A stretch of DNA of 50,699 bases, taken from NCBI GenBank assembly GCA_016178945.1, contig JACOSH010000212.1, positions 1 through 50,699 on the forward strand, given 5' to 3'. Under the pieces are notes generated by a model that was not told where the DNA came from, ran no database searches, and saw only the letters and a list, made by a program, of their open reading frames with translations. Of the stretch, positions 1-50,699 are shown piece after piece. How positions within the stretch are numbered: position 1 is the stretch's first letter; each line of letters begins with the position of its first letter. Made by a program: the position numbers and the translations under genes. This DNA is from Acidobacteriota bacterium. Its GTDB lineage: Bacteria > Acidobacteriota > Terriglobia > Bryobacterales > Bryobacteraceae.

Positions 1-591
1 GGTAGAGATTTCAAAGGTGGGGCCGCGCTCCTTGACGTCGATCTCGACCATGCGCTCGTCGAGCTTGCCGGCGCGCAACCGCTCGCGCAGCTTCTCCCGT
101 GTGCGCTCGGCCGATTCGCTGGCCTCCGGCTGCGGCGGCATCAACAGGGCGAGCAGCCGCTCCTCGGCGTTGACCTCGGCGCGCTCAGCCACTTCGTCCA
201 GCCGCTCCTCGCGGATCATGTCGATGGCGATATCGACCAGGTCGCGGATCATGGACTCGACGTCGCGGCCGACGTAGCCTACCTCGGTGAACTTGCTGGC
301 CTCCACCTTCAGAAACGGGGAGTTGGCCAGCTTGGCCAGACGCCGCGCCAGCTCCGTCTTGCCCACGCCGGTCGGGCCGATCATGAGGATGTTCTTGGGC
401 ATCACCTCGTCGGCCATCTCCGGCTGAAGTTTGTGGCGGCGGATGCGATTGCGCAACGCGATGGCCACGGCGCGCTTGGCCTCGGACTGCCCGACCACGT
501 GCTTGTCCAGCTCGCGCACGATTTCGCGCGGCGTTAATTCATCCAGAGCCGGCTCTTCATCGACCGACTGGCTGGGTAAGTAGATCACCAT
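1..591 (-). CDS. hslU: ATP-dependent protease ATPase subunit HslU, N-terminal part (truncated by window edge)
   Basis: Reverse strand reads [55 protein letters not shown]...[25 protein letters not shown], with HslU Walker A; immediately downstream of hslV. Confidence 0.95.
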
Positions 592-600
592 TCCGGCTCC

Positions 601-1140
601 TTAGCCCAGCTCTTCATAGGTCGCCTGGTCATTGGTATAGATGCACATCTTCCCGGCGATGGACATCGCCTCCTGGACCACCTCGCGCGCGTTCATCTGG
701 GTGTGCCGCAGCAGAGCCGTGGCCGCGGCCAACGCAAAGGGCCCGCCCGAGCCGATCGCCGCCACGCCTTCGTCCGGCTCGATCACGTCGCCGTTGCCGC
801 TGACGATGTAGGTATTCTTGGCGTCGGCCACCAGCAGCAGCGCTTCCAGGTGCCGCAGGACCTTGTCCGTGCGCCAGTCCTTGGCCAGCTCCACCACGCT
901 CCGCGGCAGATTCCCGTTGAACTGCTCCAGCTTCGTTTCGAAGCGGGAAAACAGCGAAAAGGCGTCCGCGGTCGACCCCGCGAATCCAGCCAGGATTTTT
1001 TCGCTGTAGAGCCGGCGCAGCTTCTTGGCCGTCGACTTGAGCACCTCGCCGCCCAGGGTGACCTGGCCGTCGCCGGCCATCACCACTTTGCCGTCGCGGC
1101 GCACACAGATCACCGTCGTCGAGCGTATCCGTTCTTTCAT
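601..1140 (-). CDS. hslV: ATP-dependent protease proteolytic subunit HslV
   Basis: 179 aa; [25 protein letters not shown] with N-terminal Thr catalytic motif; adjacent to hslU. Confidence 0.96.
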
Positions 1141-1152
1141 GGGGATCGATTC

Positions 1153-2544
1153 CTATTTTATCGCACTGGGGCGCACGTGCCGCCGCCACATCGCGGCGAA
1201 CTCCCGGAAGGCCTCGGGCTGGCGTTTCCCCATCAGCATGCGCACGATCTCGACAGCCGCCCAGGCCAGGTAGGCGTAGGTCACGTACTCGTGAATGTGC
1301 CCGGCCACGCTGCCCACCAGGCCAGGCCCCGGCTCGACTGGCGAGAGGACGAACTGGATCGCCCACAACCCGAACAGCGCGGAGGCCTCCCACCAGGCAA
1401 GCTGCATGTTCACCAGAAACAGCGCCCCGACCAGCGATTGCCCCAGCGTCATGAGGATCTCCAGGCGCTGCCTCCCGTCGAAAGGGATAGTGGACGGTTC
1501 CCCGCGGCTGATCGAGAAAACCACCACCAGCATCGCCGACAATAGCGTCCACTGGTTGATGTTGCTCGACACCATGTTCATCAGCGCCATGGGTGCTCCC
1601 TTGATGGTTCGCGCCCAGTAGAACGCCGACACCTTCTCCGGGAACTCGGAAACAAACGGAGCCACCCATTGGACAAACACGAAGTTGGGCACGCCGAGCG
1701 TCAAGGAAAGCGCCAGCAAGCTTCCCAGAAACGGTTCGGCCGTGAGGTAGATCAGGGCTCCGCCTCCCAGGAACAAGGCTCCGATCGCCAGGAGGCGCGC
1801 CGCTCGCGGCGCCAGGACGATGGCGCGTGGCACCCGCTCCAGATCCTCGATTCCCTCCGCATCCCGCGCCGGCACCTTGCTAAGAATCATCAGATAGCCC
1901 ACATAGATGACGACCAACGCCGCCCCATCCAGCAGACTCAGCGAAGACTTCCACCAGACCACCGTCATGTACGCCATGCAGGCCAGCAGGCCCACCACTT
2001 CGACGCAATGCTCGCCTTCCAGGCGTATCTCCCGCAACGGTTTTCCCGTCTGACGCCGGTGGAAGAACGCGGCCGTGACGTAGATCATCGGCCAGCCCAG
2101 CCCGGTCAGCAGGCGCAAGGCCCCGGTCAGGTTGGCAAGCAGCAGCGGCACCTGCTGCTTCCAGGCCAGCACGGCCTCCACCGCGAATTCCGGCAGGGTC
2201 TGCAGCCAGGCCAGGATGGCCAGCGCGAAACCCTGGGCAATGAAGAACTGCGCCGACTCGGCCGCCCAGGCGATCAGCATCGCCGCCAGGAGGATCGAGG
2301 GCGCCGTCCACAGCACCGACCAGGGCGCTTCCTCCTGGATCGGCATGGCGGCCAGCAGCAGAAGGGCAAACAGGGGCAAGGCGTGCGTCTTCTGCCTCGC
2401 CGGGGCACACCACGCGATCAACCGGGCAACGGTGGGGAGATTCCGCAATTCATATTGTGACAGCGCCCCTCCGGTTCGGCAAGCAGGACCGTCGTCGCAG
2501 CGTGCTTCAGAGCGGGTAGAAAACATCGGCAACCGCTCCCTCAC
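1153..2544 (-). CDS. Sodium/calcium exchanger (CaCA)-like integral membrane protein
   Basis: 463 aa polytopic protein with two alpha-repeat-like segments (LPEFAVEAVLAWKQ; SEFPEKVSAFYWARTIKGAPMALMNMVSSNINQWTLL); start codon uncertain. Confidence 0.65.
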   Translation of the reverse strand: MRERLPMFSTRSEARCDDGPACRTGGALSQYELRNLPTVARLIAWCAPARQKTHALPLFALLLLAAMPIQEEAPWSVLWTAPSILLAAMLIAWAAESAQFFIAQGFALAILAWLQTLPEFAVEAVLAWKQQVPLLLANLTGALRLLTGLGWPMIYVTAAFFHRRQTGKPLREIRLEGEHCVEVVGLLACMAYMTVVWWKSSLSLLDGAALVVIYVGYLMILSKVPARDAEGIEDLERVPRAIVLAPRAARLLAIGALFLGGGALIYLTAEPFLGSLLALSLTLGVPNFVFVQWVAPFVSEFPEKVSAFYWARTIKGAPMALMNMVSSNINQWTLLSAMLVVVFSISRGEPSTIPFDGRQRLEILMTLGQSLVGALFLVNMQLAWWEASALFGLWAIQFVLSPVEPGPGLVGSVAGHIHEYVTYAYLAWAAVEIVRMLMGKRQPEAFREFAAMWRRHVRPSAIK

Positions 2545-2552
2545 GGTCGCGG

Positions 2553-3341
2553 CTAGTCTTCCTTGGCCGCGAGTGTGTTTTCGAAGCGGCGGCGCGCCTG
2601 GTCAAGGATGGCCGTCACCATCTGGTCGTTGTGCCAGGGGTCGTGGTGGAACAGGATGAGCTGTTCGGCCTGGGCGTCGCGCGCGGCGTTGGTGGCTTCC
2701 AGCCAGTGGCTGTGTCCCCATCCCCTGCGGCTCTCGTATTCCTCCAGCGTGTACTGGGCGTCGAAGATCAGGATGTCGGCTTTCTGGGCGTAATCGCGAA
2801 CGACGCGGTCGAGCCGCGGGTCTCCAAACTCCAGGTCGGTGGCGTAGACGATTACTTTCCCGGGCGATTCGATCCGGAATCCACTGGCGCCTTGGGGGTG
2901 ATTCACCGGGAAGGCGTGAATCCGAAGGTCGCCGCAGCGGACCGGCTCGCGGTCCATCTCGACGAAGCGGGTGCGCGCGCCGGCGCGGTCGAAGTCCACT
3001 GGAAAGTAGGGGCGGGTCATCTGCCCGCGCAGCACGGTCTCGGCCGGCCCCAAGTGAGCCGAGGCATGAAAGGTGATGTCGACATCGGGCCGGTAGAGCG
3101 GAGCGAAGAAGGGCAGGCCTTGGATGTGGTCCCAATGATAGTGAGTCAGCCAGACGTTTAGCGAGAGGTTGGGGCCGGCCAGCGAGCCGCCCAGGTTGCG
3201 CAGACCGGTGCCCGCGTCGAAGATCAGGAGCTCGCCGCCGCCGCCCCGGATCTCGACACAGGGGGTATTGCCGCCATAGCCCAGGTTGTCGATCTGCGGA
3301 GTGGGCGCGGAACCCCGGACGCCCCAGAACTTCAGGTCCAT
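2553..3341 (-). CDS. MBL-fold metallo-hydrolase
   Basis: MDLKFWGVRGSAPTPQ..., THYHWDHIQGLPFF (HxHxDH), C-terminal LILFHHDPWHND; start chosen at MDLKFWG rather than at the longer ORF start. Confidence 0.88.
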   Translation of the reverse strand: MDLKFWGVRGSAPTPQIDNLGYGGNTPCVEIRGGGGELLIFDAGTGLRNLGGSLAGPNLSLNVWLTHYHWDHIQGLPFFAPLYRPDVDITFHASAHLGPAETVLRGQMTRPYFPVDFDRAGARTRFVEMDREPVRCGDLRIHAFPVNHPQGASGFRIESPGKVIVYATDLEFGDPRLDRVVRDYAQKADILIFDAQYTLEEYESRRGWGHSHWLEATNAARDAQAEQLILFHHDPWHNDQMVTAILDQARRRFENTLAAKED

Positions 3342-3429
3342 GTGGCCATTTATCGTAGCACCCGCCTTTGCCGCTTGCACTTCCCGGCGCGGGCGCGCTA
3401 CTTTCAAACCTAGGAGTACTTCTCTCACG

Positions 3430-4929
3430 ATGCCTGGAATGCTTGTTCTTGCACTGCTGTTGCTGGCGCCCCTGCTGGGGCAGAACCTCAAGGATTTCGA
3501 GAAAAAGGTCACGGAGTTCGGGCTGGCCAACGGGCTGCATTTCATCGTCATCGAGCGGCACGAGGCGCCGGTGATTTCCTTCAACACGCACGTGAAAGTG
3601 GGCTCGCTGTTCGACCCCGGCGGGCAGACCGGGCTGGCCCACATGTTTGAGCACATGGCGTTCAAAGGCACGGCCACGATCGGCTCCAAGAACTGGACCG
3701 AAGAGAAGAAGGCGCTGGATGCGGTGGAGGCAGTCTTCCAGCGGCTGGAGGCCGAGCGTCGCAAGGGCCTGCGGGCCGACTCGAAGGAAATCGAAAAGCT
3801 GCAAGGCCTGCTCAAAGCCGCCATCGAGAAAGCCGAGCTGTATGTCGACACCAACGCCTACCCGCGCATTATCGAATCGAACGGCGGTGTGGGAATGAAC
3901 GCCGGTACGGGATTGGAAGCGACCAACTACTATTACAATTTCCCGTCGAACCGGCTGGAGTTGTGGTTTCTGCTGGAGTCGGAGCGTTTCCTGCATCCGG
4001 TGTTCCGCGAGTTCTACAAGGAGCGCGACGTGGTGCGCGAGGAGCGGCGCATGCGAGTGGAATCCAATCCGCAGGGCAAGCTGGGCGAAGCGATCCTGAC
4101 CACGGCCTTCATGGCGCACCCCTATCGCCAGGTGCCGATCGGCTGGGCCAGCGATATCGAGAATCTGCGGCTAAGCGAGGCCGAGCGCTTCTACAAGACC
4201 TACTATGTGCCCGGCAACATAGTGATCGGGATCGCCGGCGACGTCGATCCGGCGGAGGCGAAACGGCTGGCCGAGAAGTATTTTTCGCGGCTGCCGGGGG
4301 CGCCGCTGCCTCCCGGGATCACTACCATCGAGCCGAAGCAGGAGGGCCCCCGCCGCGCGGAAATCGAATCGCCGGCGCAGCCCATGATGTTTATCGGATA
4401 CAAGCGCCCCGACCATCACCACGCCGACGACCCGGTCTTCGATGTGATCACCACGGTGCTGGCCAGCGGGCGCACCGGCGTTCTCTACAAGGAACTGGTG
4501 CGCGACCGGAAGCTGGCGCTGGCGGCGATCAGCGGTCCGAATTTTCCGGGCAGCCAGTACCCCAACCTGTTCATCTTCCTGCTCGTGCCGAATGCGGGCA
4601 AGACCATGGAGGAAAACGAGAAGGCGTTCCAGGAGGTATTGGAGAAGTTCAAGAACACGAAAATAGACCCGGTCACGCTGGCCCGTGTGAAGACCAAGGC
4701 GCGCGCGGGCCTGATCCGGCGGCTGGACAGCAACGCCGGACTGGCGACCCTGCTGCCGCTCTACCACGTGGCGTACGGCGAGTGGAAGAAGATGTTCACC
4801 GCGCTCGACGACCTCGATAAAGTCACGGCCGACGACGTGCAGCGCGTGGCCAAGGAGTATTTCATCGACAACGGCAAGACCGTGGCAGTGACGTTCCAGC
4901 CCAAGAAGGCTTCCGGAGGCGCCAAATGA
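3430..4929 (+). CDS. M16 family zinc peptidase (catalytic member)
   Basis: Signal peptide MPGMLVLALLLLAPLLGQ; inverted zinc motif HMFEHMAFKGT; downstream Glu region. Confidence 0.92.
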   Translation: MPGMLVLALLLLAPLLGQNLKDFEKKVTEFGLANGLHFIVIERHEAPVISFNTHVKVGSLFDPGGQTGLAHMFEHMAFKGTATIGSKNWTEEKKALDAVEAVFQRLEAERRKGLRADSKEIEKLQGLLKAAIEKAELYVDTNAYPRIIESNGGVGMNAGTGLEATNYYYNFPSNRLELWFLLESERFLHPVFREFYKERDVVREERRMRVESNPQGKLGEAILTTAFMAHPYRQVPIGWASDIENLRLSEAERFYKTYYVPGNIVIGIAGDVDPAEAKRLAEKYFSRLPGAPLPPGITTIEPKQEGPRRAEIESPAQPMMFIGYKRPDHHHADDPVFDVITTVLASGRTGVLYKELVRDRKLALAAISGPNFPGSQYPNLFIFLLVPNAGKTMEENEKAFQEVLEKFKNTKIDPVTLARVKTKARAGLIRRLDSNAGLATLLPLYHVAYGEWKKMFTALDDLDKVTADDVQRVAKEYFIDNGKTVAVTFQPKKASGGAK

Positions 4930-7037
4930 GAGGGTTGTGGATTGCGGTTGGAGTGGTGGGCGGGCTGCTGGCTCAGGCTCCCGCGAAGAGGGCGGCTGCG
5001 CCGCCGCGACCGGCCGGAGCCCAGTCCTACAAGGACCTGAAGTTTCCGGCTTTGCGGCAAGTGGAGATTCCCAAAGTCGATACTCACACGCTGCCCAACG
5101 GGATGCGGCTGTACCTGCTGGAGAACCACGAGCTGCCGACCGTCAACGGGTTTGCGCTGGTGCGGACCGGCAACCTGTTCGATCCACCGGACAAGGTGGG
5201 CTTGGCCCAGATCACGGGGACGGTGATGCGCACGGGCGGCACCACCCAGGAGACCGGCGACGCGCTGGATGAGAAGCTCGAAAACATCGCGGCGTCGGTG
5301 GAGAGCTCGATCGGGGAGTCGAGCGGGCGCGTCTCGTTCTCGGCGCTCAAGGAGAACGCCGACGAAGTCCTGGCGGTGTTCAAGGACATTCTGACCAGCC
5401 CGGAGTTTCGCGCGGACAAGCTGGAATTAGCCAAGACCCAATCGCGCAGCTCGATCTCGCGGCGCAACGACGACCCGCACGGCATCGCCGCGCGCGAGTT
5501 CGATTCGATCGTCTACGGACGCGACAACTCGTACGGCTGGCGCATGGATTACCAGCACGTCAACCGGATCGCGCGCGAGGACCTGATCGCTTTCTACAAG
5601 CGTTACTTCTTCCCGTCCAACCTGATGCTGGCGGTCTACGGCGATTTCTCCGGCGCGGAGATGAAGGCCAAGCTGGAGAAGCTGTTCGCCGGCTGGACCG
5701 CGACCCAGCCCGCTGTCCCGCCGTTCCCGAAGATTTCGGCCAAACCCGCGGCGGGCGTATTCCTGGCCGAGAAGGCGGACGTGAACCAGACCTTCTTCGA
5801 GATCGGCCACCTGGGCGGCCTGCTCAACGACAAAGATTTCGCGGCGCTGGAGGTGATGGGCGACATCCTGGGCGGAGGCTTCCGCAGCCGCCTGTTCGAG
5901 CGCGTGCGCACCAAGCTCGGTTACGCCTACAGTATCTCGGCGGATTGGGGCGCCGACTACGAGCACCCCGGACTGTTCCAGGTTTCCGGCAGCACCAAGT
6001 CGCTGTCCACCAGCGAGACGTTTCAGGTGATCGAGGAAGAGATCGCCAGGCTGCGGGACAGCGAAGTGACCGGCGAGGAGCTCAAGGACGCCAAGGACAC
6101 GGTGCTGAACGGCTTCGTGTTCAACTTCGACACGCGCGCCAAGACGCTGAACCGCCTGTTGAACTACGAGTACTTCGGCTACCCGAAGGACTTCATCTTC
6201 CAGTATCAGAAGGCAGTGGCCGCGGTGACCAAGGCGGACATCCTGCGGGTTGCGCGCGAGCGTCTGAAACCGAAGGAGCTCACCTTCGTGGCCGTGGGCA
6301 AGCCGCAGGATTTCGGCAAGCCGCTGGACACGCTGGGCCGGCCGCTGGTGAAGATCGACCTGACCATTCCGGAAGCGAAAGTGGAAGCGGCCAAGGCCGA
6401 CGCCGCCAGTCTGGCCAAGGGCAAGGCCCTGCTTCAGCGCGTGCAGCAGGCCGTGGGGGGCGCGGAGCGGCTGGCCGGGGTGAAGAATGTGATGCAGGTG
6501 GTGGAGATCCAACTGGCGCCGGAGGCCGGCGGCCTCAAAGTGAAACAGACCAACCGTTGGATGGCGCCCAACCTGTTCCGCCAGGAGATGGAGCTGCCGT
6601 TTGGGAAAGTCGCTTCGTTTTCCGATGGCGCGACGGGCTGGATGAAGACGCCGCAGGGCGAGGGGCCGCTGCCCGGGCAGGCGCTGAAACAGGCGCAGGG
6701 CGAGTTGTTCCGGGCCTTCCCGCGTCTGCTGCTGAGCGATCGGGATCCGGATCGCACGGTCAACCTGGCGGGCGAGGGCGTGGTGGAGATCTCGGGGAAG
6801 GATGGCAACGTGGCGCGCTTGACCGTCGATTCCGCCGGACTGCCGGCGAAAGTGACCTACCTGGGCCCGCAGGGCGAGGTGGAGGAAGCCTGGAGCGATT
6901 TCCAGGAAGAGGGCGGGCTGAAGCTGCCGCGCAAGACCACCGTTTCGCAGGGCGGACGCAAGTTCGCCGACGCCACCGTGCTGGAGGTAAAGCTCAACAC
7001 AGCGTTCACTCCGGAAGAGATGAGGAAGCGCCCATGA
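4926..7037 (+). CDS. M16 family peptidase-like protein lacking HxxEH, with C-terminal LolA-like extension
   Basis: 703 aa; M16 fold sequence (LPNGMRLYLLENHELPTV...; GGGFRSRLFERVRTKLGYAYSI) but the zinc motif position reads QITGT; ATGA overlap with upstream M16 gene. Confidence 0.88.
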   Translation: MRGLWIAVGVVGGLLAQAPAKRAAAPPRPAGAQSYKDLKFPALRQVEIPKVDTHTLPNGMRLYLLENHELPTVNGFALVRTGNLFDPPDKVGLAQITGTVMRTGGTTQETGDALDEKLENIAASVESSIGESSGRVSFSALKENADEVLAVFKDILTSPEFRADKLELAKTQSRSSISRRNDDPHGIAAREFDSIVYGRDNSYGWRMDYQHVNRIAREDLIAFYKRYFFPSNLMLAVYGDFSGAEMKAKLEKLFAGWTATQPAVPPFPKISAKPAAGVFLAEKADVNQTFFEIGHLGGLLNDKDFAALEVMGDILGGGFRSRLFERVRTKLGYAYSISADWGADYEHPGLFQVSGSTKSLSTSETFQVIEEEIARLRDSEVTGEELKDAKDTVLNGFVFNFDTRAKTLNRLLNYEYFGYPKDFIFQYQKAVAAVTKADILRVARERLKPKELTFVAVGKPQDFGKPLDTLGRPLVKIDLTIPEAKVEAAKADAASLAKGKALLQRVQQAVGGAERLAGVKNVMQVVEIQLAPEAGGLKVKQTNRWMAPNLFRQEMELPFGKVASFSDGATGWMKTPQGEGPLPGQALKQAQGELFRAFPRLLLSDRDPDRTVNLAGEGVVEISGKDGNVARLTVDSAGLPAKVTYLGPQGEVEEAWSDFQEEGGLKLPRKTTVSQGGRKFADATVLEVKLNTAFTPEEMRKRP

Positions 7038-7828
7038 GGATCGGCCTGGCGTTGGCGCTCACCGCCGCCGCCGTCTTCGCCCAGACTAAGGCCGAGCACG
7101 GCAAGCGCGTGGCCGACGCGGCCATCGAAGCCCTGGGCGGACAGCGTTTCCTGGCCATGGAGGACAGGGTGGAAACAGGCCGCGCCTACTCCTTCTACCG
7201 CGAGCGCCTCAGCGGGCTGCAGCGAGCCAAGATTTACACGCGCTACCTGACCCGCCCCGAGCCTCCGCTGGCCGGATTCTTCGGCGTGCGGGAACGCCAA
7301 GCCTTCGGCAAGAACGAAGAGGCCTATTATCTGCTGAATGAGAACGAGGGCTATGACGTCAGTTTCCACGGCGCGCGCCCGATCGATCCGGCGACGCACG
7401 AGCGCTTCCGCGAGACCACCTGGCGCAACATCCTGTACATCCTGCGCATGCGCCTGGGCGAGCCAGGACTGGTCATCGAGTCGCGCGGCTCCGACGTGGT
7501 GGACAACCAGCCGGTGGAAGTGGTCGAGATCGCCGATTCCGATAACCGGACCGTGACCGTGTTTTTCAACGCCTCCACCAAGTTGCCCATCCGGCAGGAG
7601 GCCTTCCGGCGAAACCCGCTGACCAAGGAGAAGGTGGAAGAAGTCACGCTGTTCGCCAAGTACCGGGACGTCGGTGGCGGGGTCCTGTGGCCGTTCCAGA
7701 TCCAGCGCCAGCGCGACGGGGAGAAGATCTTCGAGATCTTCTCGGAGACCGTGGAGATCAACCAGGGCCTGACCGACAACATCTTCACACTGCCCACCCG
7801 GGTGAAGATCCTCGGCAAGAAGAAGTAG
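7034..7828 (+). CDS. Exported protein, outer-membrane lipoprotein-sorting (LolA-like) family candidate
   Basis: Signal peptide MRIGLALALTAAAVFAQ; ATGA overlap with the M16 gene; 264 aa. Confidence 0.65.
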   Translation: MRIGLALALTAAAVFAQTKAEHGKRVADAAIEALGGQRFLAMEDRVETGRAYSFYRERLSGLQRAKIYTRYLTRPEPPLAGFFGVRERQAFGKNEEAYYLLNENEGYDVSFHGARPIDPATHERFRETTWRNILYILRMRLGEPGLVIESRGSDVVDNQPVEVVEIADSDNRTVTVFFNASTKLPIRQEAFRRNPLTKEKVEEVTLFAKYRDVGGGVLWPFQIQRQRDGEKIFEIFSETVEINQGLTDNIFTLPTRVKILGKKK

Positions 7829-7840
7829 GGCGTTTGGCTT

Positions 7841-7883
7841 GACCAATTGGTCCTTTGACATCCTCACCTTTCGGCGTGAGAAT
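7841..7883 (+). promoter_or_regulatory. Palindrome GACCAATTGGTC (7841-7852) next to sigma70-like promoter TTGACA (7855-7860)-17 nt-GAGAAT (7878-7883)
   Basis: Read directly from sequence upstream of the TonB receptor gene; functional role inferred. Confidence 0.45.
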
Positions 7884-7913
7884 GGTCATATACGAAAGGA
7901 AGGGGAGTGTCTT

Positions 7914-10900
7914 ATGTTCCAGAAGAGTGCGTTCATTCTGCTCCTGTTGTGTCTTGCCGCGTTCCCGGTACTGGCCCAGGAAGTCAGCGCCAGCATCGTG
8001 GGAGTGGTCACCGACCCGTCCGGCGCCATCGTGGCCAATGCCGCGGTGACCGCCCGCGACGTCGATCGCGGCACGGTATGGGAAACCAAGAGTAACGAGG
8101 CGGGAATCTACTTCTTCCCGCGTGTTCCGCCGGGCAAGTACGAGATCAGGGTAGAAGCCAGCGGATTCAAGACCGCGGTCCGGCCGGGCATCGGGCTGGA
8201 AGTCAACCAGCGCGCGCGGTTGAACATCACCATCGAAGTCGGCGCTATCGCCGAATCAGTGGAGGTGACGGGCGAAGCGCCTCTGCTGCAGACCGACAGC
8301 ACCATGGTCGGCTCGACCATCAGCGCGAACAACCTGATCAACGCGCCGATCCGCAGCCGTAACTACATCGCCCTGGTGCTGCTGGCGCCGGGCGTCACCA
8401 CCACCGATCCTTCGGGGTTCCAGAACGACCGCCGGACAACCGGCGGCGGCCGTCCCTACGTCAACGGCAACCGGAAGGAAGCCAACAACTTCTTGCTGGA
8501 TGGCATCGACAACAACCAGGTCTCCGACAACCTGACCTCCTACCAGCCCAACCTGGAGGCCATCGCCGAAGTGAAGATGATCACCAACAACGCGTCGGCC
8601 GAGTTCGGGAACTTCCAGGGCGGCATCGTCAACGTGACCATGAAGTCGGGGACCAACGACTTCCATGGAACGCTGTTCGAGTACTTCCGGAACGACAAGC
8701 TGAACGCCAACGCCTGGTCCCGGAAGTGGAACGTGGGGCCCGACGGCAAGGCGCTGCCGCGTCCCTATGTCCGCTACAACGCGTTCGGCGCCGCCGGGGG
8801 CGGTCCGGTGCGGATTCCGGGCGTCTACAACGGCAAGGACAAGCTGTTCTTCTTCGCGGACTACCAGGCCATGCGCCGTCCCACGCCGGCCACGATCAGT
8901 ACGCCGACCGTCATGACGGCGGAAATGCGGCAGGGCGACTTCTCGCGCCTGCTCAATCTGCAACAGGAACTGGGCCGCGCCAACGTCCAGCTCTACAATC
9001 CGTACGCGCTGGATGCGAGCGGCAACCGGCAGCCCTTCCCCGGAAACCGGATCCCGCTGAGCATGGCGAGCCCGGTGGCGCGGAACCTGTTCGCCGACAC
9101 CTCCCTGTATCCGCTGCCGCTGACCTCGGCGCTGCGATTCAACCAGCTCAGCGCGTCCTCCAACGTGTTGAACCTGGACCAGGGCGACATCAAGGTGGAC
9201 GCGAAGGCCAGCAGCAAGGACGACATCTCGGTCCGCTATTCGCACAGTTGGCAGGTCAACCCCGGTTTCAACACCTTCCCGCTGTCGTTCAACTCGTTCA
9301 ACGACTCGCCTTTCAAGGCGGGAGTCGTCAACTGGACGCGTTCGATCAGCCCGTCCGTTGTGAACGAGGCGCGCGTCGGCGTGAACCGCATTGTGCTGTT
9401 CAACGGGGGTACCGACAAGGGGTACCCGGACCTGAACCAGAAGCTGGGAATCGCCGGGGTCAACAGCACGGGCTTACTATCGATCGGATTGAGCAATGGC
9501 GTGGCCGGCATCGGCGGCTCCTCGAACATCGGCACGCAGCAGTTGTTCGCCAATGCGACCTACCAATATGTGGACAACCTGACGGTGATTCGCGGCCGTC
9601 ACCTGATGAAGATGGGCGGCCAGGTCTTGCGCCAGCAGATGAACACGTTCTATGCCGGCAATAACGGCCGCACCGGATTCATGAACTTCAGCGGGCGATT
9701 CACCTCCGCGGACCCGAGCAAGTTCTCCTGGGGCGAGGCCGACTTCTTCCTGGGTCTGCCCGAGACCATCGGGCGGGGCCTGGATACTGGCACCTGGGGT
9801 CATCGCAAGATCATCTGGGGCTTCTACTTCCAGGACGACTGGAAGGCGAGCGACACCCTGACCCTGAACCTCGGGCTGCGGTGGGAGTACCACACGCCGC
9901 TGGTGGAAGTGAAGGACCGGCAGTCCAACTTCGAACACTTCACCGGCAAGCTCTTGCTGGCCGGCAAGGACGGCAACAGCCGCGCCTTGTACGCGCCTTA
10001 CAAGAAGGACTTTCAGCCTCGCATCGGCTTCGCCTGGACTCCGAAGTTCGTGTCGAAGTTCGTGGTCCGCGGCGCTTACACGATCTCCTCGTTCATGGAG
10101 GGAACCGGGACCAATCTACGGTTGCCGCTGAACCCGCCTTTCAACTCGGAGTTCGAGGGCCGGTACGATTCGCCCAGCTTCAACCTGCCGGGGTCGACGG
10201 CCTCCCAGGGACTGAGCGTGTTAACGAAGGCGGATCCCTACCGCGGGGCCAACATCCGTCTCTGGGATCCCTTCGTGCGCCCGGCCAATACCCAGCAGTG
10301 GAACCTGACCATCGAGCGGCAGTTCGCGCACGAGCTGGTGGCCACGGTCGGCTATGTCGGCCAGAAGGGGCATCACCTGGTGGTCCCGATGCCGTACTTC
10401 CAGCGGCAGTTGCTGCCGGACGGCTCGTCCACGCCCAGCTTGTACCTCTCCGGCAACCCGGCGCTGCGGGTGATCACGCAGATCTCGGGCACCAACAGCA
10501 ACGGGAACCAGAAGTACAACGCCTTGCAATCCACTTTGCGCAAGCGCATGAGCGGAGGCCTGGAGTTCCAGGCGGCCTACACCTGGTCGAAGGGGATGAG
10601 CGACGCCATCGGCTATTACGGCGAGGGCGGTCAGGCCGGATCGCAATCGGCCTATTGGCAGTACCTGTACGCCCAGAAGGCCGAGTGGGGTCCCACCTAC
10701 TTCGACGCGACCCACATGCTGTCGTTGTCCCACGTGTGGGACATCCCCATCGGGAAGGGCAAGCATTTTGGCACGAACCTGCATCCGGCGCTGGAGGGCA
10801 TCATCGGCAACTGGCAGTTGGGTGGCGTGCTCTACCTGCGCAGCGGATTCCCGCTTACCATCCGCGGTCCGGACAACTCGGGCACGCTGTCGCGCGGCGC

Positions 10901-11243
10901 CCGGGCGGATCGCATCGGTGTGGGCGGCACGCGGGGCGAAGTCGGCCCCAACTCCCGCTGGTTCGAAACCACCGCCTACCGGACTCCGCTGGCCAGGACG
11001 CTGGGCAGCGCCGGCAACGGCACCGAACGCGGACCGGGATGGAAGACCTACGACATCTCGATCCACAAGCGGTTCCCCATTCGGGAGCGGATCTTCTTCG
11101 AGTTCCGCGCGGAGTTCTTCAATCTGACCAACACGCCGCAGTTCAACGGGCCGAACCGGACGGTGAACAGCGCTACGTTCGGCGAAATCACGGGCGCTCA
11201 AGGCGAGCGGCAGGGACAGCTCGCGCTGAAGTTTAACTTCTAA
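7914..11243 (+). CDS. TonB-dependent receptor with N-terminal carboxypeptidase-regulatory domain (Oar-like)
   Basis: About 1109 aa; signal peptide MFQKSAFILLLLCLAAFPVLAQ, SIVGVVTDPSGAIVANAAVTARD, plug region (FLLDGIDNNQVSDN), C-terminal FNLTNTPQFNGPNRTVNSATFGEITGAQGERQGQLALKFNF. Confidence 0.93.
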   Translation: MFQKSAFILLLLCLAAFPVLAQEVSASIVGVVTDPSGAIVANAAVTARDVDRGTVWETKSNEAGIYFFPRVPPGKYEIRVEASGFKTAVRPGIGLEVNQRARLNITIEVGAIAESVEVTGEAPLLQTDSTMVGSTISANNLINAPIRSRNYIALVLLAPGVTTTDPSGFQNDRRTTGGGRPYVNGNRKEANNFLLDGIDNNQVSDNLTSYQPNLEAIAEVKMITNNASAEFGNFQGGIVNVTMKSGTNDFHGTLFEYFRNDKLNANAWSRKWNVGPDGKALPRPYVRYNAFGAAGGGPVRIPGVYNGKDKLFFFADYQAMRRPTPATISTPTVMTAEMRQGDFSRLLNLQQELGRANVQLYNPYALDASGNRQPFPGNRIPLSMASPVARNLFADTSLYPLPLTSALRFNQLSASSNVLNLDQGDIKVDAKASSKDDISVRYSHSWQVNPGFNTFPLSFNSFNDSPFKAGVVNWTRSISPSVVNEARVGVNRIVLFNGGTDKGYPDLNQKLGIAGVNSTGLLSIGLSNGVAGIGGSSNIGTQQLFANATYQYVDNLTVIRGRHLMKMGGQVLRQQMNTFYAGNNGRTGFMNFSGRFTSADPSKFSWGEADFFLGLPETIGRGLDTGTWGHRKIIWGFYFQDDWKASDTLTLNLGLRWEYHTPLVEVKDRQSNFEHFTGKLLLAGKDGNSRALYAPYKKDFQPRIGFAWTPKFVSKFVVRGAYTISSFMEGTGTNLRLPLNPPFNSEFEGRYDSPSFNLPGSTASQGLSVLTKADPYRGANIRLWDPFVRPANTQQWNLTIERQFAHELVATVGYVGQKGHHLVVPMPYFQRQLLPDGSSTPSLYLSGNPALRVITQISGTNSNGNQKYNALQSTLRKRMSGGLEFQAAYTWSKGMSDAIGYYGEGGQAGSQSAYWQYLYAQKAEWGPTYFDATHMLSLSHVWDIPIGKGKHFGTNLHPALEGIIGNWQLGGVLYLRSGFPLTIRGPDNSGTLSRGARADRIGVGGTRGEVGPNSRWFETTAYRTPLARTLGSAGNGTERGPGWKTYDISIHKRFPIRERIFFEFRAEFFNLTNTPQFNGPNRTVNSATFGEITGAQGERQGQLALKFNF

Positions 11244-11276
11244 CGCGGGGCCTCCCTGCCTCGCGCGTTATGCTGG

Positions 11277-12305
11277 GTGGGGAGGCTCTCTATCCGCAAG
11301 ATTCTGGTTCGCGCGGCCAACTGGGTTGGCGACGCGGTGATGTCGCTGCCCGCTCTACGCGCCTTGCGCGAACGATTCCCGGAAGCGGAGATCGCGGTCC
11401 TGGCCCGGCCGTGGGTGCCGGATCTTTATGCGGAGGAGAGCTCGATCCGGCGCGTGATTCCGTATGGGCCTTGCGGCGGGTGGCGCGATTGGGACGCCAA
11501 GTGGAGTGTAGCGCGGCAGCTTCGCGCCGAGCGGTTCGATTGCGCCATCCTGTTCCAGAACGCGTTTGAGGCGGCGTTGGTGGCGCGGCTGGCGGGGATC
11601 CCGCGGCGCATCGGGTACGATCGGGATGGGCGTGGCTGGCTGCTTACCGACGCCGAGCCCGTGCCGAAGCCCGGCGAAATCCCCCGTCATGAGCGCTTCT
11701 ACTACCTGGAGCTGCTGCGTCGCGCCGGGATCCTGGAAGCGCTTCCGGAGGTGGAGGCGATCCGGCTTGAAGAAAGGGGCGCGGAAGCGGGCCGGAAGCG
11801 ATTCGCGGAGCTGGGAGTGAGCCCGCCAGTGATCGGGATGAGTCCGGGCGCCGCCTACGGGGGGGCAAAACGCTGGATTCCCTCGCACTTCGCGGCGGCG
11901 GCGGCGCGGCTGGGAGACCGGGTGGCGCTGTTCGGCTCGGAGAGCGAGCGAGCGCTGTGCGAGGAGATTGCGGTGGAGATCCGGAAACGCGGCGCGGCGG
12001 CGCACAATCTGGCCGGGCAGACCACGCTGCGCGAGTTTATCGAGTTGGCCGCGGCGTGCCGCCTGTACCTGACCAACGACTCTGGCGCCATGCACATCGC
12101 CTCGGCGCTGGGGGTGCCGACGGTGGCCATCTTCGGCCCGACCGACGACACCACGACCGGACCCACCGGCCCCCTGGCGCGGGTGGTGAGGGAGCCGGTG
12201 GAATGCAGCCCGTGCCTGCTGCGGGAGTGCCCCATCGACCATCGCTGCATGACACGCGTGACGCCGGAGCGGGTGGTCAGCGTGGCGCTGGATCTGGTGA
12301 AATAG
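11277..12305 (+). CDS. waaF: ADP-heptose:LPS heptosyltransferase (WaaF-like, GT9)
   Basis: RKILVRAANWVGDAVMSLPALRALRERFP; TNDSGAMHIASALGVPTVAIFGPTDDTTTGP; GTG start. Confidence 0.92.
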   Translation: MGRLSIRKILVRAANWVGDAVMSLPALRALRERFPEAEIAVLARPWVPDLYAEESSIRRVIPYGPCGGWRDWDAKWSVARQLRAERFDCAILFQNAFEAALVARLAGIPRRIGYDRDGRGWLLTDAEPVPKPGEIPRHERFYYLELLRRAGILEALPEVEAIRLEERGAEAGRKRFAELGVSPPVIGMSPGAAYGGAKRWIPSHFAAAAARLGDRVALFGSESERALCEEIAVEIRKRGAAAHNLAGQTTLREFIELAAACRLYLTNDSGAMHIASALGVPTVAIFGPTDDTTTGPTGPLARVVREPVECSPCLLRECPIDHRCMTRVTPERVVSVALDLVK

Positions 12306-12321
12306 AAGTACCTGGTCCAAC

Positions 12322-12645
12322 GTGGATACCCGCTCCAAGATCATCGACGCGGCGCGCCTGGCCGAATTGCCGCTGCCGCGCACGCTGGTGGCCGCTTACT
12401 TCGACGTGCTGGTGACCGATCATATCCGGAAACTGCGCCAGTTGCGCAGCCCGGGCCACGATCTGGTGGTGGTGCTGCGCGATCCTCCGGATCCGCTGCT
12501 GGAGCCTCGCGCGCGGGCCGAGTTGGCGGCCGCGCTGGACATGGTGGACTACGTTGTCCTGGGGGCGGATGGGCAGCTTCCGGTGGACGCGACGCTGGAA
12601 GAGGACAGGCAGGCGCTGATTGAACATGTCATCGAGCGGCACTAA
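12322..12645 (+). CDS. Small RfaE2-like nucleotidyltransferase-fold protein, degenerate
   Basis: 107 aa; YFDVLVTDHIRKLRQLR...VDYVVLG resembles HldE C-terminal domain FDxLHxGHxxYL, but HxGH reads VTDH; lies between two heptosyltransferases. Confidence 0.55.
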   Translation: MDTRSKIIDAARLAELPLPRTLVAAYFDVLVTDHIRKLRQLRSPGHDLVVVLRDPPDPLLEPRARAELAAALDMVDYVVLGADGQLPVDATLEEDRQALIEHVIERH

Positions 12646-13588
12646 TATCCTGGTGGTGCGGCTGAGCGCCATGGGCGACGTGATTCACGCATTGCCCGCG
12701 GCGGCCAGCCTGAAACACGGATTTCCCGGCGCGCGCCTGACCTGGGTGATCGCGTCCCGGTGGGCGACGCTGATGGACTCCAACCCGTTCGTCGACCGGG
12801 TGATCCTGTTGGACCGGAAAAGTCTGACCAGCGTCCGGCGGGCTCGCAGCGAACTGCGGGAAGCGCGCTTCGATCTGGCGGTGGATTTCCAAGGGCTGAT
12901 TCAATCGGCCCTGGTGGCGTCGGCGGCACGGCCCGACCGCCTGGTGGGGTTTGATTCCGCGCAAGTACGGGAGCGCGCGGCGGCGCTGTTCTATTCGCGG
13001 GCCGTCGCGGTCGAGGCGCGGCACGTGGTGGAGCGCAATCTGGAGCTGGCCCGGGCGGCCGGGGCGAGCAGTCTGCTGCGCGTATTCCCGCTGCCGGAAG
13101 GAGCGGCGGAGGATAAGTTGCCCGAGGGCGAGTTCGTGCTGGCCTGCCCGCTGGCGGGTTGGGAATCCAAGCAGTGGCCGGTGGAATATTACGAGCGGCT
13201 GGCCGAGCGCCTCGAGCGGGAGGCGGGCGTGCCGCTGGTGGTCAACGGGCCGCCCTCGAGCCGCGAGGCGCTGTCGGCCATCCGAGGGATGTGCGTGCAC
13301 CTGTCGGGCCTGGCCGGGCTGATCCACGCTACGCGCCGGGCCACTGCGGTGGTGGGGATCGACAGCGGGCCGCTGCACCTGGCGGCGGCGCTGGGCAAAC
13401 CGGGCGTCGCGATCTTCGGTCCCACCGATCCGGAGCGAAATGGCCCCTACGGCGGGACGCTCAGGGTGCTACGCAGTGCGGGCGCGGCCACCAATTACAA
13501 GCGTGGGACCCGGATCGATCCGAGCATGCGCGAGATCTCGCCGGATGCGGTGTTCGAGGCCCTGAGGCCCGTGGCGAGCCTGGCGTGA
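12626..13588 (+). CDS. waaC: Glycosyltransferase family 9 / heptosyltransferase I (WaaC-like)
   Basis: NILVVRLSAMGDVIHALPAAASLK; VVGIDSGPLHLAAALGKPGVAIFGPTDPERNGPYG. Confidence 0.9.
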   Translation: MSSSGTNILVVRLSAMGDVIHALPAAASLKHGFPGARLTWVIASRWATLMDSNPFVDRVILLDRKSLTSVRRARSELREARFDLAVDFQGLIQSALVASAARPDRLVGFDSAQVRERAAALFYSRAVAVEARHVVERNLELARAAGASSLLRVFPLPEGAAEDKLPEGEFVLACPLAGWESKQWPVEYYERLAERLEREAGVPLVVNGPPSSREALSAIRGMCVHLSGLAGLIHATRRATAVVGIDSGPLHLAAALGKPGVAIFGPTDPERNGPYGGTLRVLRSAGAATNYKRGTRIDPSMREISPDAVFEALRPVASLA

Positions 13589-14127
13589 CCTTCCCCAAAC
13601 CCTACGCCGACGCCGCGATGCGCCTACGCGTGCCCAGCGGATTCCTGCTGGTGGCGGCCTTCGCCTGGTGGGCGGCGCCGGACCCGCCCTCGCTGGCCTG
13701 GGGCGCGCCGGTGTCGCTGGCGGGTCTGCTGCTGCGGGCGTGGGCGGCGGGACACCTGTCGAAGAACCAGGCGCTGGCCACCGGCGGCCCTTACGCGTGG
13801 GTCCGCAATCCGCTGTATCTGGGAACGCTGCTGGTCGCGCTGGGACTGGCGGTGGCGTCGCGCCAGGCGGGGCTGGCGGCGCTGTTCGCGGCCGTGTTTG
13901 CGCTGGTGTACCTGCCGGCGATCCAGTTGGAGGAGGAGCATCTGCGCAAGCTGTTCCCCGAGTATGCCGAATATGCGCGGCGGGTGCCGGCGCTGACGCC
14001 GCGCCGGCCGGACGTGCCCTCCGGGGAGCGATTCCGGTTCGAGCTGTATGTGAACAACCAGGAGTACCAGGCGCTGGCGGGGTACCTGGCCGGGCTGGGG
14101 CTGCTGGGCTGGAAGGTCTGGGGCTGA
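13585..14127 (+). CDS. Isoprenylcysteine carboxyl methyltransferase (ICMT)-like membrane methyltransferase
   Basis: HLSKNQALATGGPYAWVRNPLYLGTLLVALGLAV...LEEEHLRKLFPEYAEYARRVPALTP; GTG start overlapping the stop of the upstream gene. Confidence 0.82.
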   Translation: MTFPKPYADAAMRLRVPSGFLLVAAFAWWAAPDPPSLAWGAPVSLAGLLLRAWAAGHLSKNQALATGGPYAWVRNPLYLGTLLVALGLAVASRQAGLAALFAAVFALVYLPAIQLEEEHLRKLFPEYAEYARRVPALTPRRPDVPSGERFRFELYVNNQEYQALAGYLAGLGLLGWKVWG

Positions 14128-14139
14128 CTGCTAGACAGA

Positions 14140-14182
14140 TGCATGCACATGCATGTATGATGGTGGTCATGCGAACCACCAT
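14140..14182 (+). promoter_or_regulatory. Putative TA operator: adjacent palindromes TGCATGCA/CATGCATG and inverted repeat ATGGTGGT-N7-ACCACCAT spanning the antitoxin start
   Basis: TGCATGCA 14140-14147; CATGCATG 14148-14155; ATGGTGGT 14160-14167; ACCACCAT 14175-14182. Confidence 0.45.
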
Positions 14183-14408
14183 CGAGATGAAGCCAGAGCA
14201 TCGAGCCCAATTGCTCGAATTGGCCGCGCGCCGCGGAGATAAGGGATTCTCCACCGTGGTCGCCGAAGCGATTGACGCCCATCTTCAAGGCCGGTCCGGC
14301 GTCGAGCGCGCCCGCAAGGAGGCCTTGAAGGTACAAGGAAGCTTCAGTGCCAAGGAAACCGAGCGGCTGCGCCGGGAAGTGAAACGAATCCGGAGCCACT
14401 GGCGATGA
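14169..14408 (+). CDS. Antitoxin of VapBC-type module
   Basis: 79 aa; MRTTIEMKPEHRAQLLELAARRGDKGFSTVVAEAIDAHL (RHH-like) with charged C-terminus; overlaps PIN toxin. Confidence 0.75.
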   Translation: MRTTIEMKPEHRAQLLELAARRGDKGFSTVVAEAIDAHLQGRSGVERARKEALKVQGSFSAKETERLRREVKRIRSHWR

Positions 14409-14791
14409 TGGTGGCGGACACCGATGTCCTGATCGACTATCTGGGCGGTCATGCTCCCGGCGCCATTCGTGTTGCGAAGGAGATGGAGCGGGGCCGGCTA
14501 CGAACTACCGTCATCAGCCGGTTCGAGCTGCTTAGCGGAGCCCGTGACCGGCGGCAGGAGGCTCGAATCCGAGTGCTGCTGGGCGCGGCGCCGGCGCTGC
14601 CGCTCGATGAACAAGGCGCCGACCGGGCTGCTCAAGTACGACGAGCGCTGGAACAAGCCGGCGAAATGATTGGAATGGCCGACAGTTTGATCGCTGGTAT
14701 TACGTTAGCTCACGGCGGGACTCTGCTCACCCGAAACCAACGGCATTTTTCGCGCGTGGCAGGCCTTCAGATAGAAGATCCGGCTTCATAG
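14405..14791 (+). CDS. vapC: PIN-domain ribonuclease toxin, VapC family
   Basis: MMVADTDVLIDYL, FELLSGA, GMADSLIAGITLAHGGTLLTRNQRHFSRVAGL: conserved acidic PIN residues. Confidence 0.9.
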   Translation: MMVADTDVLIDYLGGHAPGAIRVAKEMERGRLRTTVISRFELLSGARDRRQEARIRVLLGAAPALPLDEQGADRAAQVRRALEQAGEMIGMADSLIAGITLAHGGTLLTRNQRHFSRVAGLQIEDPAS

Positions 14792-14798
14792 CGCTTCG

Positions 14799-17267
14799 CT
14801 ACTCGCCCTCCTCGGCGCGGCGGCTCATCTTCTCGCGCGCTTCCTGGTAGAGGCGGCGGGTCTGCTCGCGTTCCTCGGGGTTGTTCCAGGCCGGCTGGGC
14901 GAGGGCCGCGGCCAGGGTGCGGTCGATCCACTGGACGAAATGGTTCGCGTCAGCGCGGGAGCGGACCGGCTTGCCGCCGATGGTCACCCATACCGGCATG
15001 GTGGCGGCGAAGGGGTACGGGCGGCGGAAAGGGTCGCGGGCGTACTGGGCGCGCACTTCGACCGAGATCCAACCGCTGCGATCGAGCGTGACCTGCTTGC
15101 GGAAACGGAGCTGGTGAGCGGGGGCGGGCTTCACGGTCTCGACCGTCTTTCCGTTGCGGATGACGTCTACGTTCAGGATCGGAAGGATGCAGGCGGCCTC
15201 TACCTCGACATCCAACGTGTGGCTGCCGGCGGGCAGGCGGATCTCCTCGCCGGTCTCCTTGCCGTTCACCTTGAGCAGGACCAGCGGGCCGCTGGTGACG
15301 AAGGACTTGCCGGCGCGGAAATCCGCGGTCCATCGATCGTAGTCGAGCTGGCTGCCGGTCCGAACGTAGACGCGGTTGGAGCCCAGGATGTAGCTGCGGT
15401 AGAAGTTCGGGAAGGCATCCTCGCCGGCGGAGGCCACCACGCGGTATCCGCAGTTCCAGGCTCGATACAGCGGCTGCATCCCCTCGAGCGAGTTCGCTTC
15501 CACGAAATCCACGTTGTCCAGCGCCAGATCGGCGGCGAAGTTCTGACCGGCCCCGTGGGCGTAGCCGGCCAGTCCTCCCTGCTCGCGGGCGACGCGGAAG
15601 GGAACTGTATTGGCCGGGAACAAGCTGTCGACCACCGTGTTCTGGTAGCCGACATAGTCGGGGATGACCAGGTGCTTTTTCAGATTCAGGAAGGCGGAGT
15701 GGCCCCAGAAGGGAGGATGGTACTCCTGGCTGTGAAACAGGATGCGCTCCGGGGTCGAGACCGGGTCGGGCGCGCCGCTGAAATGGGCCACGTCCGGGAT
15801 GCGCTGCTCCTTGTTGCAGATCAGGTTGTTGAGCACGTGGAGGTCTTCGGCTTCGGCCTGCTCCATCAGGCGGCGGGGAGTGTTGAAATAGACGCCGGCA
15901 TAGTTCATGTGGAAGTGGTTGTCGCCATCCCACCAGCCGCGCGCCGGATAATTGTCGAGGCGGCGAAGGGAGAGGGTCAGCTCGGCGGGCTGGTCGGCGG
16001 CGACCGTCACTTCCTTGCGCAGGGGATGGTATTCGAAGCCGTGGGAAACGTCGAGCGTGGCGCGGCCTGGAGGCAGGTCGAGCTGGAAATCGCCGCCGGT
16101 GTGAAAGTAGTGATACTCGTCCCGATCCATGTGATCGAACATCAGCCAGTCCGCGCGGAACCAACTCTCGGAGGGCGCGTAGGCGCGTCCGTCGGCGGCA
16201 TTGAGGTGGACCCGCGCGCGCAGCGGCCGGCCGGTGGCTTCGTCCCGCACGCGCACGCGCAGCTTTCCCATGGGACGGCGGTAGACGAGCCGGGCGATGG
16301 GGACCGGCTCCATCCGGCCGCCGAACCAGTGCCATAACCAGAGGCTGGTGTCCCCGGTTTCATTCGAGATGAAGGCGATGCGGGCGCCGTCCGGAGACCA
16401 GCGCGGCGTAGTGCGGTCGAAATCGCCGTAGGTGAGCGGGAAGGCATCGCCGCTCTTGGGCGGCATGGCCCAGAGCTGCTGCCATTGCCGGCCCAAGTAT
16501 GAGCTGTAGACCAGCTTGGCGCCGTCGGGTGAAAGCGCGGGGCGGGCTTTCCAGGTGGTCTCTTCGTAGTGGAAGCGCTTGAGCTCCGCGCCCGGCTCGG
16601 CCTTCATCCGGTAGAATCCGCCGGAGCCGTGCTTGTTGTCGCGGTTGGAAATGAGGATGAGCTCCTTGCCGTCGCGGGTCCAGGTGGGATGGATGTGAAG
16701 CGCCCACTTCCCGTAGTAGACCGTGGGCGGGACCAGCTCGAAGTCTCGCGTCAGCATCCGCGGCGGACCGGGAACGCCGCCGGCGACCGGCATCACGTAG
16801 AGGTTGTAGTTGCCGTTGGGGTGAGTGGAGACATAGGCCAGCCGGCTTCCGTCCGGCGACCACTCCGGCTCCACATTGATGGAGTTGCCGGAGGTCAGCT
16901 CGCGCGTGGTTCCGTCGCGCAGATTCAGCAGACGGAGGTGGATCTGTTCATTGAAGTCGGAGGTGTAGGCGATCCAGTTGCCGTCGGGGGACCAGGCCGG
17001 TTGGGAATCGTAGCCTTGGCCGCTGGTCAGCTCGTAAGCGGTGGTTTCGCCCAGGCGCATCTTCCAGATGGAGCCTTTCATGGCGAAGGCCAGCTCCTTG
17101 CCGTCCGGCGACCAGGCGGGGAAGTTGGGGCCGTTGGTGATCTGCGGCAGGTAGCACTCCAGCGTGTAGGGCTCGCCGGTCATGATGCGGGAAAAGACGC
17201 GGCGCTGCGTTTGGGCAGGGGCTAGGGCACCGAGCAGAAGCAGAAAAACCATAGAGCGGGGAGCCAT
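14799..17267 (-). CDS. TolB/PD40 beta-propeller fused to CehA/McbA-like (PHP superfamily) metallohydrolase, secreted
   Basis: Signal peptide MAPRSMVFLLLLGALAPAQ; repeated PxWSPDGxxIAY motifs; then GWWDGDNHFHMNY...AGYAHGAG...VEANSLEG. Confidence 0.82.
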   Translation of the reverse strand: MAPRSMVFLLLLGALAPAQTQRRVFSRIMTGEPYTLECYLPQITNGPNFPAWSPDGKELAFAMKGSIWKMRLGETTAYELTSGQGYDSQPAWSPDGNWIAYTSDFNEQIHLRLLNLRDGTTRELTSGNSINVEPEWSPDGSRLAYVSTHPNGNYNLYVMPVAGGVPGPPRMLTRDFELVPPTVYYGKWALHIHPTWTRDGKELILISNRDNKHGSGGFYRMKAEPGAELKRFHYEETTWKARPALSPDGAKLVYSSYLGRQWQQLWAMPPKSGDAFPLTYGDFDRTTPRWSPDGARIAFISNETGDTSLWLWHWFGGRMEPVPIARLVYRRPMGKLRVRVRDEATGRPLRARVHLNAADGRAYAPSESWFRADWLMFDHMDRDEYHYFHTGGDFQLDLPPGRATLDVSHGFEYHPLRKEVTVAADQPAELTLSLRRLDNYPARGWWDGDNHFHMNYAGVYFNTPRRLMEQAEAEDLHVLNNLICNKEQRIPDVAHFSGAPDPVSTPERILFHSQEYHPPFWGHSAFLNLKKHLVIPDYVGYQNTVVDSLFPANTVPFRVAREQGGLAGYAHGAGQNFAADLALDNVDFVEANSLEGMQPLYRAWNCGYRVVASAGEDAFPNFYRSYILGSNRVYVRTGSQLDYDRWTADFRAGKSFVTSGPLVLLKVNGKETGEEIRLPAGSHTLDVEVEAACILPILNVDVIRNGKTVETVKPAPAHQLRFRKQVTLDRSGWISVEVRAQYARDPFRRPYPFAATMPVWVTIGGKPVRSRADANHFVQWIDRTLAAALAQPAWNNPEEREQTRRLYQEAREKMSRRAEEGE

Positions 17268-17295
17268 ATGGACGCATTGTATACTGGAGCCAATT

Positions 17296-18510
17296 ATGAA
17301 ACACGGTCGACGATCCTTTCTTGCGGGGGCGGCGGGGCTGGCGGTGCCGGCGGTCAAGGCCGCGGACTTCGCGAAGATTCGCGAGCTGTTTCCCTGGGCC
17401 GAGAAACAGGTGTTCCTCAACCCCGCGGGCTGGCACCCCATGGGCGTCCACTCGATTCGCGCCATGCAGCGCTATCTGGACTACAAGCTGCTGGGCCCGG
17501 GAGAGGGACGCGGAGAGTGGCAGGGCGGCCATCAGGATGTGGCCAAGGCGCTGTTCGCCAAGCTGATCAACGCCAGCCCGGCGGAGATCTCGTTCGTCCC
17601 CAGCACGCTGGTGGGCGAGAACCTGGTGGTGGCGGGCCTGGGGATTCCCGGGGGCAGCGGCAACGTCGTGACCGACGAGCTGCATTACGAGGGGTCCATT
17701 TACCTGTACAAATCGCTCGAGAAGCAGGGCCTGGATCTGCGCCTCGTCAAGAGGCGCGACGGGCGTATTCCGCTGAGCGAAATGGAGAAAGTGGTGGATC
17801 GCAAGACGCGCCTGATCGCCTGCTCTCTGGTGTCTTATCTCAACGGAGTGCGCGCCGATGTGAAGGCGATCGGCGAGCTGGCCCACGCTCACGGCGCGTA
17901 TGTCTATGCCGACGTGATTCAGGCCGCCGGCGCCGTGCCGATCGATGTGAAACAACTTGACCTGGACTTCTGCGCCTGCTCGGGATACAAGTGGCTGATG
18001 GGCGACCGCGGCCTCGGGTATTTGTTCGTGAGAGAGGCGCTGCAGGGCAAGGCGCTGCGGAGGACCCAATACGGCGACCGGCAGTTCTCCAATTTCCGCT
18101 ACCACGTCTTTCCGCACGATCCTCCCGGACCCGCGCCGGCGTCCTGGGAGACGCGGACCGGGGCGGGCAGCTTCTATGAGGTCGGCAACATCGCCAATGT
18201 GGTGGCCGCGGGCCACGCCGCGAGTATGCGCTTCATCCTGGATCTGGGCGTGGAGCGGATCCAGGAGCATGTCCGGCCGCTGGTGACGCGGCTGCGGAAG
18301 GATCTGCCGGCGCGGGGTTATCCCTGCATGACGCCGGAGGACACGCCGACTCCCATCTCCTCCTTTGTCGTGGGGAGGCCGGAGGCGCTGCGCGCCAAGC
18401 TCAAGAAGGCGAATGTGGACGCGAAGGTGGAGTGGAATCAGATGCGGGTGTCCTGCTCGGTCTACCATCAGGAGCGCGATATCGACCGGCTGCTGGAGGC
18501 GGTTGGATAG
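17296..18510 (+). CDS. Tat-signal class V aminotransferase (PLP-dependent)
   Basis: MKHGRRSFLAGAAGLAVPAVKA Tat motif; YVYADVIQAAGAVPIDVKQLDLDFCACSGYKWLMGDRGLGYLFV with PLP lysine. Confidence 0.9.
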   Translation: MKHGRRSFLAGAAGLAVPAVKAADFAKIRELFPWAEKQVFLNPAGWHPMGVHSIRAMQRYLDYKLLGPGEGRGEWQGGHQDVAKALFAKLINASPAEISFVPSTLVGENLVVAGLGIPGGSGNVVTDELHYEGSIYLYKSLEKQGLDLRLVKRRDGRIPLSEMEKVVDRKTRLIACSLVSYLNGVRADVKAIGELAHAHGAYVYADVIQAAGAVPIDVKQLDLDFCACSGYKWLMGDRGLGYLFVREALQGKALRRTQYGDRQFSNFRYHVFPHDPPGPAPASWETRTGAGSFYEVGNIANVVAAGHAASMRFILDLGVERIQEHVRPLVTRLRKDLPARGYPCMTPEDTPTPISSFVVGRPEALRAKLKKANVDAKVEWNQMRVSCSVYHQERDIDRLLEAVG

Positions 18511-20027
18511 TGAGGCCTTGGTTGTGGATTGGCCTCCTTCCGCTGCTGGCCTCGGGTACGGCGACGCACGACGTGCGCGCGTATGGCGCCAGGGGCGACG
18601 GCGTCGCCAAGGACACCGCGGCCATCCAGGCGGCCATCGATGCGGCGTCGAAGGAGGGCGGCGGCGTGGTGCTGCTGCCGCAGGGCAGGTATGTCTCGGG
18701 CACCCTGCACCTGAAGAGTCACGTCACGATCGAGGTCCGCGCCGGGGCGACGCTGCTGGCAAGCCCCGATGAAAAAGACTTCGACCCCTACGAGGAGCTG
18801 GGCTTCGAGCGCGTGGACGACCGCGAGACCAGTTACTTTCACTACGCGCTGCTGGCGGGCGAGAACGTCGAGCACGTCACCATCTCGGGATCGGGCATCA
18901 TCGAAGGGAACCGTCCCAAGCGGGGAGGGCCGAAACCCATTGCGCTCAAGAACTGCCGCTATGTATCGATCCAGGGCGTGACGGTGCGGAACTCGCCGAA
19001 CTACGCGGTGAGCTTCCTGGGCTGCGACTACGTGGACGTGGACCGCGTGACCGTGCTGAACAGCTACGCCGACGGCATCGACCCGGACAGCTCGCGCTAC
19101 GTCCGGATTTCGAACTGCTACGTGGACAGTTGGGACGACGCGATCTGTCCCAAGGCGAGCCGGGCGCTGGGACGTCCGCGCTCGACCGAGCATCTGACCG
19201 TGACCAACTGTGTGCTGCGGACCTCCTGCAACCATTTCAAATTCGGCACGGAGAGCGCCGGGGACTTCAAGAACATCGCGGTCACCAACTGTGTGATGCT
19301 GCGGCGGGAGACGGGGCGCGCGGCGATCTCCGGCATCAGCCTGGAGTCGGTGGATGGCTCTCACATCGACGGCGTGGCGATCTCGAACATCACGATGCAG
19401 GATGTGCGCACGCCGGTCTTTCTGCGGCTGGGGAATCGCGGCCGCGGGCTGAATCCACCCACGCCAGGATCGCTGCGAAACGTCACGATCAGCAACATCG
19501 TCGCCAACGGCGGCGTCATGGCCAGCTCGGTGAGCGGGATTCCCGGCTTCCCGGTAAGAAACGTGACCCTCGACAACCTCAACGTCACCATGGGTGGTAA
19601 AGGCGTGTTCCAAGTGCTGGACGTACCCGAGCACATCGCCAAGTACCCCGAGGCCGCAATGTTCGGGGAACTGCCGGCGTATGCGCTCTATGCGCGGCAC
19701 GTGGAGGGGCTGACGGTGCGGAACCTGAAGGCGAGGTGGCTCGAAGAAGACGGCCGGCCGGCGGTGGTGATGGACGATGTCCGCGACATGGAATTGCTGG
19801 CGTTCCGGAGCGACACCCCCAGCGCGGCGGCGCCCGCGCTGCTGTTTCACCAGGTGGTGGGCGCGCTGATCCAGGGATCGCGCGTGACGCGGGATACCGG
19901 GGTGTTCCTGCGCGTATCGGGAGATCGAAGCGGGGAAATCAGCCTGGCCGGCAACGACCTGCGGCGGGCGCGGACGGCAGTAGAGACCGCGGAGGAAGTG
20001 GCAAAGGGCGCGGCGGCGGAGCGATGA
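18510..20027 (+). CDS. Pectate-lyase-superfamily / GH28-like right-handed beta-helix protein, secreted
   Basis: HDVRAYGARGDGVAKDTAAIQAAIDAASKEGGGVVLLPQGRYVSGTLHLKSHVTIEV; NSYADGIDPDSSRYVRISNCYVDSWDDAICPK; GTG start. Confidence 0.87.
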   Translation: MRPWLWIGLLPLLASGTATHDVRAYGARGDGVAKDTAAIQAAIDAASKEGGGVVLLPQGRYVSGTLHLKSHVTIEVRAGATLLASPDEKDFDPYEELGFERVDDRETSYFHYALLAGENVEHVTISGSGIIEGNRPKRGGPKPIALKNCRYVSIQGVTVRNSPNYAVSFLGCDYVDVDRVTVLNSYADGIDPDSSRYVRISNCYVDSWDDAICPKASRALGRPRSTEHLTVTNCVLRTSCNHFKFGTESAGDFKNIAVTNCVMLRRETGRAAISGISLESVDGSHIDGVAISNITMQDVRTPVFLRLGNRGRGLNPPTPGSLRNVTISNIVANGGVMASSVSGIPGFPVRNVTLDNLNVTMGGKGVFQVLDVPEHIAKYPEAAMFGELPAYALYARHVEGLTVRNLKARWLEEDGRPAVVMDDVRDMELLAFRSDTPSAAAPALLFHQVVGALIQGSRVTRDTGVFLRVSGDRSGEISLAGNDLRRARTAVETAEEVAKGAAAER

Positions 20028-20036
20028 GGAGGACGC

Positions 20037-21281
20037 ATGTCTGAGAAGCTGGCCTTGCACGGAGGGCCGAAAGCGAAGCGCACGCCGCTGGGACCGCGCA
20101 AGCGGCACGGGGAGCGGGACAAGCAGCTCCTGGCGGAAGTGATCGACTCCGACATGCTGTTCTTCCACCTGGGAACCAAGGTGCGGGAGTTTGAGCGGCG
20201 CTTTGCCGCCGTGTACGGCAAGCGGCACGCCATCGCGTGCTCGTCGGGAACCGCGTCGGTCCATATGGCGCTGGCGGCGCTGGAACTGCCGCCGGGCAGC
20301 GAGGTGATCACCTCCGCCATCACCGACATGGGAAGCCTGACCGGGATGCTGTATCAGGGGCTGGTTCCGGTGTTCGCCGACGTCCATCCGGACACGCTGA
20401 ACATGGACCCGGCCTCGGTGCGCGCCAGGATAACGGACCGCACCCGGGCCATTCTGGCCGTGCACCATTCCGGCCTGGCCGCCGATCTGGACCCGCTGCT
20501 CGAGCTGGGCGTGCCGGTGGTGGAAGACTGCGCCCAGGCTTACGGCTGCGAGTACCGGGGACGGCGCGCCGGCACGTTTACGGCGTTGAGCGCGTTCTCG
20601 CTCAACCACTTCAAACACATCTCCACCGGCAGCGGCGGCGTGGTGGCGACCGACGACGATCGCCTGCGCTACCTCTGTTCTCTGTTCCTGGACAAGTGTT
20701 ACCAGCGCGAGGAGGGAATCCGCAACCCGTTCTTTCTGGCGCCCAATTACCAGATGACCGAGCTGCAGGGCGCAGTGGGGCTGGCGCAGCTCGAGCGGCT
20801 GGCTGAGTTCACGGAGCGCCGCCACCGGCTGGGTACGCGGCTGTCGGAGCTGCTGCGCGAGGTTCCCGGAATCGCGGTGCAGAGGGTCGCGGAGAGGTCA
20901 CGACATTCCTATTTCCTCTACCTGTTCCGGCTGGATTTCGAGGTACTACGGTGCACGGCGGCCGAGTTTGCCGAAGCGCTCAACGCCGAGGGGGTCGCCG
21001 TCAGGGCGCACTTGATCACGGGAGGGCGGCCAGCCTATTTGTACGACATCTTCGTCCACCGCTCGGCGTTCCCGGGAAGCCAGTATCCGTTTGTGTCCCA
21101 GGACACGGGCGTCAACCGGGTCTATGCACGCGGCGATTGCCCGGTGGCCGAGGAGGCCTTCTCGCGCTGGATCACGATGGATCTCCAGGAGAACTACACC
21201 GCGCAGGATATCGACGAAACTGCGGCCGGCATCGCCAAAGTGGCCGGCTACTACGCGGCCGGGCCGTCTCACTCGTCGTAG
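20037..21281 (+). CDS. DegT/DnrJ/EryC1/StrS family aminotransferase
   Basis: FFHLGTKVREFERRFAAVYGKRHAIACSSGTASVHMALAAL; VPVVEDCAQAYGCEYRGRRAGTFTALSAFSLNHFKHISTGSGGVVATDD. Confidence 0.92.
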   Translation: MSEKLALHGGPKAKRTPLGPRKRHGERDKQLLAEVIDSDMLFFHLGTKVREFERRFAAVYGKRHAIACSSGTASVHMALAALELPPGSEVITSAITDMGSLTGMLYQGLVPVFADVHPDTLNMDPASVRARITDRTRAILAVHHSGLAADLDPLLELGVPVVEDCAQAYGCEYRGRRAGTFTALSAFSLNHFKHISTGSGGVVATDDDRLRYLCSLFLDKCYQREEGIRNPFFLAPNYQMTELQGAVGLAQLERLAEFTERRHRLGTRLSELLREVPGIAVQRVAERSRHSYFLYLFRLDFEVLRCTAAEFAEALNAEGVAVRAHLITGGRPAYLYDIFVHRSAFPGSQYPFVSQDTGVNRVYARGDCPVAEEAFSRWITMDLQENYTAQDIDETAAGIAKVAGYYAAGPSHSS

Positions 21282-21814
21282 GACAGCGCCCGGGCCTGGC
21301 GTTCGTAGGAGCCGTCGGCGCGCGGGTAATAGACGTTGCAGCGGGTGATTTCGCCGCCATAGATGTGGAGCGTGATGGAGGTGGCATCGCGGGCGTTGGC
21401 CAGCACGTGATGCTCGAAGGGCGGGATCAGGCAGCCCGCGGAGCCGACCGAGGCGTGAACCGGCTCGCGCTTCAGGAAGCGGCACATGCCGTTGGTTTCT
21501 TCCAGCAGCTCGTATTGGGTGACTTTCATTTCACCATCCACCACCACCTCCACGCACCAAATCCCTGCGTGGTCGTGGACGGCGGTACCCTGCCCCGGCC
21601 CCCAAGTCATGACCACCGCGGTGTATCCGAGGTCGCGGTTGCGGAACAGCAGGCGGCGGGCGTAGTGATCGGAGCTGATCTGGTAATAGCGCTCGGGCAG
21701 GACGAGTCGGCCTGCGCGGATGAATCCGGAGAGGATGTGCTTGATGCGGTCCACGGTGGCCGGGGTGTCGCCCAGCGCGACTGCCTGGTCGATCTGTTCC
21801 CGGAGAGCTTCCAT
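21269..21814 (-). CDS. Cysteine dioxygenase type I-like thiol dioxygenase (cupin)
   Basis: VVMTWGPGQGTAVHDHAGIWCVEVVVDGEMKVTQYEL...HHVLANARDATSITLHIYGG: HxH...H cupin ligands. Confidence 0.86.
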   Translation of the reverse strand: MEALREQIDQAVALGDTPATVDRIKHILSGFIRAGRLVLPERYYQISSDHYARRLLFRNRDLGYTAVVMTWGPGQGTAVHDHAGIWCVEVVVDGEMKVTQYELLEETNGMCRFLKREPVHASVGSAGCLIPPFEHHVLANARDATSITLHIYGGEITRCNVYYPRADGSYERQARALSYDE

Positions 21815-21823
21815 GGGAGTCTC

Positions 21824-22219
21824 CTATTCGATAGGGAAGGGGCCGGCCTTGGCCACCCGGAGATCGCGGGCCTGCTCGTCGACGGCGTTCACCTGGACCT
21901 CGACGGCGCGCACCGGGTCCACCAGCTCCATACGGAAGGGAGCCTCCTGGCCGGGCTGGAGCGCCTCTTCGTCCACGGCGCCTTTCTGGGTGGTGATGAC
22001 GGCGCGGCCGTCGGCCATGAAATCGAAAACCAGGATCAGACCGCGGATGACCTTCACCGACGTATTCCGCACGCGCCCGTCCACCGAGACCTTGCCGGAG
22101 GCGCGCTGGGCCGTGCATTCGAGGACCTCGATGTCCGGGGGTTTGGGGGCCTTCCTTTTCTTGTCGGCGGCCGGGAGCGTGACCGCCAGCAGCAACACGG
22201 CGAAGACGGCGAGTCGCAC
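21824..22219 (-). CDS. Small exported protein of unknown function
   Basis: 131 aa with signal peptide MRLAVFAVLLLAVTLPAADKK; GTG start. Confidence 0.6.
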   Translation of the reverse strand: MRLAVFAVLLLAVTLPAADKKRKAPKPPDIEVLECTAQRASGKVSVDGRVRNTSVKVIRGLILVFDFMADGRAVITTQKGAVDEEALQPGQEAPFRMELVDPVRAVEVQVNAVDEQARDLRVAKAGPFPIE

Positions 22220-22238
22220 GAGGTATAGTGTAGCAGGA

Positions 22239-22258
22239 CGTGTTACCCCGTGTTACCC
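22239..22258. repeat. Perfect tandem duplication CGTGTTACCC x2 in a 47-bp divergent intergenic region
   Basis: CGTGTTACCC at 22239-22248 and 22249-22258. Confidence 0.7.
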
Positions 22259-22266
22259 TAGGCAGC

Positions 22267-23370
22267 ATGATCACCCGACGCCATTGGATCGCCGGCGGGG
22301 CCGCCCTGCCTGCCTGGACCGCGGCCGGGGCCGCCGCGCCCAGGAATATCGTGGTTTCCAGCGAGAACGGCCTGAGGGCCTGCGCGCGCGCCATGGAGAT
22401 GATCCAAGCGGGCAAAGACACGCTGGAGGCGGTGATCGCGGGAGTCAACATCAACGAAGAGGACCCCGAGGACAACTCGGTCGGCTACGGCGGTCTGCCG
22501 AACGAGGAGGGCGTGGTCGAGCTGGACGCCAGCGTCATGCATGGGCCGACGCGGCGGGCCGGCTCGGTGGCGTCGATCCGCAACATCAAGACGCCCTCGA
22601 AAGTGGCCCGGCTGGTGATGGAACAGACCGACCACGTGATGCTGGTGGGCGAGGGCGCGCTGCGCTTCGCCAAGGCGGTGGGCCTTCACGAGGAGAACCT
22701 GCTGACGGAGAAATCGCGGCTGGCGTGGCTGGTTTGGAAACAATCGCTGCGCGATCCGAAAGGCCACAACAATTGGACCGATGGACTGGACGCACCGGGA
22801 CCGGCCAAGCCCTCCGCGCGGCTGAGGCAGTTGTTCCCCGCCGCCGATGAGCAGACCCTGGCCTGGGCCTGGGAACAGGCCGTCAATCCGACTACCGGCA
22901 CGATCAACTGCCTGGCGTTGAACACCAGGGGCGAGATGTCCGGAGTCACCACAACCAGCGGCCTGGCCTGGAAGATTCCGGGGCGCGTGGGAGACTCGCC
23001 GATCATCGGCGCCGGGCTCTATGTCGACCAGGACGTCGGGGCGGCCGGGTCCACGGGCCGAGGGGAAGAGAACATTCGCGTGGCCGGCGCCCATTCGATC
23101 GTCGAGAACATGCGCCATGGCATGCCGCCGAAGGAAGCGTGCCTCGAGGTCCTGAAGCGCGTGGCCCGCAACTTCAACGGCGACCGCGCGAAGCTGGAAC
23201 AGTTCGACCTGAGCTTCTACGCTCTTCGCAAAGACGGGGAATATGCGGGCGCGTCGCTGTGGAGCGGGGGCCTTCGCAACGGCAAGGTGACACGCAAGAG
23301 GTTCTGCGTGAACGACGGCGGCAAGAGCCGCCACGAAGAGTGCGTGTTTCTGCTGGAGCGCACGAGCTAG
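22267..23370 (+). CDS. N4-(beta-N-acetylglucosaminyl)-L-asparaginase / Ntn-hydrolase, Tat-like signal
   Basis: MITRRHWIAGGAALPAWTAAGAAAP; NEEDPEDNSVGYGGLPNEEGVVELDASVMHG; TTGTINCLALNTRGEMSGVTTTSGLAWKIPGRVGDSPIIGAGLYVD. Confidence 0.92.
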   Translation: MITRRHWIAGGAALPAWTAAGAAAPRNIVVSSENGLRACARAMEMIQAGKDTLEAVIAGVNINEEDPEDNSVGYGGLPNEEGVVELDASVMHGPTRRAGSVASIRNIKTPSKVARLVMEQTDHVMLVGEGALRFAKAVGLHEENLLTEKSRLAWLVWKQSLRDPKGHNNWTDGLDAPGPAKPSARLRQLFPAADEQTLAWAWEQAVNPTTGTINCLALNTRGEMSGVTTTSGLAWKIPGRVGDSPIIGAGLYVDQDVGAAGSTGRGEENIRVAGAHSIVENMRHGMPPKEACLEVLKRVARNFNGDRAKLEQFDLSFYALRKDGEYAGASLWSGGLRNGKVTRKRFCVNDGGKSRHEECVFLLERTS

Positions 23371-23392
23371 TTCGGGGCCAACCTAGGGACAT

Positions 23393-23421
23393 TTGGGGAT
23401 TCCGGGGAGATCGTGCATAAT
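23393..23421 (+). promoter_or_regulatory. Candidate sigma70-like promoter for the act operon: TTGGGG-17 nt-CATAAT
   Basis: TTGGGG 23393-23398, CATAAT 23416-23421, upstream of actA. Confidence 0.35.
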
Positions 23422-23490
23422 AGGGAATCTCTGATGGGAATCGATCCAATCAGGCCAGCGGTGTCTGGAAACGGAGGCCGGCCGTAAGCC

Positions 23491-24141
23491 ATGGCCCAGA
23501 TCTTCCATCACAGCACCAACACCTTCTCCAAGCTGAGCATCTTTGGAGCGGTATTCATTCTGGCGCTGCTGCTGTGGCTGTTTGGAGCATTCAGCCGGTC
23601 GTCCTACGCGACGCAGGCCGGCGTGGATCGCGAGCAGCCGGTGCCCTTCAGCCATGCGCACCACGTGGGAGGAATCGGCATCGATTGCCGGTACTGTCAT
23701 ACTTCGGTGGAAACGTCGGCGGTGGCGGGGATCCCTCCAACAAAGACATGCATGAACTGTCATTCGCAGGTGTGGAACTCGAGCCCCACGCTCGAGCCGG
23801 TGCGCGAGAGTTTCCGCTCGGACCGCTCCATCGAGTGGACGCGCGTGCACGACCTCCCCGACTTTGCCTACTTCAACCACAGCATTCATCTCAAGAAGGG
23901 GATGGCGTGCGAGGTTTGTCACGGCCGCGTGGACAAAATGCCGCTGATGCATCAGCAGGCGTCGCTGCAAATGGAGTGGTGCCTGGACTGTCACCGCAAC
24001 CCGGAGAAGTACGTCCGGAGGCGCGAGGATGTGTTCAAGATGGGCTACGAGCCGCCGGCCGACCAGCTCGCGTTCGGCCTGCACTTGGTGAAGGAGTACA
24101 AGATTCAGAGTAGGACGAGTTGTTCGACGTGTCATAGGTAG
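23491..24141 (+). CDS. actA: Alternative Complex III subunit ActA, pentaheme cytochrome c
   Basis: N-terminal TM; five CxxCH (CRYCH, CMNCH, CEVCH, CLDCH, CSTCH); first gene of act operon. Confidence 0.93.
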   Translation: MAQIFHHSTNTFSKLSIFGAVFILALLLWLFGAFSRSSYATQAGVDREQPVPFSHAHHVGGIGIDCRYCHTSVETSAVAGIPPTKTCMNCHSQVWNSSPTLEPVRESFRSDRSIEWTRVHDLPDFAYFNHSIHLKKGMACEVCHGRVDKMPLMHQQASLQMEWCLDCHRNPEKYVRRREDVFKMGYEPPADQLAFGLHLVKEYKIQSRTSCSTCHR

Positions 24142-24142
24142 G

Positions 24143-24209
24143 AGGTGTCAGGTGTTAGGTGTGAGGTGTTAGGGAAGAACGACGCCCGCCCCCCTAACAC
24201 CTGACACCT
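24143..24209 (+). repeat. Intercistronic inverted repeat between actA and actB with alternative left arms
   Basis: AGGTGTCAGGTGTTAGG (24143-24159) is perfectly complementary to CCTAACACCTGACACCT (24193-24209); AGGTGTTAGGG (24164-24174) is complementary to CCCTAACACCT (24192-24202). Confidence 0.9.
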
Positions 24210-24215
24210 GCTTTT

Positions 24216-27110
<2,895 letters not shown>

Positions 27111-28511
27111 ATGGAACCGGACCAGACACAGATCGAGCCGCTCACGCTGGGCGAGCAGAGGCGCGCCGAGCTGGTGGGACCGGGCCATTCCTTTGCCACC
27201 GTCACCGACAAGATCAGCTCGATCGTGCTGACGCGCAAGACCACGCTGGGCTTCCTGGGGGCGTTTACGGTGGCGTTCGGCTTGGCCATGATGCTTTTCT
27301 ACACCCTGGCCTACGTAGTGGTGGTGGGCGTGGGAGCCTTCGGCGTCAACGTGCCGGTGGGCTGGGGATTCGACATCATCAATTTCGTGTGGTGGATCGG
27401 CATCGGGCACGCGGGCACGCTGATTTCGGCGATCCTGCTCCTGTTGCGGCAGCAGTGGCGCACGTCGATCAACCGTTTCGCCGAGGCCATGACGCTGTTC
27501 GCGGTGGCCTGCGCGGCGCTGTATCCGATCATGCACACGGGCCGCCCCTGGCTGGCGATCTATTGGCTCTTCCCCTATCCCAACACGATGGGGCTGTGGC
27601 CGCAGTTCCGCAGCCCGCTCATCTGGGACGTCTTTGCCGTGTCGACCTACGCCACCGTGTCGGCGCTGTTCTGGTTCGTGGGCCTGATTCCGGACCTGGC
27701 CACGCTGCGCGACCGGGCCACCGCGAGATTCGCCCGGTTCGCCTACGGAATGCTGGCCATGGGCTGGCGCGGCTCGGCCATGCATTGGCACCGCTATGAG
27801 ACCGCGTCGCTGCTGCTGGCCGGGCTGGCCACGCCGCTGGTGGTGTCGGTCCACACCATCGTCAGTTTCGACTTCGCGGTCTCGGTGCTTCCCGGATGGC
27901 ACGCCACCATCTTTCCGCCCTACTTCGTCGCCGGCGCCATTTATTCCGGTTTCGCCATGGTGATGACGCTGGCCATCCCGCTGCGCGTGGTCTACGGCCT
28001 GGAAGACTTCATCACCCTGCGCCACTTGCAGAACATGGCCAAGATTATCCTGGCGACCGGACTGATCGTGGCCTACGGCTACATGATGGAAGCGTTCACG
28101 GCCTGGTACAGCGGCAACGAGTACGAGCGGTTCATGATCCTCAACCGCCTGAAGGGGCCGTACGCGGTGATGTACTGGGCGCTGATCGCCTGCAACGTCA
28201 TTGCGCCGCAGATCCTGTGGTTCGGGAAGCTGCGCCGGAACGTCGCGCTGCTGTTCGCGATGTCGCTGGTGGTGAACGTGGGCATGTGGCTGGAGCGCTA
28301 CGTCATCATCGTCACCAGCCTGCACCGCGACTTTCTGCCGTCTTCCTGGGGCCTGTATTCCGGCTCGAAGTGGGACTGGTCGATGTACATCGGGACCATC
28401 GGGCTGTTCCTGACGCTGCTGTTCCTGTTCATCCGCTTCCTGCCGATGATCTCGATCTTCGAGATGCGCACCATTCTGCCTCAGGCCGAGGTCAAAGAGG
28501 AGGGACAGTGA
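27111..28511 (+). CDS. actC: Alternative Complex III subunit ActC (NrfD family)
   Basis: 466 aa polytopic; FVWWIGIGHAGTLISAILLL; synteny. Confidence 0.94.
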   Translation: MEPDQTQIEPLTLGEQRRAELVGPGHSFATVTDKISSIVLTRKTTLGFLGAFTVAFGLAMMLFYTLAYVVVVGVGAFGVNVPVGWGFDIINFVWWIGIGHAGTLISAILLLLRQQWRTSINRFAEAMTLFAVACAALYPIMHTGRPWLAIYWLFPYPNTMGLWPQFRSPLIWDVFAVSTYATVSALFWFVGLIPDLATLRDRATARFARFAYGMLAMGWRGSAMHWHRYETASLLLAGLATPLVVSVHTIVSFDFAVSVLPGWHATIFPPYFVAGAIYSGFAMVMTLAIPLRVVYGLEDFITLRHLQNMAKIILATGLIVAYGYMMEAFTAWYSGNEYERFMILNRLKGPYAVMYWALIACNVIAPQILWFGKLRRNVALLFAMSLVVNVGMWLERYVIIVTSLHRDFLPSSWGLYSGSKWDWSMYIGTIGLFLTLLFLFIRFLPMISIFEMRTILPQAEVKEEGQ

Positions 28512-29059
28512 AGCTCAAGCGCGGGCCACAACACTCCATCTACGGCCTGATGGCGGAGTTCGACAATCCCTCCGCGCTGGTGGCGGCGGCGCGCAAGGCG
28601 CGGGAGGCCGGCTACAAGAAGATGGATGCATACTCACCCTACCCGATTGAAGAACTGGTCGAAGCGCTGGGACAGCATCACGACCGTTTGTCGCTGCTGG
28701 TGCTGATGGGCGGCCTGTTGGGGCTGGGGGCCGGTCTGACGCTGGAATACTGGGCCGCGGTGATCGCCTACCCAATGAACGTGGGCGGGCGGCCGCTGGC
28801 GAGCTGGCCGGCCTTCATCCCGCCGGCCTTTGAGACGACCATCCTGTTCGCGGCGCTCGCCGCCGTCCTGGGGATGCTGGGCCTGAACGGGCTGCCCATG
28901 CCCTACCATCCGGTGTTCAACGTCGAACGGTTCGCGCTGGCGTCGCGCAACCGGTTTTTCCTGTGCATCGAGTCGCGGGATCCGCTGTTTGACCGGGAGA
29001 AAACCGTGACGTTTCTGGAAACCCTGGAGCCGCGCGAGGTGGCGGAAGTTGCGTACTAG
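28508..29059 (+). CDS. actD: Alternative Complex III subunit ActD (DUF3341)
   Basis: IYGLMAEFDNPSALVAAARKAREAGYKKMDAYSPYPIEEL; two TM helices; GTG start; synteny. Confidence 0.93.
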   Translation: MKLKRGPQHSIYGLMAEFDNPSALVAAARKAREAGYKKMDAYSPYPIEELVEALGQHHDRLSLLVLMGGLLGLGAGLTLEYWAAVIAYPMNVGGRPLASWPAFIPPAFETTILFAALAAVLGMLGLNGLPMPYHPVFNVERFALASRNRFFLCIESRDPLFDREKTVTFLETLEPREVAEVAY

Positions 29060-29618
29060 AGCGAGGGCAATTCCGGTGGTGGGTCTGGTCCTGTTGGCCG
29101 GGGCCTGCCGCCAGGATATGCACGATCAACCGAAATACGAGCCGCTGGAGGCGAGCAAGTTCTTTGCCGACCGGCGGGCGTCGCGGCCGCTGGTGGCCGG
29201 GACGGTGGCGCGCGGCCACCTGCGGGAAGATGTCCACTTCTACACCGGCAAATCCGGGGACCAGGATGTGACCACTTTTCCCTTCGCCGTGACCCGGGAG
29301 GTGATCGAGCGCGGCCAGGGGCGGTACAACGTCTATTGCCGGCCGTGTCACGACCCGACCGGCTACGGGCTGGGAATGGTGGTGCGGCGCGGGCTGCGGC
29401 GTCCGCCCTCGTTCCACATCGACCGGCTGCGGGAAGCTCCAGTGGGACATTTCTACGACGTGATGACCAACGGCTTCGGGCTGATGCCCGACTACGCCGC
29501 GCAGATTCCGGCGCGGGATCGGTGGGCGATTATCGCCTACATCCGGGTGCTCCAGCGCAGCCAGTATGCCACGATCGAGGATGTGCCCGCGGACAAGCGC
29601 GCGGAGGTGAAGAAGTGA
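29049..29618 (+). CDS. actE: Alternative Complex III subunit ActE, monoheme cytochrome c lipoprotein
   Basis: Lipobox-like VGLVLLAGAC; YNVYCRPCHDPTGYGLGM heme motif; FGLMPDY. Confidence 0.92.
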   Translation: MRTRARAIPVVGLVLLAGACRQDMHDQPKYEPLEASKFFADRRASRPLVAGTVARGHLREDVHFYTGKSGDQDVTTFPFAVTREVIERGQGRYNVYCRPCHDPTGYGLGMVVRRGLRRPPSFHIDRLREAPVGHFYDVMTNGFGLMPDYAAQIPARDRWAIIAYIRVLQRSQYATIEDVPADKRAEVKK

Positions 29619-30805
29619 CCCACGCCACTTCATCTGAAATGCTGGCTCGCATCGATGGCCTGCGGCAGCGCGCGCTGATTGCGGGCGCCGGGGCCCTGGT
29701 CCTGTGCGGCCTCGGCGCGTTCGTGAATCCGGACCAGTTTTTCCGCTCCTACCTGATCGCGTTCGTGCTCTGGAATGGCGTGGCCCTGGGCTCGCTGGCG
29801 ATCAAGATGCTGCACCAGATGACCGGCGGGGCGTGGGGACTGGTGATCGGGCGCCTGCTGGAGGCGGCGTCGCGCACCTTTCCGTACACGCTGCTGCTGT
29901 TTCTCCCGCTGGTGTTCGGGACCAAGAGCCTGTATATCTGGTCGCACCCGGAAGTTGTGGGCGCGGATCAGGCGCTGCGCGACAAAGCCCCTTACCTCAA
30001 CACGACCTTTTTCCTGGCTCGCGCCGCCTTCTACTTCGCGGTCTGGAACGGGCTGGCCTACTTCCTCAGCAAGTGGTCGCGCGAGCAGGATGAGGGCGGC
30101 GCCGAACCGTATCACACCCGGCTCCAGGTGCTCAGCGGTCCGGGACTGCTGCTGTACGGTTTTACCGTGACCTTCTCGTCGATCGATTGGGTGATGTCGC
30201 TCGACCCGCACTATTCCTCGACCATTTACGGCATCCTGTTCATGGGCGGCCAGGGCGTTTCGGCGCTGGCGCTGGTGATTACGATCGTTGTGGTGCTGGG
30301 CGATCACGAGCCGCTCAAGAGCGCGATCACCTCCCGGCACCTGCACGACCTGGGCAAGCTGTTGTTTGCCTTCATCATGCTGTGGGCCTACTTTTCGTTC
30401 TCGCAGTACCTCATCACCTGGTCGGCGAACCTGCCGGAGGAGATCCCCTTCTACCTGAAGCGGACCCAGGGCGGCTGGCAATTCATCGCCGTGGCCCTGC
30501 TGGTGGGCCACTTTGTACTGCCGTTCGCGCTGCTGCTGTCGCGCGGGACCAAGCAGAACCGCCGCCTGGTGCTCGGAGTGGCGCTGTTCCTGTTGTTCAT
30601 GCGCCTGGTGGACATCTATTTCCTGGCCGGACCTTCGGGGCACGGCGAAGGCCCGGCGGCCTTGCACTTGCACTGGATGGACCTGGCCGCGCCGGTAGCG
30701 GTGGGCGGCTTGTGGCTGGCGGCGTTTTTCTGGCAGTTGAAGCAGCGGCCGCTATTGCCGGCCCACGATCCCATGCTGGAGGAGGCGCTCGAACATGGAC
30801 GTTAA
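29615..30805 (+). CDS. actF: Alternative Complex III subunit ActF
   Basis: Polytopic; SIDWVMSLDPHYSSTIYGILFMGGQ; SQYLITWSANLPEEIPFYLKR; GTG start; synteny. Confidence 0.93.
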   Translation: MTHATSSEMLARIDGLRQRALIAGAGALVLCGLGAFVNPDQFFRSYLIAFVLWNGVALGSLAIKMLHQMTGGAWGLVIGRLLEAASRTFPYTLLLFLPLVFGTKSLYIWSHPEVVGADQALRDKAPYLNTTFFLARAAFYFAVWNGLAYFLSKWSREQDEGGAEPYHTRLQVLSGPGLLLYGFTVTFSSIDWVMSLDPHYSSTIYGILFMGGQGVSALALVITIVVVLGDHEPLKSAITSRHLHDLGKLLFAFIMLWAYFSFSQYLITWSANLPEEIPFYLKRTQGGWQFIAVALLVGHFVLPFALLLSRGTKQNRRLVLGVALFLLFMRLVDIYFLAGPSGHGEGPAALHLHWMDLAAPVAVGGLWLAAFFWQLKQRPLLPAHDPMLEEALEHGR

Positions 30806-31187
30806 GACTCCCCCGCATGGCGGTCACGAGGCGAGCGACGTCAATGTGCGCTCGGTCAGCCGGTTCACGATCGGCCTGACGCTGGTCACCATCTTCGTCC
30901 TGGGGCTGATGTGGCTGGTGATGGACTTCTTCCTCGGGCGCGAGGCCGCGCGCAGTCCCAAGCCGGCTCCGATGATCGCGGCCGATCCGTTGAAAGAGCC
31001 ACCCGAGCCGCGGCTGCAGACCAAGCCGGCGCTGGATCTCCAGAAGGTTCGCGAGGACGAAGAGGCGCTGCTCCATCAGTACGGCTGGGTGGACCCGGAC
31101 AAGGGCATCGTGCGAATTCCGGTGGAGCGGGCGATGGAGCTGGTGGCCAAAGAAGGACTGCCGGTCCGGCCGGGAGGTGGGAAATGA
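30795..31187 (+). CDS. Single-TM protein of the ACIII-caa3 cluster, function unknown
   Basis: 130 aa; one TM (FTIGLTLVTIFVLGLMWLVMDFFL) and periplasmic tail LLHQYGWVDPDKGIVRIPVERAMELVAKEGLPVR; overlaps actF and sco. Confidence 0.75.
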   Translation: MDVKTPPHGGHEASDVNVRSVSRFTIGLTLVTIFVLGLMWLVMDFFLGREAARSPKPAPMIAADPLKEPPEPRLQTKPALDLQKVREDEEALLHQYGWVDPDKGIVRIPVERAMELVAKEGLPVRPGGGK

Positions 31188-32011
31188 AAATGCTTCTGCT
31201 GGCTGTGGCAGGACTGGCGTCCGCGCAGAACTTCATGCGCCAGCCCGTGGGCCGGCCGTCGGCCGATCCGGTGCCGGGTCTGAAGGAGGTCGGCTTCGAC
31301 CAGAAGCTTGACCGCCAGTTGCCGCTGCACCTGATGTTTCGGGACGAGACCGGCCGCTTGGCGGCGCTGGGCGAATACTTCAAGACCCGCCCGGTAATCG
31401 TGGCGCCGGTCTACTACGAGTGCCCGATGCTGTGCTCCCAGATCCTGCAGGGCCTGGTGGCGGGCCTGAAGCCCGTGAATCTGGATGCGGGCAAGGACTT
31501 CGAAGTGCTGGCGGTCAGCTTCGATCCGTCGGAGACGCCGGCGCAGGCGCTCAGGAAGAAGGAAATGTACGCCGCCCGCTATAAACGGCCCGCGGGCGAA
31601 ACCGGTTTTCACTTCCTGACCGGGGATGCGGCGTCGATCCAGGCATTGATGGCCGCGATGGGCTTCCGCTACACCTTCGATCCTAAGACCCGGCAGTTCG
31701 CTCACGCCAGCGGCGTTCTGGTGGCGACCCCGCAAGGCCGGATCTCCCGCTATCTGTACGGCGTGGAATACGCACCAAGGGATCTGCGGCTGGGTCTGGT
31801 AGAGGCTTCCCGCAACCAGATCGGATCGGCCGTCGACCAGTTGTTGCTCTACTGCTATCACTACGATCCGGCTACGGGAAAGTACACGGCCGCGGCGATG
31901 AATATTCTGCGCCTGGCGGCGCTGGCGACGCTGGTGGCGTTAGGCGGCTTTGTCATTGCGATGCTGCGCCGTGACAGGATCCGGCGCATCGACCTGATGA
32001 GTGGAGTCTAA
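31184..32011 (+). CDS. SCO1/SenC-family copper chaperone with C-terminal TM
   Basis: APVYYECPMLCSQILQG (CxxxC), RQFAHASGVLV, C-terminal LRLAALATLVALGGFVIAMLRR. Confidence 0.9.
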   Translation: MKMLLLAVAGLASAQNFMRQPVGRPSADPVPGLKEVGFDQKLDRQLPLHLMFRDETGRLAALGEYFKTRPVIVAPVYYECPMLCSQILQGLVAGLKPVNLDAGKDFEVLAVSFDPSETPAQALRKKEMYAARYKRPAGETGFHFLTGDAASIQALMAAMGFRYTFDPKTRQFAHASGVLVATPQGRISRYLYGVEYAPRDLRLGLVEASRNQIGSAVDQLLLYCYHYDPATGKYTAAAMNILRLAALATLVALGGFVIAMLRRDRIRRIDLMSGV

Positions 32012-32976
32012 TGGGTTCCCGACTGCCTTTATTCCCGGAGCAGGGCTCGGCGCTGGCCGGCGAAGTGGACACGTTCTACTTTTTCATGCTGGCCGTGAGC
32101 GCGTTCTTTTCCGTGCTCATCGCCGGGCTGGTCATCTATTTCGCGGTCCGCTACCGCCGGCGTTCCGAGAACCAGCGCGGCGAGGCGATCCACGGGGGAA
32201 TGACGCTGGAAATCGCCTGGATGGTGATTCCGTTTTTTTTGACGATGATCATGTTCTTCTGGAGCGCCAAGCTCTTCGTCCGGATCAGCCGTCCGCCCGA
32301 CGATGCCATGGAGATCTACGCTGTCGGCAAGCAGTGGATGTGGAAGCTGCAGCACAAGGAGGGCCAGCGGGAGATCAATGAGCTGCATATCCCGCTGGGC
32401 CAGGCGGTCCGGCTGAAAATGACCTCCGAGGACGTGATCCACAGCTTCTACGTACCGGTGTTTCGAACCAAGATGGATGTGCTTCCCGGCCGCTACACCA
32501 CCACCTGGTTCAAGCCCACTAAGACCGGCAAGTTTCACCTGTTCTGCGCCGAGTACTGCGGCACCAAGCACTCCGGGATGATCGGGTGGGTTCATGTCAT
32601 GGAGCCGAACGAATACCAGGCCTGGCTGGCGGGCGGCGCCGAAGAGGGGACGCTGGCCACGCGAGGCAGCAAGCTGTTCCAGGACCTGGCGTGCATCAAC
32701 TGCCATCGCCCCGATGGCAAGGGGCGCGGGCCCAGCCTGGAAGGGCTGTTCGGGGACCGGATCGATCTGGAAGACGGGGAAAAGGCGGTGGTGGACGAAG
32801 GCTATCTTCGCGAGTCCATCCTGAGCCCGCAGGCCAGGCTGGCCAAAGGCTATCCGCCGATCATGCCGACCTTCCAGGGGCTGGTCACGGAAGATCAGCT
32901 CCTGCAGTTGATCGAGTACATCAAGAACACGGAGAAGAAGACCAAACCCGGGGCTGCGCCCGCGGCCAAACGGTAA
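32011..32976 (+). CDS. coxB: Cytochrome c oxidase subunit II, caa3-type with fused cytochrome c domain
   Basis: [50 protein letters not shown] (CuA); [16 protein letters not shown]. Confidence 0.95.
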
Positions 32977-32980
32977 ACGT

Positions 32981-34603
32981 ATGATCACGGCACGCGAAGA
33001 GAAGCTGAATTATCTGACGGCCGACTACGGCGTGAAGTCGTGGCTGCTGACCGTCGACCACAAGCGGATCGCCCTGCTCTACCTGGCCACGATCACCCTG
33101 TTCTTCTTTCTGGGCGGCGCTTTCGCGGTCCTGATCCGGCTGGAGCTGCTGACGCCGGCCGGCGACCTGGTGCAGTCCCAGACCTACAACAAGCTGTTCA
33201 CGATGCACGGCGTGATCATGGTGTTCTTCTTCCTGATCCCGGCGGTGCCCGCCGTGCTGGGGAATTTTCTGGTGCCCCTGATGATCGGAGCGCGCGACCT
33301 GGCCTTCCCGCGACTGAACCTGGCGAGTTGGTACATTTTCGTGATCGGCGGGACGTTATCGATCCTGGCCGCCATCCTGGGCGGCGTGGACACGGGCTGG
33401 ACGTTCTACACGCCCTACTCGAGCACGTACTCCAACACGTACGTCATGATCACGGCGGTGGGCATTTTCATCACCGGCTTCGCCTCCATCCTGACCGGGT
33501 TGAACTTCATCGTCACGATCCATCGCATGCGCGCGCCCGGGCTGACCTGGTTCCGCATGCCGCTGTTCATCTGGGCCAACTATGCGGCCAGCCTCATCAT
33601 GGTGCTGGGGACGCCGGTGGTGGCCGTCACCATCCTGCTGGTGGGGGTCGAGCGAGCCTTCGGGCTGTGCATCTTTAATCCCAACTGCGGCGGCGACCCG
33701 GTGTTGTTCCAGCACCTGTTCTGGTTCTACTCGCACCCGGCGGTCTACATCATGATCCTGCCGACCATGGGCGTGATCAGCGAGCTGGTGGCGGCCTGCA
33801 CCCGCAAGCAGATCTTCGGCTACAAGCTGGTGGCCATGGCCAGCGTCGCCATCGCGGTGCTGGGCTTTCTGGTGTGGGGTCATCACCTGTTTGTCAGCGG
33901 TCAATCCGTGTACGCCGGTCTGGTCTTTTCGTTCCTGAGCTACGCGGTGGGCATCCCGTCCGCGGTCAAGGTTTTCAACTGGACCGCGACGCTCTACAAG
34001 GGCGCCAACACCTATCAAACGCCGATGCTCTATGCCTTCGGTTTCATCGGGCTGTTTACCATCGGCGGTTTGACCGGCTTGATGCTGGCCGCCACGGGTC
34101 TGGACGTGCACGTGCACGACACCTACTTCGTGGTGGCCCATTTCCACTACATCATGGTGGGCGGCGCGATCATGGGCTACCTGGGCGGGATGCACTTCTG
34201 GTGGCCGAAGATGACCGGTCGCATGTATCCCGAGCTGCCGGCCAAGCTGTCGGCGCTGGTGATTTTTGTCGGATTCAACCTGACCTTCTTCCCCCAGTTC
34301 CTGCTGGGCTACCTGGGTATGCCGCGGCGCTATCACGCTTATCCGGAGGAGTTCCAGGTCCTGAACGTGATGTCGACGGCCGGGGCCTCGGTGCTGGCCT
34401 TCGGCTACGCTCTGCCGATGTTCTACTTCGTGTGGTCGCTGCGGTACGGCCAAAGAGTAGGCAACAACCCGTGGGGCGCGAAGGGATTGGAGTGGCTAAC
34501 TTCGTCGCCGCCGCCGACTCACAACTTCGACGTCACTCCGATCGTGACCGAGCCCGCCTATGCCTACGCCGCCGAGGAGGGAGCCGAAATTGTCCACACC
34601 TAG
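32981..34603 (+). CDS. coxA: Cytochrome c oxidase subunit I (A2-type heme-copper oxidase)
   Basis: 540 aa; [47 protein letters not shown]; YSHPxVY motif. Confidence 0.96.
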
Positions 34604-35273
34604 CGCCGAGCACCCCGGACATCCGGCCGCGCTCCTGCACCATTTCGACACCGCCGAGCAGCAGAAGGACGCCTCCACACTGGGGATGTGGCTGTTCCTC
34701 ATCACCGAGATCATGTTCTTCGGCGGGATGTTCACCGCCTACGTGGCCGGACGCTTCCGCTTCCACGAAGCGTTCAAAGAGGCCAGCAACACGCTCGACG
34801 TCACGCTGGGCGCGATCAACACCACGGTGCTCATCTGCAGCAGCCTCACCATGGCGCTGGCCGTGCACGCCGCGCAGGTGGGCAAGAAGAAGCAGATCGT
34901 CTGGTTTCTGCTGGCGACCATCCTGCTGGGGTGCACCTTCCTGGGCGTGAAAGTGGTGGAGTATCACGACAAGTTCGTCCATCACCACGTGCCGGGCCTG
35001 CACTTCCACTTCCCCGGCCCGAATGCCCGCAATGCCGAGATGTTCTTCTCGATTTACTTCGGCATGACGGGCCTGCACGCGCTGCACATGGTGGTGGGCG
35101 TGGGGCTGCTGGCGGTGCTGGCCGTTCGAGCCGGCAAGGGCTGGTTCACGCCGGACTACTACACGCCGGTCGAGATGACCGGGCTCTACTGGCACTTCGT
35201 CGACATCGTCTGGATCTTCCTGTTCCCCCTGCTTTACCTGCTGGGGGCGCACTTCGCAATCACGGGGCACTAG
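34590..35273 (+). CDS. coxC: Cytochrome c oxidase subunit III
   Basis: [67 protein letters not shown] at 34590 preceded by GGAGG, longer in-frame ATG at 34560 possible. Confidence 0.92.
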
Positions 35274-35280
35274 CGGCGCT

Positions 35281-35571
35281 ATGTCGAATCACATCGTTTC
35301 CACAAGAATCTATTTCGCGGTTTTCGCCGCCCTGATCGTGTTCACCTGGGTGACGGTCGCGGTGGCGCGGATCGACCTGGGCCTGTATTTCAATACCGTG
35401 GCGGCCCTGGCGATCGCCGTGACCAAGGCTCTGCTGGTGGTCCTGTACTTCATGCACGTGCGCTATTCGACCAAGCTCACCAAGTTCGTGGTGGCCGGCG
35501 GCTTCCTCTGGCTGGTGATCATGATCGGGCTGGTGATGGCGGATTACTACACGCGGGCCTGGATCGGGTAG
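35281..35571 (+). CDS. Cytochrome c oxidase subunit IV (prokaryotic caa3 type)
   Basis: 96 aa; ALIVFTWVTVAVARIDLG...VAALAIAVTKALLVVLYFMHVRYSTKLTKFVV; synteny. Confidence 0.9.
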   Translation: MSNHIVSTRIYFAVFAALIVFTWVTVAVARIDLGLYFNTVAALAIAVTKALLVVLYFMHVRYSTKLTKFVVAGGFLWLVIMIGLVMADYYTRAWIG

Positions 35572-35602
35572 CCTCATCCAACGTTGTACAATCAAATTGG
35601 AT

Positions 35603-35971
35603 ATGAATCCGCGGATTCTGGAATATCTGCCACTCGTCAGCCCGATAGCCACGCTCGTGGTGGTGATGTTTGGCCTCCTCGTGAACAACCGGCACGTCGA
35701 TGTCCGGATCAATGATGTGATGAAGATGATCCAGGTGGAAGGCGCCCGCCTGGAGCAGATGATCAGAGCAGAGATTGCAACGTTGCGCGCGGAGCTGCGC
35801 ACGGAGATTAGTGCGGTGCGCGCCGAACTGCGCACGGAGATTGCGGGCGTGCGCGGGGAGATGGCCGGACTGCGTGCGGAATTCAAGACCGATTTGGCGG
35901 CTCTGCGTGTCGACGTGGGCAAGCTCGATCAGCGGATGGAGCGTTTGGAAGGCCAGCGCCTGGTCCGGTAG
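35603..35971 (+). CDS. Membrane-anchored coiled-coil protein with 11-residue repeats
   Basis: N-terminal TM then IATLRAELRTE-ISAVRAELRTE-IAGVRGEMAGL-RAEFKTDLAAL; 33-bp DNA repeat units. Confidence 0.7.
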   Translation: MNPRILEYLPLVSPIATLVVVMFGLLVNNRHVDVRINDVMKMIQVEGARLEQMIRAEIATLRAELRTEISAVRAELRTEIAGVRGEMAGLRAEFKTDLAALRVDVGKLDQRMERLEGQRLVR

Positions 35972-36048
35972 CGATCCACGAAACGCAACGTCCGGCGGAC
36001 CCGACGGGCGGTTCGCTATGATAGTGAAGGTGGAGAGCGCGTGCCTTG

Positions 36049-37071
36049 ATGGATCGTGAGCCGCAGTCGTCGCGCAGAAAAGTGCCGGCGTGGCTGCTGC
36101 CCGTTCTTGGCTATGCGCTATCGATCGCCAGTCTGGTGTGGGTTTTCCACGGCTTCCCACTGAAAGAGGCGTTGGACGATTTCCGCGCCCAGGACTGGCG
36201 CTACGTGACGCTGGCCGTGGCGTCGGACCTGGCGATCTACCTCTGCGGCGGCTGGCGGTGGACGATCCTGGTGCGGCCGGTGGCCCGGGCCGGCTTCTGG
36301 CGCGCCGTGCAGGCGATCTACATCGGACTCTACGCCAATGAGATCCTGCCGCTGCGCACCGGCGAGGTGATCCGCTGCTACCTCATGGCTCACTGGAACA
36401 GCCTGCCGATGTCGCTGGCGCTTTCCTCGGCGGCCATCGAGCGCATTTTGGACGGCATCTGGCTGGTGATCGCCTTCCTGGTTACCGCCTTCTTCATCGA
36501 GCTCCCCAAGGGGATTGTGGAGGGCGCCCGGGCGCTGGCGGTTCTGCTCCTTCTCCTGTTGGGGATGGTCGGTTTCATCATGTTTCGCAAGCATCAGGCG
36601 CACGCCGCGCTGTCCAGCAGCCGTTGGGCGGTGGCCTGGAGTCATCTGGTGGAGGGGATTCACGCCATGGGCAATCCCGGCACCCTGACCCTGGCCACGC
36701 TGGCCAGCCTGCTCTACCTGGTGCTCCAGATCATTCCGGTGTGGGCGCTCATGAAGGGGTCGGACATGGATCTGTCCATCTGGGCGGCTTCTGCGGTTCT
36801 GATCATCATTCGCCTCGGCACCGTGATCCCCAATGCGCCGGGTAACGCCGGAATCTATCAGGCCATGTGCGTCCTGGGGCTGAAGCTTTTTGATGTCCCC
36901 AAGTCCACCGCCATCAGTTTTTCCCTGACCATGTTCGGGGTGCTCACGCTGCCTCTGCTGATCGGGGGCTTTATCGCCGTGGAATTGTCTGGCCTCAAAC
37001 TGCACGATATCCGCCACCGGGCGCGCAGCAGCGTGAAAACGGCGGCGCTTTCACGTCCGCAGGCTGACTGA
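36049..37071 (+). CDS. Lysylphosphatidylglycerol synthase TM region / UPF0104 family membrane protein
   Basis: Polytopic; RAVQAIYIGLYANEILPLRTGEVIRCYLMAHW; AIERILDGIWLVIAF; VIPNAPGNAGIYQAMCVLGL. Confidence 0.85.
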   Translation: MDREPQSSRRKVPAWLLPVLGYALSIASLVWVFHGFPLKEALDDFRAQDWRYVTLAVASDLAIYLCGGWRWTILVRPVARAGFWRAVQAIYIGLYANEILPLRTGEVIRCYLMAHWNSLPMSLALSSAAIERILDGIWLVIAFLVTAFFIELPKGIVEGARALAVLLLLLLGMVGFIMFRKHQAHAALSSSRWAVAWSHLVEGIHAMGNPGTLTLATLASLLYLVLQIIPVWALMKGSDMDLSIWAASAVLIIIRLGTVIPNAPGNAGIYQAMCVLGLKLFDVPKSTAISFSLTMFGVLTLPLLIGGFIAVELSGLKLHDIRHRARSSVKTAALSRPQAD

Positions 37072-37671
37072 GACCCCGTCGCGGATCGGCACGAGCGCAG
37101 TGAAAAAGTCGGGCGAAGCGTAGAGACGGCGGTTGAACTCCACCACGGCGTGGTCCGCCTCTTCCCGGGGATCGAGCACCCGGGCGTGCCACAATGTGTT
37201 GTCGGTCAGGAACAGGCCGCCCTTCCGGAGCCGTGAAGGAACGGCCTCCAGCACCGCCAGGTAGCCTTCCTTATCGACATCGTTGAAGATCAGATCGAAT
37301 ACGCCGGGCGTGGCGGCCAGCGCCTCCAGGGCGTCGCCGACGTGGATGTGAAGGCGGGAGGCGACGCCGGCGCGCTCAAAAAAGCCGCGGGCCACACGGG
37401 CATTGTCCGCGCTGCCGTCGCTGTAGTGGACCTCGGCGCCCTCGCCGGCGGCTTGCGCCAGCCAGAGGGTCGAATACCCGATTGCCGACCCCAGCTCGAA
37501 GATGCGTTTCGCCCCGGAGATCCGCACCAGGGCGGCCAGTAATCGCGCGGTGGCCGGTCCGATGATGGGGATCTGCCGCCTGGCCGCCAGCGCTTCCATC
37601 TCCGCCAGCGCCGCATCGCGCGGCGGCAGCAGGGAGTCCAGGTAGCGCTCGATATCGGGATGAACGATCAT
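37051..37671 (-). CDS. SAM-dependent O-methyltransferase (class I, COMT-like)
   Basis: RIFELGSAIGYSTLWLAQAAGEGAEVHYSDGS; FDLIFNDVDKEGYLAVLEAVPSRLRKGGLFLTDN. Confidence 0.9.
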   Translation of the reverse strand: MIVHPDIERYLDSLLPPRDAALAEMEALAARRQIPIIGPATARLLAALVRISGAKRIFELGSAIGYSTLWLAQAAGEGAEVHYSDGSADNARVARGFFERAGVASRLHIHVGDALEALAATPGVFDLIFNDVDKEGYLAVLEAVPSRLRKGGLFLTDNTLWHARVLDPREEADHAVVEFNRRLYASPDFFTALVPIRDGVSVSLRT

Positions 37672-38978
37672 GAGCCGAATACTCTGCTAAAAATCCGGTC
37701 GACGTTGCGCAACTGGCGCTCCAGGGAAAAGCTCCCGGCGATCTGGCCGGGTCCGAGCACGGCGCGGATCTCGGGTTCGGCCTCAATGGCGGCGCGGAAA
37801 TCCGATTCCTCCTCCCAGGCCTTCATGGCGTGGCGCTGCACCAGCGCGTAGGCTTTCTCGCGCAGCATTCCGGCGGCGGCCAGATCGAGCAGGAGCTGGC
37901 CGGAGAAGACCAGACCGCGCGTCATCTCCAGATTCCGCCGCATCCGCTCCGGGTAGACGATCAGCTTGTCCACCAGATGCGTGGTCTTGGCCAGCAGGTA
38001 GTCGGCGAGGATGGCGGAGTCGGCCAGGATGACGCGCTCCACCGAGGAGTGCGAGATGTCGCGTTCGTGCCAGAGCGCGACGTTTTCGAAGGCCGCCTGC
38101 GCGTTGGCCCGCACCACGCGAGCCAGGCCGCAGATCTGCTCGCAGGTCACCGGATTTCGCTTGTGGGGCATGGCCGAGCTGCCCTTCTGTCCCTTGGCAA
38201 AGTACTCCTCGGCCTCGCGCACTTCCGTGCGCTGCAGATGGCGGATCTCCAGCGCGATCTTTTCCAGAAGGGCGCAGACCAGCGCCAGCGCGGAGATCCA
38301 GGCGGCGTGGCGGTCGCGCTGGATCACCTGGGAAGCCACGGGGGCCGGTTTCAATCCAAGCCGGGCGCAGATGCGCTCCTCGGCTTCCGGGTCGATGTGT
38401 CCGAACGTGCCCACGGCCCCCGAGATTTTCCCGACCAGGAGATCCTCGGCCGCGGCTCGCAGCCGCGCCAGGTTGCGGCCGGCTTCTTCATGCCAGATGG
38501 CGAGCTTCAGACCGAAGGTGACCGGCTCGGCGTGGACGCCGTGCGTGCGGCCGATCTGCACGGTATGGCGGAACTCCTGCGCGCGGCGGCGGAGCACCGC
38601 CTGCAACTGCTCCAGACCTTCCAGCAGGAGCGCGGAGGACTGGCGCAACTGCAAGGCCTGGGCCGTGTCGACGACATCGTTGGACGTTAGTCCGTAGTGC
38701 AGCCAGCGCGAGGCATCGGGGTGGCCGGCGGCGGCCATCGTCTCGGCAACAGCGGTCGTAAAGGCGATGACGTCGTGCTTAACCTCGGCCTCGATGGCTT
38801 CGATCCGCTCCAGATCGAAGCTCGCGTGCGCGCGCAGCAGGCGCGCGGCCTCGGCCGGGACCACGCCCAGCTCGGCCAGCGACTCGGAGGCCGCCAGCTC
38901 GACTTCGAGCCACTGCGCGAACTTGTTCCGGTCGCTCCAGATGCGTCCCATGGCGGGGCGCGTGTATCGGGCAATCAT
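37668..38978 (-). CDS. purB: Adenylosuccinate lyase
   Basis: [58 protein letters not shown]. Confidence 0.96.
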
Positions 38979-38983
38979 GGGGG

Positions 38984-39760
38984 TTAGAAGGTAAAGACTT
39001 CGGCCGGCTTCTTCTGTTCGGCGATCACCAGCCGCGCCGCCAGGCCGCGCCGGTGGAGGGCCTGGTGCGCCATCAGGCGGACAATCTCAGGGTGGTTGTT
39101 CTGCTCGCTCAAATGGCCCAGAATCAAACCGCCCACCTCTCGATCCAAATCCTGAAGAATGAAATCCGATGCGCTGTCGTTCGACAGGTGCCCCACCCTG
39201 CTCATGACGCGCTGCTTCACCGCCCAGGGATAAGGGCCGACCTTGAGCATCTCCAAGTCGTGATTCGCCTCCAGCAACAGCAGGTGCGAGCCGCGCAGGT
39301 GATAGCGGATCGAATCCGTGACGTAGCCGAGATCGGTGGCTATCGAGAACTTGATTCCTCCCGCGCGCAGGCTGAAGCCGACCGGATCGATGGCGTCGTG
39401 CGGAATGGTGAAGCTATCCACTTCGATATCGCCGATGGTGAAGCGCGAGCCGGCCTGAAACAGCTCCAGCTTGGGCTGGACCTCTCCCCAGTCGATGGCG
39501 GGCGCCGTGAGCCGCGTCATGTAGACGGGGATGGGGAGACGCTTCGCCATCCGCACCAGGCCCGCGACGTGGTCGGAATGCTCGTGGGTGATCAGAATCG
39601 CGTCCAGCCGCTCCAGCGTTTCGCCGGCGTGGACCAGGCGATGAGCGGTGTCGCGCAAGCTCAGCCCGGCATCCACCAGCACCCGCGTGCGCGCGGTGGC
39701 GACCAAGGTCGAATTTCCGGAACTGCCGCTGGCCAGGACGCAGACTCTAAGGATCGCGAT
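38984..39760 (-). CDS. WalJ/YycJ-like MBL-fold metallo-hydrolase (start codon unresolved)
   Basis: ILITHEHSDHVAGL; in-frame N-terminal LRVCVLASGSSGNSTLVATARTRVLVDAGLS extends upstream of the first canonical start (TTG at 39706). Confidence 0.82.
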   Translation of the reverse strand: MAILRVCVLASGSSGNSTLVATARTRVLVDAGLSLRDTAHRLVHAGETLERLDAILITHEHSDHVAGLVRMAKRLPIPVYMTRLTAPAIDWGEVQPKLELFQAGSRFTIGDIEVDSFTIPHDAIDPVGFSLRAGGIKFSIATDLGYVTDSIRYHLRGSHLLLLEANHDLEMLKVGPYPWAVKQRVMSRVGHLSNDSASDFILQDLDREVGGLILGHLSEQNNHPEIVRLMAHQALHRRGLAARLVIAEQKKPAEVFTF

Positions 39761-39814
39761 TCCCCCTCTCTCCTTGTATCAGGATTCGGGGGGGCAAACA
39801 AGGGGTGACGAGGC

Positions 39815-40384
39815 TCAGTGTTCGTGCAGGCACTCCGGAAACTGGGCCAGCACCGTGTTTCCGGCGTAGCCCAGCTCCTCGACCAGGCCGGTCCGCGAGG
39901 TGTAGTACCCGTCGGCGGTCATGTTCTTGACCACGCGGAAAAAGTGTTCTGGCGCCGTTCGGGCGCGGCGGGCGTCGACCGCCTGGCTGAGCGGCGCCAG
40001 CAATTCGGTCTGGCGCTCTTCAGTGAGCCTGACGAATCGTTTTCCAAAGCGCTTCTTCGACTCCCGGTCGAGCCAGCGCAGCCCCGCCCGGAAGCGCGTG
40101 CGGTGCTCGGCATTGGCGCTGACCACCTGGTCGATATACCGGGGCACGCCCGCCCCAACCGCGCCCGGCGTTCCGGTCGGAGGGATGATCAGGTCGGCCA
40201 GCCGCGAGAGGGCTTGGTATTCGGCTTTCTTGAAGAACATCGGCTGGAAGGGCTCTTCGGGGACGGCAGGCGGGCGGCTGGGAGGATGCGCATGCTGGCC
40301 GTACAGCTCGTCGGCGGCAAACGGGAAGGCGCAGGTGGCGCCGATCGCGCCGATGATCTTGAGGGACTCCCGCCGGCTCTCCAT
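39815..40384 (-). CDS. Gluconate 2-dehydrogenase subunit 3 / GMC oxidoreductase gamma subunit-like
   Basis: MESRRESLKIIGAIGATCAFPFAADELYGQ signal; ALSRLADLIIPPTGTPGAVGAGVPRYIDQVV. Confidence 0.9.
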   Translation of the reverse strand: MESRRESLKIIGAIGATCAFPFAADELYGQHAHPPSRPPAVPEEPFQPMFFKKAEYQALSRLADLIIPPTGTPGAVGAGVPRYIDQVVSANAEHRTRFRAGLRWLDRESKKRFGKRFVRLTEERQTELLAPLSQAVDARRARTAPEHFFRVVKNMTADGYYTSRTGLVEELGYAGNTVLAQFPECLHEH

Positions 40385-41947
40385 TTACATCTCTCCTTTC
40401 CGCAGCCGGTCCGCGATGTGATCGGCGGCGCGAGCGGCCAGCGCCATCATGGTGTGGGTCGGGTTTTTCTCCGATGCCGACGGGAAGACGCTGCCATCGA
40501 CCACGTAGAGGTTGGGCACGTCGTGGGTGCGGCAGCCGGCGTTCACCACCGACGTGCGAGGGTCCGTTCCCATCCGGCAGCCGCCCAGCTCGTGGTTGGT
40601 GCTCGGCTCGGCGGATACGGACTGGATTTCGGCGCCGGCCGAGCGTAGGATCTCGACCGACCAGCGCGTCATGTCATGGAAAATCTTCCGGTCGTTCTCG
40701 CCCCAGACGTACTGCCGGCGGGCCAGCGGCAGGCCGAACCGGTCCCGTTTGCCGTAATCCAGGTCGATATAGCTCTGTTTGTTGGGCAGCATCTCGCCGT
40801 ACGGCGAAAAGGTCAGGAAGGCCGGATAGCGCTCCTTGATCGACTGCTTGTAGGCCTTGCCAAACCCAGGCATCGCGCGCGCCCAGCCGACCGACCGCCG
40901 GTTCTGGTAGTTGAACTGGATACCGAAACTCCGGGCGTAATCCCGCTTGCGCTGGTGCATGAAGGAGGGCACGTAGGCGTGATCCAGAAAGCCCTCGTCG
41001 TTGGCCGCCGGTTTGCCGATCAACTCCGTCAGGAAACACTGCACCCCGCCGGTGAAGTGCGGGATGAAGTTGCGGCCCAGCTCGCCGCTGGAGTTGGCCA
41101 GCCCGCTGGGATAGCGCGAGGACTTCGACATCAGCAGCAGCGCCACGCTCTGCACGCAGGCGCACGACACCACCACGCAGCGGGCGCGCAGCTCGCCCTC
41201 CGCCAGCGTCTCGCGGTGGAGGAAACGCGCGCCGGTCGCGCGGTTCTCTTCGCTGACGATTACTTCCCGCACCACCGAGTTGGGAAAGACTTCGAGCTTG
41301 CCGGTTTTCAGCGCGGGCTTCAGGTGCACATCGGCGGAATTGTACTTGGCCACCACGTCGCAGCCGGCCATGCAGTTGCCGCAGAAATGGCAGGCCGGGC
41401 GCGCGCCCCGCGCCACCGAGAGCGTCGACTTGCGGACGTGGATGACGTTGATTCCGAGCTTGGCCGCGCCGCGCTGCACGATCTTGTCGCTGCACTTCAT
41501 GGGCACGGGCGGCAGGAAGATGCCGTCGGGGAGGTCGGGAAGACCGTCCCGGTTGCCGCACACGCCGACCTCGCGTTCCACCTGGTCGTAATAGGGGGCC
41601 AGATCCGGGTAATCGATGGGCCAGTCTTCGCCCGCGCCATCGATCGAGCGGCCTTTGAAATCGCGATGGCTATAGCGCCAGGCCACTGCATTCCAGGTGA
41701 GGCTCTTGCCGCCGACGCCGCGGCTGCGCTCGCTGTCGAACCCCGGCACACCGGGCTTCATGGTCGGGATGTGGCGGTTGGGAAAGTCGAAGGGCATGGC
41801 GTGCGTATTGAACGCCGTGCGCGTGTCCACGACCGGGCCGCCTTCCACGACGGCGACGTCGACCCCGAGATGCGCCAGGTGCGCCGCCAGCGTGCCGCCG
41901 GAGGGACCCGAACCGGCCACCAGCACGTCGTAGATTTTCTGAGGCAT
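40385..41947 (-). CDS. GMC family oxidoreductase (FAD-dependent dehydrogenase alpha subunit)
   Basis: DVLVAGSGPSGGTLAAHLAHLGVDVAVVEGG; CHFCGNCMAGCD; STNHELGGCRMGTDPRTSVVNAGCRTHDVPNLYVVDGSVFPSASEKNPTHTMMALAARAADHI. Confidence 0.94.
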   Translation of the reverse strand: MPQKIYDVLVAGSGPSGGTLAAHLAHLGVDVAVVEGGPVVDTRTAFNTHAMPFDFPNRHIPTMKPGVPGFDSERSRGVGGKSLTWNAVAWRYSHRDFKGRSIDGAGEDWPIDYPDLAPYYDQVEREVGVCGNRDGLPDLPDGIFLPPVPMKCSDKIVQRGAAKLGINVIHVRKSTLSVARGARPACHFCGNCMAGCDVVAKYNSADVHLKPALKTGKLEVFPNSVVREVIVSEENRATGARFLHRETLAEGELRARCVVVSCACVQSVALLLMSKSSRYPSGLANSSGELGRNFIPHFTGGVQCFLTELIGKPAANDEGFLDHAYVPSFMHQRKRDYARSFGIQFNYQNRRSVGWARAMPGFGKAYKQSIKERYPAFLTFSPYGEMLPNKQSYIDLDYGKRDRFGLPLARRQYVWGENDRKIFHDMTRWSVEILRSAGAEIQSVSAEPSTNHELGGCRMGTDPRTSVVNAGCRTHDVPNLYVVDGSVFPSASEKNPTHTMMALAARAADHIADRLRKGEM

Positions 41948-41979
41948 GGCGCTTGCCCATTATCTCGCAACGCGCCGCC

Positions 41980-42387
41980 CTACATCCGGTACAGCATCCA
42001 GTAGACGACCACGCCGGTGACGCTGACGTACAGCCAGATGGGCAGCGTCCAGCGGGCGATCTTACGGTGGCGGTCGAAGCGCTGCTGGAGTGCGCGGCTC
42101 AAGGTGATCAGCGCCAGGGGTGGGACGGCCGCGGCCAGGCAGGTGTGGGTCGCCAGAATGGTCAGGTAGATGCCGCGGATCGCGCCGGTCTTCTGGAATC
42201 GCACCGAGCCCACCTGGAAGTGATACACCAGGTAGCAGATCAGGAACAGCGTAGAGGTCGTGAAGGCCGCCAGCATCGTCCTCTTGTGCGCGGCGATGTT
42301 GCCGCGGCGGATAAAGGCGTAGCCGGCCAACAGCAGCACCGTGGAGGTCGCGTTCAGAGCGGCGTTGACGGAGGGAAGAACGTTCAC
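41980..42387 (-). CDS. DUF420 family membrane protein (CtaM-like)
   Basis: VNVLPSVNAALNATSTVLLLAGYAFIRRGNIAAHKRTMLAAFTTSTLFLICYLVYHFQVG...; GTG start; next to sco. Confidence 0.85.
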   Translation of the reverse strand: MNVLPSVNAALNATSTVLLLAGYAFIRRGNIAAHKRTMLAAFTTSTLFLICYLVYHFQVGSVRFQKTGAIRGIYLTILATHTCLAAAVPPLALITLSRALQQRFDRHRKIARWTLPIWLYVSVTGVVVYWMLYRM

Positions 42388-42935
42388 GAGGGTTCCTGCA
42401 GCAGTCGCTTGATGTCGGTCAGCAGACGCTGGATGGGAGAGTCCTCGTCGGTGCCGTAGTAGCCGCGGATGCGGCCGCGGCCATCGACCAGGACCAGCCG
42501 GGTGCTGTGGTTGAGGCTGCCGTCGACGCTGCCCAGCTTGAACGCCTCGCGCTTCAGATGGTGCAGCGCTTCCGCGCCACCGGTGAGAAAGCGCCAGCGC
42601 TCCGGCTGCGCGTGGTTGCGCCGGGCGTAGGCGGCGAGCACCTCGGGGGTGTCGCGCTGCGGGTCCACCGTCATCGAGACGAGCCGCACCTGCGGCAGGT
42701 TGGCCGTGAGGGTCTGGAGCTGGCGCATCAGCGAAGTCATGCGCGGGCAGGGGCCGGTACACGTGGTGTAAATAAAATCCGCTACCCAGACGCGGCCGTC
42801 CAGGGTTCGGCTCTCAAAGGCATGGCCGGTCTCGGCGGTCAGGGTGAAGCCGGGAATCTGGCCGTAAACTGGCAAAGGGCGCTGCGGGGAGCAGGCCAGA
42901 AGCAGGACCACGACAAGAAACAGGGCAGTTTTCAA
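42384..42935 (-). CDS. SCO1/SenC-family copper chaperone (second paralog)
   Basis: VADFIYTTCTGPCPRMTSLMRQL (CxxxC), MTVDPQRDTPEVLAAYARR, GSLNHSTRLVLVDG; probable TTG start overlapping the ABC permease stop. Confidence 0.9.
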   Translation of the reverse strand: MKTALFLVVVLLLACSPQRPLPVYGQIPGFTLTAETGHAFESRTLDGRVWVADFIYTTCTGPCPRMTSLMRQLQTLTANLPQVRLVSMTVDPQRDTPEVLAAYARRNHAQPERWRFLTGGAEALHHLKREAFKLGSVDGSLNHSTRLVLVDGRGRIRGYYGTDEDSPIQRLLTDIKRLLQEPS

Positions 42936-43684
42936 CCCACGTTCCTCACGCTCTTGCGGTTGGCCAGTACCACCGATGCCGCCAGCAGCGCCAGTCCAAA
43001 CGCCGTCGTCACCGCGAACCCCGCCGCCAGCGAGGGCTCGGCCGGATCCGGCGCCTCCGCCAGCAGCCCGCGCAGCAGTGAAAGCGAATAGGTAAGCGGA
43101 TTCACCCACATGATGGCGCGAATCCATCCATGCGCGCTGGCGATCGAGAACACCGCGCCCGACACCAGCCACATGGGCATCATCAGGAGGTTCATCACGG
43201 CATGGTAGCCTTGCGAGGAATCGAACTTCCAGGCAAAGAAAAATCCCATCGCCGACAGCGCGAGCGCGATCAGAAACAGCGCCCCGGCGACCTCCAGCAG
43301 TTGCAGCAGGCCCGGATGAAAACCCGCTACCGGCGCGAAAACCAGCAGGATCGCGCCCTGGATCCAGGCCAAGGTGGCCGCCCCCAGCGTCTTGCCCAGC
43401 ACCAGGCTGGCGCGCGACGCCGGCGACACCAGCATCGACAACAGGAACCCCTCCCGGCGGTCCTCAATGATCGAAATAGTCGAGAAGATCGCCGAGAACA
43501 TGACGGTCAGGACAATCGTGCCCGGAAAAAAGAATCGAGGTCCCTGCTCCCCGGAGCCAAACCCGATCACCAGCCAGAAAATCAACGGCGAGGCCACCAC
43601 GCCGAGCACGCGGCTTTTCTGACGCCAGAAGTGGTAGAGCTCGCGCTGCCACAGGGTCGCCACCGGCAGGAGGAACCTTACCAT
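42932..43684 (-). CDS. ABC-2 type transporter permease
   Basis: 250 aa, six hydrophobic segments; IEDRREGFLLSMLVSPASRASLVLGKTLGAA; LRGLLAE. Confidence 0.9.
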   Translation of the reverse strand: MVRFLLPVATLWQRELYHFWRQKSRVLGVVASPLIFWLVIGFGSGEQGPRFFFPGTIVLTVMFSAIFSTISIIEDRREGFLLSMLVSPASRASLVLGKTLGAATLAWIQGAILLVFAPVAGFHPGLLQLLEVAGALFLIALALSAMGFFFAWKFDSSQGYHAVMNLLMMPMWLVSGAVFSIASAHGWIRAIMWVNPLTYSLSLLRGLLAEAPDPAEPSLAAGFAVTTAFGLALLAASVVLANRKSVRNVG

Positions 43685-44589
43685 AGCGACGCCCCCGTCT
43701 CGTGCACGAAGACGTCCTCCAGGGTCGGCTTGTGCAGCGCCACGGACTCGATGAGGCCGGGAAAGGCCTCGACCACTTCGGTGATGAAGCGGTGTCCGTT
43801 GGCGATCTCGATGCGCAGCGTGGCATCGACCGTCGAGGGCTGGACGTGAAAGCGGGCGGCGATTTGCGGGCCCAGCGTGGCGGGCTGGGCCGTTTCCAGC
43901 ACTACGACGTCGCCGCCGATTCGCGCCTTGAGTTGCGCCGGAGTGCCCTCGGCCACCACCCGGCCCGCGTGCAACAGCAGCAGGCGGTCGCAGCGCTCGG
44001 CCTCATCGAGGATGTGGCTGGTGAGCAGGATGGTCACGCCTTCGCGGTCGCGCAGCTCGCTCACGTACTGCGACAGCTCGCGGCGGGCGCCGGGGTCGAG
44101 GCCCGTCGACGCTTCGTCCATCAGCAGCAGGACGGGCCGATGCAGCAGACCCTTGGCGATCTCGACCCTCCGCTTGAGGCCGCCGGAGAGCGTTTCCACC
44201 AGGTCGCCGGCCCGCGACGCGATGCCCAGCCGCCCGGTGACCTCGCCGATCCTCTGGCGCAGCGCGCTGCCCGAGAGGCCGTGCAGATGACCTTGCGCGC
44301 GCAGGTTCTCGGCGACCGTCATCTTCTTGTCCAGGCTCTGCGATTGAAAGACCACGCCAATCCGGCGGCGGACATTCTCCGGAGACCGGTCCACATCGTG
44401 TCCGGCCACAACCGCCCGTCCCCCGGAAGGCGCCATCAACGTCGACAGAATGCGAAACAGCGTCGACTTGCCGCCGCCGTTAGGACCGAGCAAACCGAAG
44501 ATCTCGCCTTCCCTCACCTGGAAGGTCACGCCGGCGAGCGCCACGCGTTCGCCGTAACGATGGCTCAGATTGTCGACGGTGACGATCAC
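43678..44589 (-). CDS. ABC transporter ATP-binding protein
   Basis: GLLGPNGGGKSTLFRIL, LSGGLKRRVEIAKGLLHRPVLLLMDEASTGLDP; GTG start; overlaps permease. Confidence 0.94.
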   Translation of the reverse strand: MIVTVDNLSHRYGERVALAGVTFQVREGEIFGLLGPNGGGKSTLFRILSTLMAPSGGRAVVAGHDVDRSPENVRRRIGVVFQSQSLDKKMTVAENLRAQGHLHGLSGSALRQRIGEVTGRLGIASRAGDLVETLSGGLKRRVEIAKGLLHRPVLLLMDEASTGLDPGARRELSQYVSELRDREGVTILLTSHILDEAERCDRLLLLHAGRVVAEGTPAQLKARIGGDVVVLETAQPATLGPQIAARFHVQPSTVDATLRIEIANGHRFITEVVEAFPGLIESVALHKPTLEDVFVHETGASLW

Positions 44590-45437
44590 AGGGCCGGGCG
44601 GTCCAGCAGCATCAGCCCGTAAATCATCGGAAGATACACCACCGAAGCGAGCAGGACGCCGCGGGCCCGCAGGATCGTGCGGTCGAACACCACACGCAGG
44701 CCATAGTAAAGATAGAGCAGCCCCAGTCCCAACGCGCCGAATAAGTAGAGCTTGCCTGTCATCCCCAGCAGGCTCGGCGCGATACTCACCGGGATCAGGG
44801 CCAACGAATAGAGGACGATCTGGCGGGCCGTGGATTGGCCGCTGGGCTCGACCACCGGCAGCATGAGGATGCCGGCGCGGGCGTAATCTTCGCGATACAT
44901 CCAAGCGATGGCCAGGAAGTGCGGGAACTGCCACAGAAACAGGATCGCGAACAGCACCCAGGCCTCCGCGGTCAGAGCGCCGCGCGCGGCGGCGAATCCG
45001 ATCATGGGGGGCATCGCCCCGGGGAAAGCGCCCACCAGCGTCGACAGGTGCGTGCGCTGTTTCAGCGGGGTGTAGAGGAACAAGTAACTGGTGAGCGTGA
45101 ACAGTCCCAGCAGCCCGGTCAGCAGATTGAGGCCGATCGCCAGCTCGGCGAAACCGAGCGCCGACAGCGCGGACCCGAAGGCCAGCGCGCGGCCCGGAGT
45201 GACGCGCCCGGTCGGGAGAGGCCGCCTGGCCGTTCGCCGCATCTTGGCGTCGGCTTCGCGCTCGTACCATTGGTTGAGCGCGGCCGTGCCGGATGCGATC
45301 AGCGCGGTGCCGAGCACCGTATGGAGAATCGGCAGGAGTAACCAGCCGCCCTGGTGCCCGAAAAAGTAGCCGACCGCCGCACTCATGAGGATGAGCCAGG
45401 TGACGTTGGGCTTGGTGAGCTCGATGTAATCCTTCAT
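44586..45437 (-). CDS. ctaB: Protoheme IX farnesyltransferase (heme O synthase)
   Basis: YIELTKPNVTWLILMSAAVGYF; AALNQWYEREADAKMRRTARRPLPTGRVTP. Confidence 0.95.
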   Translation of the reverse strand: MKDYIELTKPNVTWLILMSAAVGYFFGHQGGWLLLPILHTVLGTALIASGTAALNQWYEREADAKMRRTARRPLPTGRVTPGRALAFGSALSALGFAELAIGLNLLTGLLGLFTLTSYLFLYTPLKQRTHLSTLVGAFPGAMPPMIGFAAARGALTAEAWVLFAILFLWQFPHFLAIAWMYREDYARAGILMLPVVEPSGQSTARQIVLYSLALIPVSIAPSLLGMTGKLYLFGALGLGLLYLYYGLRVVFDRTILRARGVLLASVVYLPMIYGLMLLDRPAL

Positions 45438-46318
45438 GAGTTGGCCGGAAGCGCTTCCGGAATCGTGGGACAGGCCGATACCCGTCCGGCATAACGAAAA
45501 ACCTGGATCCCAGTTAGGATACTACAGGCCAGAGTCATCGCGCCAAGGGCGACATGCGCGGAGGTGAAGACGACCATCACTTTCATGGGTTGCGGCGCGT
45601 CCACGGTGGCGATCCGGCTCATGTACGCCGCGATCCCCAGGAAGACCTGCGCGAAGGTGATCGTGACCAGCGCCAGCGCCGGAGTGCGCAACTGGCCGTG
45701 GCCGGAGTGGCGCATCAGAATCCGGGTGACCAGCCACAACACCATCCCCGTGGTCACCGGCGCCCAGGCGATATGCGCCAGCGCGCCCAGCGCTTTGTGC
45801 CGCGCCGCCGCGCCCAGCGCCAGTTGGATGAACACGGAAACCGGCGCGGCCAGCGCCAGCCGGTGCAGCCCGGGATCTTCCACATTGGGGCCGCCGCGCC
45901 GCCAGGCCGGAGAGGTGAACCAGGCGATGGCCACTGTGGTCGAAAAGAATAACTCGGCCAGACAGGCGTGGCCGATGCTGACCGGTTTGGGCTGCAGGAG
46001 GAGCACCGTGATTCCGCCGAGCAGGCCCTGCGCCACCACCGCGCCTAACGCGCTCCAGCCCAGAATGCGCAGCCAGGGGCGCGTCTCCACGCGCGCGATC
46101 CACACCGCCAGGATGAGGGTAAGAAAACCGACCGTGGTGGCCACCATGCGGTGGCCGTGCTCCCAGAAGATGCCGCCCTCCATCTTGGGCATGAGCTGGC
46201 CATAGGAAAGCGGCCAATCGGGAACAGAGAGCCCCGCGTCGTTGCTGGTGACCAACGCGCCGGCTACCACCAGGAGCAGCGTCGAACAGGCGACCAGCAC
46301 CGAGAACCGGTGTAGCAT
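45434..46318 (-). CDS. ctaA: Heme A synthase (COX15/CtaA family)
   Basis: LVVAGALVTSNDAGLSVPDWPLSYGQLMPKMEGGIFWEHGHRMVATTVGFLTL; overlaps ctaB start. Confidence 0.92.
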   Translation of the reverse strand: MLHRFSVLVACSTLLLVVAGALVTSNDAGLSVPDWPLSYGQLMPKMEGGIFWEHGHRMVATTVGFLTLILAVWIARVETRPWLRILGWSALGAVVAQGLLGGITVLLLQPKPVSIGHACLAELFFSTTVAIAWFTSPAWRRGGPNVEDPGLHRLALAAPVSVFIQLALGAAARHKALGALAHIAWAPVTTGMVLWLVTRILMRHSGHGQLRTPALALVTITFAQVFLGIAAYMSRIATVDAPQPMKVMVVFTSAHVALGAMTLACSILTGIQVFRYAGRVSACPTIPEALPANS

Positions 46319-46332
46319 AACCTCGGGATGCG

Positions 46333-46353
46333 GGGCAGGCCGAGGGCCTGCCC
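46333..46353. repeat. Compact perfect hairpin GGGCAGGCC-GAG-GGCCTGCCC
   Basis: 9-bp perfect stem, 3-nt loop, in the 42-bp gap between the cupredoxin-like gene and ctaA. Confidence 0.8.
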
Positions 46354-46360
46354 TACAGGC

Positions 46361-47134
46361 CTACCCTTTGAACTCGAAGTCGACCGCCTTGGACTCCTTG
46401 GCCTCGACTTTCACTTTCTGCTCCATCGCGCCGTACTTCTCGTGCCAGGCCTCGATGGTGTACTCGCCCGGTGGCAGCCCTTTCAGGGTGAATGCGCCGT
46501 CCTCGCCGGTCACGGCGAAGAACGGATGGTTCACCACTCCGATGTAGCTCTTCATCCAGGGGTGCACGTTGCACTTCACCGGGATCATGACCTCCTCGCG
46601 CGCGAACTGCTTGATCTTCTTGTCGCCCTTGGGAGGCTGGGATTCGTTCCACTCGCGATTCACTTTCGGCAGCGGGTGGATGTTATGGTTGGTCGGATCG
46701 CTGTTGGTGACCTCGATGTCCTGCCCCGCGCGCACGCCGAGCATGTGGGGCCTGTACATGCAGCCCGACTGGTCGAGCGCGACCGTGTTGGACGCGGCGG
46801 GCCACTGCCGATCGGGCAATCCCGCCTTCACCCAAACGAACGTGTAGCGCAGCGTGCCGTTGTCGTTGACCACCGCTTCCTCGGACTTCTGCGGAGTGGA
46901 ATGCGCCCGCGCGCAAGCCGGCGTGGCTTCCATGCTGATGGTCTTGGCCGTGGGCTTGGCCCCGCTGAAGGCGACCTTGCCCGTAACGGTAGCCGCGTTA
47001 GCGTCATCGACCGGCGCCGCCGCCGGAGCCGCGGCCGGTGCTTCCGCTTTCTTCTCTTCCTTCTTTTCCCCGCCTCCGCAGCCGTTCAACATCAGGGCCG
47101 CGGCGACTCCCAAACTAATCCAGAACTTCTTCAT
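46361..47134 (-). CDS. Cupredoxin-like lipoprotein with carboxypeptidase-regulatory-like segment
   Basis: Lipobox LMLNGC; TNHNIH and CNVHPWM candidate copper ligands; GEDGAFTLKGLPPGEYTIEAWHEKYG. Confidence 0.75.
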   Translation of the reverse strand: MKKFWISLGVAAALMLNGCGGGEKKEEKKAEAPAAAPAAAPVDDANAATVTGKVAFSGAKPTAKTISMEATPACARAHSTPQKSEEAVVNDNGTLRYTFVWVKAGLPDRQWPAASNTVALDQSGCMYRPHMLGVRAGQDIEVTNSDPTNHNIHPLPKVNREWNESQPPKGDKKIKQFAREEVMIPVKCNVHPWMKSYIGVVNHPFFAVTGEDGAFTLKGLPPGEYTIEAWHEKYGAMEQKVKVEAKESKAVDFEFKG

Positions 47135-47161
47135 ATTCAGTATGCCTCTCCTCTATTTGAA

Positions 47162-50100
47162 TCACCGGCCGGCTCCCGCGCCGGCGCTGGCGCGCAGACG
47201 GTTGAGCTCCTCCGGCGTGAACTGGAACATGTAGCGGACCAGCAAGTCCGCGTGATCCTTCTTGTAGCCCTCGAAACTGGCGGGCGTGGGGCCGGCGAAT
47301 ACCCAGCGGTCGCCTTGCTTGGCAAACAGGCCCGAGGGCATGGCCGTGCCCGGGGCCATGCGCGCCGGATCCAGCATCCAGCGTTTGGTCCAACCGGGCT
47401 TCAACCTCTCCTTGGCGAAGAGAAAATTAGGCGCCGTGGCCCGCTTGTCGCGGTTCGGATCGCCGGTGGCGTGACACTTCAGACAAGGCGCTCCTTCGCT
47501 CGAAAACAGGGCCCGGGCCATGGAACGCTCTTGCTCGCTCAGCGGATCCAGCTTCTGCGCGATATACGGCTGCGCCTGCGACGAGAGCGCTTCGAAGAAC
47601 CGGACCAGCTTCCGCAGCTCTCCGTCGGAGAAGTGGAAGGTCGGCATCCGCACCTTCAGGTATTGTCGCACACCGTTGCGGTCCTGATCCTTCTCCGACA
47701 GCGATGGGTTGTTCAGGAAGCGCATCAGCCAGACCGGATCGACGCGCGCGCCCTCGCCCACCAGGCTCGGCGGCCGCTGCTCCTTCCAGTCAGGATCCTG
47801 GTAACGGGGCAGGACCTCGAACAACGTGTTCTGTCCCACGCGCACGCGGTGGCACCCCATGCAGTTGTACTTGCGTACGATCCACCAGCCCTCGACGATG
47901 TCCTGGCGCTGGTCGCTGGGCGCGTAATGATAGCGGGCCGGGATGTTCGGCTCCACCGAACCCAGCAGGAAGGTCGCGACGGCGTCAATCTCCTCCTTGC
48001 CGAGATTGAAGTTGGGCATCTTCAGCCGCTCCAGCTTGTTGGGCTTCTCCTTGCCCTCGTCGTACACGGCCGGGTCCTTCAGCTTGTGCTCGAAGAAGCC
48101 CTTGTGCGTGTACCAGCCCTCTTTCTCGGCCTTGTGGCCGAGCAGCGCGAAGTCCAGGCGCTCGATCGGTTTGGACCCTTCCCGGGTCAGCTCCGTGCCG
48201 ATGCGCTGTTCCTCCTCCAGTCCCGCGATCTCGTGGCAGGCGGCGCACCCGTAGTTCTTTACCAGGAACAAACCGCGGGGCTTCAGCTTGGGATCTTCCA
48301 GAAAATCGGCCGAGGCGTAAGATTCATCCCTCGTGCGGGTCATCAGGTAGCTGGCGATGTTGCGGGCCTCTTCCGTGGTCAGCCGCAGGCTGGGCATGGG
48401 GGTCATGTTCTCCACCACCAGCTCATGGCCGCCAATGGGAGACTGGGAGTGCTCGACGTCGAACACGAACGGCACGCCCGCCTTCTTGTAATCTTCTTCG
48501 GAGAGATCGCGCTTCTCGATCGGATCGTAGGGAAGCGTGCGCTCGCGCGGATTGTGCACCCAGCGCACCAGGTAATCGTAGTTGACCTTCTCGCCGACGC
48601 GGCTCAGATTGGCGGCGAACGTCCCGCCCTGCTTCTGGCCGCCCTCGCCCATGGAGTGGCAGGCCATGCAGCCGCGCGTCTCGAAGGACTCCTTGCCCTT
48701 CTCCGGATCGCCCTTGGCTTGTGGGGCCAGCTTGCCGGTCACGCCCGACTGCCAGACGAACGCGGCGATGGCGCGGACTTCGTCTTTATCCAGCCGGAAG
48801 GTGGGCATCTTGGTCCCGGCTCGCCAGTGGTTGGGATTCTCGATCCAGACCGGCAGCCATTCCTTGCGCAGCTTCATCCGGACTTCCTTGAGGTTCGGTC
48901 CGACCTTCTTGATCTCCCGCAGCAGGTTCTTGGACCGCATGTCGAGCTGCTCGATCCGGGCGTCCAGGCCCGAGGACCGGACCTTCAGATTCTCGGCCAG
49001 CGCATACAGCCGCTGCGCTTCGCTGTTGTCCTTGGTCTTGTCGGCCTTGGCGATGCTGAATCCCGACTCGCGCTCCCACTCCGCCTTCTGGGACTCGTGC
49101 TGCCGGATCTGCTGGTAAACGCCGTCCAACTCGTCCTTCTCCCGGTCGTAGCCCTCATAGCGGTGGCAGCCGCGGCAGCCCCGGTTGCGGAAGATCTCCC
49201 GGCCCTCGTTCAGGCGGTCGGCCATCTCGGTGACCACTTCCCGGTAATGGCACTGCTGGCAGCCCGCCTCGAAGTTCTCGCGGTAGTGCATCGGCCACAG
49301 CCAGTATTTATGGCGCCCGTGGCCCTTTTCCTCGCTGGACGTGGCGATGCCGTTCCCACCGTGACAGGGGCTGCATCCGAACTTTTCCGGATCGTGGATC
49401 TTGAGCAGCTCGCGGTTGGGATGGCTGGTGAACATCCCCTCGCCACCCATGGAAGCCCTGGTCAGCACGACCGGCTCGCGCGCGCCCAGGTGGCAGGACT
49501 CGCAGCGGTCCACCAGGTCGACGTCCCGCACGTGAATCTGGCGGATTCGGATGTCGAAACTCCTCACCTTGTTCTCGAGGCCGTTCAGGACATCCGTGGA
49601 AGCCTCGGCCATCCGGTCGGACAGGTATTGATCGCGCTTGGCGCGCAGCTCGGTGGCCGGCTTGAGCAGGTCCACGCGCTCCTGGAGGCGCTTGGCTTTC
49701 TGGGTCTTCCAGGCGTCCAGGCCGGCCTCCATCCGGGCGTATTGGTACTCGACCTTCTCCTCGGTTCCGTCCGCTTTCGGAAGGTTCACCGTGACCGCGC
49801 GCTGCTTGATCTTCTCGATGTCGGCGCGGATGGAGTTCTTGGCCGCCTCGCCGGAAGCGGTTTCGATCTTGTAGGTCAGGGCGACGATCTCGGCCCGCGA
49901 CTCCTGGAACTTCTCGTTCAGCGCCAGGATGCGCGGCACCAGCGTGAGATTCACCTCGTCGTCGATCGCCTTCACCTTGGCCATCACGGCGCTCTCGGCC
50001 GCTTTCATCTCGCGGTCGAGCCGCTGGTACTCGGAGGTGGCTTTGATCTTCTGCTCGACCTCGGCGCCGGCCGGCTTCTCCTTCTTCAAGAAGGCGGAAT

Positions 50101-50260
50101 ACAGCCTGACAAACCGCGCCTGGTATCGCTTCCAGGGCCGCATGAAATAGATCTCGTCGGCCAGCGCCCAGACCAACGACAGCACCAGCAGCGTCGACCA
50201 GATCACCAGGTGACGGCTGAGGGAGGAATGAACTACTGGATCCTTTTCGGGGTCGGTCAT
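47162..50260 (-). CDS. Membrane-anchored octaheme c-type cytochrome with coiled-coil segments
   Basis: 1032 aa; N-terminal TM; eight CxxCH (CESCH, CSPCH, CQQCH, CRGCH, CMACH, CAACH, CMGCH, CLKCH); repeated MP[TNS] motifs. Confidence 0.9.
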   Translation of the reverse strand: MTDPEKDPVVHSSLSRHLVIWSTLLVLSLVWALADEIYFMRPWKRYQARFVRLYSAFLKKEKPAGAEVEQKIKATSEYQRLDREMKAAESAVMAKVKAIDDEVNLTLVPRILALNEKFQESRAEIVALTYKIETASGEAAKNSIRADIEKIKQRAVTVNLPKADGTEEKVEYQYARMEAGLDAWKTQKAKRLQERVDLLKPATELRAKRDQYLSDRMAEASTDVLNGLENKVRSFDIRIRQIHVRDVDLVDRCESCHLGAREPVVLTRASMGGEGMFTSHPNRELLKIHDPEKFGCSPCHGGNGIATSSEEKGHGRHKYWLWPMHYRENFEAGCQQCHYREVVTEMADRLNEGREIFRNRGCRGCHRYEGYDREKDELDGVYQQIRQHESQKAEWERESGFSIAKADKTKDNSEAQRLYALAENLKVRSSGLDARIEQLDMRSKNLLREIKKVGPNLKEVRMKLRKEWLPVWIENPNHWRAGTKMPTFRLDKDEVRAIAAFVWQSGVTGKLAPQAKGDPEKGKESFETRGCMACHSMGEGGQKQGGTFAANLSRVGEKVNYDYLVRWVHNPRERTLPYDPIEKRDLSEEDYKKAGVPFVFDVEHSQSPIGGHELVVENMTPMPSLRLTTEEARNIASYLMTRTRDESYASADFLEDPKLKPRGLFLVKNYGCAACHEIAGLEEEQRIGTELTREGSKPIERLDFALLGHKAEKEGWYTHKGFFEHKLKDPAVYDEGKEKPNKLERLKMPNFNLGKEEIDAVATFLLGSVEPNIPARYHYAPSDQRQDIVEGWWIVRKYNCMGCHRVRVGQNTLFEVLPRYQDPDWKEQRPPSLVGEGARVDPVWLMRFLNNPSLSEKDQDRNGVRQYLKVRMPTFHFSDGELRKLVRFFEALSSQAQPYIAQKLDPLSEQERSMARALFSSEGAPCLKCHATGDPNRDKRATAPNFLFAKERLKPGWTKRWMLDPARMAPGTAMPSGLFAKQGDRWVFAGPTPASFEGYKKDHADLLVRYMFQFTPEELNRLRASAGAGAGR

Positions 50261-50277
50261 AGCATGCTCAGTTGTGC

Positions 50278-50313
50278 GTTATCCACCGCCGTTTGCCGCC
50301 GGCGGCGGATAAC
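50278..50313. repeat. Intercistronic hairpin between cytochrome b and octaheme cytochrome genes
   Basis: GTTATCCACCGCCG (50278-50291) / CGGCGGCGGATAAC (50300-50313), one mismatch in 14 bp, 8-nt loop. Confidence 0.85.
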
Positions 50314-50314
50314 T

Positions 50315-50699
50315 TCAGATATTGAACCACGGGCTCACCCAGATGTATTTGATTCGGAACAGCAGGCGCAGCAGGATCTTGATGGGCAGCGCCAGCATGA
50401 TCACCAGGAACACCTGCATGGTGACATACTGCAGCAGGCTCATCCGCTTGTAGATCCTGCGGCTGAACGGCGTCGCGTTGATCAGCTTGTGGACCCCCAA
50501 GGCTGCCGCCACGGCATAGATGCCGGTCACGATGACGCCGAAAATGTTCTTCACCAGACCGCTCTTGATGCCCAGGATGTCCGGCAAGTCGCGGTTGATC
50601 TCGAACACCTGGCGGTTGTGATCCCAGGTCATGCCGGGCCAGAACCACATCCAGCCCGGACCGCGGATCAGCGTTCCGATGACGATCATGGTCACCCAC
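50315..50699 (-). CDS. Cytochrome b-like membrane protein, C-terminal part (truncated by window edge)
   Basis: GTLIRGPGWMWFWPGMTWDHNRQVFEINRDLPDILG...three hydrophobic segments; directly upstream of the octaheme gene. Confidence 0.6.
   Translation of the reverse strand, partial: WVTMIVIGTLIRGPGWMWFWPGMTWDHNRQVFEINRDLPDILGIKSGLVKNIFGVIVTGIYAVAAALGVHKLINATPFSRRIYKRMSLLQYVTMQVFLVIMLALPIKILLRLLFRIKYIWVSPWFNI

Follow-up and report, generated by a model that had tools for sequence, protein, structure and literature searches.

An octaheme cytochrome of Acidobacteriota as the probable c-type subunit of a split-cytochrome-b Rieske complex

The window, that is, the whole 50,699-nucleotide stretch of acidobacterial DNA that was analysed, carries near one end a gene for a 1032-aa octaheme c-type cytochrome. 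It is followed by a cupredoxin gene and two heme A genes and preceded by the remnant of a cytochrome b gene. The genes of this region are:

44586–45437, minus strand: protoheme IX farnesyltransferase ctaB (UbiA; Pfam PF01040)
45434–46318, minus strand: heme A synthase ctaA (COX15; Pfam PF02628)
46361–47134, minus strand: cupredoxin-like lipoprotein with a CNVHPWM copper-site motif, following the octaheme gene
47162–50260, minus strand: octaheme c-type cytochrome (1032 aa), with a predicted triheme head and five class-I domains
50315–50698, minus strand: C-terminal part of a subunit-IV-like cytochrome b (cytbC), 63% identical to cytbC of locus L055

The 1032-aa frame, which the sequence-only reading had proposed with no strand, was confirmed and could be assigned to the minus strand, favoured by its codon-position GC contents (0.63/0.41/0.88). 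A plus-strand ORF of 1457 codons overlaps the gene; it was judged to be a shadow because the minus-strand protein is conserved over its full length in 54 aligned full-length close homologues (52–74% identity). The eight CxxCH motifs match those listed in that reading exactly (starting at residues 253, 296, 334, 362, 531, 672, 800 and 926), and the single N-terminal transmembrane segment was likewise recovered. All 16 cysteines of the protein sit inside CxxCH motifs, and shuffled versions of the sequence contained on average 0.006 such motifs, with a maximum of 1 in 5000 shuffles. The neighbouring cytochrome b gene is also real and is truncated by the contig end. The features of the octaheme protein are as follows:

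50150–50206, minus strand: N-terminal transmembrane helix, residues 19–37 (hydropathy)
49562–50137, minus strand: long helical region, residues 42–233, from the membrane anchor to the heme head (AlphaFold2, pLDDT mostly 75–92)
49490–49504, minus strand: heme 1 motif CESCH, residues 253–257, invariant in homologues
49421–49423, minus strand: H280, predicted distal ligand of a head heme (54/54; invariant in 65 wider relatives)
49394–49396, minus strand: H289, predicted distal ligand of a head heme (54/54; at least 90% in the wider set)
49361–49375, minus strand: heme 2 motif CSPCH, residues 296–300, invariant in homologues
49319–49321, minus strand: H314, predicted distal ligand of a head heme (54/54; at least 90% in the wider set)
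49247–49261, minus strand: heme 3 motif CQQCH, residues 334–338, invariant in homologues
49163–49177, minus strand: heme 4 motif CRGCH, residues 362–366, first class-I domain (motif scan)
48914–49144, minus strand: helical hairpin insert, residues 373–449, between the heme 4 motif and its Met (AlphaFold2)
48806–48808, minus strand: M485, predicted Met ligand of heme 4 (54/54)
48656–48670, minus strand: heme 5 motif CMACH, residues 531–535 (motif scan)
48395–48397, minus strand: M622, predicted Met ligand of heme 5 (54/54)
48233–48247, minus strand: heme 6 motif CAACH, residues 672–676 (motif scan)
48017–48019, minus strand: M748, predicted Met ligand of heme 6 (54/54)
47849–47863, minus strand: heme 7 motif CMGCH, residues 800–804 (motif scan)
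47645–47647, minus strand: M872, predicted Met ligand of heme 7 (54/54)
47471–47485, minus strand: heme 8 motif CLKCH, residues 926–930 (motif scan)
47339–47341, minus strand: M974, predicted Met ligand of heme 8 (54/54)

Outside the heme motifs, exactly eight His or Met residues are invariant in the 54 homologues: H280, H289, H314, M485, M622, M748, M872 and M974. The five Met among them belong to the Met-ligand motifs pointed out earlier. When 65 head sequences from a wider set were compared, H280 remained invariant, and H289, H314 and M485 were conserved in at least 90%. Three invariant His in the head and one Met after each of motifs 4 to 8 support a 3+5 arrangement, and Pfam recognised five Cytochrom_C stretches together with a Cytochrome_C7 match in the head. 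The 3+5 architecture suggested by the sequence-only reading is thus supported, and the protein is predicted from its sequence to carry three bis-His hemes and five His/Met class-I hemes.

The AlphaFold2 model of the full-length protein, built with the full alignment and without hemes, had a mean pLDDT of 77, with low confidence in the heme 2–3 region of the head; a model of the head alone was better (mean pLDDT 82). The hairpin insert scored about 87–93 in the former and about 85–98 in the latter. Foldseek searches with the full-length and head models gave no match below E 0.001, the weak matches being class-I cytochromes and coiled coils, and no entry covering the full length was found in Pfam, NCBIfam or PDB. 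The sequence-only reading had recognised no named family with this build, but octaheme subunits of Rieske/cytochrome b complexes have been reported previously.

The same reading had described the protein as an electron wire beside a cytochrome b gene. The neighbour is as described, but the octaheme gene does not stand isolated: its place in a Rieske/cytochrome b operon is conserved. In 59/59 loci with sufficient sequence upstream, the octaheme gene is preceded on the same strand by genes for a Rieske protein, a b6-like cytochrome b (cytbN) and the subunit-IV-like cytbC. Downstream, a gene for a blue-copper cupredoxin lipoprotein is present in 67 of 71 loci and ctaA/ctaB in 51 of 55; cox1 or other cox genes adjoin the locus in only 16 of 49 long loci. 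At locus L055, Pfam confirmed Rieske, Cytochrome_B, Cytochrom_B_C, COX2 and COX1 domains. In the genome of the window, contig C156 carries the cytbN and Rieske genes at its edge; this cytbN is 85% identical to that of locus L012. The window contig probably joins C156, the operon being split between the two. Contig C316 of the same genome carries an A1-type cox1 gene, the product of which is 70% identical to L055 Cox1.

The Rieske motif CxHxGC...CxCH was found in 62 of 64 linked Rieske sequences, and the four b-heme histidine columns are kept in 62 of 63 cytbN sequences; for the cytbN of the window's genome, two of these four His fall in the contig gap. CytbC of the window is cut by the contig end; its intact relatives have the Pfam domain Cytochrom_B_C and a Qo-type KAPWY motif. 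KAPWY, present in most of the subunit-IV-like proteins, has Pro in place of Glu when compared with the PEWY type, the second residue of which varies with quinone type. In the cupredoxin, H150, H153, C188, H191 and M194 are conserved in 100% of 87 sequences. The cysteine to which heme cN is attached in b6f is replaced by Gly in the cytbN of the window's genome and in 24/24 rows of its clade; the sister clade (10/10) and a second complex of this genome, on contig C213, have Cys at this position. About 16 residues before it, a His of an LHxHP motif in cytbN (e.g. L010 8969–9691) is apparently kept in 62 of 63 sequences. This residue may be the counterpart of the Kuenenia His proposed to bind an extra heme b at the dimer interface.

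A match to the octaheme protein was found in half of the 101 related genomes searched. Relatives within Acidobacteriota have the same triheme head and adjoining Rieske/cytochrome b genes but differ in how many class-I domains they have. Complete frames carried five (n = 5), six (n = 10), seven (n = 2), eight (n = 24) or nine hemes (n = 1), and the spacing between hemes 3 and 4 remained at 24–30 residues across these variants. The nine-heme relative (3+6; L178, 2931–5219) is the longest found. At one five-heme locus, L138, no Rieske/cytochrome b neighbour was recognised within the fetched stretch. Two loci scored as seven-heme, L034 and L099, are probably frameshifted and were rejected as such; in a matching genome (G048), a different open frame encodes the C-terminus. 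On the cytochrome b tree, heme number is distributed by clade, with 9 changes against a mean of 27 after shuffling. The sequence of L195 in this tree was mis-called (35 aa) and its long branch was ignored; without it, support for the large octaheme clade was 99/93. The 80 named loci all bear titles of Acidobacteriota or its groups, or of Bacterium HR08/HR10, save three metagenome-assembled genomes titled as Acidimicrobiia (two) and Bacillota (one), which were taken for mislabels. Since the relatives share a triheme head followed by 2–6 single-heme units, they form a modular and barely studied family, and this series in Acidobacteriota seems to be undescribed.

Taken together, these features suggest that the octaheme protein belongs to a complex III, namely a Rieske complex with a split cytochrome b, in which it would be the c-type subunit that receives electrons and would occupy the position of cytochrome c1 or f (probability about 0.82). 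In favour of this, the triheme head lies beside Rieske/cytochrome b genes in nearly all the wider relatives examined. Against it, the operon is split over two contigs in the window's genome, most long loci have no adjoining cox genes, the Foldseek searches gave no significant match, and eight hemes exceed the needs of complex III chemistry. It is from gene order that we infer the assembly of the octaheme, Rieske and cytochrome b proteins into one complex. In such a complex, a quinol, probably menaquinol, would be oxidised at the site formed by cytochrome b and subunit IV. One electron would pass to the Rieske [2Fe-2S] cluster and from there to a c heme of the octaheme subunit, and the second would be recycled via the two b hemes. 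The octaheme subunit would be held in the membrane by its single N-terminal helix, its heme domains lying in the periplasm, and the bis-His triheme head is the likely docking end, where a heme could be reduced by the Rieske protein. The five His/Met class-I domains would then, given suitable redox potentials and this direction of flow, pass electrons outward to the adjacent type-1 copper lipoprotein as putative acceptor, which in turn could deliver them to an A1-type caa3 oxidase.

This complex is not the only complex III of these bacteria, because alternative complex III (ACIII) occurs in 94 of the 101 related genomes, that of the window included. Replacement of ACIII by the octaheme complex was tested and rejected for the same reason, as the two coexist. 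ActB, NrfD and ActD are not linked to the octaheme operon; the ACIII operon is separate (24216–35273, plus strand). There, genes with Fer4, NrfD, ActD and cytochrome c domains are followed by SCO, a COX2-cytochrome c fusion, COX1 and COX3, so that this region is an ACIII-caa3 superoperon on the same contig as the octaheme gene. With an ACIII that has its own caa3 oxidase, the organism has at least two types of complex III. Further loci were observed in the same genome. Contig C213 (L010, 8474–12878) encodes another complex of the Rieske/split-cytochrome b type, with an octaheme protein of compact 3+5 build and a monoheme cytochrome. Two more Rieske/cytochrome b loci are present at L126 (5323–7449) and L127 (1–3800); one of them has a 708-codon frame matching Rieske and cytbN with two CxxCH motifs, and the other adjoins frames with nine and five CxxCH motifs. 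Because the metagenome-assembled genome CO124 has four cytochrome b loci, its transcript data could not be attributed to the octaheme complex. In the window itself, the region 39815–41947 (minus strand) appears by eye to encode a GMC-type oxidoreductase and a small partner similar to gluconate dehydrogenase subunit 3.

Other roles for so many hemes have to be weighed. The number of hemes and the extended build could also suit a protein that conducts electrons through the periplasm to extracellular acceptors or metals. This is very unlikely, as conserved complex III and heme A genes surround the octaheme gene, the ORF lists consulted show no recognisable porin-cytochrome module nearby, and His/Met class-I domains suggest a high potential. 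The least probable of all is an octaheme enzyme such as hydroxylamine oxidoreductase (HAO), octaheme nitrite reductase (ONR) or octaheme tetrathionate reductase (OTR): eight c-type hemes are shared with these, but the five class-I domains have an invariant Met, and no match to HAO, ONR or OTR was obtained in Pfam, NCBIfam or PDB. Electron bifurcation to NAD(P)H, as proposed for Kustd1480–1485 of Kuenenia, would have the octaheme arm drain the high-potential branch. The Rieske protein is indeed nearest to Kustd1480, for which +335 mV was measured, that of the window's genome keeps the serine of CPCHGS, and both complexes have an octaheme partner. However, the octaheme operons for which ORFs were listed contain no recognisable NAD(P)-oxidoreductase gene, the subunit-IV-like protein ends at 311 aa while the numbering of Kustd1483 reaches at least residue 550, and Gly replaces the heme-cN Cys in each of the 24 close relatives. 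Bifurcation thus appears highly improbable.

It is possible, though we propose it only tentatively, that the complex is a modular complex III, in which a Rieske-fed triheme head with 2–6 class-I domains, their number set by clade, forms an arm of fixed length that delivers directly to the cupredoxin or the oxidase and replaces soluble cytochrome c. Docking of the arm on the caa3 oxidase itself, in an obligate III-IV supercomplex that needs no mobile carrier and in which domain number sets the reach, is a rival reading that we consider rather unlikely. Such docking would fit the co-location of the octaheme gene with ctaA/ctaB and, at some loci, also with cox2-cox1-cox3, the clade-dependent number of class-I domains and the proposal that acidobacterial bc1-caa3 superoperons encode supercomplexes (PMC8407424), but the adjacent cupredoxin seems well suited to act as a carrier and most of the long loci have no cox genes beside them. 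For the octaheme protein itself, the best reading is a real, conserved and unusually large c subunit, of a kind already reported and little studied.

The complex resembles cytochrome b6f and bc1 in its Rieske and cytochrome b cores, and its b6-like part best matches cytochrome b6 structures (E 1e-43). Cytochrome f or c1 carries one heme, whereas the c subunit described here carries eight and has an unrelated scaffold.

In soil, Acidobacteriota are among the most abundant bacteria. Their bc1-caa3 superoperons were described by Trojan et al. in 2021 and proposed to act as supercomplexes (PMC8407424). In these, complex III genes adjoin those of an A1 caa3 oxidase, and the locus type is probably the same as ours, although the complex was named bc1 and the words "multiheme" and "Rieske" are absent from that text (PMC8407424). 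At least in part, the acidobacterial "bc1 complex" of the literature appears to be a complex of the Rieske/cytochrome b type whose arm carries eight hemes. Among open-licence papers, we found no description of the c subunit of these superoperons, nor of an aerobic version lacking both the heme-cN cysteine and the NAD(P)-reductase gene.

Outside this phylum, the Nitrospina genome paper reports an "atypical octaheme" that adjoins a split cytochrome b operon and is shared by Nitrospina gracilis, Kuenenia and Methylomirabilis oxyfera (PMC3578206). Compared by description, the operon of N. gracilis and M. oxyfera likewise has an Fe-S subunit, a split cytochrome b and one octaheme c subunit; a cupredoxin/ctaA/ctaB context is not mentioned in the passages considered here (PMC3578206). 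Among Rieske structures, the closest match comes from Kuenenia stuttgartiensis, for which a 2025 study solved the Rieske proteins and modelled the complexes, among them Kustd1480–1485, with long helices in Kustd1485 (PMC12954380). The Rieske protein of the window's genome shares 65 of 119 residues (55%) with Kustd1480 (9rk3; E 4e-44, 153 bits), the next Rieske structures being 9rk4 (91 bits) and those of b6f (at most 67 bits). Both complexes have a Rieske protein, a b6-like cytochrome b, an enlarged subunit IV and a large membrane-anchored multiheme cytochrome (PMC12954380); heme count and long helices agree with those of Kustd1485 in a comparison by description only. The Kuenenia complex differs in having an NAD(P)-reductase part and heme cN, the heme-cN Cys being Gly here. 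Its authors noted that it is not entirely clear why so many hemes are needed, a question left open by their study (PMC12954380), and the varying number of class-I domains on a single conserved head gives a natural series in which to ask why such complexes carry them.
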